From: Acuticoccus sp. I52.16.1
GTDB taxonomy: Bacteria; Pseudomonadota; Alphaproteobacteria; Rhizobiales; Amorphaceae
Length of the DNA: 64,000 nt
Reading direction: 5' to 3'
Assembly: GCF_022865125.1 (NCBI RefSeq)
Contig: NZ_CP094828.1
Span: 3,341,219-3,405,218, forward strand
Shown here in pieces: positions 1 through 64,000 of the stretch (position 1 is its first letter; every line of letters starts with the position of its first letter). The notes under the pieces were generated by a model that did not search any database, was not told the origin of the DNA, and saw only the letters and a program-made list of their open reading frames with translations. The translations under genes and the position numbers were made by a program.

Positions 1-382
1 CGCTGTGCGGCATGCAGTGCTCCGCCTCGTCGGCCGCCTTCTGGCCACACTGTGCCGCGGCCCTATCCCCGCCCGTCTTGCGCCGCTCCATCCGGCCGGG
101 ACGCGGTCCCTCGCTGGCCGGAGGCGGCAGGCGATGGACTGCGCCCGTCCGTGCGTGGCTGTGTCTGGTCTGACGCCCGGCACCGTCGGCTCCGGGCGGG
201 TGTGCGGCGGCGTGCCAGTGCTTCGGGTGCGGCGAGGGGGGAGCCTTGCAAGGGTGCTCCGCCGCGTCGCATGGTTGTCATCTCCACGTATGATGTACCT
301 AGTGGCATGTCGTCGGCGGCGGCCGCGCATCGGGGCCCCGCGTCGCGGTCGCGCCGCGGTCCGCCCACCCAATGGAGCGCCT
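1..382. other. Upstream region without a recognisable gene
   Basis: About 380 bases precede the first convincing start codon. The forward frame that leads into the PhnN fusion is open throughout, but its translation is Arg/Pro/Ala-rich with no family motif, as expected of chance open frames in very GC-rich DNA. A good GGAG at 374-377, five bases before ATG 383, marks the start of the real gene. I see no tRNA, terminator or repeat here. The stretch may hold the promoter of the fusion gene. Confidence 0.5.
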
Positions 383-2458
383 ATGCAGACACACGACGGC
401 CCTGAGGACGCGGTGGCGGAGCCGGCCGGGGCGTCGTCTCGGGAGGGCGTCCTGTTCCTCGTCGTCGGGCCGAGCGGGGTGGGCAAGGACTCGTTGATCG
501 ACGGCGCTCGTGCCCGCCTGCCGCAGCGGCACTTCAGCCTCGCCCAGCGTGTCGTCACCCGCCCGCGTGAGGCCGGTGGCGAGGACCACGAACCCATGGA
601 CCTCACCACCTTTCGTGCCGAGGAGGCCGCGGGCGCCTTCGCCGTCGCCTGGGGCGCGCATGGCCTGCGCTACGGCATCCGCCACCGTGCCATCGCCCCG
701 CTGGCGCAGGGGTCCAACGTCATCGTCAACGCCTCGCGCGGCTCGATCGGCGCCTTCGCGACCCTCGCCCGGCGCGTCGTGGTGATCTCCGTCGTCGCCC
801 CGCCGGAGATCGTGCGCGCCCGTCTCGAAGCCCGCGGGCGCGAGGACGCGGCCGACGTCGCCGCGCGGCTCGAGCGGCGGGTGCCGCTGGTCGGCGCCGG
901 CAACGTCGCGGTCATCGACAACGGCGGCGCGCTGGAAGTGGGGGTCGACCATTTCGTCGCCGCACTCCTCGGCGCCGCCCGGCTGCCGCTCGCCGTGCAC
1001 CGTGTCCCCGTCACGCTGCCGGGCGGTCCCGTCGCGTTCGTGCATCGCGCCGCGTTGCCGCTCGCCAGCCAGCAGGTCGCGGCAGGCGGGGGGACCGAGG
1101 TCGTCGCCGACAGCGCCGTGCGCGTGCGCCTCGCCGTGACCGACGGGCCGCTCGTCGACCCGGCCAGCGTCGGCCTGCCGGACGCGGTGTTCGACCGGCT
1201 CGGTGCCGCCGAGGGCAGCGAGGTGGTTCTGCGCCGCGCCGCACCGCCCGTCAGCCGGGACGCGCTCCGGCGCAAAATCGCCGGCGATACGCTGGGGGCT
1301 GGCGCCATCGCCACCATCGTGCGCGACATCGTCGACGGCCGCTACAGCGAGGCGGAGGTGGCCGGCTTCCTCGTCGCCGCCTCGCGCCAGCTCACCGTGA
1401 CCGAGATTGCGGCGCTAACGAAGGAGCGTGCCGGCCTCGTCGTGCCGATCGCCTGGGATCGCCGGTTGGTGGTCGACAAGCACTCGCTGGGCGGCGTGCC
1501 GGGCAACCCGATCTCGCTGGTGGTGGTCCCGGTGGTGGCCGCGCACGGGCTGCCGATCCCCAAGACGTCCTCGCGTGCGATCACCTCCGCCGCCGGCACC
1601 GCCGACATCATGGAGTGCGCCGCGCGCGTGGATCTCGACGCTGCCGACCTGAAGCGCGTCGTGAGCACCGCGGGCGGCGCCGTCGCCTGGGCCGGACGCA
1701 TCAGCCACAGCCCGCTCGACGACGTGATGAACGCCATCAACCGCCCGCTCGGGATCGCTTCGCCGGGGCTCGACGTGTCCTCGATCTTGTCCAAGAAGCT
1801 CGCCGTCGGCGCGACCCATGTGGCGATCGACATTCCGGTCGGCCCTGCCGCCAAGGTGAAGACGGCCGAGGCGGGCGCCGAGCTGGCGCGGCTCTTCGAG
1901 GAGGTGGGCCGCGCGGTCGGCCTCACCGTCCGTGCCGCGATCAGCGACGGGCGCCACCCGCTCGGCCGCGGTGTGGGCCCCGCGCTGGAGCTGGAGGACG
2001 CGCTGGCGATCCTCTCCGGCGCGCCGGAGGCATGCGCCGCGCTGCGCGCCAAGGCGGTGAACGTCGCCGGCACCATCCTGGAGTGGGACCCGGCCGTCCG
2101 CGAGGGCGAGGGTCCCGCCACCGCCGCGCGGCTCCTGGCCAGCGGGGCCGCGCTGGACGCCTTCCGCGCGATCGTCGCCGCGCAGGGGCCGGTCGAGCGT
2201 TTGGCGCCGGGGCCGTTCACGCGGCCGCTCCTCGCCCCGCGCGCCGGCCGGGTGGCGGACATCGACGTTTTCGCCGTGGCGGGGCTGGCCCGCGCGGTCG
2301 GCGCACCGCTGGACAAGGGCGCGGGCGTGCGGCTCACGGTGCGGGTCGGGGACGAGGTCGCCGCCGGAGACGTTCTGGCCGACGTGGTGGCGAGCAGCCA
2401 GAACGGGATCGACGCCATCCGCGCCGACGCCAGCGGCGAGCTTTTCACGCTCGCCTGA
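383..2458 (+). CDS. Fusion: PhnN-type ribose 1,5-bisphosphokinase + AMP phosphorylase-type (DeoA/type 2) enzyme
   Basis: A 691-residue protein with two enzymes in one frame. Residues about 21-200 are a PhnN-like kinase with P-loop GPSGVGKD (29-36) and a guanylate-kinase-like fold; PhnN phosphorylates ribose 1,5-bisphosphate to PRPP. Residues about 205-691 resemble the long archaeal AMP phosphorylase / type 2 thymidine phosphorylase family: an extra N-terminal domain, then RRKIAGDTLGAGAI, DKHSLGGVPGNPISL (365-379) and IPKTSSRAITSAAGTAD (392-408), which differ from classical DeoA (KHSTGGVGD). AMP phosphorylase releases ribose 1,5-bisphosphate, the substrate of PhnN, so the halves could act in sequence. 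ATG 383 was chosen for its GGAG at -6 and because homology begins just after it. No other phn gene is in view. The domain calls are firm; the substrate of the second half is inferred. Confidence 0.85.
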   Translation: MQTHDGPEDAVAEPAGASSREGVLFLVVGPSGVGKDSLIDGARARLPQRHFSLAQRVVTRPREAGGEDHEPMDLTTFRAEEAAGAFAVAWGAHGLRYGIRHRAIAPLAQGSNVIVNASRGSIGAFATLARRVVVISVVAPPEIVRARLEARGREDAADVAARLERRVPLVGAGNVAVIDNGGALEVGVDHFVAALLGAARLPLAVHRVPVTLPGGPVAFVHRAALPLASQQVAAGGGTEVVADSAVRVRLAVTDGPLVDPASVGLPDAVFDRLGAAEGSEVVLRRAAPPVSRDALRRKIAGDTLGAGAIATIVRDIVDGRYSEAEVAGFLVAASRQLTVTEIAALTKERAGLVVPIAWDRRLVVDKHSLGGVPGNPISLVVVPVVAAHGLPIPKTSSRAITSAAGTADIMECAARVDLDAADLKRVVSTAGGAVAWAGRISHSPLDDVMNAINRPLGIASPGLDVSSILSKKLAVGATHVAIDIPVGPAAKVKTAEAGAELARLFEEVGRAVGLTVRAAISDGRHPLGRGVGPALELEDALAILSGAPEACAALRAKAVNVAGTILEWDPAVREGEGPATAARLLASGAALDAFRAIVAAQGPVERLAPGPFTRPLLAPRAGRVADIDVFAVAGLARAVGAPLDKGAGVRLTVRVGDEVAAGDVLADVVASSQNGIDAIRADASGELFTLA

Positions 2459-2468
2459 CCGGCGCCGC

Positions 2469-3029
2469 TCAGCTCGCCGAGGCGACGATCAGGAACGAGA
2501 TGACGAGGTCCACCACCACCAGCGCGATGGCGATCTCCAACGTCACCCCCAGCGCGATGCGCATGATGAGGTAGTGGTAGCGCACGGCCACCATCAGGGC
2601 GGCGATGGTCGCGATCACGGCCAGTTCGTCGCCCATGAAACCGGCCCCCTGCAGCAGGAGCGGGATGGTGACGATCACCCAGCTGATCGGCGCCGCCCAG
2701 TTCCGCGCCACGACGTAGGTCACATAGCGCTTCGTCACCCCCAGCGGCTTGGCGATGCAGGCGAGGAGGATGGGGAAGGCGACCCAGTCGAGCGCCAGCA
2801 CGGGCAGCCGCTCCGCGAACGCTTCGCCGAACGGGGGCTGCACGGCGATGCGCGACAAGGCGAGCAGGGAAATCGCGTCGATCGGCAATACCAGGAGGAT
2901 GGCCCAGAAGGAGCGCCAGAAGCCGTCGATCGAGCGGTCAAGCAGGTCGATCCCGTCCGGCCGGTTGCGGAAGAGCCGCCAGGCCCCCTCCAGCGATCGG
3001 CCGATCTCCGGCCCGCTCACAGCGCGCAC
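2469..3029 (-). CDS. Hypothetical polytopic membrane protein
   Basis: A 186-residue protein with about five hydrophobic segments (residues about 38-62, 75-95, 112-130, 133-150, 160-182) and a short polar N-terminus, so an inner-membrane protein. No catalytic motif is recognised. The start is GTG at 3029. It lies 28 bases downstream of dapE on the same strand and is probably the last gene of the dapD-DUF805-dapE transcript. It converges with the PhnN fusion gene, leaving only 10 bases between stops. The function is unknown. Confidence 0.7.
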   Translation of the reverse strand: MRAVSGPEIGRSLEGAWRLFRNRPDGIDLLDRSIDGFWRSFWAILLVLPIDAISLLALSRIAVQPPFGEAFAERLPVLALDWVAFPILLACIAKPLGVTKRYVTYVVARNWAAPISWVIVTIPLLLQGAGFMGDELAVIATIAALMVAVRYHYLIMRIALGVTLEIAIALVVVDLVISFLIVASAS

Positions 3030-3057
3030 GCCCCAGCCGCCTGACCGCCGGTCGTGC

Positions 3058-4212
3058 TCATGCCGCGAGGACGGCGTCGATGATGGCGCGGTAGGCGGCG
3101 GCGAGCGTGCGCAGCTCGCTGACGGAGGTGCGCTCGTTCACCTGGTGCATCGTGTCGCCGACACCGCCGAATTCCACCACCGGGCAATAGTCCTTGATGA
3201 AGCGCGCGTCCGAGGTGCCACCGCCGGTGGTCGCCTCCGGCGTGACCCCGGTGGTCGCCTCGATCGCGCCGGTGAGGGCGGCGATTAGCGCGTCGTCCTT
3301 GGTACGGAAGGCGCCGCCGTGGCTCGGTTGCCAGGTGACGTCGACCTGAAGGCTGTTGCCGCCGGTGCCGATGCGCTCGAGCAGTTCGGCACGCAGCGCC
3401 TCCGGTTGCCACAGGTCGTTGAAGCGCACGTTGAAGCGCAGCGTCGCCGTCTCGGGGATCACGTTCCAGGCCGGGTTGCCGACGTCGATCGAGACGATCT
3501 CGAGATTGGAGGGGGCGAACTGCTCGGTACCCTCGTCGAGAGGCTCCAGGAGGCGCCCACCCATCGCCAGCAGCTCCGGCACCGGGCTCTGCGCCAGGTG
3601 CTGGTAGGCGACATGCCCCTGGCGGCCGGTGACCGTCACCTCGGCCGACATCGAGCCGCGGCGGCCGATCTTGATGGTGTCGCCCAACGTGACGCGCGAG
3701 GTCGGCTCGCCGACGACGCAGGCGTCGATCCGCCCGCGCGTGGCCGCCCAGGCGATCAGCGGGGCGGTGCCGTCCTGCGCGGCGCCTTCCTCGTCACCGG
3801 TGATGACGAACGAGACCCGGCCCGGCGCGTCGGAGGCGGCCCAGTCGGCCGCGGCGACGATCATCGCCGCCACGGCGCCCTTCATGTCCTGTGCGCCGCG
3901 ACCGTACAGCGTGTCGCCGACGATCTCGGCCCCGAAGGGCGGGTGGGACCAGGCCTCTTCGCTGCCCGGCGGCACGACGTCGACATGGCCGGCGAAGGCG
4001 AGATGCCGGCCGGAGCCCTTGGTCGCGAAGAGGTTCTCGACCGGCGTGCCGGCGTCGTCGAACGTCATGCGCGTCACTTCGAAGCCGGCGGCGGTGAGCG
4101 CGTCCTCGACGATGTCGAACGCGGCGGGGGCCGCGGGGGTGATGCTTTCGGCTCGGATCAGGCGCTGCGCCAGGTCGACCGGGTCGAGGGCGAGGGAAAC
4201 GTGATCAGCCAC
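3058..4212 (-). CDS. dapE: Succinyl-diaminopimelate desuccinylase
   Basis: A 384-residue M20-family metallohydrolase that hydrolyses N-succinyl-L,L-diaminopimelate to L,L-diaminopimelate and succinate in the succinylase branch of lysine and peptidoglycan precursor synthesis. Zinc-ligand motifs are clear: LAFAGHVDVVPPG (His), YGRGAQDMKG (bridging Asp), ITGDEEG (catalytic Glu pair), and GGGTSDARFIKDYCPVVEFG near the C-terminus. Length and motif order match DapE rather than other M20 peptidases. Its start abuts the stop of the DUF805 gene, and dapD lies just upstream, so the two lysine genes share a transcript with the small membrane protein between them. Confidence 0.95.
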   Translation of the reverse strand: MADHVSLALDPVDLAQRLIRAESITPAAPAAFDIVEDALTAAGFEVTRMTFDDAGTPVENLFATKGSGRHLAFAGHVDVVPPGSEEAWSHPPFGAEIVGDTLYGRGAQDMKGAVAAMIVAAADWAASDAPGRVSFVITGDEEGAAQDGTAPLIAWAATRGRIDACVVGEPTSRVTLGDTIKIGRRGSMSAEVTVTGRQGHVAYQHLAQSPVPELLAMGGRLLEPLDEGTEQFAPSNLEIVSIDVGNPAWNVIPETATLRFNVRFNDLWQPEALRAELLERIGTGGNSLQVDVTWQPSHGGAFRTKDDALIAALTGAIEATTGVTPEATTGGGTSDARFIKDYCPVVEFGGVGDTMHQVNERTSVSELRTLAAAYRAIIDAVLAA

Positions 4213-4626
4213 CTATCGTGCTCGCTGGTTGGGGCCTGGACCGTAGATGTTGGGGCCGCGTTCGCCGGGGACGACGCCGATGATGAAGAAGCCGACGAGG
4301 CTCACCACCGGGATCGCCAGGAGGAGAGAGGCCCAGCCGGTGATGCCGCGGTCGTGCAGGCGCTTCACCACGAGGGCGACCTGCACCCACATCAGCGCGG
4401 CGAGTTCCAGAACCATGATGACGACGCCGAGCTGGCCGTAGCGCACGTGGATCGTCTCGCCCTCGAAGTCGAAGATCGGCAAGGCGAGGGCGATCGGAAC
4501 GGTGAGCGCGAGGCAGAACAGATTGCTCAGCCAGAAGACCTCACGGTCGATCCGCCCGTCGAACCCGAACAAGGCCCAGGCGATGGACGGCGGGCGGACG
4601 GTCGGCGGGCGGGTATCGGTCGGCAA
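4213..4626 (-). CDS. DUF805 family membrane protein
   Basis: A 137-residue inner-membrane protein. It carries the DUF805 hallmarks FGFDGRIDREVFW near the N-terminus, KRLHDRGITGW in the middle and GERGPNIYGPGPN at the C-terminus, with three or four hydrophobic helices between them. The family's biochemical role is unknown. The only plausible start in frame is TTG at 4626, three bases after the dapD stop; its stop directly precedes the dapE start. Such tight packing suggests translational coupling inside a lysine-biosynthesis operon, but nothing in the sequence ties it to lysine chemistry. Confidence 0.85.
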   Translation of the reverse strand: MPTDTRPPTVRPPSIAWALFGFDGRIDREVFWLSNLFCLALTVPIALALPIFDFEGETIHVRYGQLGVVIMVLELAALMWVQVALVVKRLHDRGITGWASLLLAIPVVSLVGFFIIGVVPGERGPNIYGPGPNQRAR

Positions 4627-4629
4627 GCG

Positions 4630-5481
4630 TCAGTCCCTGAGGAGATCGTTGATCGACGTCTTGGAGCGGGTGCGCTCGTCGACACGCTTCACGATGATGG
4701 CGGCGGCGAGCGACATCTTCACGTTGGCCGCGCCGGTGGTCTCGACCGAGCCGGGGACGACCACCGAATATGGCGGCACCTCGCCCATGTAGGTCTGCCC
4801 GGTGGCGCGGTCGATGATCTTTGTCGACGCACCCAGGAAGACGCCCATGGACAGGACCGAGCCCTTGCCGACGCGCACGCCCTCGGCGACCTCGGAGCGG
4901 GCGCCGATGAAGCAGTCGTCCTCGATGACGACCGGGGCGGCCTGGAGCGGCTCCAGCACGCCGCCGATGCCCGCGCCGCCGGAGATGTGGCAGTTCTTGC
5001 CGATCTGCGCGCACGAGCCGACGGTGGCCCAGGTGTCGACCATGGTCCCCTCGTCGACATAGGCGCCGAGGTTGACGAAGGACGGCATCAACACGACGCC
5101 GGGCGCGACGAAGGCGGAGCGGCGGACGATCGCGCCGGGGACCGCGCGGAAGCCGGCAGTCTCGAACTCGGCGTCGCGCCAGCCGTCGAACTTGGAGGGG
5201 ACCTTGTCCCACCAGCGCGCGTTGCCGGGGCCGCCGTCGATCGCTTCCATCGGATAGAGGCGGAACGACAGGAGGACGGCCTTCTTCAGCCACTCGTTCA
5301 CCTGCCAGCCGGTCGCGGTCGGTTCGGCGACGCGTACGACGCCGCGGTCCAGCAGGCCCAGCGCCTTGTCGACGGCGTCGCGGACCATGCCGGTGGTGCG
5401 CACGGTGATGGTGGCGCGCTCCTCGAACGCGGCGTCGATGGTGGCGGCGAGGCGATCGCGCTCAGACTGGGAAAGATGCAT
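4630..5481 (-). CDS. dapD: 2,3,4,5-tetrahydropyridine-2,6-dicarboxylate N-succinyltransferase
   Basis: A 283-residue enzyme that transfers succinyl from succinyl-CoA to tetrahydrodipicolinate in lysine/diaminopimelate synthesis. The C-terminal half is a left-handed beta-helix built of hexapeptide repeats, with the signature segments [20 protein letters not shown] and [20 protein letters not shown]; the N-terminal helical domain is also present. Length is normal for DapD (about 275-285). It is the first gene of the dapD-DUF805-dapE-membrane protein unit. The 160 bases upstream, before the nucleotidase gene ends, presumably hold its promoter. Confidence 0.95.
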
Positions 5482-5645
5482 CGATTAACGGTTCCGGACT
5501 GCGTCAGTCCACCTGACATAGGCGATCGTCGCGCCGAAGGATACCCGCCGGGTGCGGCCGCTTCGCACGCGCTGCCGGCTCGTCGCGCCGCCGCGGGGCG
5601 GGGCGTGCGCGCGGCCTCGTCACGGGCCGCGCCGGGGGCGAGGCC

Positions 5646-6401
5646 TCAGGCCGAGGTCTCCAGCGCCACCGGGCAGACGCGCTCCAGGAAGGCGGCGAGA
5701 TCGTCGGTCACATACTCGACGTGCGGGGCCGTCCGGCCCTCCAACTCCCAGTCCTCGCGGAACACCTCGCGGGTGCCCTCGGGCACGACCAGGACGGTGC
5801 GCATCCCGCGCGCGTGCGGCACGGCGAGGTTGCGCGACAGGTCCTCGAACATCGCCGCGCAGGCCGGGTCGATCCGGTGCTTGTCCCAGAACCGGTTGTA
5901 GGTGTCCTCGTGCGGTTTGGGGACGAGGTCGGCGGCGACGATGTCGAAGATGTCCTCGAAATGCTTGGCCAGGCCGAGCCGGCCGGCGATCGCCTCGGCG
6001 TGGGCGGTCGTGCCGTTGGTCATGATGAAGCGGCGGCCGGGCAGCGCCTCGATCGCGGCGGCGAGGCGCGGGTCGGGCTCGATGGTCGAGTGGTCGATGT
6101 CGTGCACGAACTCCAGGAACCCGTCGGGGTTGATGCCGTGCTCCACCATCAGGCCGCGCAACGTGGTGCCGTAGCGCTTGTAATAGTCCTTCTGCAGAGC
6201 GTGGGCCGCGTCGCGCTCCATTCCCAGGAGGCCGGCGACGAACTCGCCCATCTTGCTGTCCACCTGCGCGAAGAGGTTCGTGTGCGCCGGGTAGAGCGTA
6301 TTGTCGAGGTCGAAGATCCAGGTGTCGACGCGGGCGAAGGGGGTGAGGTCGCGCGGGTTCGCGGCGGGGCTCTCGGACGGAAGCGGTGTGGCGTGGGGCA
6401 T
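5646..6401 (-). CDS. Pyrimidine 5'-nucleotidase (HAD family, SDT1/PHM8-like)
   Basis: A 251-residue HAD-superfamily hydrolase predicted to dephosphorylate pyrimidine nucleoside monophosphates in the cytoplasm. Motif I is FDLDNTLYP (nucleophile and acid/base Asp), motif II is IMTNGT, motif III Lys lies in DLVPKPHEDTY, and motif IV is MFEDLSRN. The cap insertion begins with the TTLRGL segment typical of this subfamily. It is read from the same strand as the downstream dapD and sits between argB and dapD, an order common in Hyphomicrobiales. The gap to argB (6402-6560) holds a perfect hairpin. Confidence 0.88.
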   Translation of the reverse strand: MPHATPLPSESPAANPRDLTPFARVDTWIFDLDNTLYPAHTNLFAQVDSKMGEFVAGLLGMERDAAHALQKDYYKRYGTTLRGLMVEHGINPDGFLEFVHDIDHSTIEPDPRLAAAIEALPGRRFIMTNGTTAHAEAIAGRLGLAKHFEDIFDIVAADLVPKPHEDTYNRFWDKHRIDPACAAMFEDLSRNLAVPHARGMRTVLVVPEGTREVFREDWELEGRTAPHVEYVTDDLAAFLERVCPVALETSA

Positions 6402-6442
6402 GACGTCTCGCTACTGGCCCGGCGCGACGACGGCCGCCCGGA

Positions 6443-6465
6443 GGGGAAGACTACACATCTTCCCC
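6443..6465. repeat. Perfect inverted repeat between argB and the nucleotidase gene
   Basis: GGGGAAGA and TCTTCCCC (8 bp, perfect) flank a 7-base loop. There is no T-run on either side, so it is not a canonical intrinsic terminator. It may be a processing or pausing hairpin, or a protein-binding site upstream of the nucleotidase start at 6401. Confidence 0.45.
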
Positions 6466-6560
6466 GCCGACGCAAAAACCAGGCCGGCGTCGCACGCCAG
6501 CCCGGGCCAAGATGGAGGCTGCCCCGCCGGGCGCGGGAGAGCGAGGGTCGTGCGAGCCGA

Positions 6561-7472
6561 TCAGCGGGTGATCAGGGTGCCGGCGCCACCGTCGGTGAAC
6601 AGCTCCAGGAGCACGGCGTGGGGCGTTTTGCCGTTGAGGATGACCACGCCGTCGACGCCGCGCTCGAGTGCGGCGATGCACGTCTCGACCTTCGGGACCA
6701 TGCCGCCGGAGATGACGCCGGAGGCCATGAGGCGGCGGGCCTCGGCGACGGTCAGCTCGCGGATCAGCTCGCCGTCGGCGCCGAGCACGCCGTCCACGTC
6801 GGTCAGGAAGAGGAGGCGCGTGGCACCGAGCGCGCCGGCGATGGCGCCCGCGAAGGTGTCGGCGTTGATGTTGTAGGTCTCGCCGTCGGCGCCTTGGGCG
6901 ACCGGGGCGATCACCGGGATGATCTCCTGCTTGGCGAGGACGTCGAGCACATCGCGGCGGACTTCGACCGGCTCGCCGACGAAACCGAGGTCGACCACCT
7001 TCTCGATGTTGGAATCGGGGTCGCGCTGGGTGCGCTTCAGCGGCTCGGCGAGGACCATGCGCCCGTCCTTGCCGCACAGGCCGACGGCGCGCCCACCGGC
7101 GGCGTTGATCGTGGAGACGATGTCTTTGTTGATCGACCCGGCGAGGACCATCTCGACGATCGCCACGGTCTCGCGGGTGGTGACGCGCAGGCCGTCGCGG
7201 AACTCGGACTTGATGTTCAGCCGGTCGAGCATCTGGCCGATCTGCGGGCCGCCGCCGTGCACCACCACGGCGTTGATGCCGGCGAGGGTGAGGAGGGTGA
7301 TGTCCTCGGCGAAATCACGCGCCAGCTCGGGATCGCCCATGGCGTGGCCGCCATATTTCACGACGATCGTGCGGTCGTCGTAGCGTAGCATGTAGGGCAG
7401 CGCGGTTGCGATGATCTCGGCGCGCAGCGGGGCGTCGGCGGGGAGATTGTCGTCGGCGGTCGGCATGGGCAC
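6561..7472 (-). CDS. argB: Acetylglutamate kinase
   Basis: A 303-residue amino-acid kinase that phosphorylates N-acetyl-L-glutamate, the second step of arginine synthesis. The signature [11 protein letters not shown], the KYGGHAMG segment near the N-terminus, the central [14 protein letters not shown] and the C-terminal [20 protein letters not shown] are all in place. Length matches the hexameric, arginine-inhibited ArgB type. The gene appears to be transcribed alone or ahead of the nucleotidase gene, which starts 159 bases downstream. argJ, another arginine gene, lies in the same window at 35.6 kb but in a different transcript. Confidence 0.95.
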
Positions 7473-7536
7473 CGTATCTTTCCGTTATGCAAGCGTGCCT
7501 AGCTCGCCGGCCCGGCCCTTGCAAGACGGGAACGCC

Positions 7537-7562
7537 GGTCGCCGTCGCCGGTCGCCGTCGCC
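7537..7562. repeat. Short tandem duplication (13 bp x 2)
   Basis: GGTCGCCGTCGCC occurs twice in direct tandem in the gap between argB and the small exported protein gene. It is a simple GC-rich duplication with no evident function; it may be slippage-prone. Confidence 0.5.
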
Positions 7563-7595
7563 CCGGGCGCGCACCCGCATTCGTCCGGTGCCGTC

Positions 7596-7931
7596 TCACT
7601 GCGTCCGGCCGGGGCAGATCACCTCGAACTTATGGAACCACCGGCGTCTCGGGGCGCTCCAGGCGCGTACCTTCGCGCGATGGCAGACCGTGGTGACCCG
7701 CGCCCCGCCTTTGGTGGTGAAGATGGTGTAGCCGCGCACCAGTCGGTCGTGCGGGCTCGGCGTCTCCTCCTGGTGGGCGAGGCCGTCCTGCGCCTCGGTG
7801 AGGACGGCGGAGGCGGGCGCGATGCCGGGCGCGGTCTCGAGCGGCGTGGCGCCGTAGGGTGCCGAAAGGGCCCCGGAGACGGCGGCGCAGCAGCCGATCG
7901 CGGCGGCCGACAGCACGGGTTTCAGCGTCAT
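7596..7931 (-). CDS. Small exported hypothetical protein
   Basis: A 111-residue protein starting MTLKPVLSAAAIGCCAAVSG, a plausible Sec signal peptide with cleavage around GALSA (residues 20-25). The mature part is short and basic toward the C-terminus (KVRAWSAPRRRWFHKF) and contains two Cys (CHRAKV and VICPG) that could form a disulphide in the periplasm. No family is recognised. ATG 7931 was chosen because AGGAG lies six bases upstream and the signal peptide begins exactly there; the longer frame upstream is arginine-rich noise. Its role is unknown. Confidence 0.6.
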   Translation of the reverse strand: MTLKPVLSAAAIGCCAAVSGALSAPYGATPLETAPGIAPASAVLTEAQDGLAHQEETPSPHDRLVRGYTIFTTKGGARVTTVCHRAKVRAWSAPRRRWFHKFEVICPGRTQ

Positions 7932-8092
7932 GATCGTCTCCTGCCGTGCCGATGAAGAGGCCGGGCCGTCCCGGCGGCAGGAAGGAGATGGACGAAGGGC
8001 GATGCGGGCGCTGTGCCGGGCGGCACAGCGCCGCGAGCGCACCGGCACGTCGCGGGGGAGGGACCGCGGCGCCTCGACGGCGCCGCGGTCGA

Positions 8093-10414
8093 TCACTGCG
8101 GCGCGTCGGTGCCCTGGAGGACGGCGAACTCGTCGAGCCGCTGCCGGCGCAGGTCGCTGATCTCCCGCATCCATCCGTCGATCTCCGCGGTGCGCTGGAT
8201 GATGCGGCTGCGAACCTGGGCGCCGTCGGGCGTCGAGGGGTCGATGGCCTCGAGGTTGTCGCGCTCGAACTCCACCGCGCGGCGCATCGTCTCGATCTCC
8301 TCCTCCAGCGCGGCGACGCGTCGGTCGATCTCGGCGATCCGGGCGGTGACGTCGCGGATTTCCTCCAGGCGCGCCCGCGTCTCGGCGTCGATCGAACCGC
8401 CGGCGGAGAGGACCTCCTCCAGCACGTAAGGCGGCAGGTTGCCCAGCACGTAGCGCTCGGTGAGCGGCTTGCGGGCGACGATGCGGATCGTGTGGCGCCC
8501 TTGCGTGAGGTCGACACGCAGGCGCGCGCGGCCGGCGTCGATGTTGACGACCTCGGGGTCGAGCCCCTCGGCCTCAGCGGTGATGGTGTCGCCCCCCAGG
8601 CGGCCGATGTCGGTCACCAGGGTCACGTCCTCGCCCGCGGCCACCGAAAGGACGGTCTCGCCGATCTGCTCGCGGCGGATGATGAGGCTGCCGTCGCGCA
8701 GGCTCGCCGAGGTGAGGTTCTGCGTGTTGCGCTCCTGGGTCGACGTCTTCACGTCGGCCGAGACGGCGAAGGGCAGGATCGACACCTCGCCCCCGTCGGC
8801 GCCCGCGAACCGTGCGTCACCGACGAAGCCGTCCGCGTCGTAGACCGCGACGAGGCCGCCGGGGACGGTCGCGTCCGCGTCGAACGACATCTCCAGCGCG
8901 TCGAACGGCTGGGTGCCGGCGACGAGGTCGAAGAAGACGATGCGGGCGACGTCCTGGTCGGCGCTGAGGAAGGGCACCGTGAGGGTGCGCCCGGCGGCGA
9001 GGTCGATCGACCCGGCGACGGGGAAGAGGGTCGAGGCGCTGCCGGCGAGCGCGGGGCCGCCGGTCACCAGCTCGGCGGCGACCTCGTCGGCCAGCTTGGC
9101 GCCGGAGCGGCCGCGCGAGACCATCGGCGCCGGGGCGGCGAGGGAGGCGAAGCGCGGCGGTGCGTCCACGGCGGCCTCCTCGCTCGGCACCGGGTCGACC
9201 TCGGCGGTGCGGCCCACCTCGAACGGCGCGCGCGGCCGCGTGGTGCGCAGCGGGGCGTAGACGTCCTGCGCGTAGGCGACCGGGGTGCCGACGGCGAGGC
9301 GCAGGTCGATCCCGTTCCAGTCGAGCCCGGTGGTGTTCTCCAGCGTCGCCCAGCCTTGCAGGCTCACCTCGCCTCCGGCGCCGACGAGGGCGCGGTAGGA
9401 CGGGCGCCACACGGTGGTCGGCACCACGAAGGAGAAGCCGGCCTCGGCCGCCTCGGCGAGGCGCACGGTCAGGTCGCGCCGGCCGTCGTCGACACTCTCG
9501 GCGAGCGCCGGGACGAGGGCGGCCATCCGCTCGGCGACCGCGTTGCCGGTCACCGAGAGCTGCTCCAGCGAGGGAAAGACGGCGTAGGCGATCTGCCCGT
9601 CCGGCGTCGCGACGGAGACGCGAAGGCCCGGTGTCTCGGGAGTTGACTCGCTGCCGGGGACGACGACCGGCGTGAACGCCAGCAGCCGACCGGAGAGCTG
9701 GCGCGGGCCGCCGGAGACGGTCACCTCTGCGCCGATCAGCGCCTCGAGGATGGTCGTCGGGTTCGACAGGTCGCCCGCCAGCAGCCGCCCGGTGGCGGAG
9801 CGTTGGCCGACCGGCTCTGCCGCCTCGAGGTCGATCGAGACGACCGGCGCCGCGCCGGTGATGACGAGGGTTCGCAGCACGTCCGCCACCTGCGGGCGCT
9901 CGATGGCGAGGCGCATGGTGTCTGCCGCGCCGTTCATGCGGCCCTCGACCTGGGCGAGGCCGCCGGTGGCGAGCGTCACTCGGGTGACGCCGACCTCGGC
10001 CGCGGGGACCGTCTCGGCCTCAGCCTCGGGTGCATCGGACACCACGCTCTCGACCTCGCTCGGGCGCCCGTCGGTCGCTTGGCTCGATAGCTGCGCCTCG
10101 CCGGCGATCGCGCCGGAACGGGCCGGAGCGAACGCCGGCGTCTCGACCCGGGTCAGGATCGGCTCCAGCGGCGGGGCACCGTCGGCCGAGGAGGGGTCGA
10201 AGCGGGGCTCGCCGAAGCCGCGATAGGCGGGGTCGTCGGCGGTGGGGCGGGTGGCGGCCGGGCGTTCCGTCGCCGGGGCCGCGGGTTCGCAGGCCGTGCC
10301 CGCGGTGGGTTCGCAGATGGCCGAGGTCGTATCGTTCGCCGCGCTCTGCGCCACCACGCTGGTGGAGGCGAGGAGCACCGCGGCGAGCGCTCCGCCGAAA
10401 CTCGCAACTCTCAT
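8093..10414 (-). CDS. Secreted DUF4139 domain protein
   Basis: A 773-residue protein with a Sec signal peptide (MRVASFGGALAAVLLASTSV; likely cut after VVAQSA). A Thr/Ala/Glu-rich low-complexity region follows, then a central DUF4139-type beta-rich region containing FVVPTTVWRPSYRALVGAGG and LENTTGLDWNGIDLRL. Near the C-terminus is a coiled coil, about 60 residues from ARLEEIRDVTARIAEID onward, rich in Glu/Arg heptads. DUF4139 proteins are periplasmic or envelope-associated and mostly uncharacterised. The start at 10414 was preferred over the longer frame because the signal peptide begins there. It appears to be monocistronic. Confidence 0.75.
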   Translation of the reverse strand: MRVASFGGALAAVLLASTSVVAQSAANDTTSAICEPTAGTACEPAAPATERPAATRPTADDPAYRGFGEPRFDPSSADGAPPLEPILTRVETPAFAPARSGAIAGEAQLSSQATDGRPSEVESVVSDAPEAEAETVPAAEVGVTRVTLATGGLAQVEGRMNGAADTMRLAIERPQVADVLRTLVITGAAPVVSIDLEAAEPVGQRSATGRLLAGDLSNPTTILEALIGAEVTVSGGPRQLSGRLLAFTPVVVPGSESTPETPGLRVSVATPDGQIAYAVFPSLEQLSVTGNAVAERMAALVPALAESVDDGRRDLTVRLAEAAEAGFSFVVPTTVWRPSYRALVGAGGEVSLQGWATLENTTGLDWNGIDLRLAVGTPVAYAQDVYAPLRTTRPRAPFEVGRTAEVDPVPSEEAAVDAPPRFASLAAPAPMVSRGRSGAKLADEVAAELVTGGPALAGSASTLFPVAGSIDLAAGRTLTVPFLSADQDVARIVFFDLVAGTQPFDALEMSFDADATVPGGLVAVYDADGFVGDARFAGADGGEVSILPFAVSADVKTSTQERNTQNLTSASLRDGSLIIRREQIGETVLSVAAGEDVTLVTDIGRLGGDTITAEAEGLDPEVVNIDAGRARLRVDLTQGRHTIRIVARKPLTERYVLGNLPPYVLEEVLSAGGSIDAETRARLEEIRDVTARIAEIDRRVAALEEEIETMRRAVEFERDNLEAIDPSTPDGAQVRSRIIQRTAEIDGWMREISDLRRQRLDEFAVLQGTDAPQ

Positions 10415-10552
10415 CGGCGCGCAACTCCCTGTTCGTCGCCTTTGGAGGCGGGGTGCTAACATGCGCCCTTCGGCGAGCCTAGGTGCTCACGGGGCGTTGC
10501 GCGCAAAGTGATCGCCGGTGGCTGAACGCACGGTGACTTCCGCCGTGCCCGA

Positions 10553-12049
10553 TCAGACCGGCATGGCGGCGAGGTTCTCGCGCAGCGCCGTCTTCAGCAC
10601 CTTGCCGTAGTTGTTCTTCGGCAGCGCCTCGATCGCGAAGTAGGCCTTCGGCCGCTTGAACCGGGCGATCTGGCTCTGGCACAGCGCGTCGAGCGCGGCG
10701 GGGTCCACCGGCCCGGTGCGGCCGACCACGAACGCCACCACCTCCTCGCCCCAGTCCGGGTGGGGGCGGCCCACCACCGCCACCTCGGCGACGTCCGGGT
10801 GCGTGAGCAGCACCTCCTCGACCTCACGCGGATAGATGTTGGTCCCGCCCGATACGATCATGTCCTTGGAACGATCCTTGAGGGTGAGGAAGCCCTCGGC
10901 GTCGAGCGCGCCCATGTCGCCCGTCCACAGCCAGCCGTCCCGCAGGGTGGCGGCGGTGGCCTCCGGGTTCTCCCAATAACCCCTCATCACCGACGGGCCG
11001 CGACAGATCACCTCGCCGATCGCGTCGACGCCGACGTCACGGCCGTCCGCGTCGACGGTCCGCACCTCCATGGACGACATGGCGATGCCGACCGATCCGA
11101 GCCGCTCGCGCCAGCGCGGGTGGGCGCGATCGGCGACGAGGGGGCGGGGGAGCGCGGTGATCGTCATCGGTGTCTCGCCCTGGCCGTAAATCTGGACGAA
11201 GCGGGGGCCGAACCGGGCGACGGCGGCCTCGATGTCGGCGACGTACATCGGTCCGCCGCCGTAGACGATGGTGCGGATGCCGGTCCCGTCGTGGCCGACC
11301 GCCTGCGCGTGGGTGATCAGCCGGCGCACCATGGTGGGGGCGGCGAACATGTGGATCTCGCCCAACGTGCCGGCGAGTGCGAGGATCTCCGCCGGATCGA
11401 ACCCGCCTGACGCCGGAACCACGTGCCGCGCGCCCTTCATGACGTGCATCAGGTTGTAGCAGCCCGCCCCGTGCGACATCGGCGCGGCATAGAGCGCCGC
11501 GTCGGTCGGGTGAACCTCGTCGACATCGGCGAGGTAGGTGAGGCTCATGGCGACGAGATTGGCGACCGTGAGCATGACGCCCTTCGGCCGGCCGGTGGTG
11601 CCGGAGGTGTAGAAGAGCCAGGCGAGGGCGTCGTCGGCGAGCGGCTCGGGCTCCGGCATCGGCTCGGCGGCGGCGAGCGCGTCGATTGTGGCGGGGGTCG
11701 CGAGGGGGACGCCGAGGTCGAGCGAGGCGTCTGTGACGGCGACCAAGCGGGCGCCGGCGTGGTCGGCGATGTAGCCGGCCTCCTTGGGGTGGAGCTTGGC
11801 GTTGATCGGCACCACCGCGGCGCCGGCCCACCACGCGCCCCACCAGATGGCGAGGTAGTCGGGTCGGTTGGGCATGAAGAGGGCGATCCGCTCGCCCGGT
11901 TCGACGCCGGCCCGGCGCAGGCCCGCGGCGATGCGCGCGGCGCGGTCGGCGAACGCGGCGTAGGTGGCGACGACCTCGGTGCCGTGGAGGAGGGCGGGCG
12001 CGTCGGGCGTCAGCATGGCGCTGCGCTGCAGCCACTTTGCCAGGTTCAT
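10553..12049 (-). CDS. Acyl-CoA synthetase (AMP-forming, ANL superfamily)
   Basis: A 498-residue adenylate-forming enzyme expected to activate a carboxylic acid as acyl-AMP and then acyl-CoA. The P-loop-like motif FYTSGTTGRPKGVML (residues about 147-161), the YGQGETPM motif (A5), the WLWTGDMG segment (A7), GGTNIYPREVEEVL (A8 hinge) and the catalytic Lys in KNNYGKVLK (A10) are all visible. Length is typical of medium-chain, fatty or aromatic acid CoA ligases; the substrate cannot be read from sequence. It stands alone, divergent from the repeat-containing membrane protein across an AT-richer 150-base promoter region. Confidence 0.9.
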   Translation of the reverse strand: MNLAKWLQRSAMLTPDAPALLHGTEVVATYAAFADRAARIAAGLRRAGVEPGERIALFMPNRPDYLAIWWGAWWAGAAVVPINAKLHPKEAGYIADHAGARLVAVTDASLDLGVPLATPATIDALAAAEPMPEPEPLADDALAWLFYTSGTTGRPKGVMLTVANLVAMSLTYLADVDEVHPTDAALYAAPMSHGAGCYNLMHVMKGARHVVPASGGFDPAEILALAGTLGEIHMFAAPTMVRRLITHAQAVGHDGTGIRTIVYGGGPMYVADIEAAVARFGPRFVQIYGQGETPMTITALPRPLVADRAHPRWRERLGSVGIAMSSMEVRTVDADGRDVGVDAIGEVICRGPSVMRGYWENPEATAATLRDGWLWTGDMGALDAEGFLTLKDRSKDMIVSGGTNIYPREVEEVLLTHPDVAEVAVVGRPHPDWGEEVVAFVVGRTGPVDPAALDALCQSQIARFKRPKAYFAIEALPKNNYGKVLKTALRENLAAMPV

Positions 12050-12199
12050 CGGCGTCTCCCAACATCGCGTCGTTTTTCAAAATCATAGCGGTTTTGGTGG
12101 GGTATGCACGACGACCAAGGGTGGTGTCGCATTGAAATTTGAGATTGCAATTCGGCGTCACGTGCGTTTGGCTTGCCCGGTTCGAGCCGGGGGGTACGG
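12050..12199. promoter_or_regulatory. AT-rich divergent promoter region
   Basis: The spacer between the acyl-CoA synthetase gene and the repeat-containing membrane protein gene is clearly AT-richer than its surroundings. It holds CAAAA/TTTTG arms around 12078-12096 and an ATTGCAAT palindrome near 12146-12153. It probably contains promoters in both directions, but no clear -35/-10 pair could be assigned. Confidence 0.35.
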
Positions 12200-13237
12200 G
12201 TGGACACGATCAGAGCCGTCGCGGGTGATTTCGCCATCGGGCCGCGCCACCGGATGAGTGCGCGGGGCCGCACGGTCGAGGTGCGGATGGTCGAGGCGCG
12301 GGGGCTCATGCGCGGCACCCGGCGCCACCGCTACGGGCCGGGGGACATCGAGTCGATCAAGCGGGGCCGCCTGTCGTGTCGCCGCCGCGTCGGGTGGGCG
12401 CTCGGGGTGACGGTGTGCCTCCTGCCGCTCGGCCCGTTCGCGCTGCTCGGCCTGTTGGCCCTTTTGTGGACGCGCGAGTGGACGACCTTCTGGTGCGCCT
12501 TCAAGGATGGCCGCAGCTTCATCGGCGAGATGCCCAGCCGCGACTACGACCGCCTGATCGCCGGGCTGAGCGCCTGGCACGCCGGGCAGATCGGCGTGTC
12601 GGACTGGCTGCCGGTGGCACGCCGCGGCAGCACGGCGCGCCCGGTCTCCTTCGTCGGCAAGGCGCGCCCGGTCCCGGTCTCGTCCCGCGCGCCGATGACC
12701 GGGGCACTGGCGATCGCGATCGCGCGCGCGTCCGAGCCCGTCGCCGCCGGCTGGACCCCGGCGAACGACACCGCGGCGCTCGCCGCCGGCCCCGGCCGCC
12801 TGCGACGCAAGCCCATGCGGCCCCCCGGCGTTCCGCCCCCCGATGGCCCGTCCCCTGCCGGTTGGCCCCACGGTGGCCCGCCCTCTGCCGGCTTGTCTGG
12901 TGGCCCGCCCTCTGCCGGCTTGTCTGGTGGCCCGTCTCCTGGTGGCCCGTCTCCTGGTTGCCGGTCTCCCGATGGCCGGTCTCCCGATGGCCAGTCTCCA
13001 GATGGCCAGTCTCCAGCCGCCTCGTTCTCAGCAGCCCCGTCCGCCGCGGCCTGTTCCCCCGCAGACGGGGGGCTTGCGGCGCAGCCGTTGGGCCGCGTGC
13101 CGAATTCCCGGCCGCCCGCCGCCGCTTCGCTTCACTTGGTCCGGCAGGAGGAGGACGCGCTGCGCGCCAATCCGGCGCCCCCACCGTCCGGCCGCGCCGG
13201 GGAGGACCTCGGCGGCCGGATCGGGGAGGCCGGCTAG
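12200..13237 (+). CDS. Hypothetical membrane protein with a Pro/Gly/Ser tandem-repeat tail
   Basis: A protein of about 345 residues. The N-terminal 160 residues are structured: a basic segment, then one or two membrane helices (VGWALGVTVCLLPLGPFALL and onward), and a short cytosolic or periplasmic module (FWCAFKDGRSFIGEM). After residue about 200 it becomes low-complexity, dominated by units such as GGPPSAGLS, GGPSP and DGQSP encoded by exact DNA repeats at 12872-13015. GTG 12200 is the likely start; TTG 12173 is possible. No domain family is recognised. The tail looks like a flexible, fast-evolving linker; frame is kept because every repeat unit is a multiple of three bases. Confidence 0.5.
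   Translation: MDTIRAVAGDFAIGPRHRMSARGRTVEVRMVEARGLMRGTRRHRYGPGDIESIKRGRLSCRRRVGWALGVTVCLLPLGPFALLGLLALLWTREWTTFWCAFKDGRSFIGEMPSRDYDRLIAGLSAWHAGQIGVSDWLPVARRGSTARPVSFVGKARPVPVSSRAPMTGALAIAIARASEPVAAGWTPANDTAALAAGPGRLRRKPMRPPGVPPPDGPSPAGWPHGGPPSAGLSGGPPSAGLSGGPSPGGPSPGCRSPDGRSPDGQSPDGQSPAASFSAAPSAAACSPADGGLAAQPLGRVPNSRPPAAASLHLVRQEEDALRANPAPPPSGRAGEDLGGRIGEAG
12872..13015 (+). repeat. Coding tandem repeats: 27 bp x 2 then 15 bp x 6
   Basis: Two exact copies of a 27-base unit (12872-12898 and 12899-12925, coding GGPPSAGLS) are followed by six 15-base units to 13015. The six fall into near-identical neighbours: GGTGGCCCGTCTCCT twice, then GGTTGCCGGTCTCCC and GATGGCCGGTCTCCC, then GATGGCCAGTCTCCA twice. 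This pattern suggests stepwise recent duplication. The preceding 30 bases (12842-12871) are a diverged relative. Confidence 0.9.
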
Positions 13238-13336
13238 AACCGCTCCCGCTCTACCGAGAGCGATGAGGCGCGAAAGCCTTGGCGGTTCCGGAAGAGGTGA
13301 GCGTCGCGTCCGCGGTTCGGTGGAACGCGGGTTGCG

Positions 13337-14890
13337 CTAGCCAGTCACGCCGATCGGCCAGGGCGCGAACTCTTCCTCGCCCACACCCAGCGCCTCGCTC
13401 TTGGACTTCTGGCCCGAGGCGATGGCGAGTATCGTGGCGAAAATGTCCTCCCCCATCTCGTCGAGCGAGCGCTGCCCGTCGATCACCGCCCCGCAGTTGA
13501 TGTCCATGTCACCCACCATGCGGGAGAACATCGGCGTGTTGGTGGCGAGCTTGATCGTCGGCGCCGGGAACGAGCCGAAGCACGACCCGCGCCCGGTGGT
13601 GAAGCAGATGAGGTTGGCCCCGCCCGCGATCTGCCCGGTCGCCGACACCGGGTCGAAGCCCGGCGTGTCCATGATGACGAGGCCCTTCGTGGTGACCGGC
13701 TCCGCGTATCGGAACACGTCCTCGATCCCGGCCGAGCCCCCCTTCTTGGAGCCGCCCAACGCCTTCTCGATGATGTTGGCGAGGCCGCCCGCCTGGTTGC
13801 CCGGCGAGACGACGCCGTTCATCTGCGTATCGCGCCCCTTGGTGTAGTCGAGCCACCAGTTGATACGGTCGATGAACTTCTCCCCCACCTCGCGCGAGCG
13901 CATCCGCGCCGTCAGCGTGTGCTCGACGCCGTAGAGCTCCGGCGTCTCCGACAGCATCGCCGTGCCGCCGTGCCGCACCAGGATGTCGACCGCCTTGCCC
14001 AGCGCCGGGTTCGCCGACAGGCCGGAGAAGCCGTCCGACCCGCCGCATTGCAGCCCGATCGAGATGTGCTCGGCCGAGCACGGCTCACGCGCGACGTCGT
14101 TGGCGAGGGGCAGCATCTCGCGCACCGCCTGCTTGCCGGCCTCGATCGCCGCCGCCGTGCCGCCGACCTGCTGCATCGTCACCGCATGCAGCATCTTGCC
14201 GGAGGCGAGGCTCTGCTCCTCGAAGAACTTCGGCAGGTTGTTGCGCTCGCAGCCCAGCGAGAACACCACCGCACCGGCGATGTTCGGGTGACGGATGTAG
14301 CCGGCGAGCGTGCGGCGCAGAAGGTCCATCGGCTCGCCGGTCAGCTCCATGCCGCAGCCCTGCTCGTGCACGAAGGCGACCACCCCGTCGACGTTCGGAT
14401 AGTCGGCCAGCCGCTCCTCGTCGAAGTAGGCGGCGACCTTGCGCGCCACCGTCGCCGAGCAGTTCACCGTGATGAAGAGGCCGATATAGTTGCGCGTCCC
14501 CACCGCCCCGTCCGGCCGGCGGATGCCCATGAAGGTCGCGCGCTGGTCGGCCGGCAGGAGGTCGGCGGGCCGGTACTCCTCGGCGAAGCGGTAGTCCTTC
14601 TTCACGTCCCCGTTCAGCACGTTGTGGACGTGGAGGTAGGCGCCCGGCGCCAGATCCTCGCCGGCGAAGCCGATCACGGTGGAATATTTCAGGATCGGTT
14701 CGCCCTTGCGGATCGCGCGGGTGGCGATCTTGTGGCCGAGCGGGATGTCGGCGAGCGTCGTCACGCCCTCCGAGCCGACCTCGGTGCCGGCCGGGATATC
14801 CTCCCGCGCGACGACGACGTTGTCGTCCGGGTCGAGACGGATGACCGGGTCGTTGGGACGCACGGGAGCGTTGACGAGCGTGTCGGTCAT
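13337..14890 (-). CDS. UxaA-family sugar-acid dehydratase (altronate/galactarate type)
   Basis: A 517-residue enzyme of the altronate/D-galactarate dehydratase family, which removes water from C6 sugar acids to give 2-keto-3-deoxy acids. The N-terminal SAF-like domain (residues 1-100) is followed by the large dehydratase domain with GYxRxDGxVGTRNY-like IRRPDGAVGTRNYIGLFI, the VVAFVHEQGCGM motif, VVFSLGCERNN and GLQCGGSDGFSG; the conserved Cys residues are in place. ATG 14890 has GGAGG ten bases upstream. It follows rraA on the same strand, so the two probably act in one route. The exact substrate is not determinable. Confidence 0.88.
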   Translation of the reverse strand: MTDTLVNAPVRPNDPVIRLDPDDNVVVAREDIPAGTEVGSEGVTTLADIPLGHKIATRAIRKGEPILKYSTVIGFAGEDLAPGAYLHVHNVLNGDVKKDYRFAEEYRPADLLPADQRATFMGIRRPDGAVGTRNYIGLFITVNCSATVARKVAAYFDEERLADYPNVDGVVAFVHEQGCGMELTGEPMDLLRRTLAGYIRHPNIAGAVVFSLGCERNNLPKFFEEQSLASGKMLHAVTMQQVGGTAAAIEAGKQAVREMLPLANDVAREPCSAEHISIGLQCGGSDGFSGLSANPALGKAVDILVRHGGTAMLSETPELYGVEHTLTARMRSREVGEKFIDRINWWLDYTKGRDTQMNGVVSPGNQAGGLANIIEKALGGSKKGGSAGIEDVFRYAEPVTTKGLVIMDTPGFDPVSATGQIAGGANLICFTTGRGSCFGSFPAPTIKLATNTPMFSRMVGDMDINCGAVIDGQRSLDEMGEDIFATILAIASGQKSKSEALGVGEEEFAPWPIGVTG

Positions 14891-15011
14891 GGTGGGCCAT
14901 CCTCCGTGATCGGTGCGAGCGGCGGCGCGGTCGGCACCGCGGCGGGTCGCACGTCTTCCATCATACTGCGAGCGGATCGCCGGCGGCGGCCCACTCGGGA
15001 AATCCATCGTA

Positions 15012-15317
15012 TCAGTGGGCATGCGAGCCGACTTGGTTGTCCATCCCCGGCTTCGTCAGCGTTTCTCTGGGGTCTACATAGCTGGTTATCTTACGTTGTG
15101 GCTGTTCGTGCCAGGAGATGTTGAACGCCGCAAGCTTGGCGAAGATTTGCAGCTCCGAGCGGGGCAGGTGGTCGTGGATGCCGTGGAGGCTCGTCACTTC
15201 GCTGTGCAGGAACTCGCGGAGCGCGAACGAGTGCGACAGCCGCACGCGCCCCAGCTCCGCCAGCCTTCGACCGACCGCGGCGTCCTCACCGCGCCGCCCC
15301 CGGCGCTCGCCCGGCAT
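15012..15317 (-). CDS. Small unknown ORF coupled to the rraA-like gene (possible gene remnant)
   Basis: A 101-residue frame whose ATG overlaps the stop of the upstream rraA-like gene in a TGATG arrangement, so it could be translated by re-initiation. The segment ELGRVRLSHSFALREFLHSE looks like real protein and recalls, from memory, the N-terminus of larger rhizobial M15-type peptidase-like proteins; the remainder does not match that idea and ends early. The 3' half (15040-15130) is noticeably AT-richer than its neighbours. It may be a short accessory gene, a truncated remnant, or chance. No function is proposed. Confidence 0.35.
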   Translation of the reverse strand: MPGERRGRRGEDAAVGRRLAELGRVRLSHSFALREFLHSEVTSLHGIHDHLPRSELQIFAKLAAFNISWHEQPQRKITSYVDPRETLTKPGMDNQVGSHAH

Positions 15318-16048
15318 CAGCGCCCGTTCGTCTCGCGCCACGCGGCGAAGGCGTCGAGGCTCTCCTGCTTGGTCGCGGGGTAGAGGCCGACGATGGTGGC
15401 GCCGGCGCGCACCTGCTCGATGGCGAAGTCCTCGTAGGCGGTCATCTCGGTCGCCTCGGCGGCGATCTCCTCGGCGAGGTGCGCCGGGATCACGATCACC
15501 GAGTCGTCGTCGCCGACCAGGATGTCGCCCGGGAAGACCGGCGCGTCGCCGCAACCGATCGGCACGTTCGTCTCGATCGCCTCGTTGAGGGTGAGGTTCG
15601 TGGGCGAGGAGGGGCGCGAGTGGTAGGCGTGGATCGCCAGCTCGCCGATGTTCATCGCGTCGCGGAAGCCGCCGTCCGTGACCACGCCTTCGACCCCGCG
15701 CACCATCATGCGCGTCACCAGGATGTCGCCGGCGGACGCGGCGCGGGCGTCCTTGCGCGAATCCATCACCATGATGTGACCCGGCGGGCAGGTCTCGACC
15801 GCCTTGCGCTGCGGGTGCTCGGGGTTGCGGAACTCGACGAGCTGATTGCGGTCCTCGCGCGCGGGCATGTACCGCAGCGTGAACGCCGGACCGACCATAT
15901 TGCGGCCCTTCGGCTTCACCGGGCGCACGTCCTGGATCACCTGGCTGCGCAGGCCGCGCTTGTAGAGCGCGGTGGCGAGCGTCGCGACCGAGACATGGCG
16001 CAGCGCCTCGATCGTCTCGGAGCCGACGGGGGTTGGGGTATCGGTCAT
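15317..16048 (-). CDS. RraA-family protein (HMG/CHA-type aldolase-like)
   Basis: A 243-residue member of the RraA / 4-hydroxy-4-methyl-2-oxoglutarate aldolase family. Despite the family name, most stand-alone members in catabolic clusters are Mg-dependent retro-aldolases or decarboxylases acting on short oxo-acids. The metal/substrate signature is seen as ILVTRMMVRGVEGVVTDGGF followed by RD, then VFPGDILVGDDDSVIVIP near the C-terminus. It sits upstream of the UxaA-type dehydratase and near an arabinonate-type dehydratase, so cleavage of a dehydrated sugar acid is a reasonable inference. Its stop overlaps the next ORF's ATG. An RNase E regulator role is unlikely. Confidence 0.82.
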   Translation of the reverse strand: MTDTPTPVGSETIEALRHVSVATLATALYKRGLRSQVIQDVRPVKPKGRNMVGPAFTLRYMPAREDRNQLVEFRNPEHPQRKAVETCPPGHIMVMDSRKDARAASAGDILVTRMMVRGVEGVVTDGGFRDAMNIGELAIHAYHSRPSSPTNLTLNEAIETNVPIGCGDAPVFPGDILVGDDDSVIVIPAHLAEEIAAEATEMTAYEDFAIEQVRAGATIVGLYPATKQESLDAFAAWRETNGR

Positions 16049-16116
16049 GGGAGCCTCGGTGTCACGGGTTCGCGGTGGAGGGGCGCCCGGGGGTGGGCGC
16101 GGGGAAGGAGTGACGG

Positions 16117-16590
16117 ATGCGCGCTCGGCGACGCTTCACCTCGGTCGAGGCGAGCATCGACGCGGCGGCCCACTGGGCGCTGGACCGGCTGGAGCGCCGT
16201 GCGGTGCCGGCCGCGGCCATCGAGTTCATCGTCTTCGGCCTGAAGCTGGCGTGGGCGTGCCTGTTCGGCGGGCTGATGCTGGCGATGATCCTGGCCTCGG
16301 CGCTCTTTGCCGCGGTGGTCGTGCTCTTCGGGCGCACGCGGGTCCATTACCGCGTGTTCCGCTACAGGCTGTGGATGCCGCTGGTGGTGGGGTTCGTGCT
16401 GGTCGCGCTGTTCATCGGGTTCGCGGAGAACATCGGCACCTTCGCGCGAGCCTGGCAGTATCCGGACCAGGCGGACGGCTGGCGCATCGTGTCGATCCAC
16501 AAGCTCGGCGCGTGGCTGCTGCTGATGACCATCAGCTTCGTGCTGACGACGGTCGTGCGCCGCCCCATGCCGCTGGACCCGCCGCGCTAG
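16117..16590 (+). CDS. DUF817-like membrane protein lacking its central region
   Basis: A 157-residue frame. Its residues about 36-57 (IEFIVFGLKLAWACLFGGLM) match the N-terminal part of DUF817 membrane proteins, and residues about 65-153 (VVLFGRTRVHY ... LVVGFVLVALFIGFAENIGT ... WQYPDQADGW ... HKLGAWLLLMTISFVL) match the C-terminal part. Full-length DUF817 proteins are about 270-300 residues; the middle, roughly 110-130 residues with several helices, is missing and the two ends are joined in frame near LMLAMILAS-ALFAAVV. The frame is intact, so this is either a deleted, probably non-functional gene or a genuinely short variant. It stands alone between rraA and lysR, on the opposite strand. 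Assignment is from memory of the family. Confidence 0.6.
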   Translation: MRARRRFTSVEASIDAAAHWALDRLERRAVPAAAIEFIVFGLKLAWACLFGGLMLAMILASALFAAVVVLFGRTRVHYRVFRYRLWMPLVVGFVLVALFIGFAENIGTFARAWQYPDQADGWRIVSIHKLGAWLLLMTISFVLTTVVRRPMPLDPPR

Positions 16591-16607
16591 GAGATGGGCG
16601 GCGGCGC

Positions 16608-17561
16608 TCATGCGTCGAGGCTCGCGTCGTCGGCCGCCGCGATCGCCGCTGCCCTGGTGCCGGGCCGGGCGGCGAACGTGTCGCCAACGCGGGTGTCGAC
16701 CTTGGTGGCGAGCGTCTCGCGCACCACGGCGGCGAGGGCGCGGGCGGCGGGGCTGGCCGTCGGCGCGATGCACATGTTGGTGGTGATGACGCCGAGGTCC
16801 GGCAGGCCCGCCGCGACCGGGACACGCTCGAGCGCGGGGCCGAGGTAGCTCGCCGGAAGCGGGGCGACGGCGAGGTCCGCCTCCACCGCCGCGATCTGGC
16901 CGTGGCTGTACTCGCAGCTGAAGGCGACGCGGTGAGGGATCGCGGCCCGCTCCAGCGCCTCCTCCGCGGTGTGGCGCCAGAAGCAGCCGACGCCGGGCAC
17001 CGCGATCGGCAAGGGCCGGCGCGTCGCCGCCGTGCCGCCGCGCCGGCCGATCCACAGGAAGGGTTCGGCGTGGATCACCTCTCCGGCCGTCAGGCTGCGC
17101 GTGCGGTTGTGCTCCACAAAGGCGAGATCGACCTCGCCGTTGGCGGCCTTGTCCACCAGCACCAGCGTCGTGGCCATGACGACCTCGATGTTGGCGTCCG
17201 GATGCAGCCGGGCGAAGCGGGACAGGACCGCCGGCAGCAGCCGCGTCTCGTAGTCGTCGGTGACGCCGATGCGGACGACGCCGGCGAGGCTCTCGCACTG
17301 GAAGCGGGCCATCGCTTCCTCGTTGAGAAGGAGGATGCGCCGCGCATAACCCAGCAGTTCGGCGCCCGTGGGGGTGAGCGCGACGCTGCGTCCGTTCTTG
17401 CGAAAGATCGGGTGGCGGACCTGCTCCTCCAGCTTGGCCATCTGCATCGAGACAGCCGAGGGCGTGCGGTTCACCCGCTCCGCCGCAGCGCGGAAGCTGC
17501 CCTCCTCACACACCGCCACGAAGGTGCGGATGAGATCGCTCTCCAGGATATTCGTGCTCAT
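16608..17561 (-). CDS. LysR-family transcriptional regulator
   Basis: A 317-residue regulator. Residues about 5-65 form the winged helix-turn-helix (SDLIRTFVAVCEEGSFRAAA, then NRTPSAVSMQMAKLEE), and residues about 92-300 form the periplasmic-binding-protein-like effector domain. LysR proteins usually activate nearby genes with a small-molecule co-inducer. Here the candidates are the sugar-acid genes on either side and the DUF1127 gene that diverges 127 bases upstream. The C-terminal tail after residue 295 is Ala-rich and longer than usual. Its start at 17561 faces an AT-richer spacer with an ACTG-AC-CAGT element, a weak operator candidate. Confidence 0.92.
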   Translation of the reverse strand: MSTNILESDLIRTFVAVCEEGSFRAAAERVNRTPSAVSMQMAKLEEQVRHPIFRKNGRSVALTPTGAELLGYARRILLLNEEAMARFQCESLAGVVRIGVTDDYETRLLPAVLSRFARLHPDANIEVVMATTLVLVDKAANGEVDLAFVEHNRTRSLTAGEVIHAEPFLWIGRRGGTAATRRPLPIAVPGVGCFWRHTAEEALERAAIPHRVAFSCEYSHGQIAAVEADLAVAPLPASYLGPALERVPVAAGLPDLGVITTNMCIAPTASPAARALAAVVRETLATKVDTRVGDTFAARPGTRAAAIAAADDASLDA

Positions 17562-17688
17562 CGACCGGTTCCTTCGGCTTCCGATCGCTCAAAATAACTG
17601 ACCAGTCGCGTCAAAACAATTCGTTCGACTGATGGGTTCGTCACCCCCACACTCTCACCATCGCAATGGAAACTCGCGGGTGAGGACG

Positions 17689-18108
17689 ATGATCGGGAAC
17701 GCAACGAGAGCGCTGCGGACGGCAGCGATGCATGCGCGGACCGTGGTTGCGGCGATGCGGGCCGAGCGGCGGCGCCGCCAGGCCCTGCGGCCGCTGCGGC
17801 AGGCCGAGGACTGGCAGCTCGACGACCTGGGCCTGACGCGCGCCGACGTCGCGCGGAGCTTCGCCATGCCGCTCTGGATGAACGGGGTGGCCGGGGCGTG
17901 CGCCGTGGCGACGCGCCGGCTGGAGGCGGAACGGGTGCGCCCGCGGGCGCCGCAGCGCCCGGCTCGGGTCCCGGCGCGGCCGCGGGAGGAGACGCCGCGC
18001 GTCCATCCGCTGCTCCTGGCGGCATTGCGCCCGGCGCCACAGGCGGCGGCGTCGGCGTCGGTGCAGCGGGAGGACGAGGCGCAGCGGGAGACACGCCGGG
18101 CGGCCTAG
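17689..18108 (+). CDS. DUF1127 domain protein with an extended Pro/Arg/Ala tail
   Basis: A 139-residue basic protein. Residues about 25-55 carry a DUF1127-like motif (ALRPLRQAEDWQLDDLGLTR followed by ADVAR). DUF1127 proteins in alphaproteobacteria are usually only 45-75 residues, and some bind RNA or act in stress and phosphate responses; here a low-complexity tail roughly doubles the length. ATG 17689 has GAGG just upstream; GTG 17680 is an alternative. The last four bases overlap the stop of the convergent dehydratase gene. It diverges from lysR. The tail may be functional or merely GC-driven read-through. Confidence 0.65.
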   Translation: MIGNATRALRTAAMHARTVVAAMRAERRRRQALRPLRQAEDWQLDDLGLTRADVARSFAMPLWMNGVAGACAVATRRLEAERVRPRAPQRPARVPARPREETPRVHPLLLAALRPAPQAAASASVQREDEAQRETRRAA

Positions 18109-19844
18109 TTGATCGCCGGCTCGGGCACCTTCGGCCCGGCCTCGGTCAGGAGGAAGTCGAAGTCGCAGCCTTCGTCGGCCTGCATGATGTGCTTGGAGAA
18201 CATTACCCCGTAGCCGCGCCCGTAGCGGGGCGGGGGCGCCTGCCAGGCGGCGCGGCGGGCGGCCAGCTCCTCGTCCGAGACGCGCATGTCGAGCGTGCGC
18301 TCGGGCACGTTCAGCGCGACGATGTCGCCGTCCTTCAGGAGCGCCAGCGGACCGCCGACGTAGGCCTCCGGCGCCACATGCAGGATGCACGCGCCGTACG
18401 ACGTGCCGGACATGCGCGCGTCGGACAGGCGCACCATGTCGCGGTGGCCCTTCTTCAGGAGCGCCTTGGGCATCGGGATCATGCCCCACTCGGGCATGCC
18501 GGGGCCGCCCTGCGGGCCGGCATTGCGCAGGACCAGCACCGTGTCCGGCGTCATCGGGTGGTTCTCGTCGTCGATGATCGCCTTCAGCGCGTCGTAGCTG
18601 TCGGCGACCAGCGCGGGGCCGGCGTGGACGCGGAACTCCGGCGCGCAGGCGGCCGGCTTGATGACCGCGCCGTCCGGGGCCAGGTTGCCGCGCAGCACCG
18701 CCAGCGAGCCCTCGTGGTAGACCGGGTTCGAGAGCGGGCGGATGACGTCGTCGTTGAACACCTTCGCGGTCTCGAACCCTTCGCCCAGCGTGCGGCCGGT
18801 GACGGTCCGCGCCGTGGTGTCCAGCTTCTCGGCGAGGTTCTTCATCAGCGCGCGCAGGCCGCCGGCGTAGAAGAAATCTTCCATCAGGTAGCCCTTGCCG
18901 GTCGGGCGCACGTTGGCGATCACCGGGGTGGTGCGGCCGACCCGGTCGAGATCGTCGAGCGTCAGCGGCACCCCCGCGCGGCGCGCCATGGCGATGAGGT
19001 GGATGATCGCGTTGGTCGAGCAGCCGGTCGCCATCGCCACGGTGACGGCGTTGTTGACGGCGGCGGGGGTGATGATCTTCTCCGGCGTCAGATCCTCCCA
19101 CACCATCTCCACCGCGCGGCGGCCGCAGGCGGCGGCCATGCGCTGGTGATTGGAGTCGGCCGCCGGGATCGAGGATGCGCCCGGCAGGCACAGGCCCAGC
19201 GCCTCGGCGATCGCGGTCATGGTGGAGGCCGTGCCCATCGTCATGCAGTGGCCGTAGGAGCGCGCGATGCCGCCCTCCACGCCCTGCCACTCTTCCTGGG
19301 TAATCGTCCCGGCGCGCCGCTCGTCCCAGTATTTGAACGAGTCCGTGCCCGAGCCGAGCACCTGGCCGGCATAGTTGCCGCGCAGCATCGGCCCGGCCGG
19401 GAGGTAGATGAACGGCAGCCCCATCGATACCGCGCCCATCACCAGGCCCGGCGTCGTCTTATCGCAGCCGCCCATCAGCACCGCGCCGTCGATCGGATGG
19501 GAGCGGAGCAGCTCCTCGGTCTCCATCGCCAGCATGTTGCGGTAGAGCATGGTCGTCGGCTTGACGAAGTTCTCCGACAGCGACAGCGCCGGCAGCTCGA
19601 TCGGGAAGCCGCCTTCCTGGTGGATGCCGCGCTTGACCCACTCCACCCGCTCCTTGAAGTGCGCATGGCAGGGCTGGATGTCCGACCAGGTGTTGATGAT
19701 CGCGATCACCGGGCGACCGACCCAGTCTTCCGGCGCATAACCCATCTGCATGATGCGCGAACGGTGGCCGAACGAGCGGAAGTCGTCCGGTGCCATCCAG
19801 CGGGCGGAGCGGAGCTGGTCGTAGGTCTTCTTGGCGTCGGTCAT
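18105..19844 (-). CDS. IlvD/Edd-family dehydratase, L-arabinonate dehydratase type
   Basis: A 579-residue Fe-S dehydratase that removes water from sugar acids to give 2-keto-3-deoxy acids. Cys59 (QPCH), Cys127 (GGCDKTTPG) and Cys200 (GHCMTMGTASTM) sit at the very positions I recall for the [2Fe-2S] ligands of the Rhizobium leguminosarum L-arabinonate dehydratase, which has the same length; Lys129 would be the modified metal-ligand lysine. The GCSTNAI motif follows. This favours a pentonate dehydratase over IlvD (branched-chain amino acids) or Edd (phosphogluconate). It is divergent from the GntR gene across 405 bases, so that regulator is a likely controller. D-fuconate or related acids are alternative substrates. 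Confidence 0.9.
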   Translation of the reverse strand: MTDAKKTYDQLRSARWMAPDDFRSFGHRSRIMQMGYAPEDWVGRPVIAIINTWSDIQPCHAHFKERVEWVKRGIHQEGGFPIELPALSLSENFVKPTTMLYRNMLAMETEELLRSHPIDGAVLMGGCDKTTPGLVMGAVSMGLPFIYLPAGPMLRGNYAGQVLGSGTDSFKYWDERRAGTITQEEWQGVEGGIARSYGHCMTMGTASTMTAIAEALGLCLPGASSIPAADSNHQRMAAACGRRAVEMVWEDLTPEKIITPAAVNNAVTVAMATGCSTNAIIHLIAMARRAGVPLTLDDLDRVGRTTPVIANVRPTGKGYLMEDFFYAGGLRALMKNLAEKLDTTARTVTGRTLGEGFETAKVFNDDVIRPLSNPVYHEGSLAVLRGNLAPDGAVIKPAACAPEFRVHAGPALVADSYDALKAIIDDENHPMTPDTVLVLRNAGPQGGPGMPEWGMIPMPKALLKKGHRDMVRLSDARMSGTSYGACILHVAPEAYVGGPLALLKDGDIVALNVPERTLDMRVSDEELAARRAAWQAPPPRYGRGYGVMFSKHIMQADEGCDFDFLLTEAGPKVPEPAIN

Positions 19845-20249
19845 AGAACTCGGGCTGTCGCCTGGACGGGCGGATCCACGCGCGGCACGGCCAGGGCCGT
19901 GGCGGTTGCGAACGGGGCGGCGAGGGCGGGCAGGATCGGCACGGCGTCGTCCGCGCGGGATCCGAAACCCAAAGGTCAGCCCGAGCTGCGGGCAGCAAGA
20001 TCAGGGAATCGGGCGCCGTACGGCCGGGCGGTGATAGATGTGCACGGGTGTTCGCTCGCAGTCCAAGCGACGTGATCCCCTCCCGGTTTGTTGTCTTTGT
20101 TGGACCACGACAATGTTCGCGATCGCAGCTCGGGTGATATATTAATCTGTTGCGGCGTGCAAGGTTCTGCGGTCGTATGTCATGGTGACAAAACTCGCGA
20201 CGGGCGGTCCATCCGCGACTATGATGCGGTGGGGGAAGGGTGGTCGACA
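19845..20249. promoter_or_regulatory. Divergent control region between the dehydratase and the GntR gene
   Basis: About 405 bases without a convincing gene. The right half is AT-richer than the rest and holds an inverted element at 20097-20113, a GCGATCGC palindrome near 20119-20126, and a TATATTAAT stretch around 20138 that could be a -10 region for the GntR gene. An open frame enters from 20088 and reads into the GntR gene, but its first 54 codons do not look like protein. Confidence 0.5.
20097..20113. promoter_or_regulatory. Candidate GntR/FCD operator
   Basis: TTGTTGGACCACGACAA has TTGT/ACAA outer arms around a GG-ACC-AC core and resembles the short palindromes bound by FadR/FCD-type GntR regulators. 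It lies between the divergent dehydratase and GntR starts, where autoregulation would be expected. It is a pattern match only. Confidence 0.35.
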
Positions 20250-20972
20250 GTGACAGTTCTCGAGCAACGTTTCGGTGCCGTGCGCTCGATCGCCTCCGGA
20301 CCGCACGGAACCGCGGCCGGCCGCATCTATGAAAATTTGAGACTGAGGATCATCACGGTCGAGATCGCGCCCGACACCGTCCTGTCGCGCGCCAGCCTCG
20401 CCAAGGAATACGGCGTCAGCCAGACCCCGGTCCGCGAGGCCCTGCAGCGGCTCGAGCAGGACGGCCTCGTCGAGACCTTTCCCCAGTCCCGCACCGTCGT
20501 CACCCGGATCGACCCGGACGCGCTCACCGAATCCCATTTCCTGCGCCGCGCGGTGGAGACCGAGGTGGTCCGCCACCTCGCCCGGTCCCACACCTCCGAG
20601 ATCCTCAGCGAACTCGACGCGTTCATCGCCATGCAGGAGACGCTGATTCAGAACATCGACCAGGTGACGATGTTCTACGACCTCGACGAGAGCTTTCACC
20701 GCGCCCTCTTCGCCGGCATCGGCTATGTCGGCCTCCACAACATGATCCGCTCCCGCTCCGGCCACCTCGACCGTGCCCGCCGGCTCGACATGCCGCGCCA
20801 GGAGAAGATGCGCGAGATCGTGGACGGGCACATCGCCATCGTCACCGCCGTGCGCGCGGGCGATGCCGACGCCGCCGAGGAGGCGATGCGCGAGCACCTC
20901 AGCGGCACGCTGAAACGCATCGCCATGCTGCGCCAGGCCAACCCCGAAGCGTTCGAGGCCGGCACCTTCTGA
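20250..20972 (+). CDS. GntR-family regulator with FCD ligand-binding domain
   Basis: A 240-residue regulator. The N-terminal winged helix (residues about 15-85) reads AAGRIYENLRLRIITVEI, then SRASLAKEYGVSQTPVREAL and the wing RLEQDGLVETFPQSRTVV. The C-terminal helical FCD domain carries metal-ligand residues in YDLDESFHRALF and in DGHIAIVTAVRAGDADAAEE (His residues). FCD regulators commonly sense sugar acids or other organic acids and repress divergent catabolic genes. The IlvD/Edd dehydratase across the spacer is the obvious target. GTG 20250 was chosen because homology begins about 15 residues later; the longer frame upstream is AT-rich non-protein sequence. Confidence 0.9.
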   Translation: MTVLEQRFGAVRSIASGPHGTAAGRIYENLRLRIITVEIAPDTVLSRASLAKEYGVSQTPVREALQRLEQDGLVETFPQSRTVVTRIDPDALTESHFLRRAVETEVVRHLARSHTSEILSELDAFIAMQETLIQNIDQVTMFYDLDESFHRALFAGIGYVGLHNMIRSRSGHLDRARRLDMPRQEKMREIVDGHIAIVTAVRAGDADAAEEAMREHLSGTLKRIAMLRQANPEAFEAGTF

Positions 20973-21000
20973 GCGGCGGCGTGACCGCGCGCCGGCCTCG

Positions 21001-21020
21001 CCTCATTCAAAAGGATGAGG
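21001..21020. repeat. Hairpin between the GntR gene and the flavin oxidoreductase gene
   Basis: CCTCATTC-AAAA-GGATGAGG forms an 8-bp stem with one T-G wobble and an AAAA loop. No T-run follows, so it is a weak terminator candidate or an operator upstream of the oxidoreductase gene. Confidence 0.4.
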
Positions 21021-21103
21021 TGGATTGCCGGAACGGGGCGGGTCGCAAATTCCGTGCTGTGACATACATTCGTCTCCGGTCCGGAATCGGGAATGCCTGA
21101 AAG

Positions 21104-22195
21104 ATGACAGAGAAACTCTTCACCCCCGTCACGCTCGGCGCGCTGAAGCTGCCCAACCGCGTGCTGATGGCGCCGTTGACGCGCAACCGCGCGATGCCGC
21201 CGCAGGACGTGCCGAGCGAGATGAACGCGCGCTACTACGAGCAGCGCGCCTCCGCCGGGCTCATCATCTCGGAGGGGACGCAGATCTCGCCCGAGGGCAA
21301 GGGCTACATCGACACGCCCGGCATCTACTCCGCCGAGCAGGTCGCCGGCTGGCGCAAGGTGACCGACGCGGTGCATGAGGCCGGCGGGCGCATCGTCGCC
21401 CAGCTCTGGCACGTCGGACGCGTCAGCCACATCTCGCTGCAGCAGGATCGGCAGCAGCCCGTCGGCCCCTCCGCCATCCGGGCCGAGGCGAAGACCTTCA
21501 TCGCCGGCGGTTTCGCCGAGACCTCCGAGCCGCGTGCCCTCAAGACCGACGAGATCGCCCGTATCGTCGAGGACTATGGCCGCGCCGCTCGGAACGCCAA
21601 GGAGGCCGGGTTCGACGGGGTCGAGCTGCATGCCGCCAACGGCTACCTCGTCGATCAGTTCATCCGCGACGGGTCGAACCAGCGCGAGGACGACTACGGC
21701 GGACCGTTGGAGAACCGCCTGCGCTTCCTGCGCGAGGTGCTGGACGCCCTGGTCGCGTCGATCGACGCGGACCGCGTGGGGGTGCGCTTCGCTCCGTTCT
21801 CGACCGGCAACGGGATCTCCGACAGCGATCCGATGACGACCTTCAGCGGCGCGATCGAGGCGCTGAACCCCTATGGGCTGGCCTACCTCCACATGGTCGA
21901 GGGCCAGATCCGCTCCACCGAGGCCGCCGGCCGGGCCGAAGTCGCCGAGCTGCGCAAGCACTTCAAGGGCGCCTATGTCGGCAACAACGGCTACGACCGC
22001 CAGATGGCGATCGACGCCGTGGCGAGCGGCGCGGTCGACGCGGTGGCCTTCGGACGCGATTTCATCGCCAACCCCGACCTTCCGAAGCGTCTTGAATTGA
22101 ACGCCCCCTTGAACGAGCAGGACCGAGACACGTTCTACGGTGGACAGGACCACGGTTATACGGACTATCCGTTCCTGAACGCCGTGTCGGCCTGA
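21104..22195 (+). CDS. Old Yellow Enzyme-family alkene reductase (NemA-like)
   Basis: A 363-residue FMN-dependent NAD(P)H oxidoreductase of the Old Yellow Enzyme family, which reduces activated alkenes, N-ethylmaleimide-like electrophiles or nitro-esters in the cytoplasm. Motifs: FTPVTLGALKLPNRVLMAPL at the N-terminus, QLWHVGRVSH, the substrate-anion pair in HAANGYLVDQF (His and Asn), the DGSNQREDDYGG loop, and the C-terminal FMN-phosphate region VDAVAFGRDFIANPDLPKRL. The OsmC gene follows after 27 bases on the same strand, giving a two-gene electrophile/peroxide stress unit. The exact substrate is unknown. Confidence 0.92.
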   Translation: MTEKLFTPVTLGALKLPNRVLMAPLTRNRAMPPQDVPSEMNARYYEQRASAGLIISEGTQISPEGKGYIDTPGIYSAEQVAGWRKVTDAVHEAGGRIVAQLWHVGRVSHISLQQDRQQPVGPSAIRAEAKTFIAGGFAETSEPRALKTDEIARIVEDYGRAARNAKEAGFDGVELHAANGYLVDQFIRDGSNQREDDYGGPLENRLRFLREVLDALVASIDADRVGVRFAPFSTGNGISDSDPMTTFSGAIEALNPYGLAYLHMVEGQIRSTEAAGRAEVAELRKHFKGAYVGNNGYDRQMAIDAVASGAVDAVAFGRDFIANPDLPKRLELNAPLNEQDRDTFYGGQDHGYTDYPFLNAVSA

Positions 22196-22222
22196 CCGAC
22201 AAGCAACCGGAAGGAAGACTAT

Positions 22223-22654
22223 ATGCTACGCAAGGCATCCGCCGTCTGGCAGGGCAAGCTCACCGAAGGCTCGGGCTCGATCTCCACGGAGTCCGGCGCG
22301 CTCTCCAGCCTGCCCTACTCCTACAACACGCGGTTCGAGGGTGATAAAGCCGGCACGAACCCCGAGGAGCTTCTCGGCGCGGCGCACGCCGGTTGCTTCA
22401 CCATGGCGGTCAGCTACGCGCTGCAGGAGGCGGGCTACCCCGTCACCAAAGCCGAGACGACCGCGACGGTCGAGCTCGTTCATGTGCCGGAGGGCTTCGA
22501 GATCCCGTCGGTCAAGCTCACGCTGGTGGCCGAGGTTCCGGGCATCTCCGAGGAGCGCTTCCTGGAGGTCGCCAACGTCGCCAAGGAAGTGTGCCCGCTC
22601 AGCAAGGTGCTGAAGGCGGAGATCACCCTCGAGGCCACGCTCGCGTCGAGCTGA
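22223..22654 (+). CDS. OsmC-family peroxiredoxin
   Basis: A 143-residue OsmC-type thiol peroxidase that reduces organic hydroperoxides. The two redox Cys are present in LGAAHAGCFTMAVS (about residue 58) and KEVCPLSKVL (about residue 123). Length and motif spacing fit the OsmC rather than the Ohr branch. The Shine-Dalgarno AAGGAAG lies seven bases before ATG 22223. It is the second gene after the Old Yellow Enzyme gene, and an 11-bp stem terminator follows at 22680, closing the unit. Confidence 0.92.
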   Translation: MLRKASAVWQGKLTEGSGSISTESGALSSLPYSYNTRFEGDKAGTNPEELLGAAHAGCFTMAVSYALQEAGYPVTKAETTATVELVHVPEGFEIPSVKLTLVAEVPGISEERFLEVANVAKEVCPLSKVLKAEITLEATLASS

Positions 22655-22679
22655 GGCCGGGCGGCACCGCCGCGCCGTC

Positions 22680-22707
22680 ACGCCCGCCGGGTCACGCCGG
22701 CGGGCGT
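22680..22707 (+). terminator. Stem-loop terminator after the OsmC gene
   Basis: ACGCCCGCCGG and CCGGCGGGCGT form a perfect 11-bp stem around a 6-base loop, 25 bases after the osmC stop. It is followed by TCTCGT rather than a real T-run, so termination may be partial. It faces the terminator of the convergent pfpI-like gene. Confidence 0.6.
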
Positions 22708-22723
22708 TCTCGTGCGCCGCCCC

Positions 22724-22755
22724 AAAAAAAGCGGGAGCCCGCATGGGCCCCCGCT
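22724..22755 (-). terminator. Intrinsic terminator of the DJ-1/PfpI gene
   Basis: Read on the minus strand, an 11-bp GC-rich stem with one mismatch (AGCGGGaGCCC against GGGCcCCCGCT) and a 4-base loop is followed by seven T. It lies 22 bases after the stop of the PfpI-like gene. Confidence 0.75.
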
Positions 22756-22776
22756 CGTCGTTCGTCCGGTCGCCGA

Positions 22777-23337
22777 TCAGGCCGCCGCGCGCTCGTGGCG
22801 ACCCTCCTGCACCTCCTCGATGATCTTGGCGCAGAACGCGTCGAGATCGCCGGGATTGCGCGAGGTCACGAGCGCCTCGTCGACCACCACCTCCTTGTCG
22901 TGCCAGTTGCCGCCGGCGTTGACGATGTCGGTCTTGATCGAGTGGTAGGACGTCACGTCCCGCCCCTTGATCACGCCGGCCTCGACGAGCATCCACGGCC
23001 CGTGGCAGATCGCGGCCAGCGTCTTGCCGGTGTTGTAGAAGGCGCGGACGAAGTCGACGGCGTCGGCGTCGGTGCGCAGGACGTCCGGGTTGATCTGCCC
23101 GCCGGGCAGGACCAGAGCGTCGAAGTCGGACGGGCTGACCTGGTCGATCGTGGCGTCGACCTTGACGCTCTCGCCCCAGTCGGTCTTGTCCCAGCTTTTG
23201 ATTTCGCCGCCTTTGATGGAAACGATCGTCACCTTGGCGCCAGCTTCGCCGAGCTGCCGCCGCGGCTCGAACAGCTCGGACTTCTCGAACCCGTCGGTGG
23301 CCAGAATGGCGATGCGCGCAGTCTGAATGCTAGGCAT
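22777..23337 (-). CDS. DJ-1/PfpI-family protein (YhbO/PfpI-like)
   Basis: A 186-residue class I glutamine-amidotransferase-like protein of the DJ-1/PfpI group. The nucleophile elbow AAICHGPWMLVEAG places the reactive Cys at about residue 107, and the N-terminal ATDGFEKSELFEPRRQL carries the conserved Glu. Family members act as deglycases, glyoxalases or stress proteases; which one cannot be decided from sequence. The ATG at 23337 matches the start of homology. It lies 76 bases downstream of the transglutaminase operon on the same strand and ends at a good terminator, so it may be the operon's distal gene. Confidence 0.88.
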   Translation of the reverse strand: MPSIQTARIAILATDGFEKSELFEPRRQLGEAGAKVTIVSIKGGEIKSWDKTDWGESVKVDATIDQVSPSDFDALVLPGGQINPDVLRTDADAVDFVRAFYNTGKTLAAICHGPWMLVEAGVIKGRDVTSYHSIKTDIVNAGGNWHDKEVVVDEALVTSRNPGDLDAFCAKIIEEVQEGRHERAAA

Positions 23338-23413
23338 TGTGCGGTACTCCTTCTCACTGAGCGCCGACCGTGGCCGGCGCCGCGTTTGACCACACAACTC
23401 ATTGCCCCCGGGG

Positions 23414-24334
23414 TCAGGTTCCCTCTTCGGTCCCAGCCGCGACCGCGTGCCGCTCGGTCTCCACCGGCACGACGTCGACCGAATGCCGTGACGAATGTTG
23501 CCCGGATGTACGCATCGCTCCGCGCACCGGGGCGACGTCCGAATAATCGCGCCCGCGGCCGATGACGATGTGGTCGAGGCCGGCCGGCACCGCGTTCGTC
23601 GGGTCGTAGTCGACCCAGCCCAGCTCCGGCCCGCACCAGGCGCAGACCCATGCGTGCATCGCATCCGCACCGGCGAGGCGCGGCTCGCCCGGCGGCGGAT
23701 CCGTGCGCAGGCAGCCCGAGACGTACCCCGCGGGGATGCCGAGCCCCCGCAGCGCCGCGATCATGATGTGCGAGAAATCTTGGCACACGCCGATGCGCGC
23801 CTCGAAGGCCTCCACGGTGGGGGTCTCCACGGTGGTCGCGCCCGGCCGGTAGGTCCAGTCGCGGTAGATCGCCTGGCCGATCGCCTCCACCGCCTCCAGC
23901 ACGCTCTGAGTGCCGCGCGCCGTCTCGCGGCCGTACTCGGTCATCTCCGCCGTGAGCGGCACGCGGCGCGAGGGGCCGACGAAGTGGTACGGCGAGCCGG
24001 CGTCGAGCCGGCGATAGGCGGCGATCTCGGGGCCGATCTTGTCGACCGGGGGCGACATGTCGAGCCGGCGGCCACGCTCGAGGCGCTGCACCCGCGAGGT
24101 GACGGCGAAGGTGATCTCCCGGTGCGCCTCGTGGAAGGCGACCTCCACCATGGCGTTGCGGAAATAGTCGATCCGGTTCACCCACTCGTCGGGCTTCGGC
24201 GTCACGGTGAGCGTGCCGGCGACGAGACGCTGCTCGCCGCCGAGGTCGGCCGGCATCAGCCGCACGATGTTGCGGCTTGCACTCGCCGCATTGTCGAACC
24301 GGTAGGCCACGCTCAGGGAGACGTCGTATTGCAT
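23414..24334 (-). CDS. Transglutaminase-like cysteine protease family protein (short form)
   Basis: A 306-residue protein. The N-terminal beta domain (residues 1-90) is of the bacterial transglutaminase N type; the papain-like core carries Cys184 in GVCQDFSHIMIAALRGLGIP, His in MHAWVCAWCGPELGW and Asp in DYDPTN. These proteins are thought to act as thiol peptidases or transpeptidases rather than classical cross-linkers. It is the third gene of a tight set, beginning three bases after the stop of the ATP-grasp/alpha-E gene. The Asp/Gly-rich tail after DIVIGRGRDYSDVAPVRG-like sequence is the usual family end. The substrate is unknown. Confidence 0.9.
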   Translation of the reverse strand: MQYDVSLSVAYRFDNAASASRNIVRLMPADLGGEQRLVAGTLTVTPKPDEWVNRIDYFRNAMVEVAFHEAHREITFAVTSRVQRLERGRRLDMSPPVDKIGPEIAAYRRLDAGSPYHFVGPSRRVPLTAEMTEYGRETARGTQSVLEAVEAIGQAIYRDWTYRPGATTVETPTVEAFEARIGVCQDFSHIMIAALRGLGIPAGYVSGCLRTDPPPGEPRLAGADAMHAWVCAWCGPELGWVDYDPTNAVPAGLDHIVIGRGRDYSDVAPVRGAMRTSGQHSSRHSVDVVPVETERHAVAAGTEEGT

Positions 24335-24337
24335 GAT

Positions 24338-26761
24338 CTACCTGAAGTAGGTCTCGGCGAGGAGGTCGGACATGGTGGCGAGGGCGCTTTCCAGTTCGGC
24401 GAGCGCGCTCTGGTCGAGCCCCTCGGGCGTGCGGACGGCGACGTCGGTGCGGGTCTGGAGGGCGGCGCGCTGCAACGGTGAGAGCTGGCGGTGCGTCTCG
24501 CCGCCGGGCAGGAAGCCGAGGTGCGACCAGATCTCGTTCAACTGGTAGATCACCGAGCGCGGATTGAGCGGGTCGAGCGCCAGGAGGTCCACCACGGTGG
24601 CGCGATTGGTGGCGACGGCATAGCGGCGGCGGTGGCTCATCTCGCTGTCGGCCACCTCCACCGCGAGGTCGAGGGCGCCGTCGGGCGCATCCTCGTCGGC
24701 GAATTGCGACAGGAGGCCGGTCAGCGAGATGGCGCGCTCCAGCGAACGGCCGATCGACATGAAGCGCCAGCCGTTGAAGCGGTACATGTTGTCGTGCACC
24801 AACCCTGTGAAGCCCGACAGGCTGCGCAGGATGAGGCTCATCGCGCGCGCCGTGTCGTCGCCGCGCGTCGGATGCTCGGCGAGGCGCTGCACCGTCTTCG
24901 ACAGCTCGTCGAGCGCCGCCCAGCCGTCGACCGAGAAACGGTCGCGCACGTTGGACGCCGCCCGCGCGGCCGACTCCAGCGTGACGCGGACCCCCTCCGG
25001 CATCGGTTCGCGCGGATCGCTGCCGAGCCACGTGAGATATTCCGCCGAGCGGCGCACGAGCGGCAGGTCTTCCGAGATCGACTCCGCGACGCGCACATGG
25101 TGCGCCCGAAGGAGCCGCACCCGGTACTCCGCCCGCTCCACATAGCGGCCGAGCCAATAGAGGCTGTCCGCCGCCCGGCTCGGCAGCATCGACTGCTGCT
25201 GGCGCAGATAGGGTCCGGTCTGCGCCGCCAGCATCGACTCGGCCGGCACGTCCGACTTGGAGACCACCCACACGTCCGCCGCCGAGCCGCCGTTCTGCAT
25301 GGTCAACGTGACGGCATCGGACGCGGGACCGATGCGGGCGAAGCCGCCGGGCATGATCGTCCACCCTTCGCGGGTGCGCGCCAGGAAGACGCGCAGGCTC
25401 ATCGGCCGCGGCACGAGGCGCCCGTCGTCGAGCGCGGGCGTCGTGGAGAGGGTGACGGACTCCTGTGCCACCAGCTGGTCGGCGTTGCGGTCGATCCACT
25501 GGCCGAGCGCCAGACGCGAGGCGGGGTCGGTCGCGACGGGGGCGGAGACGTCGTCGAGGTCGAACAGCAGCCGCGTCGCGTAGGCGTTGCCGATCGTCAT
25601 GCGATGCGCGTTCGCCTTCACGTAAGCGCGCTCCTCGTCCTGACCGCACCACCACGTGGCGATGTTCGGCAGGCGCAGCGGCTCGTCCAGCAGCTCCTCG
25701 GCGAGGCGGGGCATGAAGGCGAGCAGCGCTCGCGTCTCCAGGACACCGGACCCCAACGCGTTGACCAGTGTGACCCCACCGGTGCGCGCCGCGCCGAGCA
25801 TGCCGGGCGTGCCGATGGCCGACGTCTCCTCCAGCTCCAGCGGGTCGGCCCACACCGAATCGAGCCGTCGCCACAGGACGCTCACCGGTTGCAGTCCGGC
25901 CACGGTGCGCACCATCAGCCGCCCGTCGACGACGGTGAGATCGTCCCCCTCCAGCAGCATGAAGCCGAGATAGCGGGCGATGTAGGCGTGCTCGAAGTAG
26001 GTGTCGTTCATCGGCCCCGGCGTCAGGATGCCGACGCGCGACAGCTCCGAGTCGCGCAGGTTGATCAGCGCGTCGCGGAAGCCGCGGAAGAAGCCGGCGA
26101 GGCGGTGGACGTTGGCGCGGGCGAAATGGTCGGCATAGACGCGGGTGGTGGCGATGCGGTTCTCCAGCGCGAAGCCGGCGCCGGAGGGGGCCTGGGTCCG
26201 GTCGCCCAGCACCCACCATTGTCCCTGCGGCCCGCGCCCGATGTCGAACGCCACGAAGTGCAGGAAGTGTCCGCCGCGCGGGGTGACGCCCACCAGCGGA
26301 CGCAGCCACTCCGGGTTCTGCGCCAGCAACGCCGGCGGCAGGTGGCCCTGGTTCACTAGGCGGCCGGGACCGTAGATGTCGGCCAGGATGCGCTCCAGCA
26401 GCTCGGCGCGCTGGACGAGGCCCTCGCCGATCTCGGTCCACTCGTCCTCGTCGATCAGGACGGGAACGTGGGAGAGCGGCCAGTCGCGCTCGGCGGCTTC
26501 GGGCGTCCCGTACTGGCGGTAGTAGACGCCGGCGTCGCGCAGGTACTGGTCGCCGCGGGCCTGCCGGGCGCGCAGCTCGTCCTCGTCCATCCGCGCGACG
26601 GCCTCGATGAAGCTCCGCCACACCGGGCGGATCGCACCGTCCGCGCCCAACAGCTCGTCCGGCACCTCCTTGGAGATCTTGTAGCCGGCGAGGAGGCGCT
26701 CGACCGCGTCCTCCTCTTCCGGTGCGCCGGCGTCCTGCGGGGCGTCGTCGGGCAAGGCCAT
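24338..26761 (-). CDS. Circularly permuted ATP-grasp + alpha-E domain fusion protein
   Basis: An 807-residue fusion. Residues about 20-480 are a circularly permuted type 2 ATP-grasp domain (COG2308): GDRTQAPSGAGFALENR, LTPGPMNDTYFEHAYIAR and VTLVNALGSGVLE are recognisable. Residues about 500-807 are the helical alpha-E domain (COG2307), starting SRAADSLYWLGRYVERAEYR. Such ATP-grasp proteins are predicted to form amide bonds, possibly adding residues to a peptide or small acceptor. The halves are usually separate genes and are fused here. It sits three bases after the DUF2126 gene and three before the short transglutaminase gene, in the classical gene order for this predicted peptide-modification system. 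Confidence 0.92.
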   Translation of the reverse strand: MALPDDAPQDAGAPEEEDAVERLLAGYKISKEVPDELLGADGAIRPVWRSFIEAVARMDEDELRARQARGDQYLRDAGVYYRQYGTPEAAERDWPLSHVPVLIDEDEWTEIGEGLVQRAELLERILADIYGPGRLVNQGHLPPALLAQNPEWLRPLVGVTPRGGHFLHFVAFDIGRGPQGQWWVLGDRTQAPSGAGFALENRIATTRVYADHFARANVHRLAGFFRGFRDALINLRDSELSRVGILTPGPMNDTYFEHAYIARYLGFMLLEGDDLTVVDGRLMVRTVAGLQPVSVLWRRLDSVWADPLELEETSAIGTPGMLGAARTGGVTLVNALGSGVLETRALLAFMPRLAEELLDEPLRLPNIATWWCGQDEERAYVKANAHRMTIGNAYATRLLFDLDDVSAPVATDPASRLALGQWIDRNADQLVAQESVTLSTTPALDDGRLVPRPMSLRVFLARTREGWTIMPGGFARIGPASDAVTLTMQNGGSAADVWVVSKSDVPAESMLAAQTGPYLRQQQSMLPSRAADSLYWLGRYVERAEYRVRLLRAHHVRVAESISEDLPLVRRSAEYLTWLGSDPREPMPEGVRVTLESAARAASNVRDRFSVDGWAALDELSKTVQRLAEHPTRGDDTARAMSLILRSLSGFTGLVHDNMYRFNGWRFMSIGRSLERAISLTGLLSQFADEDAPDGALDLAVEVADSEMSHRRRYAVATNRATVVDLLALDPLNPRSVIYQLNEIWSHLGFLPGGETHRQLSPLQRAALQTRTDVAVRTPEGLDQSALAELESALATMSDLLAETYFR

Positions 26762-26764
26762 GGG

Positions 26765-29700
26765 CTAGTAGCCGGCGGAGCGCCGCAGATCGAGGGTCAA
26801 CGGAAACTCCGGATGCGGCACCTCCGGGGCCGGAGCATAGACCCCCGGAGTATGTCCGCGCTCCTCGAATCGCGCAAGGCGGCGGGACTCGGCCTCGTAG
26901 CCGTTGATCGGGAACGTCTCGTGTGCGCGCCCGCCGGGGTGGGCGACATGGTAGACGCAGCCGCCCAGCGCCTTGCCCGTCCAGCGGTCGAAGATGTCGA
27001 ACGTCAGGGGGGCGTTGACGGGCGTCACCGGATGCAGCGCCATCGGCGGCTGCCAGGCCTTGTAGCGCACCCCCGCGACGGCGACGCCGTTGGTCCGCGT
27101 TGCCGTCATCGGCACGGGGCGCTGGTTGCAGGCGACGGCGTAGCGGTCCGGATCGGTGGTGGTCAGCTTCACCTGGACGCGCTCGGAGGACGAGTCGGTG
27201 TAGCGCACCGTCCCGCCGATGGCGCCCACTTCGCCAAGGACGTGCCACGGCTCCAGCGACTGACGCACCTCCAGGTGGACGTTGTCGATCTCCACCTCGC
27301 CGCAGAAGGGGAAGCGGAACTCGGCCTGCGCCTCGTACCACTCGGGGCGCAGCTCGAAGCCGTGGTCCGCGAGGTCGCGCAGCACCTCGAGGAAGTCTTC
27401 CCAGATGAAGTGCGGCAGCATGAACCGGTCGTGCAGGGTGGTGCCCCAGCGCGTGAACCGGCCCGAGAGCGGCGCCTGCCACATGCGCGCGATGATCGCC
27501 CGCAGCAGCACCTGCTGGGCGAGCGACATGCGCGCGTCGGGCGGCATCTCGAAGCCGCGGAACTCGACGAGGCCGAGGCGGCCGGTGGGGCCGTCGGGCG
27601 AGTACAGCTTGTCGATGCAGATCTCGGAGCGGTGGGTGTTGCCGGTGACGTCCACCAGGAGATTGCGCAGCAGCCGGTCGGTCAGCCACGGCAGCGGCGG
27701 CAGCGCGCCGTCGGAGGGCGCCGGCATCTGCGCCAGCGCGATCTCCAGCTCGTAGAGGTGATCGGCGCGGTTCTCGTCGACGCGCGGGGCCTGCGAGGTC
27801 GGGCCGATGAAGAGGCCGGAGAAGAGGTAGGAGAGCGCCGGGTGCCGCTGCCAGTGCAGGATGAGGCTCTTCAAGAGGTCCGGCCGGCGCAGGAAGGGCG
27901 AATCCATCGGCGTCGAGCCGCCGACCACCACGTGGTTGCCGCCGCCGGTGCCGGTGTGGCGCCCGTCCACCATGAACTTGTCCGCCCCGAGCCGCGAGTG
28001 GCGCGCCGCGTCGTAGACCGCCTCGGTGATCGCCACGCAGTCGTCCCAGGAGTGGGCCGGCTGGATGTTGACCTCGATGACGCCGGGGTCCGGCGCGACG
28101 CGCACCACGTTGAGCCGCGGGTCAGGCGGTGGCGCGTAACCCTCGATGTGCACCGGGGTGCCGAGCCGCTTGGCCGCCGACTCGATCGCCGCCAGCAGCT
28201 CCAGGTAGTCCTCGATCCGCTCGACCGGCGGGACGAAGACGCACAGCCGCCCGTCGCGCACCTCCACCGCCATCGCGGTGCGCACATAGCCGTCGATCTC
28301 CGGGCCGAGGTGCTGGGCGACCAGCTCCTGCGACGGGCGCGACGCGGTGAAACGGCCGATGGACTGGCCGCGGTCGTGCGCGGCGACGGCGTCCGGGTCG
28401 CGGAAGTTCGGCAGCGGGTCGCGCGGCACCGTAGGGTCGGCGGTGTTGACGTAGGGGTATTGGGCCGGGGTCAGGAAAGGCAGGGAGGCGAGGGGAAGAC
28501 GATAACCGATCGAGGAATCGCCGGGCGCGAGGTAGACGTAGCCACGCCGCGTGCGCCAGCGCTCCGACATCCAGCGCCCCGCGTTGGAGCGGCTCTGCCA
28601 GCGCTGCACCGGCAGGACGTAGCCGGCCGGCGTGGTCAGCCCGCGGTCGAACACCTTGGCGATGCGCGCGCGCGCCTCGGCGTCTTCCAGCTCGGCGTTG
28701 GTGGGCGTCACGTTGGCGGGGAGGTTGGCCTCCCGCAGCACCCATTCCGCCGGATCCTCGAACGCGGGGACGACGTAGTCCGGCTCCACCCCCAGCGTCT
28801 CGGCGACGGTGGTCAGCAGCGCCCCCGCGTCCTCGGAGGTGACGCCGGTGTCGGCCCCTTCGCGGGCGATCAAGTTGGGGTCGTCCCACAGGGGCACGTC
28901 GTCGCGCCGCCAGTAGAGCGAGAACGTCCACCGCGGCAGCGTCTCGCCCGGATACCACTTGCCCTGGCCGTAGTGGAGGAAGCCGTCTGGGGCGAACTCG
29001 TCGCGCAGGCGGCGGATCAGGTCGTCGGCGCGCTCGCGCTTGGTGGGGCCGACGGCGGCCGAGTTCCACTCGTCCGCCTCGAAGTCGTCGATCGACACGA
29101 ACGTCGGCTCGCCGCCCATCGTCAGGCGCACGTCGCCGGCGGTGAGCGCGGCGTCGACCTTGTGGCCCAGCGTGTTGAGTGCGGCCCAGGACTCGTCGCT
29201 GAACGGCTTGGTGATGCGCGGGTGCTCGGCGACCCGGTAGACCTTCATGTCGAACGAGAAGTCGACCTCGGCGAAGCTCGCGAGGCCCGAGATCGGCGCG
29301 GCGTTCTTGTAGTGGGGCGTGGCGGCGAGGGGGATGTGGCTCTCGCCCGTCAGGAGCCCCGACGTGGGGTCGAGGCCGACCCAGCCGGCGCCGGGGATGT
29401 AGGCCTCGCACCAGGCATGCAGGTCCGTGAAGTCGACGTCGGTGCCGGAGGGGCCGTCCAGCGCCTCGAGGTCGGGCTTGAGCTGGATGAGGTAGCCCGA
29501 GCAGAAGCGCGCCGCGATCCCGAGATGGCGCAGCGCCTGCACCAGCAGCCACGAGGAGTCGCGGCACGAGCCCTTGCCGGTCTCGAACGTCTCCTCCGGC
29601 GTCTGCACGCCCGGCTCCATGCGGATCACGTAGCCGATGCCGTTCGCGACCTTCTGGTTCATGGCGACCAGGAAGTCGACGATGCGCCGCGGCGTCCGGT

Positions 29701-30103
29701 CGACGTCGGCGAGGAAGGCCGAAAGATGCGGGCCGGCCGGCTCGGCCTTCAGGTAGATCGAGAGATCTTCCGCGATGTCGGGATCGTAGGCGAAGGGATA
29801 ATTCTCCGCGCTCTCCTCGACGAAAAAGTCGAACGGGTTGTAGACCGACATGTCGGCGACGACGTCGACCTCGATCTTGAATTCACGCACGGGCTCGGGG
29901 AAGACGAGCCGGGCCATCCAGTTCCCGTACGGGTCCTGCTGATGGTTGATGAAGTGGTTCGCGGGCGAGATCTTCAGCGAATGCGAAATCACCCGCGTGC
30001 GCGAATGCGGCGCGGGGCGCAGCCGGACGACCTGGGGCCCAAGCGTGACGGGACGGTCGTACTTGTAGTGCGTCAGGTGGTAGATTGCGGCCTTGATCGA
30101 CAT
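26765..30103 (-). CDS. Transglutaminase-like + DUF2126 large protein
   Basis: A 1112-residue protein, first gene of the operon. Residues about 1-290 contain the transglutaminase module with catalytic Cys in [20 protein letters not shown], His in [15 protein letters not shown] and Asp in GLDPTSG. Residues about 330-1112 form the DUF2126 region, with [20 protein letters not shown] and [23 protein letters not shown]2126 is thought to relate to glutamine-synthetase-like amidoligases. [19 protein letters not shown] at ATG 30103 matches the expected start; the 21 residues upstream in frame are not conserved-looking. Length is normal for the family. Predicted role: building and trimming an unknown peptide or amide together with the next two genes. 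Confidence 0.92.
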
Positions 30104-30271
30104 GGGTCTCGCGTCTTCACTCGTGCAGCAAACCTCTGGTTTTTCACACTTCGCTGTGACGCACAAACCATGTCTTGCCGCGCGGCGCTTCGGCGGCGGT
30201 GTGCGTGATGTTTATCGCGCCACCGCCACCGCCACCGTCGCCGTCGCCTGCTGGGCCGCCGTCCCGGCGTG

Positions 30272-30838
30272 TCAGGCCGCTTGCGTCTCGCGCACCTCGA
30301 CCCGGTCGAGGAAGGTGGCGAACTTGGCCACGAACGCCTCGAGGAAGGAGCGGGTCGTGTCGTCGGTGACGTCGAACGTATCGTCGATCAGGCCGGGCTT
30401 GGTCTGGAAGTAGACCTCCGGCTGGCCGAGCACCACCATGTCGAGCACCGTCGCGATGTAGCGCAGGTGCGACTGGGCGATGGCGGTGCCGATCGCGCCC
30501 GGCGTCGTGCCGATCACGGCCGCCGGCTTGCCCACCCAGGCGTTCTGCCCATACGGCTTGGACGCCCAGGCGAGGGCGTTGTTGAGCAGCGGCGGGATGG
30601 TGCGATTGTACTCCGGCGTGACGAACAGGACCGCTTCGGCCGCGGCGATCTCCGCCTTGAACGCGGTGACGGCGGCGGGCGTGTCGCGCCACAGGTCGTC
30701 GTTGTACATCGGCAGATCGTCGATCGCGACGAACTTGAAGGCGAGGCGGCCGGCGGCCAGCTTCTCGATCGCGCGTGCCAGCTTCAGGTTGATCGATCCC
30801 TCGCGGGCGCTGCCGACGATGACGGTGACGGTTTTCAT
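30272..30838 (-). CDS. NADPH-dependent FMN reductase family protein
   Basis: A 188-residue flavodoxin-fold oxidoreductase. VGSAREGSINLKLARA is the FMN-phosphate loop, and PEYNRTIPPLLNNALAWASK is the second flavin-binding loop, both diagnostic of NAD(P)H:FMN or quinone/azo reductases of the ArsH/ChrR-like family. The start at 30838 has GGAG seven bases upstream, set inside an inverted repeat. It diverges from an HxlR regulator, a common pairing in which the regulator senses an electrophile or quinone and controls the reductase. It is not part of the transglutaminase operon, which starts 168 bases downstream. Confidence 0.9.
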   Translation of the reverse strand: MKTVTVIVGSAREGSINLKLARAIEKLAAGRLAFKFVAIDDLPMYNDDLWRDTPAAVTAFKAEIAAAEAVLFVTPEYNRTIPPLLNNALAWASKPYGQNAWVGKPAAVIGTTPGAIGTAIAQSHLRYIATVLDMVVLGQPEVYFQTKPGLIDDTFDVTDDTTRSFLEAFVAKFATFLDRVEVRETQAA

Positions 30839-30840
30839 CG

Positions 30841-30891
30841 GATACTCCGGTATCGTAAAGTGACCGCCGTACCACCTATATGACCCAGTCA
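30841..30891. promoter_or_regulatory. Candidate HxlR operators in the divergent spacer
   Basis: Two inverted repeats lie in the 82-base spacer: GATAC-TCCG-GTATC at 30841-30854, overlapping the reductase Shine-Dalgarno, and TGAC-CCA-GTCA at 30881-30891 beside a TATATG that may be a -10 element. Either could bind the divergently encoded HxlR protein. Confidence 0.45.
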
Positions 30892-30920
30892 CAGTCGCAA
30901 GACGGCACTTTGAGGTAACC

Positions 30921-31358
30921 ATGGGCGCACCGAAGGAACCCGAGTATGAGTTCAGAGGCACCTGCTGCCGGCCGGTGAAGGAGCTGTTGTCGCGGATCGG
31001 CGGCAAATGGACCGTCCTGATCGTCACGCGCCTCGCGGACGGGCCGCGCCGGTTCTCCGACCTGAAGCGCGAGATCGAGGATATCAGCCAGAAGATGCTG
31101 ACCTCCACGCTGCGCGAGCTGGAGCGCGACGGTTTCGTGAAACGCACCGTCACCCCCTCGATCCCGCCGCGGGTCGACTACGAGCTGACCGACCTCGGGT
31201 TCGACCTGTTGAACCCGCTTGAGGCGCTCGGCGCCTGGGCCGTGCGCAACCAGTTCCGCGTCGACGCCGCGCGGGCCCGCTTCGGCAAGGGCGACGCCGC
31301 GGAGGTGAAGCCGCATCGCCCCGCCGGAGACGCGGACAGCGCCCGCCTCTCGCTCTGA
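30921..31358 (+). CDS. HxlR-family winged-helix transcriptional regulator
   Basis: A 145-residue regulator. A Cys pair (GTCCRPVKELLSRIGGKW) precedes the HxlR core LIVTRLADGPRRFSDLKREI, then DISQKMLTSTLRELERDGFV and the wing TPSIPPRVDYELTDLG. HxlR proteins often sense quinones or aldehydes through an N-terminal Cys, which is present here. The divergent FMN reductase is the likely target. The residues after about 120 form a polar, probably disordered tail. A strong intrinsic terminator follows within 25 bases of the stop. Confidence 0.93.
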   Translation: MGAPKEPEYEFRGTCCRPVKELLSRIGGKWTVLIVTRLADGPRRFSDLKREIEDISQKMLTSTLRELERDGFVKRTVTPSIPPRVDYELTDLGFDLLNPLEALGAWAVRNQFRVDAARARFGKGDAAEVKPHRPAGDADSARLSL

Positions 31359-31381
31359 CGGTCGACCGATCGGACAACGCG

Positions 31382-31418
31382 AAAGGGCGGCTCCCGCAGG
31401 GGAGCCGCCCTTTTTTTT
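31382..31418 (+). terminator. Strong intrinsic terminator after the HxlR gene
   Basis: A perfect 14-bp stem (AAAGGGCGGCTCCC with GGGAGCCGCCCTTT) with a 4-base loop runs straight into eight T (31411-31418). The A residues on the 5' side also give a short T-run on the other strand, so it may serve the convergent opgH gene that ends at 31439. Confidence 0.92.
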
Positions 31419-31438
31419 GTCGTGTCGGGTGGGGCCGG

Positions 31439-33571
31439 TCAGGCCGCCTTGGCGCCCATCGCGCGGCGCTTGGCCAGCTCCAGCGCGTTGGCGAGGAGGC
31501 CGGTGTCGGACAGCAGCGTGAGCCGTTCGGCCGGTGCGAGCCAGCTCGCCAGCTCCTCGATGCTCTGCGCCTCGCCCAGCTTGGCGGCGGCGAGGGCGCG
31601 GGTGGTGTCGAACGAGCCGCGCCCGCGCTGCTCGGGCTCCAGGGCGCCGAGGTGGGCGTCGCACAGCGTCTGGTCCTCGGCGAGCGTGATGAGAGCGTCG
31701 CGCGGCAGGCTGGCGGGGAAGGCGTGCGCCTCGCGCCGGGCCATGCGCAGGACCTCCGGCGGGGCGGCCTCCTGCGGGGTCATCAGCGCGTGGTTGCGGC
31801 GCAGCTTGCGGCCGAGCCAGAACGAGCCGCAGCCCTTGGAGATCGGCACCGCCAGGATCAGGGCGAACAACGTCGGCGACATCCAGGCCGCCAGGGTCGG
31901 CGAGTGGATGAGGGCGATGATGCCCAGCACCAGGCCGCACGCCATGTGGACCATGTGGAACTGCGTCGCCGCCAGCCAGCTCACGCTCGACCCGCTGCGC
32001 GCCTGCGGCAGCCAGCCCACCGCGCGGCCGAGCAGGATCGACATCACGATCCCGGTCTGCGCGATCATCATGATCGGCGCGATCAGCGTGGTGATCACCA
32101 GCTCCAGGAAGGTGGACCCGACGACGCCCAGCGGACCGCCGCAGCCGCGCCGCAGCTCCCGGTCGAAGAGGGCGTTCACCATCGCCATGATCTTGGGCAG
32201 CAGCAGCACCACCAGCGAGATGATGAAGAGCGTCACCATGCGGGCCGAGTCGAAGGCCGGCCACGTCGGGAAGAGGGCGAAGCTGGAGGGGAAGTACTCC
32301 GGCCGGATCAGGGTCGCCTGCACCGAGAGCGCCACGCCGGTGAGCAGCAGGAACAGCCACACCGGGCTCATCACGTAGGCGAGGATGCCGATGGTGAAGT
32401 GCAGCCGCGAGCAGAAGGCGAGGCCCGGCGCGCCGACGAGGCGGGCGTGCTGCAGGTTGCCCTGCGCCCAGCGACGGTCACGCTTGATAACGCCGAAGAG
32501 GTCCGTCGGCGCACCCTCGTAGGAGCCGGTGATGTCCGGACGCATGGTCACGGTCCAGCCGGCGCGGCGGATGAGCGCCGCCTCGACGAAGTCGTGGCTG
32601 AGGATCGACCCGCCGAACGGCGGCCTGCCGGCGAGGCTCGGCAGGCCCGCGGCGCCCGCGAAGGCGGACATGCGGATGATCGCGTTGTGGCCCCAGTAGT
32701 TGCCGTCCTCGCCCTGCCAGGCCGCGATGCCGCCGCCGACCACCTTGCCGGTGACGGTGTTGGCGAACTGCTGGGCGCGGGCGAACGGGGTCTGCCCGCC
32801 GATCAGCTGCGGGTTGGACTGGATGATCCCGGCCTTCGGGTCGGCGATCATCGCCGCACGCAGGCGAGCCATGCAGTCGCCGGTCATCAGGCTGTCGGCG
32901 TCGAGCATGATCATGTGCTCGTATCGACCGCCCCAGCGGCGCACGAAGTCGGCCACATTGCCGGCCTTGCGGTGCGCGTTGTCGCGGCGGCGGCGGTACC
33001 ACACGCGCGTCGGACCGCACTTGGCGCGCAGGATGGCGAGCGCGCGCTCCTCGGCGATCCACACCTCGGGGCTCGTCGTGTCGGAAATGATGAAGACTTC
33101 GAACGATGTGCGCAGCCGCTCCGGCAGGTCGTTGACCATCGCCGCCAGCGCCGAGAACACCTCGCGCGGGTCCTCGTTGTAGATCGGCATGACGATCGCG
33201 GTGAGGCCGCCGGGGGCGTAGATGTCCTCGTTCTTGCCGCGGGGGGCGAAGATGCCGGCGAGCGCGTTGGCGGCGCTGAAGGCGATCCAGCCGAAGGCGA
33301 CGGAGAACGCGGCGAGCAGGACCCACTCGAGCGCCGCGATCGATCCGACCTTGGCGACCGCGTACATCTCGCTGATGCCGAAGATCGTGAGCGACAGGGT
33401 CACCAGCACGAGCGTGGCCCGTGCGGCGATGGTGCGAGGACTGGGGCGGCCAAAGGAATGAGCGCGGAATCCGCGCGTCTGGAAGGATTGTTCGGGCATT
33501 GCCAGCGGAGCTGGCGCCGGAGTCGCAGTCAGTTGCTGCATTGAGCCTAGCGTGTCCATCGGTAAAGCCAT
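31439..33571 (-). CDS. opgH: Glucans biosynthesis glucosyltransferase OpgH/MdoH
   Basis: An inner-membrane family 2 glycosyltransferase of up to 710 residues that polymerises UDP-glucose into the osmoregulated periplasmic glucan backbone. The cytoplasmic domain has YNEDPREVFSAL, MLDADSLMTGD (DxD), ILSHDFVEAALIRRAGW and the RDRRWAQGNLQHARL motif of processive transferases, with hydrophobic helices before and after. It is shorter at the N-terminus than the E. coli enzyme (about 850). The frame opens at 33571, overlapping the opgG stop by about 25 bases; ATG 33541, just past that stop, is an equally plausible start. It is coupled to the upstream opgG. Confidence 0.93.
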   Translation of the reverse strand: MALPMDTLGSMQQLTATPAPAPLAMPEQSFQTRGFRAHSFGRPSPRTIAARATLVLVTLSLTIFGISEMYAVAKVGSIAALEWVLLAAFSVAFGWIAFSAANALAGIFAPRGKNEDIYAPGGLTAIVMPIYNEDPREVFSALAAMVNDLPERLRTSFEVFIISDTTSPEVWIAEERALAILRAKCGPTRVWYRRRRDNAHRKAGNVADFVRRWGGRYEHMIMLDADSLMTGDCMARLRAAMIADPKAGIIQSNPQLIGGQTPFARAQQFANTVTGKVVGGGIAAWQGEDGNYWGHNAIIRMSAFAGAAGLPSLAGRPPFGGSILSHDFVEAALIRRAGWTVTMRPDITGSYEGAPTDLFGVIKRDRRWAQGNLQHARLVGAPGLAFCSRLHFTIGILAYVMSPVWLFLLLTGVALSVQATLIRPEYFPSSFALFPTWPAFDSARMVTLFIISLVVLLLPKIMAMVNALFDRELRRGCGGPLGVVGSTFLELVITTLIAPIMMIAQTGIVMSILLGRAVGWLPQARSGSSVSWLAATQFHMVHMACGLVLGIIALIHSPTLAAWMSPTLFALILAVPISKGCGSFWLGRKLRRNHALMTPQEAAPPEVLRMARREAHAFPASLPRDALITLAEDQTLCDAHLGALEPEQRGRGSFDTTRALAAAKLGEAQSIEELASWLAPAERLTLLSDTGLLANALELAKRRAMGAKAA

Positions 33572-35115
33572 CGCTCGCCTGGAGGTCCATCTTCCGGTTC
33601 GAGGGCCAGCCGGATCTCGACGAGATCCGAGTCTTTGGGATCCAACTCAAATGTTACGCGTTGGACATCTCGCTCGGGCACGGGGTAGGTCACAAGGTTC
33701 GACACGGTCCCGGTCGAGGCGGAGATCCGCATCTCGAGGTTCTGCGTCGACGTCCCGCGCATGAGGTAGTCCACGACAAAAAGGTATCGATCGTCCGAAA
33801 GGTTCCGCCCGATGCGCGTCTTTATGACTTGCGGTCCGGGTGAAGCGACCTGGGGGACGTCCTCCCAATGGATTCGGTAAGCCAAATCAAAAGGTTGTCC
33901 GGCAGGTAGCTCGGTGGCGGGTTGCCAGTAGGCGACGATGTTGTCGTTCCACTCTTTGGTTGTAGGGATTTCGAAGAGGACAACCGAGCCTTTGCCCCAG
34001 TCGCCGCGCGGCTCCACCCACGCCGAGGTGCGAAGCTCGTAGCGAGCCTCGGCGTCCTCGTAGTCGGAGAACTCGCGGCTCCGCTGGACGAGGCCGAACC
34101 CGCGCGGATTCTCGTCCACGAAAGCGGAGATCTGCAGGCGGTCCGGATTGTTGATCGGACGCCACAGCCATTCCCCGCCCCCCGTGAAGATCGAGAGGCC
34201 GTCGGAGTCGTGCACCGCATCGCGGTAGTCGACGAAATCCCAGCGATTTACGCCTGAGAACAGAAACATTGACGAAAATGGGGCGAACCCGATCGTCTTG
34301 ATGGAGCGCCGCGGGAAAAGCGTCAGCTCCACGTCCACGAAGGTGGCGTCGCCCGGGGCGATTGTAAAGCGGTAGACCCCCGTCGTCGATGGAGAATCCA
34401 GCAACGCGTGGACGACCACACCGTTGGCGTCGTCCGCCGTCGTCTCCAGCCAGAAGGCGCGGAAGACGGGGAACTCTTCGCCGGTCGGAACGCCGGTGTC
34501 GATGGCGAGGCCTCGGGCCGAAAGACCGTAGGTCTCGTGCCGGCCGACCGCCCGGAAATAGCTCGCCCCCTGGAACACCGCGAACTCGGACAGCGACTCG
34601 CTGTCGGCGACGTTGGCGTGCAGGCGGAAGCCGGAAAAGGGGACGTTCTCTTTGGGCAACTTGCCCTCGGCCAGTTCGCCGACCCAGTAGCTCTCGGGGT
34701 CGTAGACCACCTTCTGCGCCGTCTCCCCCTCGACGACCCAGATCTCGACCGGCTGATTGTAGACGAAGCCCGGCGGCAGCGCGTCGAACGAGAAGCGCTT
34801 GTCCGGCCCCAGCGGCTGCGGCCACTTCTTCCACGGCTGGATCTGCCGGTAGGTGGCGTAGTCCATGTCGCTCAACGAGGCGGGGATGTCGCCGCGGCGG
34901 TCGTCGTAGTCCTGCTGGGCGAGGGCTTGGGCCAACTCGCGCAACCGCTGCGGCGAAAAGGGGGCGGTCTCGCCGTACAGCTCGGGGAGACGGGTCAGAT
35001 GGTCGCTACCCTCGGCGAGGGCATCGGTGACGAATCGCGGCCACCCCCCGGCAGCACCGGCCAGGGCCCAGGCAGCGGCGGCGCCGGAGACCAGATGTCG
35101 CCGGGCAATTTTCAT
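33547..35115 (-). CDS. Periplasmic glucan biosynthesis protein OpgG/OpgD
   Basis: A 522-residue periplasmic protein needed for glucan branching or trimming. It starts MKIARRHLVSGAAAAWALAG, a twin-arginine-type signal (RRHLV), which favours the OpgD branch over Sec-exported OpgG. The mature part has the MdoG domain: YRQIQPWKKWPQPLGPDKRF, VGRHETYGLSARGLAIDTG, SSMFLFSGVNRWDFVDYRDA and SDGLSIFTGGGEWLWRPINN. AAGGAG lies seven bases before the ATG. It is the first gene of an opgG/D-opgH operon. Note: the region near 33.8-34.3 kb is less GC-rich than its neighbours. Confidence 0.93.
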   Translation of the reverse strand: MKIARRHLVSGAAAAWALAGAAGGWPRFVTDALAEGSDHLTRLPELYGETAPFSPQRLRELAQALAQQDYDDRRGDIPASLSDMDYATYRQIQPWKKWPQPLGPDKRFSFDALPPGFVYNQPVEIWVVEGETAQKVVYDPESYWVGELAEGKLPKENVPFSGFRLHANVADSESLSEFAVFQGASYFRAVGRHETYGLSARGLAIDTGVPTGEEFPVFRAFWLETTADDANGVVVHALLDSPSTTGVYRFTIAPGDATFVDVELTLFPRRSIKTIGFAPFSSMFLFSGVNRWDFVDYRDAVHDSDGLSIFTGGGEWLWRPINNPDRLQISAFVDENPRGFGLVQRSREFSDYEDAEARYELRTSAWVEPRGDWGKGSVVLFEIPTTKEWNDNIVAYWQPATELPAGQPFDLAYRIHWEDVPQVASPGPQVIKTRIGRNLSDDRYLFVVDYLMRGTSTQNLEMRISASTGTVSNLVTYPVPERDVQRVTFELDPKDSDLVEIRLALEPEDGPPGERWLYRWTR

Positions 35116-35219
35116 CCACGCTCTCCTTACCCGGTTCGTTATTGAACAGGGAATGCGTCGCCGATGTGACGACGTGCACCGATAATCACCTAACGGTTCA
35201 GCGCAGCAATCCGTTCGAA

Positions 35220-35636
35220 CTAAGTAGCGGAAATGTCGGTGAATATGCTCTGAATGAATTGGACCAGCGGGGCGTCCGCCGCAGGCATCTCAAGCAAGGA
35301 TAAAGCCAGCGGCGCGACAAATTTCAAATCCGCCACCTCTTTCGTGCGCGGCGTGCCGGTCCAGCGGCGTACGGCGAAGAGCGGCATCATCAGGTGGAAG
35401 TCGTCGTAGGTGTGGCTGGCGAAGGTGAGGGGCTCGGGCGTCGCCGGGTCCACGGTGACGCCGATCTCCTCGAAGAGCTCGCGGCAGAGGGCGACCTCGG
35501 GGGTCTCCCCGGCCTCGATCTTGCCGCCGGGGAACTCCCACAGGCCGGCCATCGCCTTCCCCGGTGGGCGCTGCGTGACGAGGATGTGGCCCGCCTCGTC
35601 GATCAGCGCGGCGGCCGCCACCAGGACGAGGCGCAT
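35220..35636 (-). CDS. mutT: 8-oxo-dGTP diphosphatase (MutT, Nudix)
   Basis: A 138-residue Nudix hydrolase that removes oxidised dGTP from the nucleotide pool. The Nudix box is GGKIEAGETPEVALCRELFE followed by EIGV (residues about 38-61), with all catalytic Glu present. The N-terminal VLVAAAALIDEAGHILVTQR strand is typical. Its ATG overlaps the argJ stop as TGATG (35634-35638), so translation is probably coupled. argJ-mutT linkage is common in Hyphomicrobiales. Confidence 0.92.
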   Translation of the reverse strand: MRLVLVAAAALIDEAGHILVTQRPPGKAMAGLWEFPGGKIEAGETPEVALCRELFEEIGVTVDPATPEPLTFASHTYDDFHLMMPLFAVRRWTGTPRTKEVADLKFVAPLALSLLEMPAADAPLVQFIQSIFTDISAT

Positions 35637-36850
35637 CAGGAGCGGTAGTCCCCGTTGATGGCGACATATTCCTTGGTGAGATCGCAGGTCCACACCGTGT
35701 CGCGCCCGCTGCCGAGCCCGAGGTCGACGCGGATGGCGATCTCCGGCTTCTGCATCACGGCCGACGCGGCGGCCTCCGAGTAGGCCGGGTCGCGCTCGCC
35801 TTCGACGGCGACGCGCACGTCGTCGAACCAGATGGCCAGGCGGTCGCGGTCGGCCGGCTCGCCCGCCTTGCCCACCGCCATGACGATGCGGCCCCAGTTG
35901 GCGTCCTCGCCGGCGATGGCGGTCTTTACCAGCGGCGAATCGGCGATCGACTTGGCGATCTTGTTGGCGGACGCGTCGCTCTCGGCGCCCTCCACCGTGA
36001 TCGAGACGAACTTCGTGCAGCCCTCGCCGTCCTTGGTGACCCAGTGGGCCAGCGCCAGGAGCAGGTCGTCGAGCGCGGCGGCGAAGCGCAACGCATCCTC
36101 CCCCGCGACCGCGACGCCCGAGGCGCCGGTCGCGAAGAGGAGCACGGTGTCGGACGTCGACGTGTCGCTGTCGATCGTCACCTTGTTGAAGCTCTTGCCG
36201 ACGCCGGCGGACAGCATCGCCTGCAAGTCGGGCGCCGGGATCGCCGCATCGGTGGCCACGAAGGACAGCATCGTCGCCATGTCCGGCGCGATCATGCCCG
36301 CGCCCTTGGCGATGCCGGTGATGGTGACGGACCCGCCCGACAGCGCCACGGTGCGGCTCTCGGCCTTGGGGAAGGTGTCGGTCGTCATGATGGCGCGGGC
36401 CGCATCGGCCCAGCCGCCCGGCGTCAACCTGGCGGCGGCGCCCTCCATGACGGCGCCGAACCGTTCGGCCGGCAGCGGCTCGCCGATGACGCCGGTGGAG
36501 GCGAGGAAGACGTCCTCGGCCGCGATCCCCAGCGCCTGGGCGGCGAGATCGGCCGAGAGGGACGTCGCCGCGCGGCCCTTCTTGCCGGTGAAGGCGTTGG
36601 CGTTGCCGGAGTTGACCAAAAGCGCCCGCGCGGTACCCCGCGCAAGCTGCGCGCGGCACCACTCCACCGGGGCGGACGGGCAGCGCGAGGTGGTGAACAC
36701 GCCGGCCACGGTGGTGCCTTCGTCGAACGCCATCAGCAGGACGTCGGTGCGGCCGCGGTACTTGATGCCGGCCTCGGCGGTGGCGAGGCGCACCCCTGCC
36801 ACGGCGGGCGGCTCGGGGAGGTGGGCGGGCGCGAAGGGCGATGGGGTCAT
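35636..36850 (-). CDS. argJ: Glutamate N-acetyltransferase / amino-acid acetyltransferase
   Basis: A 404-residue Ntn-fold enzyme that recycles acetyl from N-acetylornithine to glutamate (and in bifunctional forms uses acetyl-CoA) in arginine synthesis. The precursor self-cleaves before the Thr in [20 protein letters not shown] (about residue 190), giving alpha and beta chains. Other family blocks are [16 protein letters not shown] and [16 protein letters not shown] at the N-terminus, and [15 protein letters not shown] in the beta chain. ATG 36850 was chosen over the longer frame. Its stop overlaps the mutT start. The parvulin gene lies 174 bases upstream. Confidence 0.95.
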
Positions 36851-37024
36851 AGGTCTCGTCTCGGACGGCAACGGTCCCGCGCATACGCCATTCACGCCGC
36901 CGCGAAAAGCGGCAACCGCATCGACCGGAGCGGCATCGTCGCGCCGCCGGGCGCAGGCGCGGCGACCGGCGGATGCGGGGGGGCGCGGAGAGAGGAGGCG
37001 GGGCGCCGGGCCCCGCCCGCGGAC

Positions 37025-37924
37025 TTACTTCGTCGGGGTCGGAATCGGCGCGTCGGCGTCGACCGGCGGGGCCTTGACCGAACCGATCGCCGACGTCGGC
37101 GTCTCGCCCGAGGCGGTCTCGATGGTGGCGTCCTCCTTCAGCTTGGCGACGGCGGCGACGTAGGCGTCGCGCACGATGAGCTGCTGGATCTGCCCGGCCA
37201 CCTGGGTCAGCGGCGGCACCGGTACCTCGCCCCGCTCGTCGAGCTTGATGACGTGCCAGCCGAACTGCGACTGCACCGGCTCCTCGGTGATCTCTCCGAC
37301 GTCGAGCGCGAAGGCGGCGTCCTCGAACGGCTTGACCATGCGGCCGCGGGTGAAGTTGCCCAGCGAGCCGCCGCGCTTGGCCGACCCGGGGTCCTTGGAG
37401 TGCGCCTCGGCGAGCGCGGCGAAGTCGGCCCCCTCGTCGAGCTGCTTGATGAGGTCCTTTGCCTCTTCCTCGGTCTCGACCAGGATGTGGCTGGCGGTGA
37501 GCTGCTCCTTGGGCAGCTTGGCGACTTCCTCCTCGTAGCGGGCCTGCAACGCCTCTTCGGAGACGTTGTCCTGCACGATGGAGGTCATGTAACTCTCCTG
37601 CAGGGCCTGCAGGCGCTGGAAGGCCATCCGCTGCTTGAACTCGGGCGTGTCGGCCATGCCTTCGGCTTCGGCGGCGTCGGCCATCAGCGCCATGTCGATG
37701 AGGAGGGAGAGGACCATCTCGCCCTGCTGCGACTCGGGCAGCTGCTGGACCGCCTCGCCGAGCGCGGCGCGGGCGTAGGTCACGTCGCCCACGGTGATGT
37801 CCTGGCCGTTGACGGTGGCGAGCACCTGATCGGGGGCGGGGGCATCGGCGGCATTGTCCTGCGCGAACGCGGAGGAAACGAGGAGGGCCGACAGGGCCAT
37901 CGCACTGAGCGTGCGCTTGATCAT
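37025..37924 (-). CDS. Periplasmic parvulin-type peptidyl-prolyl isomerase
   Basis: A 299-residue exported chaperone. It has a signal peptide ([21 protein letters not shown], cut before QDNAAD), a SurA/PrsA-like N-terminal helical region (residues about 30-130), and a rotamase domain (about 140-235) with [40 protein letters not shown] and [13 protein letters not shown]. It probably assists folding of exported or outer-membrane proteins. The C-terminal tail is Pro/Ala-rich. It is divergent from secA, an arrangement typical of Hyphomicrobiales and functionally fitting because both act on secreted proteins. Confidence 0.93.
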
Positions 37925-37961
37925 TGTGGGTTGTCCTTCGGACTGGGGGCGGGCGTCTCGT

Positions 37962-37990
37962 TTGACATGGCCCAGCCCCAAACATATGTC
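37962..37990 (+). promoter_or_regulatory. Candidate housekeeping promoter of secA
   Basis: A consensus TTGACA at 37962-37967 is followed after 17 bases by TATGTC at 37985-37990, about 90 bases upstream of the secA ATG. Spacing is ideal and the -10 is a fair match. It lies in the divergent spacer with the parvulin gene. Confidence 0.5.
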
Positions 37991-38081
37991 GGATCGCGCG
38001 CGGCAGACGTTCGATTGCCGCCCATCGCGCCGGTTCGTATCATGGCCGTGCGCCGCTCCGCATAAGGTAAGGACATCTCGG

Positions 38082-40922
<2,841 letters not shown>

Positions 40923-40940
40923 CACCCCGCGCGACCCGTG

Positions 40941-40959
40941 TGCCGCGCCGCGCGGCACG
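40941..40959. terminator. Palindromic hairpin downstream of secA
   Basis: GTGCCGCGC-C-GCGCGGCAC is a perfect 9-bp inverted repeat with a single-base centre, followed by a second weaker repeat (GGCGGGC/GCCCGCC). There is no T-run, so it could be a Rho-assisted or processing signal rather than an intrinsic terminator. Confidence 0.4.
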
Positions 40960-41035
40960 GCGGGCGAGCTGCCGCCCGCCGGCGCGCCGCGCGCCCGTCC
41001 CGCCGAGCCTGCCGCGACGAGACCGCCCCGAGGCG

Positions 41036-41101
41036 CCTGGGGCGATGAGCACGGCCTGGGGCGATGAGCACGGACCGATGAGCACGGATCGATGAGCCTG
41101 G
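41036..41101 (+). repeat. Tandem start-codon repeats creating chained mini-ORFs
   Basis: A 19-base unit ending GATGAGCACGG is duplicated (41036-41054, 41055-41073) and followed by two 14-base units (41074-41087, 41088-41101). Four ATGAGC starts result, at 41045, 41064, 41078 and 41092. The one at 41064 encodes MSTDR and stops in a TGA overlapping ATG 41078; that ORF also encodes MSTDR and stops in a TGA overlapping the cyclase ATG 41092. The frame from 41045 (16 residues) ends at the same TGA. No strong Shine-Dalgarno is seen at any of the four. Confidence 0.8.
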
Positions 41102-42318
41102 TGGGGACACGCTCCGCCCCGATGTCCCCGCTCGGCGCCGCGATCGAGGCGCTCGAGATCTACCTCGCCTTCGCCGCGCTGGGTGACGTCTCCGCCCGCG
41201 AGATCCTGCCCGGCTTCGCCGAGCGTGCCCGCGCCTCGGGCTTCACGTTGGCGCGCGTCTATGCCGCCTGGCGCCGGCTCGACCCGGTCATCGCCAGCTC
41301 CAGCATCGTGTGGACCCGCGACGAGGGCGCCCTCGAGGAGCACTGGACGCACGAGGACGGCCCCAACAGCCCCGAGTTCCTCGCCTCGCCGATCCACTAT
41401 CTCTTGACCGCCGACGTCGATTTCTACCGCTGCCGCCTCGCGGGGGCCAACGAGCCGTACCGCTTCCCCAGCCTCGCCGCCTTCGCCGCCGACGGGCTGA
41501 CGGACTACGTCATCGTGCGCGTCGGCTTCGGCGCGGACACGCAGATGAAGCGGCCCGGCGGTGGGGTGATGCTCTCCTTCGCGTCCGACGCCCCCGGCGG
41601 CTTCAGCGACGACGAGATGGATGCGCTCAACCGCATCAAGTACATGCTGGCGCTGACGATCCGCTCCACCCTCCAGGCCGACATCGGCCGCAGCCTCGCC
41701 CACACCTACCTGCCGCGCACCGCCGGCGACCGCGTGCTCGACGGCGAGATCCTGCTCGGCCACGGCGACACGATCGACGCGGTGGTGTGGTACTGCGACC
41801 TGCGCGGCTCGACGGCGCTGTGCGACCGGCTCGGCACCGAGCGCTACCTGCCCTTCCTGAACGACTTCTTCGCCGCCACGGCCAAGCCGGTGGTCGAACA
41901 CGGCGGCGACGTGCTGGACTATATCGGCGACGCGGTGCTGGCGATCTTTCCCGGCGCGGACGGCGTCGCCCGTGCCCTGAGGGCCACGAACTGCGTGCGC
42001 GAGCGGCTCGGTGCGCTCCGCGCGCGCCACAGCGACGCAATCGGCGACCGGCACGACCTCGCAGAACTGATTGGCGTTGCCATCGACATCGGCCGTGTCG
42101 TCTATGGCAATATCGGCATCAACGAGCGGATGACGTTCTCGGCGATCGGCGGCACGGTGAACCGCGTGGTGCGGATCGAGCGGCTGACGAAATCGTACGG
42201 CGTGCCGATACTGGTGACGGACGCGGTGGCGCGTCAGGCGGGCGAGGGATGGATGAGCGTGGGACGGCCGGAGCTGGCGGGGATCGCGAACCCGCCGGAA
42301 CTCTTTGCGTGTCGCTGA
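41092..42318 (+). CDS. Class III adenylate/guanylate cyclase domain protein (first of pair)
   Basis: A 408-residue soluble protein. Residues about 15-185 match the N-terminal domain often linked to rhizobial cyclases (ARVYAAWRRLDPVIASSSIVW). Residues about 215-400 are a class III cyclase domain: metal Asp residues in VVWYCDLRGSTALCDRLG and DYIGDAVLAIFPGADG, and the transition-state Asn/Arg in FSAIGGTVNRVVRIERL. The Lys usual before the IGD motif is Asp, and the Asp usual in GDTVN is Gly, so substrate choice or activity may differ. ATG 41092 is the last of four clustered ATGAGC starts. A paralogue overlaps its 3' end. No membrane segment is seen. Confidence 0.85.
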   Translation: MSLVGTRSAPMSPLGAAIEALEIYLAFAALGDVSAREILPGFAERARASGFTLARVYAAWRRLDPVIASSSIVWTRDEGALEEHWTHEDGPNSPEFLASPIHYLLTADVDFYRCRLAGANEPYRFPSLAAFAADGLTDYVIVRVGFGADTQMKRPGGGVMLSFASDAPGGFSDDEMDALNRIKYMLALTIRSTLQADIGRSLAHTYLPRTAGDRVLDGEILLGHGDTIDAVVWYCDLRGSTALCDRLGTERYLPFLNDFFAATAKPVVEHGGDVLDYIGDAVLAIFPGADGVARALRATNCVRERLGALRARHSDAIGDRHDLAELIGVAIDIGRVVYGNIGINERMTFSAIGGTVNRVVRIERLTKSYGVPILVTDAVARQAGEGWMSVGRPELAGIANPPELFACR

Positions 42319-43526
42319 CCGAATGCCGGGTGGAGGTCGCCGACCTCCAAGTCTGGCTGACCGAGGTCGCGCTCGAAGCGCGCGAGATCGGCACGCTGCT
42401 GAGCGAGTTGGGCGAACGGCTCAACGCGGCGGGGCTGGCGATCTCGCGTCTGTCGCTCGGATGGCGCGCCCTGCATCCGCTGACCTATGCCAACTTCGTC
42501 ACATGGGCGGACGATGCGCCGCTGGAGGCGGGCGCGCTCAGCCATGTGGACGCGGCGCGGCGTGACGGCAGCAACAGCGTCCTGCGCCACATCGTCGAGA
42601 ATGAGATCGCGCTCTATCGGGTGGACCTGACGGCGCCGGCCCAACCCTACGACCTCTTGCGCGAGCTGCGCGACGAGGGGCACAGCGGGTACATCGGCAC
42701 GACCACCAAGTTCGGCGCCGCACACGTCGACCACGGCGTCATGCGGGGGGTGTTCTTCAGCTTCTGTACCCGCGCCCCGACCGGGTTCGACGATCGCACG
42801 GTCGACACCATGATGGCGCTGCGGCCGACCTTGGCGCTCGCCGTCCGCGCGCTGATCGAGATGGAGGCGAGCAAGGCGCTGGCGACCACCTACCTCGGCC
42901 GCCTCGCCGCCGAGCGCGTGCTCGACGGGGCCATCCGCCGCGGTGACGCCGAGGTGATCCCGGCCGCCATCTGGTACAGCGACATGCGCGCCTTCACGCC
43001 GCTGGCCGAGGAGCTGTCGCTGGACGAGACCATCGCCTTCCTCAACGAGGTGTTCGAGGCGACCGCCGGCGCGGTCGGCGACGCGGGCGGCCACGTGCTC
43101 GACTTCATCGGCGACGCGGTACTGGCGATCTTCCCCATCGAGGACGACGGCGTGCGCCGCTCGCTCGCCGCCCTGGACGACAGCCTCGCCCGCCTCGCCG
43201 AGATGCGCGCGCGGATCCTCTCCCGCGGGGGGCCGCTGGCGATGGCCGCCTCCGCCCGCGCGGGCATCGTCGGCATCGCGCTCGCGGTGGGGGACGTGCG
43301 CTTCGGCAATATCGGGACGCCGCGGCGCCTGTCGTTTTCGGTCATCGGGCCGACGGTGAACATGGTCGCCCGCATCGAGGCGCTCACCAAGATGCTGCGC
43401 GAGCCGGTCCTGGTCTCGGCGCCCGTGGCCGACCTCGCGCCAGGCCGCTTCGTGTTGCGCGGTGCCTTCAACCTGGAGGGCGTGCGGGACCGCCGCGCCC
43501 TCTACGGCCTCGCCAAGCGCAGCTAG
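42309..43526 (+). CDS. Class III adenylate/guanylate cyclase domain protein (second of pair)
   Basis: A protein of about 405 residues, paralogous to the preceding cyclase over its full length. The N-terminal domain reads ISRLSLGWRALHPLTYANFV; the cyclase domain has Asp residues in AIWYSDMRAFTPLAEELS and LDFIGDAVLAIFPIEDDG, and FSVIGPTVNMVARIEALTK near the end. As in the first copy, the base-contacting Lys is replaced (LDF in place of LKF) and the Asp of GDTVN is Pro. GTG 42309 overlaps the first gene by ten bases, suggesting coupled translation; GTG 42330 is an alternative. The two products may form a heterodimer. Confidence 0.83.
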   Translation: MSLTECRVEVADLQVWLTEVALEAREIGTLLSELGERLNAAGLAISRLSLGWRALHPLTYANFVTWADDAPLEAGALSHVDAARRDGSNSVLRHIVENEIALYRVDLTAPAQPYDLLRELRDEGHSGYIGTTTKFGAAHVDHGVMRGVFFSFCTRAPTGFDDRTVDTMMALRPTLALAVRALIEMEASKALATTYLGRLAAERVLDGAIRRGDAEVIPAAIWYSDMRAFTPLAEELSLDETIAFLNEVFEATAGAVGDAGGHVLDFIGDAVLAIFPIEDDGVRRSLAALDDSLARLAEMRARILSRGGPLAMAASARAGIVGIALAVGDVRFGNIGTPRRLSFSVIGPTVNMVARIEALTKMLREPVLVSAPVADLAPGRFVLRGAFNLEGVRDRRALYGLAKRS

Positions 43527-43556
43527 TCTAGGCGGCGCTCCGGCACCGCGAGCCGC

Positions 43557-44231
43557 TCAGACGCCGTGGAAGGTGGCGAAATCGTCGATCGGGACGCGGT
43601 TGGCGCGGTGGGTGAAGGCGCGATGCGCCGTGTCGGCGTAGCCGATCGCGACGCCGGTGAAGAGCATGCGCTCGGGCGGCGTCTCCAGGAATGCGCCGAC
43701 CGCGGCGGGATAGGCGGCCCAGTATTCCTGCGCACAGGTGGCGACGCCCTCGCCCTGCAGCAGCAGCATCACCGTTTGCAGGAACATCCCGCAGTCGGCC
43801 CACTGCGGCGGTCCCATCTGCCGGTCCACGGTGCAGAAGAGAGCCATCGGCGCGCCGAAGAAGTCCGCGTTGCGCTTGAACCATGCGCCGCGCGCCTTCT
43901 TGTCCTCCCGGACGATGCCCAGGTTGGCGTACATCGTCTCGCCGACGTCGAAGCGCCGGTTGCTGTAAGGCGGCGTCAGCCCCGGCGGGTAGACGTCGTA
44001 TTCGCGCGTCGGCTCGCCCCGCGGATGCTCGGCGAGGACGCCCTGCATCATCGTGCGAAACCGCGCCATCGCCTCGCCGGCGACGATGTCGACGTGCCAG
44101 GGCTGCAGGTTGCCGCCGGACGGGGCGCGCGCGGCCGTGGTCAGCACGCGGCGGATCAGCTCGCCCGGCACCGGCGTCGGCAGGAAGGCGCGCACGGAGG
44201 TGCGCTGAGCGACCGCCTCTGCAACGTCCAT
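43557..44231 (-). CDS. Nitroreductase family protein
   Basis: A 224-residue FMN-dependent nitroreductase-fold enzyme. RTSVRAFLPTPVPGELIRRV and ARAPSGGNLQPWHVDIVAG are the N-terminal flavin-binding blocks, and GMFLQTVMLLLQGEGVATC is the central helix; FTGVAIGYADTAHRA lies near the end. Possible substrates include nitro-aromatics, quinones and enones. ATG 44231 was preferred for homology; ATG 44291 would add 20 residues. No strong Shine-Dalgarno is seen for either. It converges with the cyclase genes and diverges from the SDR-thiolase operon. Confidence 0.85.
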   Translation of the reverse strand: MDVAEAVAQRTSVRAFLPTPVPGELIRRVLTTAARAPSGGNLQPWHVDIVAGEAMARFRTMMQGVLAEHPRGEPTREYDVYPPGLTPPYSNRRFDVGETMYANLGIVREDKKARGAWFKRNADFFGAPMALFCTVDRQMGPPQWADCGMFLQTVMLLLQGEGVATCAQEYWAAYPAAVGAFLETPPERMLFTGVAIGYADTAHRAFTHRANRVPIDDFATFHGV

Positions 44232-44354
44232 ATTCAGTGGCCCCGGCGACGGGTGGAGGTGATGGCCATTTGCGAAACGTCCTTTCGACATGCAGACTTG
44301 CGCGGCTCGCCGCACGATATTACGCATGCTTGCTATTAAACAAGTTGGCGGGGT

Positions 44355-44387
44355 CGAACCGCCACGTGGTTCGCGGGTCCCGCGAAC
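44355..44387. promoter_or_regulatory. Nested inverted repeats before the SDR-thiolase operon
   Basis: A perfect 19-base palindrome (GTTCGCGGG-T-CCCGCGAAC, 44369-44387) ends three bases before the GGAGG of the first gene. Its left arm can alternatively pair with CGAACC at 44355-44360 (CGAACC-7-GGTTCG), giving two mutually exclusive hairpins. An AT-rich TTGCTATTAAAC lies just upstream and may be part of the promoter. A repressor operator or a translational switch are both possible. Confidence 0.5.
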
Positions 44388-44407
44388 GAGGGAGGACGCA
44401 AGCGAGC

Positions 44408-45016
44408 ATGGACGCCAGCCAGCTGCTCGGCGGCAAGGTCGCGCTGGTCACCGGCGCGGGCCGCGGTATCGGCCGCGAGATCGCGCTGATGATGGCCGCC
44501 CACGGCGCCGCGGTGATCGTCAACGACATCGGGGCCTCGATGTCGGGCGAGACCACCGGCGAGACGCCGGCGGAGGAGGTGGCCGCCACCATCCGGGCCG
44601 CCGCCAAGCTCGGCATCGCCGGCCTGTCGAAGTCGATCGCGCTCGACATGCAGCGCTTCGGCGTCACGTCCAACTGCATCGCCCCCTTCGCCTGGGGCCG
44701 GATGACCAGCTCCATCCCGGTCAAGAGCGACGCGGACGCCCAGCGCGTCGAGCGGCTGAAGGCGATGAAGCCGGAGAAGATCGCCGCGGTGGTGACGGCG
44801 CTGGCAGCCGACGCGGCGCAGGACATCACCGCGCAGATCTTCGGCGTGCGCGCCAACGAAATCTACCTCTTCAGCCAGCCGCGCCCGATCCGCACGGTGC
44901 ACACCGCCCAAGGGTGGACGCCGCAGTCGGTCCTGACGACGGCCTTCGCGGCCATGGCGCCGCAATTCATACCCAACGAGAGGTCCGGCGACGTCTTCTG
45001 CTGGGACCCGATTTAG
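44408..45016 (+). CDS. Short-chain dehydrogenase with an in-frame central deletion
   Basis: A 202-residue protein. The N-terminus has the SDR cofactor motif VALVTGAGRGIGREIALMMA, and the C-terminal part reads GIAGLSKSIALDMQRFGVTSN, NCIAPFAWGRM, TAQIFGVRANEIYLFSQPRP and GDVFCWDPI, matching SDRs of about 300 residues. About 100 residues are missing between EEVAATIRA and AAKLGIAG: the NNAG motif, the catalytic Ser and the Tyr of YxxxK are all absent, though the Lys may survive. The frame is uninterrupted. It is therefore unlikely to be an active dehydrogenase. It is the first gene ahead of the Zn-ribbon, thiolase and hydratase genes, so loss of activity would leave that pathway one step short unless another enzyme serves. 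Confidence 0.75.
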   Translation: MDASQLLGGKVALVTGAGRGIGREIALMMAAHGAAVIVNDIGASMSGETTGETPAEEVAATIRAAAKLGIAGLSKSIALDMQRFGVTSNCIAPFAWGRMTSSIPVKSDADAQRVERLKAMKPEKIAAVVTALAADAAQDITAQIFGVRANEIYLFSQPRPIRTVHTAQGWTPQSVLTTAFAAMAPQFIPNERSGDVFCWDPI

Positions 45017-45026
45017 GGAGCCGCCG

Positions 45027-45440
45027 ATGGCCGACCGCGCACTGCCGACGATCACGCCGGAGACGACACACTTCTGGGACGGCGCCAAGGCGGGCGAACT
45101 GCGCCTGCAGCGCTGCACCCCGCACGGGCACGTCTACTTCCCGCCGCGCTTCTTCTGCCCCCGTTGCGGTTCGCGCGACATCGCCGTGATCAAGGCGTCG
45201 GGGCGGGCGAAGCTGCACTCCTACATCATCAACCACATGAAGGCGCCCGGCTTTACGCCGCCCTTCGTCGTTGCCGTGGTGGAGCTGGAGGAGGGCGTGA
45301 AGATGATGGCCAACATCCTCGGCGTCGAACCGTCTCACGATGCCCTGGAGCTCGACATGCCGCTCGAGGTCACGTTCGAGGCGCTGTCCGACGAGATCTC
45401 GCTGCCGCAGTGGCGCCCGGCGCAGGGAGCGGGCGAATGA
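45027..45440 (+). CDS. Zn-ribbon/OB-fold protein (DUF35 type), thiolase partner
   Basis: A 137-residue protein. The N-terminal rubredoxin-like ribbon has CPRCGSRD with an upstream Cys in LQRCTPHGHVYFPPRFF, although the first pair is C-x-x-H rather than C-x-x-C. The OB fold follows (AKLHSYIINHMKAPGFTPPF, VVAVVELEEGVKMMANIL). DUF35 proteins bind and support non-classical thiolases or hydratases in acyl-CoA pathways. Its stop overlaps the ATG of the thiolase gene (ATGA), a very common partnership, so complex formation with that thiolase is the natural inference. Confidence 0.92.
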   Translation: MADRALPTITPETTHFWDGAKAGELRLQRCTPHGHVYFPPRFFCPRCGSRDIAVIKASGRAKLHSYIINHMKAPGFTPPFVVAVVELEEGVKMMANILGVEPSHDALELDMPLEVTFEALSDEISLPQWRPAQGAGE

Positions 45441-46582
45441 CCCCCGGCTCCGTCGCCATCGTCGGCGCGGCCGAGTCGACCGAGATGGGCAAGGTCCCCC
45501 ACCTCTCCCAGCTGTCGCTGCATGCCGACGCCGCGCTCAACGCGCTCGACGACTGCGGCCTCACGCTCGCCGACGTCGACGGTCTCGCCACCGCCGGGCA
45601 GGACGCGGCCGACGTCGTCCAGCACCTCGGTCTCCACCCGACCTGGGTGGACGGCACGTCCGTCGGCGGCTGCTCGTTCATGGTCCACGTGCGCCATGCG
45701 GTGGCGGCGCTGGAGGCGGGGCTGTGCACCACCGCGCTGATCACCCACGGCGAGAGCGGGCGCAGCCAGGTGGGCCGGCTGATGCGGGCGATCTTCCCCT
45801 CCGCCAACCAGATGAACTTCGAGGCGCCCTACGGCGTCACCCTGCCGCCCTCCCGCTTCACGCTGCCGGTGCTGCGGATGATGAAGGAGACCGGCCTGAC
45901 CTTGGAGCAGCTGGCGACGGTCGCCGTGGTGCAGCGCGAGTGGGCGGCCTTCCACCCCCGCGCCTCGTTCCGCGACCCGATCACCGTCGACGACGTCCTG
46001 AGCTCCAAGATGATCGCCGATCCGTTCCGTCTCCTGATGTGCTGCCTGGTGACGGATGCCGGCGGCGCGCTGGTGCTCACCAAGGCCGACCGCGCCCGGG
46101 ACTTTCCCACCAGGCCGGTCTACGTGCGCGGCGCAGGCGAGAGCGCGGAGACGGCCATGGTGAGCCAGATGGAGGACTTCACCTCCTCGCGCGCGTTCCG
46201 CGTGTCGGGCAAGCTCGCCTTCGAGTCGGCCGGGATCACCCATGCCGACGTCGACCACCTGATGATCTACGACGCCTTCGCGCACCTGCCGATCTACGGC
46301 CTCGAGGATCTCGGCTTCGTCGGCCGGGGCGAAGGGGGGCCGTTCATCGCCGAGGGGCACACCCGGCCGGGCGGCAGGCTGCCGCTCAACACCAACGGCG
46401 GCGGGCTCTCCTATCAGCACTCCGGGATGTACGGCATGTTCGCGCTGCAGGAGAGCGTGCGGCAGATGCGCGGCGTCTCGCCGGCGCAGGTGCCGGGGGC
46501 GAAGATCTCCGTGGCGCACGGGGTCGGCGGCATGTTTCACGCGGCCGGCACCGTGGTGCTCACCAACGAGGCGCAATTGTGA
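45437..46582 (+). CDS. Thiolase-family protein (SCP-x/acetyl-CoA acetyltransferase-like)
   Basis: A 381-residue thiolase of the non-classical, DUF35-associated branch. The opening VAIVGAAESTEMGK, the region around GTSVGGCSFMVHVRHAVAAL where the family's nucleophile is expected, the HADVDHLMIYDAFAHLPIYG segment and the C-terminal LNTNGGGLSYQHSGMYGMFA and VAHGVGGMF are visible. Such proteins cleave beta-keto or aldol acyl-CoA esters in sterol side-chain, branched-chain or aromatic breakdown. ATG 45437 overlaps the upstream stop. Whether it is a thiolase or an aldolase cannot be decided from sequence alone. Confidence 0.88.
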   Translation: MTPGSVAIVGAAESTEMGKVPHLSQLSLHADAALNALDDCGLTLADVDGLATAGQDAADVVQHLGLHPTWVDGTSVGGCSFMVHVRHAVAALEAGLCTTALITHGESGRSQVGRLMRAIFPSANQMNFEAPYGVTLPPSRFTLPVLRMMKETGLTLEQLATVAVVQREWAAFHPRASFRDPITVDDVLSSKMIADPFRLLMCCLVTDAGGALVLTKADRARDFPTRPVYVRGAGESAETAMVSQMEDFTSSRAFRVSGKLAFESAGITHADVDHLMIYDAFAHLPIYGLEDLGFVGRGEGGPFIAEGHTRPGGRLPLNTNGGGLSYQHSGMYGMFALQESVRQMRGVSPAQVPGAKISVAHGVGGMFHAAGTVVLTNEAQL

Positions 46583-46616
46583 GCGCCCACCAGACGGATT
46601 GATGGGAGGACGGGCG

Positions 46617-47399
46617 ATGGCACGTGTCGAAGTCGAACGGGACGGCGCCGTCCTGACGATCGTCAACAACGACCCGGCGACGCGCAACTCGCTGGTGCCG
46701 GAGGTCTATCTCGGCACCACAGACGCGCTGAAGGCGGCGGAGGCGGACGCTTCGGTGCGGGCGGTGGTGCTGACCGGGGCGGGCGACTTCTTCTGCTCGG
46801 GCGGCAACATCACCAGCCTGCGCGACCGTGTCGGCGCCGACACCGCGACCCGGCGGCAGAGCGTGGAAAAGCTGCACACGTTGATCCGCACCATCCGCGC
46901 AAGCCGCCTGCCGATCATCGCGGCGGTCGAGGGCGGGGCCGCGGGGGCGGGGGCGTCGCTGGCGGCGGCCTGCGACCTCATCGTCGCCTCGCGCACGGCC
47001 TACATGTCCATCGCCTACGTGAAGATCGGGCTGACGCCGGACGGCGGGTCGACCGTGTTCTTCGGCCGCGCTTTGCCGCGCCATCTGGTGCAGGAGATGG
47101 TGTGGACGGGCGATCGCATCCCGGCCGAGCGGCTGGCCGCCCTCGGCCTGATCAACCGCCTCGCCGAGCCCGGCACGGTGCTGGCGGCGGCGCAGGCGTG
47201 GGCGGCGGAGCTGGCGCGCGGACCGGCGATGGCGATCGCCCGCGGCAAGGCCCTTGTGAACAGCGCGGCGACCGCGTCGGTGGACGAGCAGCTCGACCTC
47301 GAGGCCGACGGGATCGCCGAGGCGCTGGGCGGCCCCGAGGCGCGCGAGGGGCTCGCCGCCTTCCTGGACAAGCGCCCCACGGACTTCACCAAGACGTAG
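46617..47399 (+). CDS. Enoyl-CoA hydratase/isomerase family protein
   Basis: A 260-residue crotonase-fold enzyme. The oxyanion-hole blocks are VVLTGAGDFFCSGGNITSLR and AAVEGGAAGAGASLAAACDL, with ASRTAYMSIAYVKIGLTPDG following. The first catalytic Glu position is not obviously kept (AGAGASLAAACD), while Asp/Gly at the second position leaves hydratase and isomerase roles open. GGGAGGA lies six bases before ATG 46617. It is the fourth gene of the SDR-DUF35-thiolase-hydratase set. Its TAG stop lies inside the first arm of a long interspersed palindrome. Confidence 0.9.
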   Translation: MARVEVERDGAVLTIVNNDPATRNSLVPEVYLGTTDALKAAEADASVRAVVLTGAGDFFCSGGNITSLRDRVGADTATRRQSVEKLHTLIRTIRASRLPIIAAVEGGAAGAGASLAAACDLIVASRTAYMSIAYVKIGLTPDGGSTVFFGRALPRHLVQEMVWTGDRIPAERLAALGLINRLAEPGTVLAAAQAWAAELARGPAMAIARGKALVNSAATASVDEQLDLEADGIAEALGGPEAREGLAAFLDKRPTDFTKT

Positions 47400-47500
47400 A
47401 GCACGTTCAATGAACTTGCGTTCACCGTCCGCGCTCCAGACGTTTGGTATGCGCGCGTTCCGGGCGGAAAACCGGCTCCACTTTTCCTGAACGCGCTCTA
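47397..47500. repeat. Interspersed palindromic element of rhizobial type
   Basis: The 104-base element is bounded by TAGAGCACGTTCA (47397-47409) and TGAACGCGCTCTA (47488-47500), inverted arms matching at 12 of 13 positions. Inside is GGAAAACCGGCTCCACTTTTCC, the kind of core I recall from abundant intergenic repeats of Bradyrhizobium, Mesorhizobium and relatives, as well as inner GCGCGTTC/GAACGCGC arms (47453-47460, 47489-47496). The hydratase TAG stop is part of the first arm. Confidence 0.6.
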
Positions 47501-47772
47501 GACGAGGGCGTTTCCCCGGAGGAGGGCGGCGGGGTCAAGCGCGCGCCCGCAGACACGCGCAGCCCGCAGGGCGAGCATGGCGAGGACGGGCGCTTGACGC
47601 CGTCGTCCTTCTCCTCAGGCTCGAAGCTGCCGGTCAGGGCAGATGTCGTCTTCGGACATCTGAACTGAACGGCTGCCCGTCGGCGAGACGGAGGGAGCGC
47701 GAGGGGGGAAACCCCTCGCTTCGGCGGTTCCGCTCGCCACGGCGCCGCGGTCAGACCGTCGAACCGTCGAAC
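47501..47772. other. Intergenic region with a perfect hairpin
   Basis: With the repeat before it, this makes a 373-base gap without a gene. At 47640-47662 CAGATGTC-7-GACATCTG forms a perfect 8-bp inverted repeat, and a looser GTCAAGCGC/GCGCTTGAC pair lies around 47531-47598. No T-runs follow, so these may be operators or Rho-type signals between the convergent hydratase and transporter genes. Confidence 0.5.
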
Positions 47773-49224
47773 CTAAGTCAGGACCGTCTCGACAAGGCCG
47801 ATGACGAGGACCGAGGCGGTGTAGATCATCAGGTTGTAGATCCAGTTCCATTCCCAGGAGAGGCGGAAGGTGGAGATGCCGGTGAGGCGGCTCAGGATGA
47901 GCGGCGCGGCGGTGTACTGCGAGGCCGTGAGGGACATCGCCCACCCGACCGACAGGGACAGGACCATCGCCAGCGGCGAGATCGGCAGCGCGCCGAGCGC
48001 CTGGTAGGACGCGGCGAGGCAGACGGCGACGACGATGGGCGTCAGCGCGATCTGTGCGGCGAGGATCACCAGGGCCGGGATCGCGGCGATGATGAAGATC
48101 TTGCCGAGGGGGCCGAGGCCGAGGGACCAGGCCAGCGCGTCGGTCGGCATCAGCGCGCCGAGCATGGTGCCGATGAAGCCGGCGGCGGCCAGCGTCACCG
48201 CTTCGGGGGCGGAGCGGGGGATGGCGCGGGTGACGATGCGCCCCATCCGGGCGCGGACGACGGCGGAGCGCTCGCGCGGGGGAAGGTGGGCGTTCTGCGT
48301 GGTGATCCAGACGAGGGTCAGGAGCGGGGAGGTGAGCATCAGCGCCGGCACCACCTCGATGTGCAGGAGAGGCGCGAGGAGGCCGGCGGCGGCGACGAGG
48401 GCGGCGACGACGAGCGAAAGATCGCGCAGGGCCGTGCGCGGCAGCGGCAGCGGCGGCCGGCGCTGCGGCAGCGTTCCGGTGCCGACGAGGCCGCGCCGGA
48501 TGAGGCGCCCTTCGAGCTGGTCCTCGGCCCACCCGGCGCTGAGCCAGATCATCGCCAGCACGAAGCCGACGAGCATGATCGAGGCGTGTGCCGCGCCGGG
48601 GAAGAGGTTGCCCAGCAGCGCCTGCGTCACCGTCGTCGGCGAGAAGAGGACCACGATGGCGAAGCCGCGCAGGGTCGCGGTGTATTGCCGCCGCTCCTTG
48701 ATCGCGGAGATCTCCGGCGTGTCGCCGGCTTCGCGGGCGGCGTTGACGCCGGCCTGGATGAGCGGTGCCAGCAGCGCCAGCGCGCCGACATTGGCGAGCG
48801 CCGCCATCACCGCCGAGCCGATGGCGATCGCCCCGTAGCGCCGCGTCGGCGGCTGGCGGGTGAGGTAGCGGCCGAGCTGGTCTACGGCGATGGAGGTCGA
48901 GGCGGGCTCGCGCATGATGCCGATCAGCACCATGAAGGCGGCGAGGAAGAAGGATTGCTGAATCCCCGCCCACATCACCGCGCCGGGGTTGGGCAGGGCG
49001 ACGGCGCCGAGGATCGCCAGCCCCACCGCGACGCTCGCCAGGATCCGCTCGCGCCGCGAGATCAGCGTCTGCCCCACCAGGAGGAAGGCGATGAGCAGGA
49101 CGGCCGCGATCGCCGCCGTTTCGCGGTGCCCCGTGATGCGTGCCGCCAGGCCGAAGACCGCCAGCAGGGTCAGCGTGACGGCGGTGAGGCGCTTGAACGG
49201 GCCGAGGGGGGCTTCGGTATCCAT
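47773..49224 (-). CDS. Polytopic inner-membrane transporter of uncertain family
   Basis: A 483-residue protein with roughly 11-12 hydrophobic helices and short polar loops, such as AVTLTLLAVFGLAARITG, TAAIAAVLLIAFLLVGQTLI and AAMKI-type helices further on; the C-terminal region contains WEWNWIYNLMIYTASVLVIG. The overall pattern, with an internal pseudo-repeat and Gly/Pro-rich discontinuous helices (NVGALALLAPLI, GFIGTMLGALMPTD), resembles the ion-transporter superfamily, but no subfamily is identified. It starts 12 bases after the MarR gene on the same strand, so it is probably controlled by that regulator. Substrate unknown; an organic acid is a guess. Confidence 0.65.
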   Translation of the reverse strand: MDTEAPLGPFKRLTAVTLTLLAVFGLAARITGHRETAAIAAVLLIAFLLVGQTLISRRERILASVAVGLAILGAVALPNPGAVMWAGIQQSFFLAAFMVLIGIMREPASTSIAVDQLGRYLTRQPPTRRYGAIAIGSAVMAALANVGALALLAPLIQAGVNAAREAGDTPEISAIKERRQYTATLRGFAIVVLFSPTTVTQALLGNLFPGAAHASIMLVGFVLAMIWLSAGWAEDQLEGRLIRRGLVGTGTLPQRRPPLPLPRTALRDLSLVVAALVAAAGLLAPLLHIEVVPALMLTSPLLTLVWITTQNAHLPPRERSAVVRARMGRIVTRAIPRSAPEAVTLAAAGFIGTMLGALMPTDALAWSLGLGPLGKIFIIAAIPALVILAAQIALTPIVVAVCLAASYQALGALPISPLAMVLSLSVGWAMSLTASQYTAAPLILSRLTGISTFRLSWEWNWIYNLMIYTASVLVIGLVETVLT

Positions 49225-49236
49225 GGGGTCCTGGGG

Positions 49237-49704
49237 TCAGTCCGCCGCATCGCGTGGGGACGAGGCGGCGAGGGCGGCGTGGAGGTTGCCGCGGATGGTG
49301 TCGAGGCGCGCTTCCATCACAGCGACCTCTTCGGCGGAGAAGCCGGCGTAGGCGATCGCGTCGATGGCGGCGATGGCGTCCGCCGTCGCCGTCAGCAGCG
49401 AGTGGGCGCCGTCGGTGAGGTGGACGCGGTTGGCGCGCCGGTCCTTCGGGTCGGTCCGGCGGGTGACGAGCCCGCGGGTCTCCAACCGCTCGACCAGGCC
49501 GCCGGCGGCGACGGCACCGATCTCCAGCCGGGCGGCGAGCTCGGACTGGGTGAGGCCGTCCTCGGCGACGAGGTGGGCGATGACCGAGGATTGGCTCGAC
49601 GTGATGCCGTGCGGCTCCAGCATCCGATCGAACAGTCTGGCGCGCAGGCGAGCGATGTCGCGGAAGAGGAGCCGGCTGGTCGGGACGCCACGCGGCGGGG
49701 TCAC
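49237..49704 (-). CDS. MarR-family transcriptional regulator
   Basis: A protein of about 155 residues from GTG 49704. The winged helix reads LEPHGITSSQSSVIAHLVAE, then GLTQSELAARLEIGAVAAGG and the wing VTRRTDPKDRRANRVHLTDG, with dimerisation helices at both ends. The frame extends upstream to ATG 49800, but that would put the divergent palindrome at 49778 inside the gene and adds a Pro/Arg-rich stretch unlike MarR, so the shorter form is preferred. It precedes the transporter gene by 12 bases and diverges from the acyl-CoA dehydrogenase pair, either of which may be its target. Confidence 0.88.
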   Translation of the reverse strand: MTPPRGVPTSRLLFRDIARLRARLFDRMLEPHGITSSQSSVIAHLVAEDGLTQSELAARLEIGAVAAGGLVERLETRGLVTRRTDPKDRRANRVHLTDGAHSLLTATADAIAAIDAIAYAGFSAEEVAVMEARLDTIRGNLHAALAASSPRDAAD

Positions 49705-49777
49705 TCGGGTCTCCGGGTCGGTCTGTCGGGCGGGCCGGGCGGGGCTCGTGCGTTCGGGGTGGGCGAGGCGACAATAG

Positions 49778-49789
49778 TACGCTGGCGTA
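49778..49789. promoter_or_regulatory. Candidate MarR operator
   Basis: TACGC-TG-GCGTA is a perfect inverted repeat in an AT-richer stretch of the spacer between marR and the acyl-CoA dehydrogenase gene. Position and size suit an autoregulatory MarR site. Confidence 0.4.
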
Positions 49790-49898
49790 ACATTGGGCAA
49801 ACCGGCTGTCCGCCGGCTTTCCTTGGGCGCAGGCGTGTGGGATTGTCGAGACGAGAACGACGTCGCCGGGCAAACCGGCGCAGGCCGATGGCGAGGAT

Positions 49899-50957
49899 AT
49901 GTCCGACACGCTCTTGACCGATTCCGCGGCCCAGGTCTTCGCGGATGCCGAGGCGGCGGCGCGGGGGGCGCGCTCCGCCCCCGCCTGGTCGGCCTCCCTG
50001 TGGGCGCGGGTCGAGGAGGCCGGCTTCGCCGCCGCGCTGACCTACGGCGAGGAGGGCATCACCAGTGCCGACGCGCTGGGGATCGTGCGAACCGCCGCCG
50101 CGCACGCCGCCCCGGTGCCGATCGGCGAGACGATGGTGGCGCACTGGCTCCTGGCCGAGGCGGGGCTCGCGGTTCCGGAGGGGCCGCTCAGCTTCGCCGC
50201 CGGCGACACGCTCGCCGCCACCGAGGGGGACGGCGCGCTCTACGTCGAAGGCCGGCTCGCGGCGGTCCCCTATGCGACGGAGGCGGCCGGGCTCGCGGTG
50301 GTGGTCATGGTGAAGGCGCGCCCGCTGGTGGTGCACCTGCGCGCCGCCGACTACGCGACCGAGCGCGGCATGAACCTCGCCCGCGAACCGCGCGACGACG
50401 TGGTGGTGCGGACCGCGGTGCCGCCCGACCGGTTCGGCCCCGCGCCGGTGGGCCTTGCCGGCCTCTTCGCGATCGGCGCCACGTTGCGCAGCGTCGCGAT
50501 GGCCGGCGCGTTGGAGACGCTGCTCGCCCGCACGCTCGCCTATGCCGGCGAGCGGGTGCAGTTCGGCCGGCCGATCGCCAAGTTCCAGGCGGTTCAGCAC
50601 AGCCTCGCCCAGATCGCCAGCGAGACCGCCGCCGCCCGCGCCGCGGCCGATATGGCCGCCGAGCGGCTGACCGGACCGGATGCCGGGACGCTGGCCGCCG
50701 TCGCCAAGGTGCGCGCCGGCGAGGCGGCGACCAAGGCCGCCGGCCTCGCCCATCAGGTGCACGGCGCCATCGGCTTCACCGAGGAACACGCGCTGCACCT
50801 TTACACCCAGCGCCTGTGGGCGTGGCGAGACGAGTTCGGCACCGAGGCGCAATGGGCGCTGGTGCTGGGGGAGGCGGCGCTGGCGGCCGGCGCTTCCGGC
50901 TATTGGCCCATGGTGACGGCGCTCGACGACGCCGCGTCCGGCGCCGCGGAGGCCTGA
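49899..50957 (+). CDS. Acyl-CoA dehydrogenase family protein (first of pair)
   Basis: A 352-residue flavoprotein-fold protein. The N-terminal helical part is degenerate and Ala-rich; the middle beta domain lacks the usual signature segment; the C-terminal helical domain is clearer, with LAYAGERVQFGRPIAKFQAV and HQVHGAIGFTEEHALHLYTQ. Such short, less conserved partners typically pair with a canonical dehydrogenase to form heterotetramers in sterol, cyclic-acid or dicarboxylate breakdown. The second gene follows after 3 bases. GAGGAT lies just before ATG 49899. Confidence 0.87.
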   Translation: MSDTLLTDSAAQVFADAEAAARGARSAPAWSASLWARVEEAGFAAALTYGEEGITSADALGIVRTAAAHAAPVPIGETMVAHWLLAEAGLAVPEGPLSFAAGDTLAATEGDGALYVEGRLAAVPYATEAAGLAVVVMVKARPLVVHLRAADYATERGMNLAREPRDDVVVRTAVPPDRFGPAPVGLAGLFAIGATLRSVAMAGALETLLARTLAYAGERVQFGRPIAKFQAVQHSLAQIASETAAARAAADMAAERLTGPDAGTLAAVAKVRAGEAATKAAGLAHQVHGAIGFTEEHALHLYTQRLWAWRDEFGTEAQWALVLGEAALAAGASGYWPMVTALDDAASGAAEA

Positions 50958-50960
50958 GCC

Positions 50961-52115
50961 ATGGACCAGATCGCATTCGCGCCGCCGGCCGACGACCCCG
51001 CCCTCAGCGAGCTGCGCCGCGAGGTGCGCGCCTTCCTGGCCGAGACCATCGGCAGCCACCGGCCGGGTCAGCGCATCCGCTCCTGGATGGGCAACGACGC
51101 CGCGTTCTCGCGCGCCTGCGGGGCGGCCGGCTACCTCGGCATGACCTTTCCGGCACGCTACGGCGGGCACGGCCGCACCGCGATGGAGCGCTACGTGGTG
51201 AGCGAGGAGATGCTCGCCGCGGGCGCGCCGGTGGGGCTGCACTGGATCGCCGACCGTCAGTCGGGCCCGTTGCTCCTGCAATACGGCACCGAGGCGCAGC
51301 GCCAGGAGATCCTGCCGAAGGTCGCCGCCGGGGAGTGCTACTTCTGCATCGGCATGTCCGAGCCGGACTCGGGGTCGGACCTCGCCGCGGCGCGCACGCG
51401 GGCCGAGCCGGTGGAGGGCGGCTTCGTCATCAACGGCACCAAGGTGTGGACCACCAACGCGCATCTCGCGCACTACATGATCCTCTTCTGCAAGACGGAG
51501 GCGGCGTCGGACGACCGTCACGGCGGCGCCAGCCAGCTCCTGATCGACCTCGCCACCCCCGGCATCACCATCAGCCCGATCCACAACATGGCCGGCGCGC
51601 ACGAATTCAACGAGGTGTCCTTCCGCGACGTCCATGTGCCGGCCGGGGCGCTGATCGGCACCCGCGGCGGCGGCTGGGCGCAGGTGATGGGCGAACTGGC
51701 GTTCGAGCGCAGCGGCCCGGAGCGCTTCCTGTCGACCTTCGCGGTGCTGACCGAGCTGATCCACGCCGCCGCGGCCGATCCGTCGCGCGAGGCAAAGGTC
51801 GCCATCGGCCGGCTGACGGCCCACCTGGTGACGCTCCGGCGCATGTCGCGCTCGGTGGCGGGGCTGTTGCAGGCGGGGGAGAACCCATCGCTTCAGGCGA
51901 CGATCGTGAAGGACCTCGGCGCCGTCTTCGAGCAGGATCTGCCGGAGATCGCCCGGCTTCTCGTGCCACGGGGCGGCCGCGGCGATGGGCAGGGCCAGGG
52001 CGACTACCAAGCCGTGCTCGACTATGCGGTCCTGCACGCCCCGTCGTTTTCGCTGCGGGGCGGGACGCGGGAGATCCTGCGCGGCATCATCGCCCGCGGG
52101 TTGGGGCTGCGCTGA
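50961..52115 (+). CDS. Acyl-CoA dehydrogenase (second of pair)
   Basis: A 384-residue acyl-CoA dehydrogenase that oxidises an acyl-CoA to the 2-enoyl-CoA with FAD. The beta-domain signature YFCIGMSEPDSGSDLAAART and FVINGTKVWTTNAHLAHYMI are intact, and the C-terminal end SLRGGTREILRGIIARGLGL matches the FAD-binding tail. Spacing of three bases from the preceding paralogue indicates a co-translated heteromeric pair, as in PimC/PimD-type or steroid FadE pairs. The substrate is not determinable. Confidence 0.92.
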   Translation: MDQIAFAPPADDPALSELRREVRAFLAETIGSHRPGQRIRSWMGNDAAFSRACGAAGYLGMTFPARYGGHGRTAMERYVVSEEMLAAGAPVGLHWIADRQSGPLLLQYGTEAQRQEILPKVAAGECYFCIGMSEPDSGSDLAAARTRAEPVEGGFVINGTKVWTTNAHLAHYMILFCKTEAASDDRHGGASQLLIDLATPGITISPIHNMAGAHEFNEVSFRDVHVPAGALIGTRGGGWAQVMGELAFERSGPERFLSTFAVLTELIHAAAADPSREAKVAIGRLTAHLVTLRRMSRSVAGLLQAGENPSLQATIVKDLGAVFEQDLPEIARLLVPRGGRGDGQGQGDYQAVLDYAVLHAPSFSLRGGTREILRGIIARGLGLR

Positions 52116-52118
52116 GCC

Positions 52119-52586
52119 TCAGGCGGTGGGCTCGTCGGTACGGGCCTGGCCCATCGCGCTGGTGAGGGCGTTGCGCAGCTGATCGGGCCAGGCGATCGGC
52201 CGGCGCTGCTCGCGGTCGACGAGGACGTGTGTGAAGTGCGCCTCGGCGGCGGCGGTGTCCCCCGGAGAGGCCGGCGATTCGAACAGGCCCGCGTGCCACG
52301 TGACGCTGGAATTGCCGAGCCGCACCACCTTCAGCGCCACCACCACGTCCTGGGGGAAGGCGATCGGTGCGTGATAGCGGCAGCCCGTCTCCACCACGAG
52401 CGCGATCACCGGGCCGGAGTGGATGTCGATCCCGGCCTTGGCGATCATGAAGCGGTTCACCGCCGTGTCGATAAAGCCGTAGTAGGCCGCATTGTTGATG
52501 TGGCCGTAGATGTCGTTGTCCGCCCAGCGCGTGGTGAACGTCTCGCTGAGGACGTAGTCCGACAGCCGGGAGGGCGGTGGTCGCAT
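52119..52586 (-). CDS. Hotdog-fold acyl-CoA thioesterase
   Basis: A 155-residue thioesterase of the 4-hydroxybenzoyl-CoA type. The catalytic block TRWADNDIYGHINNAAYYGF gives the Asp nucleophile/base and the conserved Gly-His-x-Asn. AAGGAG lies five to six bases before ATG 52586, which decides this start over ATG 52604. It converges with the acyl-CoA dehydrogenase pair, with 3 bases between stops, and probably releases CoA from an intermediate of the same or a related pathway. Confidence 0.88.
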   Translation of the reverse strand: MRPPPSRLSDYVLSETFTTRWADNDIYGHINNAAYYGFIDTAVNRFMIAKAGIDIHSGPVIALVVETGCRYHAPIAFPQDVVVALKVVRLGNSSVTWHAGLFESPASPGDTAAAEAHFTHVLVDREQRRPIAWPDQLRNALTSAMGQARTDEPTA

Positions 52587-52690
52587 CGGGGCTCCTTCCG
52601 TCATGCCCCGACGAGTGTAGCCGAAATCGTCGCCTCGTCCCAAGCCGTTGGCCGATTTCACCAGGACTTTGGTGTTCCGGAAGGCCGGTG

Positions 52691-53641
52691 TCAGGCGCAA
52701 CGGGCCGGCGGGTCGAGCGTGCCGCTGTCCTGCGCGCCGCCGGCCGCGATGGTTCGCAGCAGGATCTCGTCGGTCTTCCGCATCACCGCCTCGTCACGCA
52801 GCAGGTGAAAGCCCTTGAGGCTCACCGACCCGGCGATCATCATCAGCCGCGTGGCGAAGTTGGTGATCTTGCGTCCGCTCTTCTCGTCGATGATCGTCTG
52901 TTCGGGGTCGATCCAGGTGCCCAGGTCGCGGATGTTGAAGCGGTCGAACCGGCGCACGACGTCGTCGCTGTCCCACTGGTGGTAGGTGTCGGGGAAGACG
53001 ATGTTCTCCACCTCCGACCCGCCGTTCTTCAGATCCTGGGCGATCATGTCGAGCCGCTTGGGGTGGAAGTTGTTGTCCAGCTCGCCGTTGAGGATCGCCA
53101 CCGGCGCGCCTGTGGTCGCGTAGTCCTCCAACCGCGGCACGGTGGGACCGTAGTAGGAGACGTGGGCGGCGAACTTGTCGTGCGTCGGCACGAAGAGGCG
53201 GCGCAGCTGCTCGTAGGCCGTCAGCACGCAGATCATCCCGCCGTAGGAGAAGCCGATATTGCTGATGCGGCCGGCGTCGATGTCGGGCCGCTCGGCCAGC
53301 CAGCGCAGGCCGGCGAAGGCGTCCGCCAGCATCATCGATTCGGTGACGTTGATGGCGCGGATCGGGTGGGCGGCATTCTCGAACCCCCGCGTCTTGAAGG
53401 AATCGACCACCAGCGCGGCGTAACCGTGCTGCGCCAGGAAGCGGCCATAGCGCCGCTCGCGTGCATTCTTCACCCCTCCGAGGCCCTCGGAGACGACCAC
53501 GGCCGGGTAGGGCGGGGGGAGGGTGGCGGGAGTGTAGAACTCGGCCGCCATCGGAGTGGTGGTGTGGGTCTGCCCGTAGTCGGTGAGGACGAACGGGTTG
53601 GCGGTGGGAACTTGAACGCGCTCGTAGCTGACGTCGTCCAT
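52691..53641 (-). CDS. Dienelactone-hydrolase-like alpha/beta hydrolase
   Basis: A 316-residue alpha/beta hydrolase. The nucleophile elbow is GFSYGGMICVL (Ser at about residue 128), with Asp in AILNGELDNNFHPKRLDMIA and His in FPDTYHQWDSDDVVRRF completing a triad. Family members open dienelactones or hydrolyse esters and amides. No signal peptide is seen. It lies between the thioesterase gene and the GH3 gene on the same strand with spacers of about 80-105 bases, so it may be its own transcript. Confidence 0.82.
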   Translation of the reverse strand: MDDVSYERVQVPTANPFVLTDYGQTHTTTPMAAEFYTPATLPPPYPAVVVSEGLGGVKNARERRYGRFLAQHGYAALVVDSFKTRGFENAAHPIRAINVTESMMLADAFAGLRWLAERPDIDAGRISNIGFSYGGMICVLTAYEQLRRLFVPTHDKFAAHVSYYGPTVPRLEDYATTGAPVAILNGELDNNFHPKRLDMIAQDLKNGGSEVENIVFPDTYHQWDSDDVVRRFDRFNIRDLGTWIDPEQTIIDEKSGRKITNFATRLMMIAGSVSLKGFHLLRDEAVMRKTDEILLRTIAAGGAQDSGTLDPPARCA

Positions 53642-53723
53642 GCGGGCGGCCTCTCCTTTTGGCGCGAAATGTCGGCTGCGGGTCGCCGGGATCTACCGGT
53701 TGCCCGAATGAAGAATGAACGGT

Positions 53724-55232
53724 CTAACCGGCGGCGAGTTTCATAACATCTTGACGAACGTCTTCCGACGTCGCCACGCGCGGGACTTTGTTCTGTCCGC
53801 CGAGCTTGCCGCGGGCGCGCATCCAGTCGGTAAACGCGCCGGGGGCGACGAACACCACGCGCGGAGCCTCGAGCTGATAGTCGCCGCGGCGGTGGACCTC
53901 GTAATCCTCGTTGCCCTCTTGCAGCGTACGGTCGAGGATGTCGGCGAAGCGGGCCGCGTCGGCCGGCGCGTCGAGCTCGACCACGAAGAGGTGTCGGCCG
54001 GCGCTGGTGCCCGCGTCCGGGTAGAGCGGGGCGACGGTGTATTCGGCGACGTGCCGGCCGGCGTCCTGCGCTGCGGCGAGGACGGCGGCCTCGATCTCGC
54101 GGCCCGACAGGTGCTCGCCGAAGGCCGAGAGGTAGTAGGAGGTGCGCCCTGTGACCTTCACCCGCGGCACCTCGCCGGGGATCAGCTCCACCACGTCGCC
54201 GATCTTGTAGGCCCACAGCCCCGCGCAGGTGGAGAGGACGATGCCGTACTCGCCCGCCGGCGCGTCGGCGAGGGTGAGGCGCGTGGGGGTCTCCGCCTCC
54301 CACTCGTCGATCGGCACGAACTCGAAGAAGAGGCCGATGTCGGTGTTGAGGCGCATCCCGTCGTCGATCCCCCGGTCGGCGGAGGCGACGAAGCCTTCGG
54401 ACGCCGAGTAGACCTCGCGCCAGTCCACCTCGGGGCTCGGACACCAGTCGGCGAAGGTGTCGCGGTAGGGCGCGAAGCTCATGCCGCCGTAAACCAGGAG
54501 GTTGAGGCCAGGATAGAAGGCGCGCACGTCGCGCGCCCGGCCGGAGACCGCGGCCAGCCGCTCGAAGAAGAGGATCAGCCAGGAGGGCGTGCCGGCCAGG
54601 CAGTGGATCGGCTCGCAGAGCGACAGGCGGGCGAGCCGGTCGATCTTGGTCTCCCAGTCCGCCTCCAGCGCTTCCTTGATGGACGGGAACACGAACGGGT
54701 TCGACCAGCGCGGGTTCTCGAGCCGCGCGATGCCGGAGAGGTCGCCCGCCTTGATGCCCTCGCCCAGCTCCGTCATCGCCACCGAGCCCGACAGCATGAA
54801 CGACTTTCCGCCCAGGACGTCGCTCCTCGGATAGCGGGCGACGTGGTGGGCGAGGAGATCGGTCCCGGCGCGCGCGTTGGAGCGGATCATCTCGCGTGTC
54901 ACCGGGATGTGCTTGGTGCGCCCGCTGGAGGTCCCGGAAGAGACCGCGAAGTAGGGGATCCGCCCCGGCCAGGTGACGTCGTCGAGCACGGGGAAGGCGG
55001 CGTCGAAGTAGTCACGCTTGAAGTCCTCGAACGAGCGCAGCGGCACGCGGGCCTGGAAGTCGGCGACGGAGCGGATCGACGCGAAATCGTGGTCGCGGCC
55101 GAAGCGGGTGCGGGCGGCGCGGCGCACCAGCCGCAGGAGCTGGCGCTCCTGGGTGACGGCGGCCGAGTGGCGGGTGCGGCGCTTCTCGCGCAGTTTGCCG
55201 TAGCCGCGCAGCAGCGGCGTCGCGTCAAGCAT
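53724..55232 (-). CDS. GH3-family acyl-acid amido synthetase
   Basis: A 502-residue ATP-dependent enzyme of the GH3 family, best known in plants for joining amino acids to auxin or jasmonate by way of an acyl-adenylate. The ATP loop is FAVSSGTSSGRTKHIPVTRE (about residues 93-112); SASEGFVASADRG and GLWAYKIGDVVELIPGE are the other adenylate-binding motifs; the C-terminal domain closes over the site. Bacterial members occur in many proteobacteria and their products are unknown. The start overlaps the stop of the upstream penicillin-acylase-like gene by eight bases, so the two are co-translated. Confidence 0.9.
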   Translation of the reverse strand: MLDATPLLRGYGKLREKRRTRHSAAVTQERQLLRLVRRAARTRFGRDHDFASIRSVADFQARVPLRSFEDFKRDYFDAAFPVLDDVTWPGRIPYFAVSSGTSSGRTKHIPVTREMIRSNARAGTDLLAHHVARYPRSDVLGGKSFMLSGSVAMTELGEGIKAGDLSGIARLENPRWSNPFVFPSIKEALEADWETKIDRLARLSLCEPIHCLAGTPSWLILFFERLAAVSGRARDVRAFYPGLNLLVYGGMSFAPYRDTFADWCPSPEVDWREVYSASEGFVASADRGIDDGMRLNTDIGLFFEFVPIDEWEAETPTRLTLADAPAGEYGIVLSTCAGLWAYKIGDVVELIPGEVPRVKVTGRTSYYLSAFGEHLSGREIEAAVLAAAQDAGRHVAEYTVAPLYPDAGTSAGRHLFVVELDAPADAARFADILDRTLQEGNEDYEVHRRGDYQLEAPRVVFVAPGAFTDWMRARGKLGGQNKVPRVATSEDVRQDVMKLAAG

Positions 55233-57486
55233 CGGGGCCTGCCGGGGCGGGTGGGGCGATCGGCGTCGGGTGGCGGAAGTCCTCGGCGAGGCCGGCCTCT
55301 GAGAAGGGCAGGCGGATCTGCTCGCCGCGGCGCCAGGCGCCCAGCATGTCGAACATGGTGCGCGATCCCGGCCAGCCGTCCTGCCCGCCGAGGAGCACGG
55401 CCCATGTGCCGTCCTCGTCGGCGAGGTCGGCGACGAAGCGGGCGTTGGCGCCGAAGTTGGTGTGGTGCACCTTCTGCGTGAACGGGTGCATCGACTTCAT
55501 CACCGTGTCGTTGGAGCCGCCGGAGGGGAACTCGATCGTCGGCAGCCGCGCCGCCAGCCACGGCAGCTTGGTGAACGGGTGCGACAGGCGCACCTTGTGG
55601 AGCCCGCCCCAGGTGCGGTGCGTCTCGAACGGCGCGGCGGCGCTCTCGACGGCGGCTTTGAGCGCGTCGACGAGGTCGGCCTTGGTCGCGGCGTCGACCA
55701 GCCGTTCCAGCCGCGAGAAGGGGCGCCAGTAGGGGCTGACGAAGCGCTGCGGCGAGCGCTCCTCCAGCGTTTCGACGAGCGGCTCGCTCACCAGCTCGAA
55801 CGCCAGCGCGCCGGCCGAGTCGACGCCGTAGCGCCCGTCCCAGGCGGCGATGGCGTCCATCACCGGGCCGGCGAGGCCGATGTCGGACGCGGTCAGCTTC
55901 AGCTTTTCGGCGACGGCGAGTGCGGGGGCGTGCATCACGTCCTGTTGCAGCGCCTTGAGGTCGGCGGCGGTGAGATCGTCCCGCTCGGCCAGGAGCGCGC
56001 CGATCCGGCGGAAGCGGTGGTCGGCGGCGAAGAAGAGGCTGATCGTCACCGGCGGGTCGACCGGCGCCTCGTTGGAGGAGACGACGTAGCCGTCGGCCGG
56101 GTCGAGGCTCATCGGCAGCTCGCGCCCCGTCAGCAGGCGGGCCCACTGGCGGTGCGCCTCGGCCGGGCCGACGACGAGGTCGCCCGGCGTCGCCAGCGGC
56201 CGGGAGGGGATGTGCGCGGCGACCATCTTGCCGATGTGCCCCGCCGGATCGGCCCAGATCATGTTGAGGCCGGGAAGGGCACAGCCGTCGACCGCGTCCG
56301 CGAACGTCTCCCACGAAGAGGCGCGCATGAGGTTGCGGAAGGGGGTGAATTCGTCGCTCGGCCGGTGCCCCATCCAGTGCAGCGCGACGGTGCCGGAGGT
56401 CATGTTGAAGGCGTGCGCGTCGCTCACCACGGGGCCGAACGCGCTCTCGCGCGCCGCCAGCTCGTGCGTCGCCTTGCCGGCCTTGATGGCGATGGTCCGG
56501 TCCTGAAGCGGCTCGGCCGACACGTCGACCAGTTCCGACGAGGTCGCGTGCAGGTTGGTGCCGCCCCAGGCGCCATGCTGGTTGCGGCCGACGCCGAAGA
56601 TCGGCAGCGCCGGGATCATGAAACCCCACACGTCGATCTCCGGCGTGCGGACGCCGGCGATCAGCCACAGGTTCGGCGCTGTGATGATGTGGTGCGGGTC
56701 GCACGCCAGCATCGGCACCCCCGAGCGGGTGCGCGACCCGGCGACGGCGAGCGCGTTGGAGCCGGCGCGGTCGAACGCGTTGGGGAGGGCGTCCTCCAGG
56801 TTGTCGGCGCCGATGGGGATGTCCTCGTCGGCGACGGCGGCGATGCCGATCAGCTCGGACCACATGCGCGCCCACTCCGGGTCCTCGCGCAGCGGGTTCA
56901 GCGTGCGCCAGACCTTCCACGCATAGTCCGCCGAGCACAGGCGCGAGACGGCGAAGAGCTGCTCGGCCGTCCACGGCTCGTAGGGGATCGAAAGGGTCTC
57001 GAACTCGGGCGGCAGGCGGGCCTCGGCGGCGGCGTTGATGCCGTCGGCGAAACCGTCCACCCAGGCGCGGGTGGCCGCCGGCATCAGCGCCAGCGAGGCC
57101 TCCGTCGCGCGCGGAAAGTCGATCAGCCGCACCAGACGGTCGAGTTCGATCGCGGCGCTGCCCGCGACCTCGGCGACGCGGCCGAGCGCGATGCGCCGCA
57201 TCAGCTCCATCTGCGCCAATCTCAGGTGCCCGTGGACGATGCCGAGGCCCACGGCCGCGTCCCGATCCGACCCCGCCTCGACGAAGGGGATGTGATTGTC
57301 GTTCCAGCGGATCGCGAGGCTGGTGTCGACCGGTGCGGTCGCGGGCAGCATCGCCAGCCGCTCCTCCACCGAGAGCGCGGGAAAGCGGCGCACGGCCGAG
57401 CGGCGCAGCACCGAGGAGGCGAGCCCCGCGAGGCTGAAGGCCTGACGGGTGCGGCGGCCGAATTGCTTGATTGTCGATGACATCAT
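55225..57486 (-). CDS. Penicillin acylase-family Ntn hydrolase
   Basis: A 753-residue N-terminal-nucleophile amidohydrolase. The pro-segment is cut before the Ser in FDRAGSNALAVAGSRTRSG (Ser243), followed by PMLACDPHHIITAPNLWLIA; further blocks are NMTSGTVALHWMGHRP and SSNEAPVDPPVTISL. Relatives cleave penicillins, acyl-homoserine lactones or other N-acyl amides. The N-terminus (MMSSTIKQFGRRTRQAFSLA) has only a weak hydrophobic stretch, so export is uncertain. ATG 57486 or 57483 is the start. It is the first gene ahead of the GH3 amide synthetase and diverges from the DUF6473-like gene. Confidence 0.88.
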   Translation of the reverse strand: MMSSTIKQFGRRTRQAFSLAGLASSVLRRSAVRRFPALSVEERLAMLPATAPVDTSLAIRWNDNHIPFVEAGSDRDAAVGLGIVHGHLRLAQMELMRRIALGRVAEVAGSAAIELDRLVRLIDFPRATEASLALMPAATRAWVDGFADGINAAAEARLPPEFETLSIPYEPWTAEQLFAVSRLCSADYAWKVWRTLNPLREDPEWARMWSELIGIAAVADEDIPIGADNLEDALPNAFDRAGSNALAVAGSRTRSGVPMLACDPHHIITAPNLWLIAGVRTPEIDVWGFMIPALPIFGVGRNQHGAWGGTNLHATSSELVDVSAEPLQDRTIAIKAGKATHELAARESAFGPVVSDAHAFNMTSGTVALHWMGHRPSDEFTPFRNLMRASSWETFADAVDGCALPGLNMIWADPAGHIGKMVAAHIPSRPLATPGDLVVGPAEAHRQWARLLTGRELPMSLDPADGYVVSSNEAPVDPPVTISLFFAADHRFRRIGALLAERDDLTAADLKALQQDVMHAPALAVAEKLKLTASDIGLAGPVMDAIAAWDGRYGVDSAGALAFELVSEPLVETLEERSPQRFVSPYWRPFSRLERLVDAATKADLVDALKAAVESAAAPFETHRTWGGLHKVRLSHPFTKLPWLAARLPTIEFPSGGSNDTVMKSMHPFTQKVHHTNFGANARFVADLADEDGTWAVLLGGQDGWPGSRTMFDMLGAWRRGEQIRLPFSEAGLAEDFRHPTPIAPPAPAGPDA

Positions 57487-57706
57487 TGGCGGGAAAACCG
57501 TCGCCCGGGAAGGAAGGTTCCGCCCCATCGCCCGTGACGAGGCGCAGCGCAAGGGCGATGCGGCCCCTGCGGCGATGCAAAGCGGCCACGCCGGGCAAAC
57601 GTGGCCACGCGCCTGAGGAATAACAACCATCCACGGCGCCGCCGCCCCTTCGCAGCCCGCCCTCGGCTCACTATGATGCCGCTCGACGGAAACAGGACAG
57701 GTCTTG

Positions 57707-58711
57707 ATGGGCAACGAGGCGTACCAAGAGCGGGATGCGGCGTTCTTCGATTACAAGCTCTTCGAGCGCTTCGACTTCTCCCTCCGGGGTCCGGAGTGGC
57801 CGATCGACGAGCCGGCGGACTTCAACCTCGTCGGATCGGCGCGTGTATTCGGCCGCTTCGTCGACAAGCCGTTGACGACGCTGCTCCAGGACGAGCATGG
57901 CATCCGCGCCCACAACCTGGGGACCGCCGGCGGCAACCCCTTCATGTACATGAAACGGCCGGACTTCCTGAACTATCTCGCCACCTCCAAGGCGGTGCCG
58001 ATCTTCCAGGTCTGCGGCGCGGACGGTCACTCGAACGACTGGTTCACCCGCATCACCGGGCGCACCATGCGGGTGAAGAAGGACGGGCTGGGGCTCCAGG
58101 TGGGCACGAACGTGCGCGGCGGCGTCGGCTATCGCACGGCGTTCAAGCAGCTGCCGTTCGCCGAGGTGGTGGAGCAGATCCGCAAGGGCCAGCAGTTCAT
58201 CCTCGACGATTACAGGGAGCTGAAGGCGGCACTGGGGCGCCCCGCCGTCATCATGTACTTCAGCGACCGGCCGGCGCGGAAACTCACCAAGCGCACCTAT
58301 CGCGATCTCTTCAAGTTTCCGCATTGTGTCGATCGGGACATGTGGGAGGAGCTGAAGACGATCTTCGAGTACAGCCTGGAGATCGTCAGCGACGACGGTA
58401 TGCCGTACACGGTGACCGACGGGAAAACCTCGGTGAAGGTGGATCTCTACCCGTCGGAGGCGATGCACCGGACGGCGGCGAACGAGATCGCCAAGCACCG
58501 GGACGCGATCATGGCGGTGGCGGATGCCCCGCCCAAGCCGGTGGCGGTGACGCGCAAGCCGCTGGCCGAGGCGCCGCCGCGTCGTGCCCGCAAAGCCGCC
58601 AGCCCGGCCGCCGCGTCGGCGCCGACGCCGGTGAGCGCGGAGGTGCGCGAGCGCCGCCGCAAGGCCGCCGAGGCGCGCCGCCAGCGCCGCGAGGTCGGCG
58701 GCTCGAACTGA
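57707..58711 (+). CDS. DUF6473-like protein
   Basis: A 334-residue cytoplasmic protein. Residues about 25-210 (FSLRGPEWPIDEPADFNLVG, GSARVFGRFVDKPLTTLLQD, AVPIFQVCGADGHSNDWFTR) recall the DUF6473 family of alphaproteobacteria, whose function is unknown. After residue about 270 the sequence turns into a basic Ala/Pro/Arg tail (EVRERRRKAAEARRQRREV), possibly nucleic-acid- or membrane-associated. ATG 57707 is used; no strong Shine-Dalgarno is visible. It is divergent from the penicillin-acylase gene and convergent with the transketolase-like gene. The family name is from memory. Confidence 0.6.
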   Translation: MGNEAYQERDAAFFDYKLFERFDFSLRGPEWPIDEPADFNLVGSARVFGRFVDKPLTTLLQDEHGIRAHNLGTAGGNPFMYMKRPDFLNYLATSKAVPIFQVCGADGHSNDWFTRITGRTMRVKKDGLGLQVGTNVRGGVGYRTAFKQLPFAEVVEQIRKGQQFILDDYRELKAALGRPAVIMYFSDRPARKLTKRTYRDLFKFPHCVDRDMWEELKTIFEYSLEIVSDDGMPYTVTDGKTSVKVDLYPSEAMHRTAANEIAKHRDAIMAVADAPPKPVAVTRKPLAEAPPRRARKAASPAAASAPTPVSAEVRERRRKAAEARRQRREVGGSN

Positions 58712-58826
58712 CGCGGCCGGCGACGTCGAACGCGCGCGCCGGGGCGGTCGCCATGACGTGCCGCCCATCTCGAGGCGGCAACGTGCCCGGGCGGGGGGCG
58801 TTCCCCCGCGCGGCCGACGCGCGGCG

Positions 58827-61175
58827 CTACACCGCGAGGCCGATGCGCCGGCGTGGGGCCAGCTCGTCGGCCGCCGCGGCGATCCCTTCCGCGTCGATGC
58901 CGTAGTGGTGGTAGAGGTCGGCGATGGTGCCGGTCTGGCCGAACGCCTCGACGCCGAGGGCCACCACGCGGTGCCCGGCGACCCCGCCCAGCCAACCGAG
59001 CGTCGCCGGATGCCCGTCGAGCACGGTGACGAGGCCGCAGTGGCGCGGCAGGCCCTCCATGATCTCCTCGACGTGGGCGAGGCGGCGCTCGCCGCGACGG
59101 CGGGCGGCACGGGCGAGCTGCCAGTCGGTGTGCAGCCGGTCGGCGGAGGTGACGGCGAGGATGCCGACGTCGCGCCGCCCGTCGGCGATGAGGACGGCCG
59201 AGTTGATCGCCTCGGCGGTGACGACGCCCTGGACGCAGACGACGACCTCCGCGCTCGGCCCCGGCGCGCGCAGCCAGTAGGCGCCGGCGAGGATGTCCGC
59301 CCGCAGTGCCGGGGTCATCGGCCGGATCGGCTGCTCCAGCGGGCGGGTGGTGAGGCGCAGGTAGGTGGCGCGCTCGTTGCCCGGCCCGCCGCTGCCGGCC
59401 ATCCGGTCGAACGCATCCTCCATCATCACCGTCAGCTCGTCGGCGAAGGCGGGCTCGTAGGAGACGAGGCCGGGCTGCGACAGGCCGATCAGCGGGGTGC
59501 CGATGGACTGGTGCGCCCCGCCTTCGGGTGCCAGCGAGATGCCCGAGGGGGTCGCGACCAGCAGGAAGGCGGCGTCCTGGTAGCAGGCGTAGTTCATCGC
59601 ATCGAGCCCGCGGGCGATGAACGGGTCGTAGAGGGTGCCGACGGGGTAGAGCTTCTCGCCGAAGTGCTCGAACGCGAGGCCGGCGGCGCCCATCGCCAGG
59701 AAGTGGTTCATCTCGGCGATGCCGAGTTCGATGTGCTGGCCCTCGGGCGAGAACTGCCACTTCTGCGCCGAGGGGACGCGCTCCTGGCGGAACGAGTCGG
59801 CGATTGCCTCGCGCGCGAAGAGGCCGCGCCGGTTCACCCAGGGGCCGAGATTGGTGGACACCGTCACGTCCGGGCTCATGGTGACGACGCGTTCGGCGAA
59901 CGGGCCGCCGCCACGGGCGAGTTCGTCCAGCACCTTGCCGAAGGCGGCCTGCGTGGAGATCGTCTTGTCCCCCGGCGGGATGAGCGCCGGACGCTCCACC
60001 GCGGCGGGCGTGGGGGCATCGCGGCGGGTGCCGAAATAGGGCGTCTGCGCGATGAACTCGCGCACGGCCGCCTCGTCGAGCGCGAGGCCGGCGGCGACGT
60101 CCCATTCCTCGCCCTTCGGCACCCCCATCGCGAGCTGGAAGGCGGACATCTGCGGCGGGGTCATCAGCCCGGCGTGGTTGTCCTTGTGCCCCGCGAGCGG
60201 CGTGCCCCAGCCTTTGACGGTATAGGCGATGAAGACGACCGGGCGATCATGGTCGATCGACTGGAAGGCGTCGATCACGGTCTCCATGCAGTGGCCGCCG
60301 AGGTTGGCCATCAGCCGGCCCAGCTCCTCGTCCGACCGCCGCTCCAGCAGGGCCGCGATGCCGGGTTCGTCGCCGATCTCGGCCGTCAGCCGCTTGCGCC
60401 AGGCCGCACCGCCCTGGAACGAGAGCGCGGAGTAGAGCGGGTTGGGGCAGGCGTCGATCCACCGGCGCAGCGTCTCGCCGCCCGCCTCGGCGAAGGCGGC
60501 GCGTTGCAGGGCGCCGTATTTGATGGTGACGATGTCCCACCCGAACGCCTTGAACACCTCGGCGATGCGGGCGTACAGCCCCTCTCGCACGACGCCGTCG
60601 AGGCTCTGGCGGTTGTAGTCGATCACCCACCAGGTGTTTCGCAGCCCCTGCTTCCACCCCTCCTGCAGGCATTCGTAGACGTTGCCTTCGTCGATCTCCG
60701 CGTCGCCCACGAGGGCGATCATGCGGCCGATCTTGCGATCCCCGGACCAGCCCTTCGCGGCGATATAGTCCTGGATCAGCGAGGAAAAGGCCGTCGCCGC
60801 GACGCCGAGGCCGACCGAGCCGGTCGAGAAGTCGACGATCGGGGCGCCGCCTTCGCCGCGGTCCTTGGTGCGTGAGGGGTAGGACTGTGCGCCGCCGTAG
60901 CCGCGGAAGGCCTGCAGCCGCTCCAGCGGCTCGCGCCCGGCGAGGTACTGGATGGCGTGGAACACGGGGGAGGCGTGCGGCTTGACCGCGACCTTGTCCT
61001 GCGGACGCAGCACGTGGAAGTACAGCGCGGACATGATCTGCACCATCGAGGCCGACGAGGCCTGATGGCCGCCCACCTTGATGGCATCACCCTCGCGCAG
61101 GTGGTTGGCGGAGTGGATCATCCACTGCGACAGCCACAACACCTTGCGCTCGATCTCCGCCAGCCTCTGGTCCAT
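58827..61175 (-). CDS. Transketolase-like TPP-dependent enzyme
   Basis: A 782-residue thiamine-diphosphate enzyme. The TPP-binding half (residues about 1-390) has KVGGHQASSASMVQIMSALY and the Mg motif ALVGDAEIDEGNVYECLQEG; the pyrimidine-binding half (about 430-640) has EGQHIELGIAEMNHFLAMGA with the activating Glu; the C-terminal domain follows. Its layout is closer to homodimeric pyruvate dehydrogenase E1 / long transketolases than to ordinary 660-residue transketolase, so the true donor may be an oxo-acid or a sugar. GGGAGG lies nine bases before ATG 61175. It stands alone between a convergent gene and the NicO gene. Confidence 0.85.
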   Translation of the reverse strand: MDQRLAEIERKVLWLSQWMIHSANHLREGDAIKVGGHQASSASMVQIMSALYFHVLRPQDKVAVKPHASPVFHAIQYLAGREPLERLQAFRGYGGAQSYPSRTKDRGEGGAPIVDFSTGSVGLGVAATAFSSLIQDYIAAKGWSGDRKIGRMIALVGDAEIDEGNVYECLQEGWKQGLRNTWWVIDYNRQSLDGVVREGLYARIAEVFKAFGWDIVTIKYGALQRAAFAEAGGETLRRWIDACPNPLYSALSFQGGAAWRKRLTAEIGDEPGIAALLERRSDEELGRLMANLGGHCMETVIDAFQSIDHDRPVVFIAYTVKGWGTPLAGHKDNHAGLMTPPQMSAFQLAMGVPKGEEWDVAAGLALDEAAVREFIAQTPYFGTRRDAPTPAAVERPALIPPGDKTISTQAAFGKVLDELARGGGPFAERVVTMSPDVTVSTNLGPWVNRRGLFAREAIADSFRQERVPSAQKWQFSPEGQHIELGIAEMNHFLAMGAAGLAFEHFGEKLYPVGTLYDPFIARGLDAMNYACYQDAAFLLVATPSGISLAPEGGAHQSIGTPLIGLSQPGLVSYEPAFADELTVMMEDAFDRMAGSGGPGNERATYLRLTTRPLEQPIRPMTPALRADILAGAYWLRAPGPSAEVVVCVQGVVTAEAINSAVLIADGRRDVGILAVTSADRLHTDWQLARAARRRGERRLAHVEEIMEGLPRHCGLVTVLDGHPATLGWLGGVAGHRVVALGVEAFGQTGTIADLYHHYGIDAEGIAAAADELAPRRRIGLAV

Positions 61176-61247
61176 GTGCGGGTCCTCCCTGGTCCGGAGT
61201 GTACCGCCATGATCCGAGGGTGCGCCAGCGGCGAAGGGACGAAAAGG

Positions 61248-62240
61248 CTATAGTTTCGCGACGAATGGGGCGACCAGGAACGCCGAGGCGACGAGCGCGA
61301 TGGCGATGCCGGCGAAGAGTTGCAGCAGCGGCACCGCGATGCCGGCATGCTTCACCCCGGCGGCGAAAATCGTCGCACCCCGCGCCGTCGCCGCCGAGAT
61401 GGCGACCAGGCTGATGAACGCGCCGGTGCCCAGCGCCATCGCGAACGCCGAGACGGCGCCGACGGCGAGGATGTTCATCCGCCATGCCACCGCGAGGACG
61501 AACACCGCGCCGGTGCAGGGGCGCAGGCCGATGCCGGCGATCAGCATCGCCGCGTCGCGCCAAGAGCGCAGCGCGTCGGTCTCCTCGATCGTGGGGGCGT
61601 GGCGGTGGCCGCAGCCGCACATCCCGTCCTCGTCGTGGTGGTGGACGTGGCGGCCGGTGCGCATCGCGTCCAGCCGGTCGGCCTGCCGGTCCCACACCGC
61701 GCGCAGGCCGGTGAGGGCGCGGCGGATGAGTACCACGGCGATGAAGAGGATCGCGAGGTAGCTGAGCGGGGCGAGGATGGTGTCGGTCGCCTCCACCGCC
61801 CAGCCGGCGGTGATCGAGAGCAGCGAGAAGCTGCCGTAGACGAGGATGATCGCGGTCAGCGCCTGCGCCAGGCTCGCCGCCAGCGACAGGGCGACGAGCC
61901 TCGACGCGCTCGCCCGGCTGGCGACGCCCGCCCCGGCGATGAGGAACTTGCCGTGCCCCGGCACCGCCGCGTGGGCGAACCCGTAGGCGAGCGAGGCGCC
62001 GACGAGGCCGAGCGAGGCGAATGTGCTGCCGCGCGCCTCCATCATGTGGCGCATCATCTCGTAGTAGGCGCGCTGCTGGGTGGTGGCCCACTTGGCCGCC
62101 TCGACGAGGCCGAGGCCGGAAGAGAGCAGGATCGCCGTCGCCGCGAAGAACGCCAGCGCCAGGACCGCCGCGACGGCGGTGCGCCAATGGCGCCGCGGGT
62201 GCGCGGCGACGCGCGAGCCGATGATGGGAACCGTACGCAT
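61248..62240 (-). CDS. NicO-family Ni/Co (metal) permease
   Basis: A 330-residue membrane protein of the NicO/RcnA group. Signature segments are YGFAHAAVPGHGKFLIAGAG and GLRPCTGAVFVLAVAWRMN; a His-rich cytosolic loop (HVHHHDEDGMCGCGHRHAP) lies in between. Six or seven helices are visible. NicO proteins move Ni, Co or other divalent metals, in either direction. ATG 62240 has GAGAGGG upstream; GTG 62246 is possible. It follows the metal ABC substrate-binding gene after 112 bases on the same strand, which suggests shared metal (Zn, Mn or Ni) homeostasis. Confidence 0.9.
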   Translation of the reverse strand: MRTVPIIGSRVAAHPRRHWRTAVAAVLALAFFAATAILLSSGLGLVEAAKWATTQQRAYYEMMRHMMEARGSTFASLGLVGASLAYGFAHAAVPGHGKFLIAGAGVASRASASRLVALSLAASLAQALTAIILVYGSFSLLSITAGWAVEATDTILAPLSYLAILFIAVVLIRRALTGLRAVWDRQADRLDAMRTGRHVHHHDEDGMCGCGHRHAPTIEETDALRSWRDAAMLIAGIGLRPCTGAVFVLAVAWRMNILAVGAVSAFAMALGTGAFISLVAISAATARGATIFAAGVKHAGIAVPLLQLFAGIAIALVASAFLVAPFVAKL

Positions 62241-62352
62241 TGACACCCTCTCGCCGAGCGATCGAACCGAGGCAACATGGTGGCCGTCCGCAGCGGGCGA
62301 ACGGCCGGGCCGGCGGGCGGCAGGGGCCGCGCCGGCGGCAATGTATCGAACT

Positions 62353-63318
62353 CTAGGCGCCCTTGCCCAGCGCCTTGACCAGAACCCCGAGGTTGTGGCG
62401 CATCATGTCGAGGTAGGTCGCCCCGTCGCCGCCCGCGGGCGACAGGGCATCGGCGTAGAGTTCGCCGCCGAGGGTGACGCCGGTCTCCACGGCGATTTGC
62501 TCCACCAGGCGGTTGTCGGCGACGTTTTCCAGGAACACCGCGTCGATCCCCGCGTCGCGGATCTGCGTCACCAGGGCTGCGACGTCGCGCGCGGAGGGTT
62601 CGGCCTCGGTGGAGACGCCCTGCGGCGACACGAACGTCACCCCGTAGGCCTCGCCGAAGTAGGCGAAGGCGTCGTGATTGGTGAGGATGGTGCGGGCGTC
62701 GAGCGGGATCGTCGCCATCTCGGCCTTCGCCTCGGCGTCGAGTGCGGCGATCGCCTCGGCGTAGGCGGCGGCGTTGGCGGCGTAGGTCTCGGCGCCATCC
62801 GGGTCCGCGGCGGCGAGCCCGTCGGCGATCGCGTGCACGTAGAGGACGGCGTTGGAGAGATCCTGCCAGGCGTGCGGGTCGTAGACGCCGTGGTGATGGT
62901 GCCCGGTGTGATCGGTGTCGGCGTGGTTCGCGTCGACGTGATCCGCATCGGCTTGCCGGTGGGCGGCCTCGGAGCCTGTGTCGCCGGTGCGCAGCGGGGC
63001 GACGTCGCGCGAGGCGACGATGACCGGCCCGCGATAGCCGGAGGCGGCGACGAGGCGCTCCATCCATCCCTCGAGGCTGAGGCCGTTCATGACGATGGCG
63101 TCCGCCTTGGCGACGGTCGCGGCCTGACGCGGGGTCGGATTGAAGACGTGCAGGTCGCCGCCGGCGCCGACGAGGGTCGTCACGGCGACGCGCTCGCCGC
63201 CGATCACCTCGGTCATGTCGCCGAGGATGGAGAATGTGGCGACGACCTGCAGCGGTTCGGCCGCGTGGGCGGGTTGCGCCGCGGCCGCGAGGCCGAGCGC
63301 CAGGAGGAGGGTACGCAT
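62353..63318 (-). CDS. Metal ABC transporter substrate-binding protein (ZnuA-like)
   Basis: A 321-residue periplasmic binding protein with signal peptide MRTLLLALGLAAAAQPAHA. Metal ligands: His in VGAGGDLHVFNPTPRQAATV, His in GVYDPHAWQDLSNAVLYVH, His in RTILTNHDAFAYFGEAYGVT and Asp/Glu near the C-terminal LGGELYADALSP. A long His/Asp loop (DHTGHHHHG and flanks) is typical of zinc-binding ZnuA. It begins just after the permease stop; the exact start may be GTG 63321. Zinc is favoured over manganese because of the His loop. Confidence 0.92.
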   Translation of the reverse strand: MRTLLLALGLAAAAQPAHAAEPLQVVATFSILGDMTEVIGGERVAVTTLVGAGGDLHVFNPTPRQAATVAKADAIVMNGLSLEGWMERLVAASGYRGPVIVASRDVAPLRTGDTGSEAAHRQADADHVDANHADTDHTGHHHHGVYDPHAWQDLSNAVLYVHAIADGLAAADPDGAETYAANAAAYAEAIAALDAEAKAEMATIPLDARTILTNHDAFAYFGEAYGVTFVSPQGVSTEAEPSARDVAALVTQIRDAGIDAVFLENVADNRLVEQIAVETGVTLGGELYADALSPAGGDGATYLDMMRHNLGVLVKALGKGA

Positions 63319-63322
63319 CACT

Positions 63323-64000
63323 TCAAGCTTCCCGGTGAGAGCGTGGCGTATGGCGGGCGAGGAGGCTCCCCTCCGTGCCGGCGATCAGCGAGAGCCCGTA
63401 GAGCGCGCCGAGGGCGAGGACGATCGCCGGTCCGGACGGCAGGCCGTACTGGTAGGAGAGCCAGAGCCCCGTGACGCTGCCGGTGGCGGCGACGGCGAAG
63501 GCGATGCCGATCATGGCGCCGACCCCGCGGGCCCAGAAACGGGCCGCCGCCGCCGGCAGGATCATGATGCCGACGGCCATCAGCGTGCCGAGCGCGTGGA
63601 AGCCGCCGACGAGGTTGAGCACCGCCAGCGCCAGGAAGGCGAAGTGCGCCACCGGCGACAGCCGACTGACGCCGCGCAGGTACGCCGGGTCCAGGCATTC
63701 GAGCACCAGCGGGCGGTAGAGGAGCGCGAGCGCGAACATGGTGACGGTGGCGATGGCGCACAAAAGGATCAGCGCGTCGTCGCCCAGCGCCAGCACCGAG
63801 CCGAAGAGCACGTGCATCAGGTCGACGTTGCTGCCGTGCATCGAGACGACCGCGACGCCGGCCGCCAGCGACACGAGGTAAAAGGCGGCGAGGCTGGCGT
63901 CCTCGCGCAGGATGGTGGAGCGCGACACGGCGCCGGCGGCGACCGCGACCGTCATGCCGGCGACGAGGCCGCCCAGGGTCATCGCCGTCAGCGACAGGCC
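63323..64000 (-). CDS. Metal ABC transporter permease (partial)
   Basis: The 3' part of an ABC-3 family permease, cut by the window end; about 225 residues are visible and the N-terminus is missing. The hydrophobic helices, GSVLALGDDALILLCAIATV, LNLVGGFHALGTLMAVGIMI and LPAAAARFWA are typical of ZnuB/MntB-type permeases. It is upstream of the substrate-binding protein gene and belongs to the same transcript. The ATPase gene is expected further upstream, outside the window. Confidence 0.92.
   Translation of the reverse strand, partial: GLSLTAMTLGGLVAGMTVAVAAGAVSRSTILREDASLAAFYLVSLAAGVAVVSMHGSNVDLMHVLFGSVLALGDDALILLCAIATVTMFALALLYRPLVLECLDPAYLRGVSRLSPVAHFAFLALAVLNLVGGFHALGTLMAVGIMILPAAAARFWARGVGAMIGIAFAVAATGSVTGLWLSYQYGLPSGPAIVLALGALYGLSLIAGTEGSLLARHTPRSHREA

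Follow-up and report, generated by a model that had tools for sequence, protein, structure and literature searches.

Two questions are raised by this locus: why should a ribose 1,5-bisphosphokinase be joined in a single polypeptide to a phosphorylase of the nucleotide type, and which nucleotide would such a phosphorylase take? AMP phosphorylase yields ribose 1,5-bisphosphate (R15P) and PhnN converts R15P to PRPP, and the preliminary description had accordingly proposed that the fusion is a one-protein route from AMP to PRPP. The gene lies in the window, that is, the whole stretch of 64,000 nucleotides from Acuticoccus sp. I52.16.1 that was analysed. Its features are given below, with aligned positions in the numbering of the T. 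kodakarensis enzyme (Tk).

374 to 377, forward strand: GGAG, a likely ribosome-binding site judged from the sequence, 5 nt before the ATG at 383
383 to 2458, forward strand: fusion open reading frame, PhnN plus NMP-phosphorylase-type domain, 691 aa in one frame
446 to 967, forward strand: PhnN domain (ribose 1,5-bisphosphokinase), residues 22-195, 163.1 bits to TIGR02322
467 to 490, forward strand: P-loop GPSGVGKD, residues 29-36, read from the sequence
992 to 2455, forward strand: AMP-phosphorylase-type domain, residues 204-691
1427 to 1429, forward strand: Arg349 (Tk Met146), by alignment
1565 to 1588, forward strand: TSSRAITS, residues 395-402, the AMP-phosphorylase signature, aligned with MSGRGLAH in the T. 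thermophilus nucleoside phosphorylase
1697 to 1699, forward strand: Arg439 (Tk Ala236), by alignment
1706 to 1708, forward strand: His442 (Tk Leu239), by alignment
1730 to 1741, forward strand: Asn450 (Tk Ile247) and Asn453 (Tk Glu250), the pocket switch, by alignment
1757 to 1759, forward strand: Ala459 at the place of Tk Asp256, by alignment
1853 to 1855, forward strand: Lys491 (Tk Lys288; Phe in the T. thermophilus PyNP), by alignment

The uninterrupted PhnN and AMP-phosphorylase-type frame, with its P-loop, was already part of the preliminary description and is borne out, although residues 1-16 are modelled with low confidence. The PhnN domain lies above the TIGR02322 cut-off of 156 bits, and the assignment of this half depends on that family score together with Foldseek matches to guanylate kinase, as the rows of the structural alignment mostly cover residues 288-691. 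The second half misses the equivalog cut-off for AMP phosphorylase, TIGR03327 (AMP_phos; 395.6 against 535 bits), and those of the DeoA/pyrimidine nucleoside phosphorylases (172.8 against 269, 172.6 against 409.05, 124.5 against 559 and 120 against 570.7), whilst it exceeds those of PRK04350 (525.6 against 434) and TIGR02645 (438.1 against 434.6). The SGRGL.H signature of the DeoA/pyrimidine nucleoside phosphorylases is missing, with SSRAITS in its place.

For AMP phosphorylase we take SRAITS, Thr203 and Lys288 to be the residues around the nucleotide 5'-phosphate, the role of SSRAITS presumably being AMP binding. An alignment was made of 33 fusions, 71 bacterial standalone proteins, the further standalone L076 and 7 archaeal proteins. 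Within this set the stretch from Tk Ser193 to Ser199 and Thr203 are kept in 33/33 fusions, and the Lys288 position holds Lys in 26 and Arg in 7 of them. SSRAITS, Thr203 and Lys288 are all present in the six proteins of the window's own clade, so that the comparison with archaeal AMP phosphorylases that had been suggested for the 5'-phosphate residues, whose role is as assumed above, comes out in favour of a nucleotide substrate.

How is the fusion distributed? A survey of genomes, which the preliminary description had called for, returned 33 distinct fusions after removal of duplicates (98 PhnN fragments became 73, and 131 phosphorylase fragments 112, before anything was counted). Six of these sit at the pet site described below and 27 elsewhere; the 31 fusion loci listed are all single frames, and that of L089 is shorter, at 596 aa. 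Full-length matches occur, among the matches listed, in at least 4 of 385 genomes of a class sample and at least 4 of 398 of a phylum sample, to which G667 is added, where the listed match covered the second half only yet the locus is one frame. The best 80 of 279 relatives in a scan of named genomes place the fusion in Rhodoplanes, Azorhizobium, Xanthobacter, Bosea, Jiella and Aurantimonas, and also in Fulvimarina, Rhodovulum sp. PH10, Variovorax and several MAGs.

In a quick phosphorylase tree, with SH-aLRT support only and 40 of 79 standalones included, the domains of all 33 fusions fall into a single clade (99), in which the pet-site group branches together with the nadC-linked L025/L056 (95). 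Two separate fusion events, which had been considered, are not borne out by this tree. The PhnN tree groups 24 nadC-linked fusions (99/95), and places the 6 pet-site fusions with 2 standalone pet-site PhnNs (99/88) next to L025/L056 (95/96). It does not join all the fusions; since its deep branches are weak and its bootstrap unsettled, it does not decide for or against a second event.

The most telling feature of the relatives is their neighbour. By tblastn, which is independent of the choice of open reading frame, 27/27 fusions outside the pet site are immediately preceded, on their own strand, by a NadC gene, and this gene is missing from the stretches around 6/6 pet-site fusions. Three fusions found later (L200, L201 and L202) served as a fresh test, and NadC is directly upstream in 3/3; L199, found with them, is the already known Jiella mangrovi locus. 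These NadC proteins exceed the TIGR00078 cut-off of 198.4 bits in 3/3 scanned (321.6-326.8 bits), a NadC above cut-off being present in 14/14 nadC-linked genomes searched. By eye, and in one alignment (L061), the basic residues for the nicotinate carboxylate look kept, judged against the list for solved QAPRTases in a passage of PMC3633916. In Variovorax (L074) the order is nadC, fusion and a gene for a binding protein of the Bug27 type (best match 2qpq, E 7.4e-135); the part of PMC11452294 drawn on here gives Bug27 and Bug69 of Bordetella as quinolinate binders, with KD values of 136 and 70 nM, and states that inactivation of bug69 did not abolish growth on quinolinate.

As a separate observation, an FRG-domain-like gene (named by reading) lies near the nadC-fusion pair, mostly on the other strand, in 10/33 fusion loci (L056, L059, L062, L065, L066, L068, L074, L077, L078 and L089) and also in L202, the weakest matches being at 29-33% identity. 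A passage of PMC9503650 places Frg in the ART superfamily and suggests that it might be an NADase.

Several residues of the base pocket differ in the fusions. At the Glu250 position Thr or Asn is found in 33/33 fusions, against Glu in 67/71 bacterial standalones and 7/7 archaea, and the Ile247 position is Asn in 33/33. The Met146 position is Arg in 33/33 fusions and in L076, the standalone that is sister to the fusion clade, against 0/78 other standalones aligned; the Leu239 position is His in 32/33 fusions and in 0/71 bacterial standalones. L076 has the Arg but still keeps Glu250 and Ile247. The pocket switch counts as a single event on one branch rather than as 33. Glu250 aligns with Arg171 of thymidine phosphorylase (TP) or with its neighbour, two alignments differing by one place, and according to a passage of PMC5238616 this Arg171 contacts the C4 substituent of the base. 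Arg439 had been considered as a diagnostic nicotinate binder; the residue is Arg in 31/33 fusions, and it was dropped because 9/71 bacterial standalones share it. The Asp256 position, which in AMP phosphorylase is presumably that of the proton donor, holds Ala or Arg in 6/6 pet-site proteins, and Asp in 20, Glu in 3, Asn in 2 and Ala in 2 of the other 27 fusions. A pyridinium leaving group might dispense with a proton donor, as would suit nicotinate mononucleotide (NaMN) as the substrate.

What, then, do bacteria with a nadC-linked fusion do with nicotinate? The amidohydrolase near the fusion in L073 is of the enamidase type (2vun, E 3.7e-109), and L089 has one too. A search of 34 genomes with the L073 protein, which is encoded in G432, found enamidase at 63% identity or more in 21/27 nadC-linked fusion genomes (in G431 as a partial match, residues 179-396) and at 70-75% in 3/6 pet-site fusion genomes (G004, G006 and G007); G005 gave only a 42% match, and none was found in G000 (the window genome), G001 or G002. 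In five genomes (G427, G432, G435, G439 and G447) enamidase and fusion share a contig and are no more than about 15 kb apart. The nadC-linked fusion genomes lacking enamidase are G430, G434, G436, G437, G443 and G444, and all of these except G434 carry NicC (6-hydroxynicotinate 3-monooxygenase; 5eow, E 2.6e-159) at 88% identity or more, G430 being the source of the query. No other nadC-linked fusion genome gave a NicC match at E 1e-90, and the pet-site genome G004 has one at 45%. Enamidase or NicC is therefore found in 26/27 nadC-linked fusion genomes, with G434 having neither; the five NicC genomes count as few events, because all are Jiella and near kin.

NicC also stands near the nadC-fusion pair in L062 and L201. 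The L201 protein, from another lineage, is 58% identical, and its gene precedes nadC, separated from it by a single MFS gene, and has [2Fe-2S] and molybdenum-hydroxylase-type genes nearby; among the 18-kb stretches of the later-found genomes G787, G723 and G667, NicC was found in L201 only. The molybdenum-hydroxylase genes near fusions (L059 and L201) match models whose curated cut-offs they do not reach, and among solved structures the one in L201 is best matched by an aldehyde dehydrogenase subunit. A maleamate-amidase-type candidate in L071 best matches N-carbamoylsarcosine amidohydrolase (1nba, E 9.3e-71) and so was not counted. In the class sample enamidase occurs at 69% identity or more in at least 30/385 genomes (with at most 4 candidates scored per genome), and NicC in at least 1/385 at 80% identity, two further matches reaching 42-45%; with 4-5 candidates scored per genome in the class searches these backgrounds may be low, and the counts are raw, with kinship ignored. 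Three of the 30 enamidase genomes are fusion genomes and 27 have no full-length fusion among the matches listed, from which it follows that enamidase does not need the fusion.

As most relatives lie beside nadC in bacteria with genes for nicotinate degradation, NaMN rather than AMP is suggested as the substrate. The C-terminal domain would phosphorolyse a nucleoside 5'-monophosphate to its base and R15P, and the PhnN domain would phosphorylate R15P with ATP to give PRPP; we infer both activities as well as the handing over of R15P from one domain to the other. In the nadC-linked setting NadC would use quinolinate and PRPP to make NaMN, the phosphorylase domain would split NaMN with Pi into nicotinate, freed for degradation, and R15P, and PhnN would regenerate PRPP, closing the cycle with NadC. 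The net reaction would be quinolinate + ATP + Pi giving nicotinate + CO2 + ADP + PPi, with the phosphoribosyl group as a recycled handle. That the family is a two-step NMP-to-R15P-to-PRPP enzyme, most likely acting on NaMN with PRPP recycled through NadC, and that the window copy is a relocated descendant whose PhnN half likely serves C-P lyase, is a reading to which we give an even chance. The fuller proposal is that nicotinate-degrading proteobacteria combined NadC, a new NaMN phosphorylase domain and a fused PhnN into an ATP-driven quinolinate-to-nicotinate cycle for catabolism, and that the window protein descends from it and was recruited to C-P lyase or pyridine-nucleotide metabolism; this is held tentatively, at somewhat less than even. 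The NaMN cycle is a strong prediction for the family and a weaker one for the window's own copy.

Part of the proposed AMP-to-PRPP route stands, namely the fusion, an NMP-type phosphorylase and, as a deduction, delivery of R15P to PhnN. AMP as the substrate does not fare as well, given the missed TIGR03327 cut-off, the replacement of Glu250 and Asp256 by Asn453 and Ala459, and the fact that, outside the window's clade, the relatives are linked with nadC and with the degradation of nicotinate. A reading with AMP alone is weakened by that missed cut-off and by the Glu250 switch; AMP-to-PRPP is possible, but AMP is not the best-supported substrate. The alternatives that follow are not exclusive of each other, so their likelihoods may overlap.

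A general salvage of nucleotides, in which AMP (or CMP or UMP) would pass through R15P to PRPP regardless of nicotinate, is unlikely but deserves weight. The AMP-phosphorylase-type 5' residues are kept, as noted, and according to a passage of PMC9700705 AMP, CMP and UMP are all substrates of the T. kodakarensis enzyme. Bacterial standalone phosphorylases, moreover, lie beside a Prs paralogue at 40/72 loci, beside an MBL-fold gene at 46/72 and beside one or both at 58/72 (many of them with 1.5 kb flanks), and in G205 and G380 the phosphorylase gene and an unfused PhnN gene are divergently arranged, with a phosphoribosyltransferase-domain gene (by eye) adjoining. Against this, PRS or MBL neighbours occur at 0/33 fusions, nadC is found beside 27/33 fusions and at 0/72 standalone loci (many of these with 1.5 kb flanks only), the AMP_phos cut-off is missed and the Glu250 that nearly all standalones keep is lost throughout the fusions. 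The unfused version of the PhnN-phosphorylase link can be seen in L167 (6577-8764) and L168 (8393-10616), and L185 (5954-9958) has a phosphorylase, Prs paralogue and MBL-fold exonuclease-like neighbourhood (names by eye). That neighbourhood perhaps leads from RNA decay to PRPP, and NMP-to-PRPP may be a wider theme beyond the fusions.

Where does this leave the window's own gene, which is most simply seen as a relocated descendant of a nadC-linked fusion, beside petABC? The fusion stands directly after petC in 6/8 Acuticoccus genomes (G000, G002, G004, G005, G006 and G007), with petA and petB also preceding it, although the G006 contig starts at petB. Downstream, a membrane-protein gene, dapE and dapD (by eye) follow in G000, G002, G004 and G005, the G006 contig ends and G007 differs. 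In G001 and G003 PhnN alone sits between petC and the membrane-protein gene, dapE and dapD, and G003 has a second fusion elsewhere in its genome. The simplest story is that a nadC-linked fusion moved to the pet site in Acuticoccus and that its phosphorylase half was lost in the G001 and G003 lines. Genome searches of the window genome gave no match to NadC, enamidase or NicC, and for this reason the NaMN cycle cannot run there as written; PncB is present. A NadC match is likewise missing in 7/8 Acuticoccus genomes (the window genome and six others), with PncB in 8/8, so that these Acuticoccus may need nicotinate or nicotinamide to make NAD.

Could the phosphorylase half in the window's clade simply be decaying, with only PhnN still mattering? 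Asp256 is lost in all six proteins, and in the PhnN tree the lone PhnNs of G001 and G003 branch within the pet-site clade. The ratio of phosphorylase to PhnN distance has a median of 1.22 over 15 window-clade pairs against 0.86 over 282 pairs (pairs not independent, L089 and pairs outside 45-93% PhnN identity left out), which indicates from sequence distances that the phosphorylase half changed a little faster than PhnN in this clade. Yet no internal stop occurs in 6/6 genomes, the other proteins being 56-77% identical to the window's, and SSRAITS, His367, Ser467, Lys471 and Lys491 are kept in all six. Decay is improbable, and the phosphorylase half would most likely still act on a pyridine mononucleotide or another NMP.

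For the PhnN half a probable role in this genome comes into view. The window genome encodes PhnJ at C1:1473090, and its phn cluster (L180 2534-12389) has phnG-, phnK-, phnL-, phnM- and DUF1045-like genes (by eye), with no phnN seen among them. The fusion is the only PhnN above cut-off in this genome, the other match, of 48.7 bits, probably being guanylate kinase. PhnJ is present, the sole PhnN over cut-off is the fusion and none is seen in the phn cluster; these facts together indicate that the PhnN half probably serves C-P lyase here. The earlier remark that no C-P lyase role is suggested locally was accordingly misleading, though the window by itself could not have revealed this. PhnJ is found in 7/8 Acuticoccus genomes and in 5/6 with a pet-site fusion (not in G007), and in all six of the latter the fusion is the only PhnN above cut-off. 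PhnJ occurs in 22 nadC-linked fusion genomes; in 7 of these the fused PhnN is the only one above cut-off, and in 15 a separate PhnN above cut-off lies within 10 kb of PhnJ.

It is also conceivable that the fusion merely makes PRPP for NadC acting on imported quinolinate, which would then pass via NaMN to NAD. This is close to how PMC11452294 (2024), in the text drawn on here, reads the bug27-nadC-phnN neighbourhood, with PRPP as NadC's donor, and a second NadC above cut-off is missing in 10/14 nadC-linked genomes searched. However, a second NadC is present in Variovorax (G433), G434, G395 and A. mangrovi (G003), and PRPP supply for NAD salvage leaves both the phosphorylase half and the association with enamidase or NicC unaccounted for, which makes it quite improbable. 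Least probable of all is a C-P lyase branch point in Acuticoccus, where R15P would go to PRPP or, by a reversed phosphorylase and a base such as adenine, to an NMP (PhnI releases adenine, and NMP phosphorylases can run in reverse), since the PhnJ distribution, the sole fused PhnN, the phn cluster of G000 with no phnN seen and the survival of PhnN and PhnJ together in G001 and G003 are set against a fusion without PhnJ in G007, no residue support for adenine once Glu250 is lost, and the separate PhnN near PhnJ in most nadC-linked genomes that have PhnJ.

Should the NaMN cycle hold, bacteria would possess a phosphorylase for NaMN and would use PRPP cyclically, as a carrier in catabolism. This would explain a gene called phnN beside nadC and would affect how a family at present labelled thymidine phosphorylase ought to be named; it also predicts that catalytic amounts of PRPP would suffice for the turnover of quinolinate by NadC together with the fusion. 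In open-access PubMed Central no report was found of the fusion's activity or of NaMN phosphorolysis by it.

How does the fusion compare with known systems? The neighbourhood that PMC11452294 reports for Variovorax and Jezberella, where bug27 adjoins nadC and phnN, is of the same kind as that in L074. In that source the gene is called phnN and PRPP is named as NadC's donor; its main text does not contain the words phosphorylase, thymidine, fusion or fused, leaving the phosphorylase half unmentioned, and the text drawn on here shows no connection with the degradation of nicotinate. With PhnN of the E. coli type (TIGR02322) the window's N-terminal domain shares the family cut-off, but it is fused to a phosphorylase and stands apart from a phn cluster in which no phnN is seen. 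The bacterial 'putative thymidine phosphorylase' families PRK04350 and TIGR02645 are those whose cut-offs the window protein exceeds, although the standalone relatives mostly keep company with Prs or MBL genes rather than nadC and mostly retain Glu250. Finally, the archaeal AMP (NMP) phosphorylase TK0352 (4ga5) of T. kodakarensis matches window residues 201-691 in fold and length and has the SSRAITS and Lys288 signature in common with it; unlike TK0352, the window protein misses TIGR03327 and carries a fused PhnN, and Glu250, Asp256 and Ile247 of the archaeal enzyme have become Asn, Ala and Asn.
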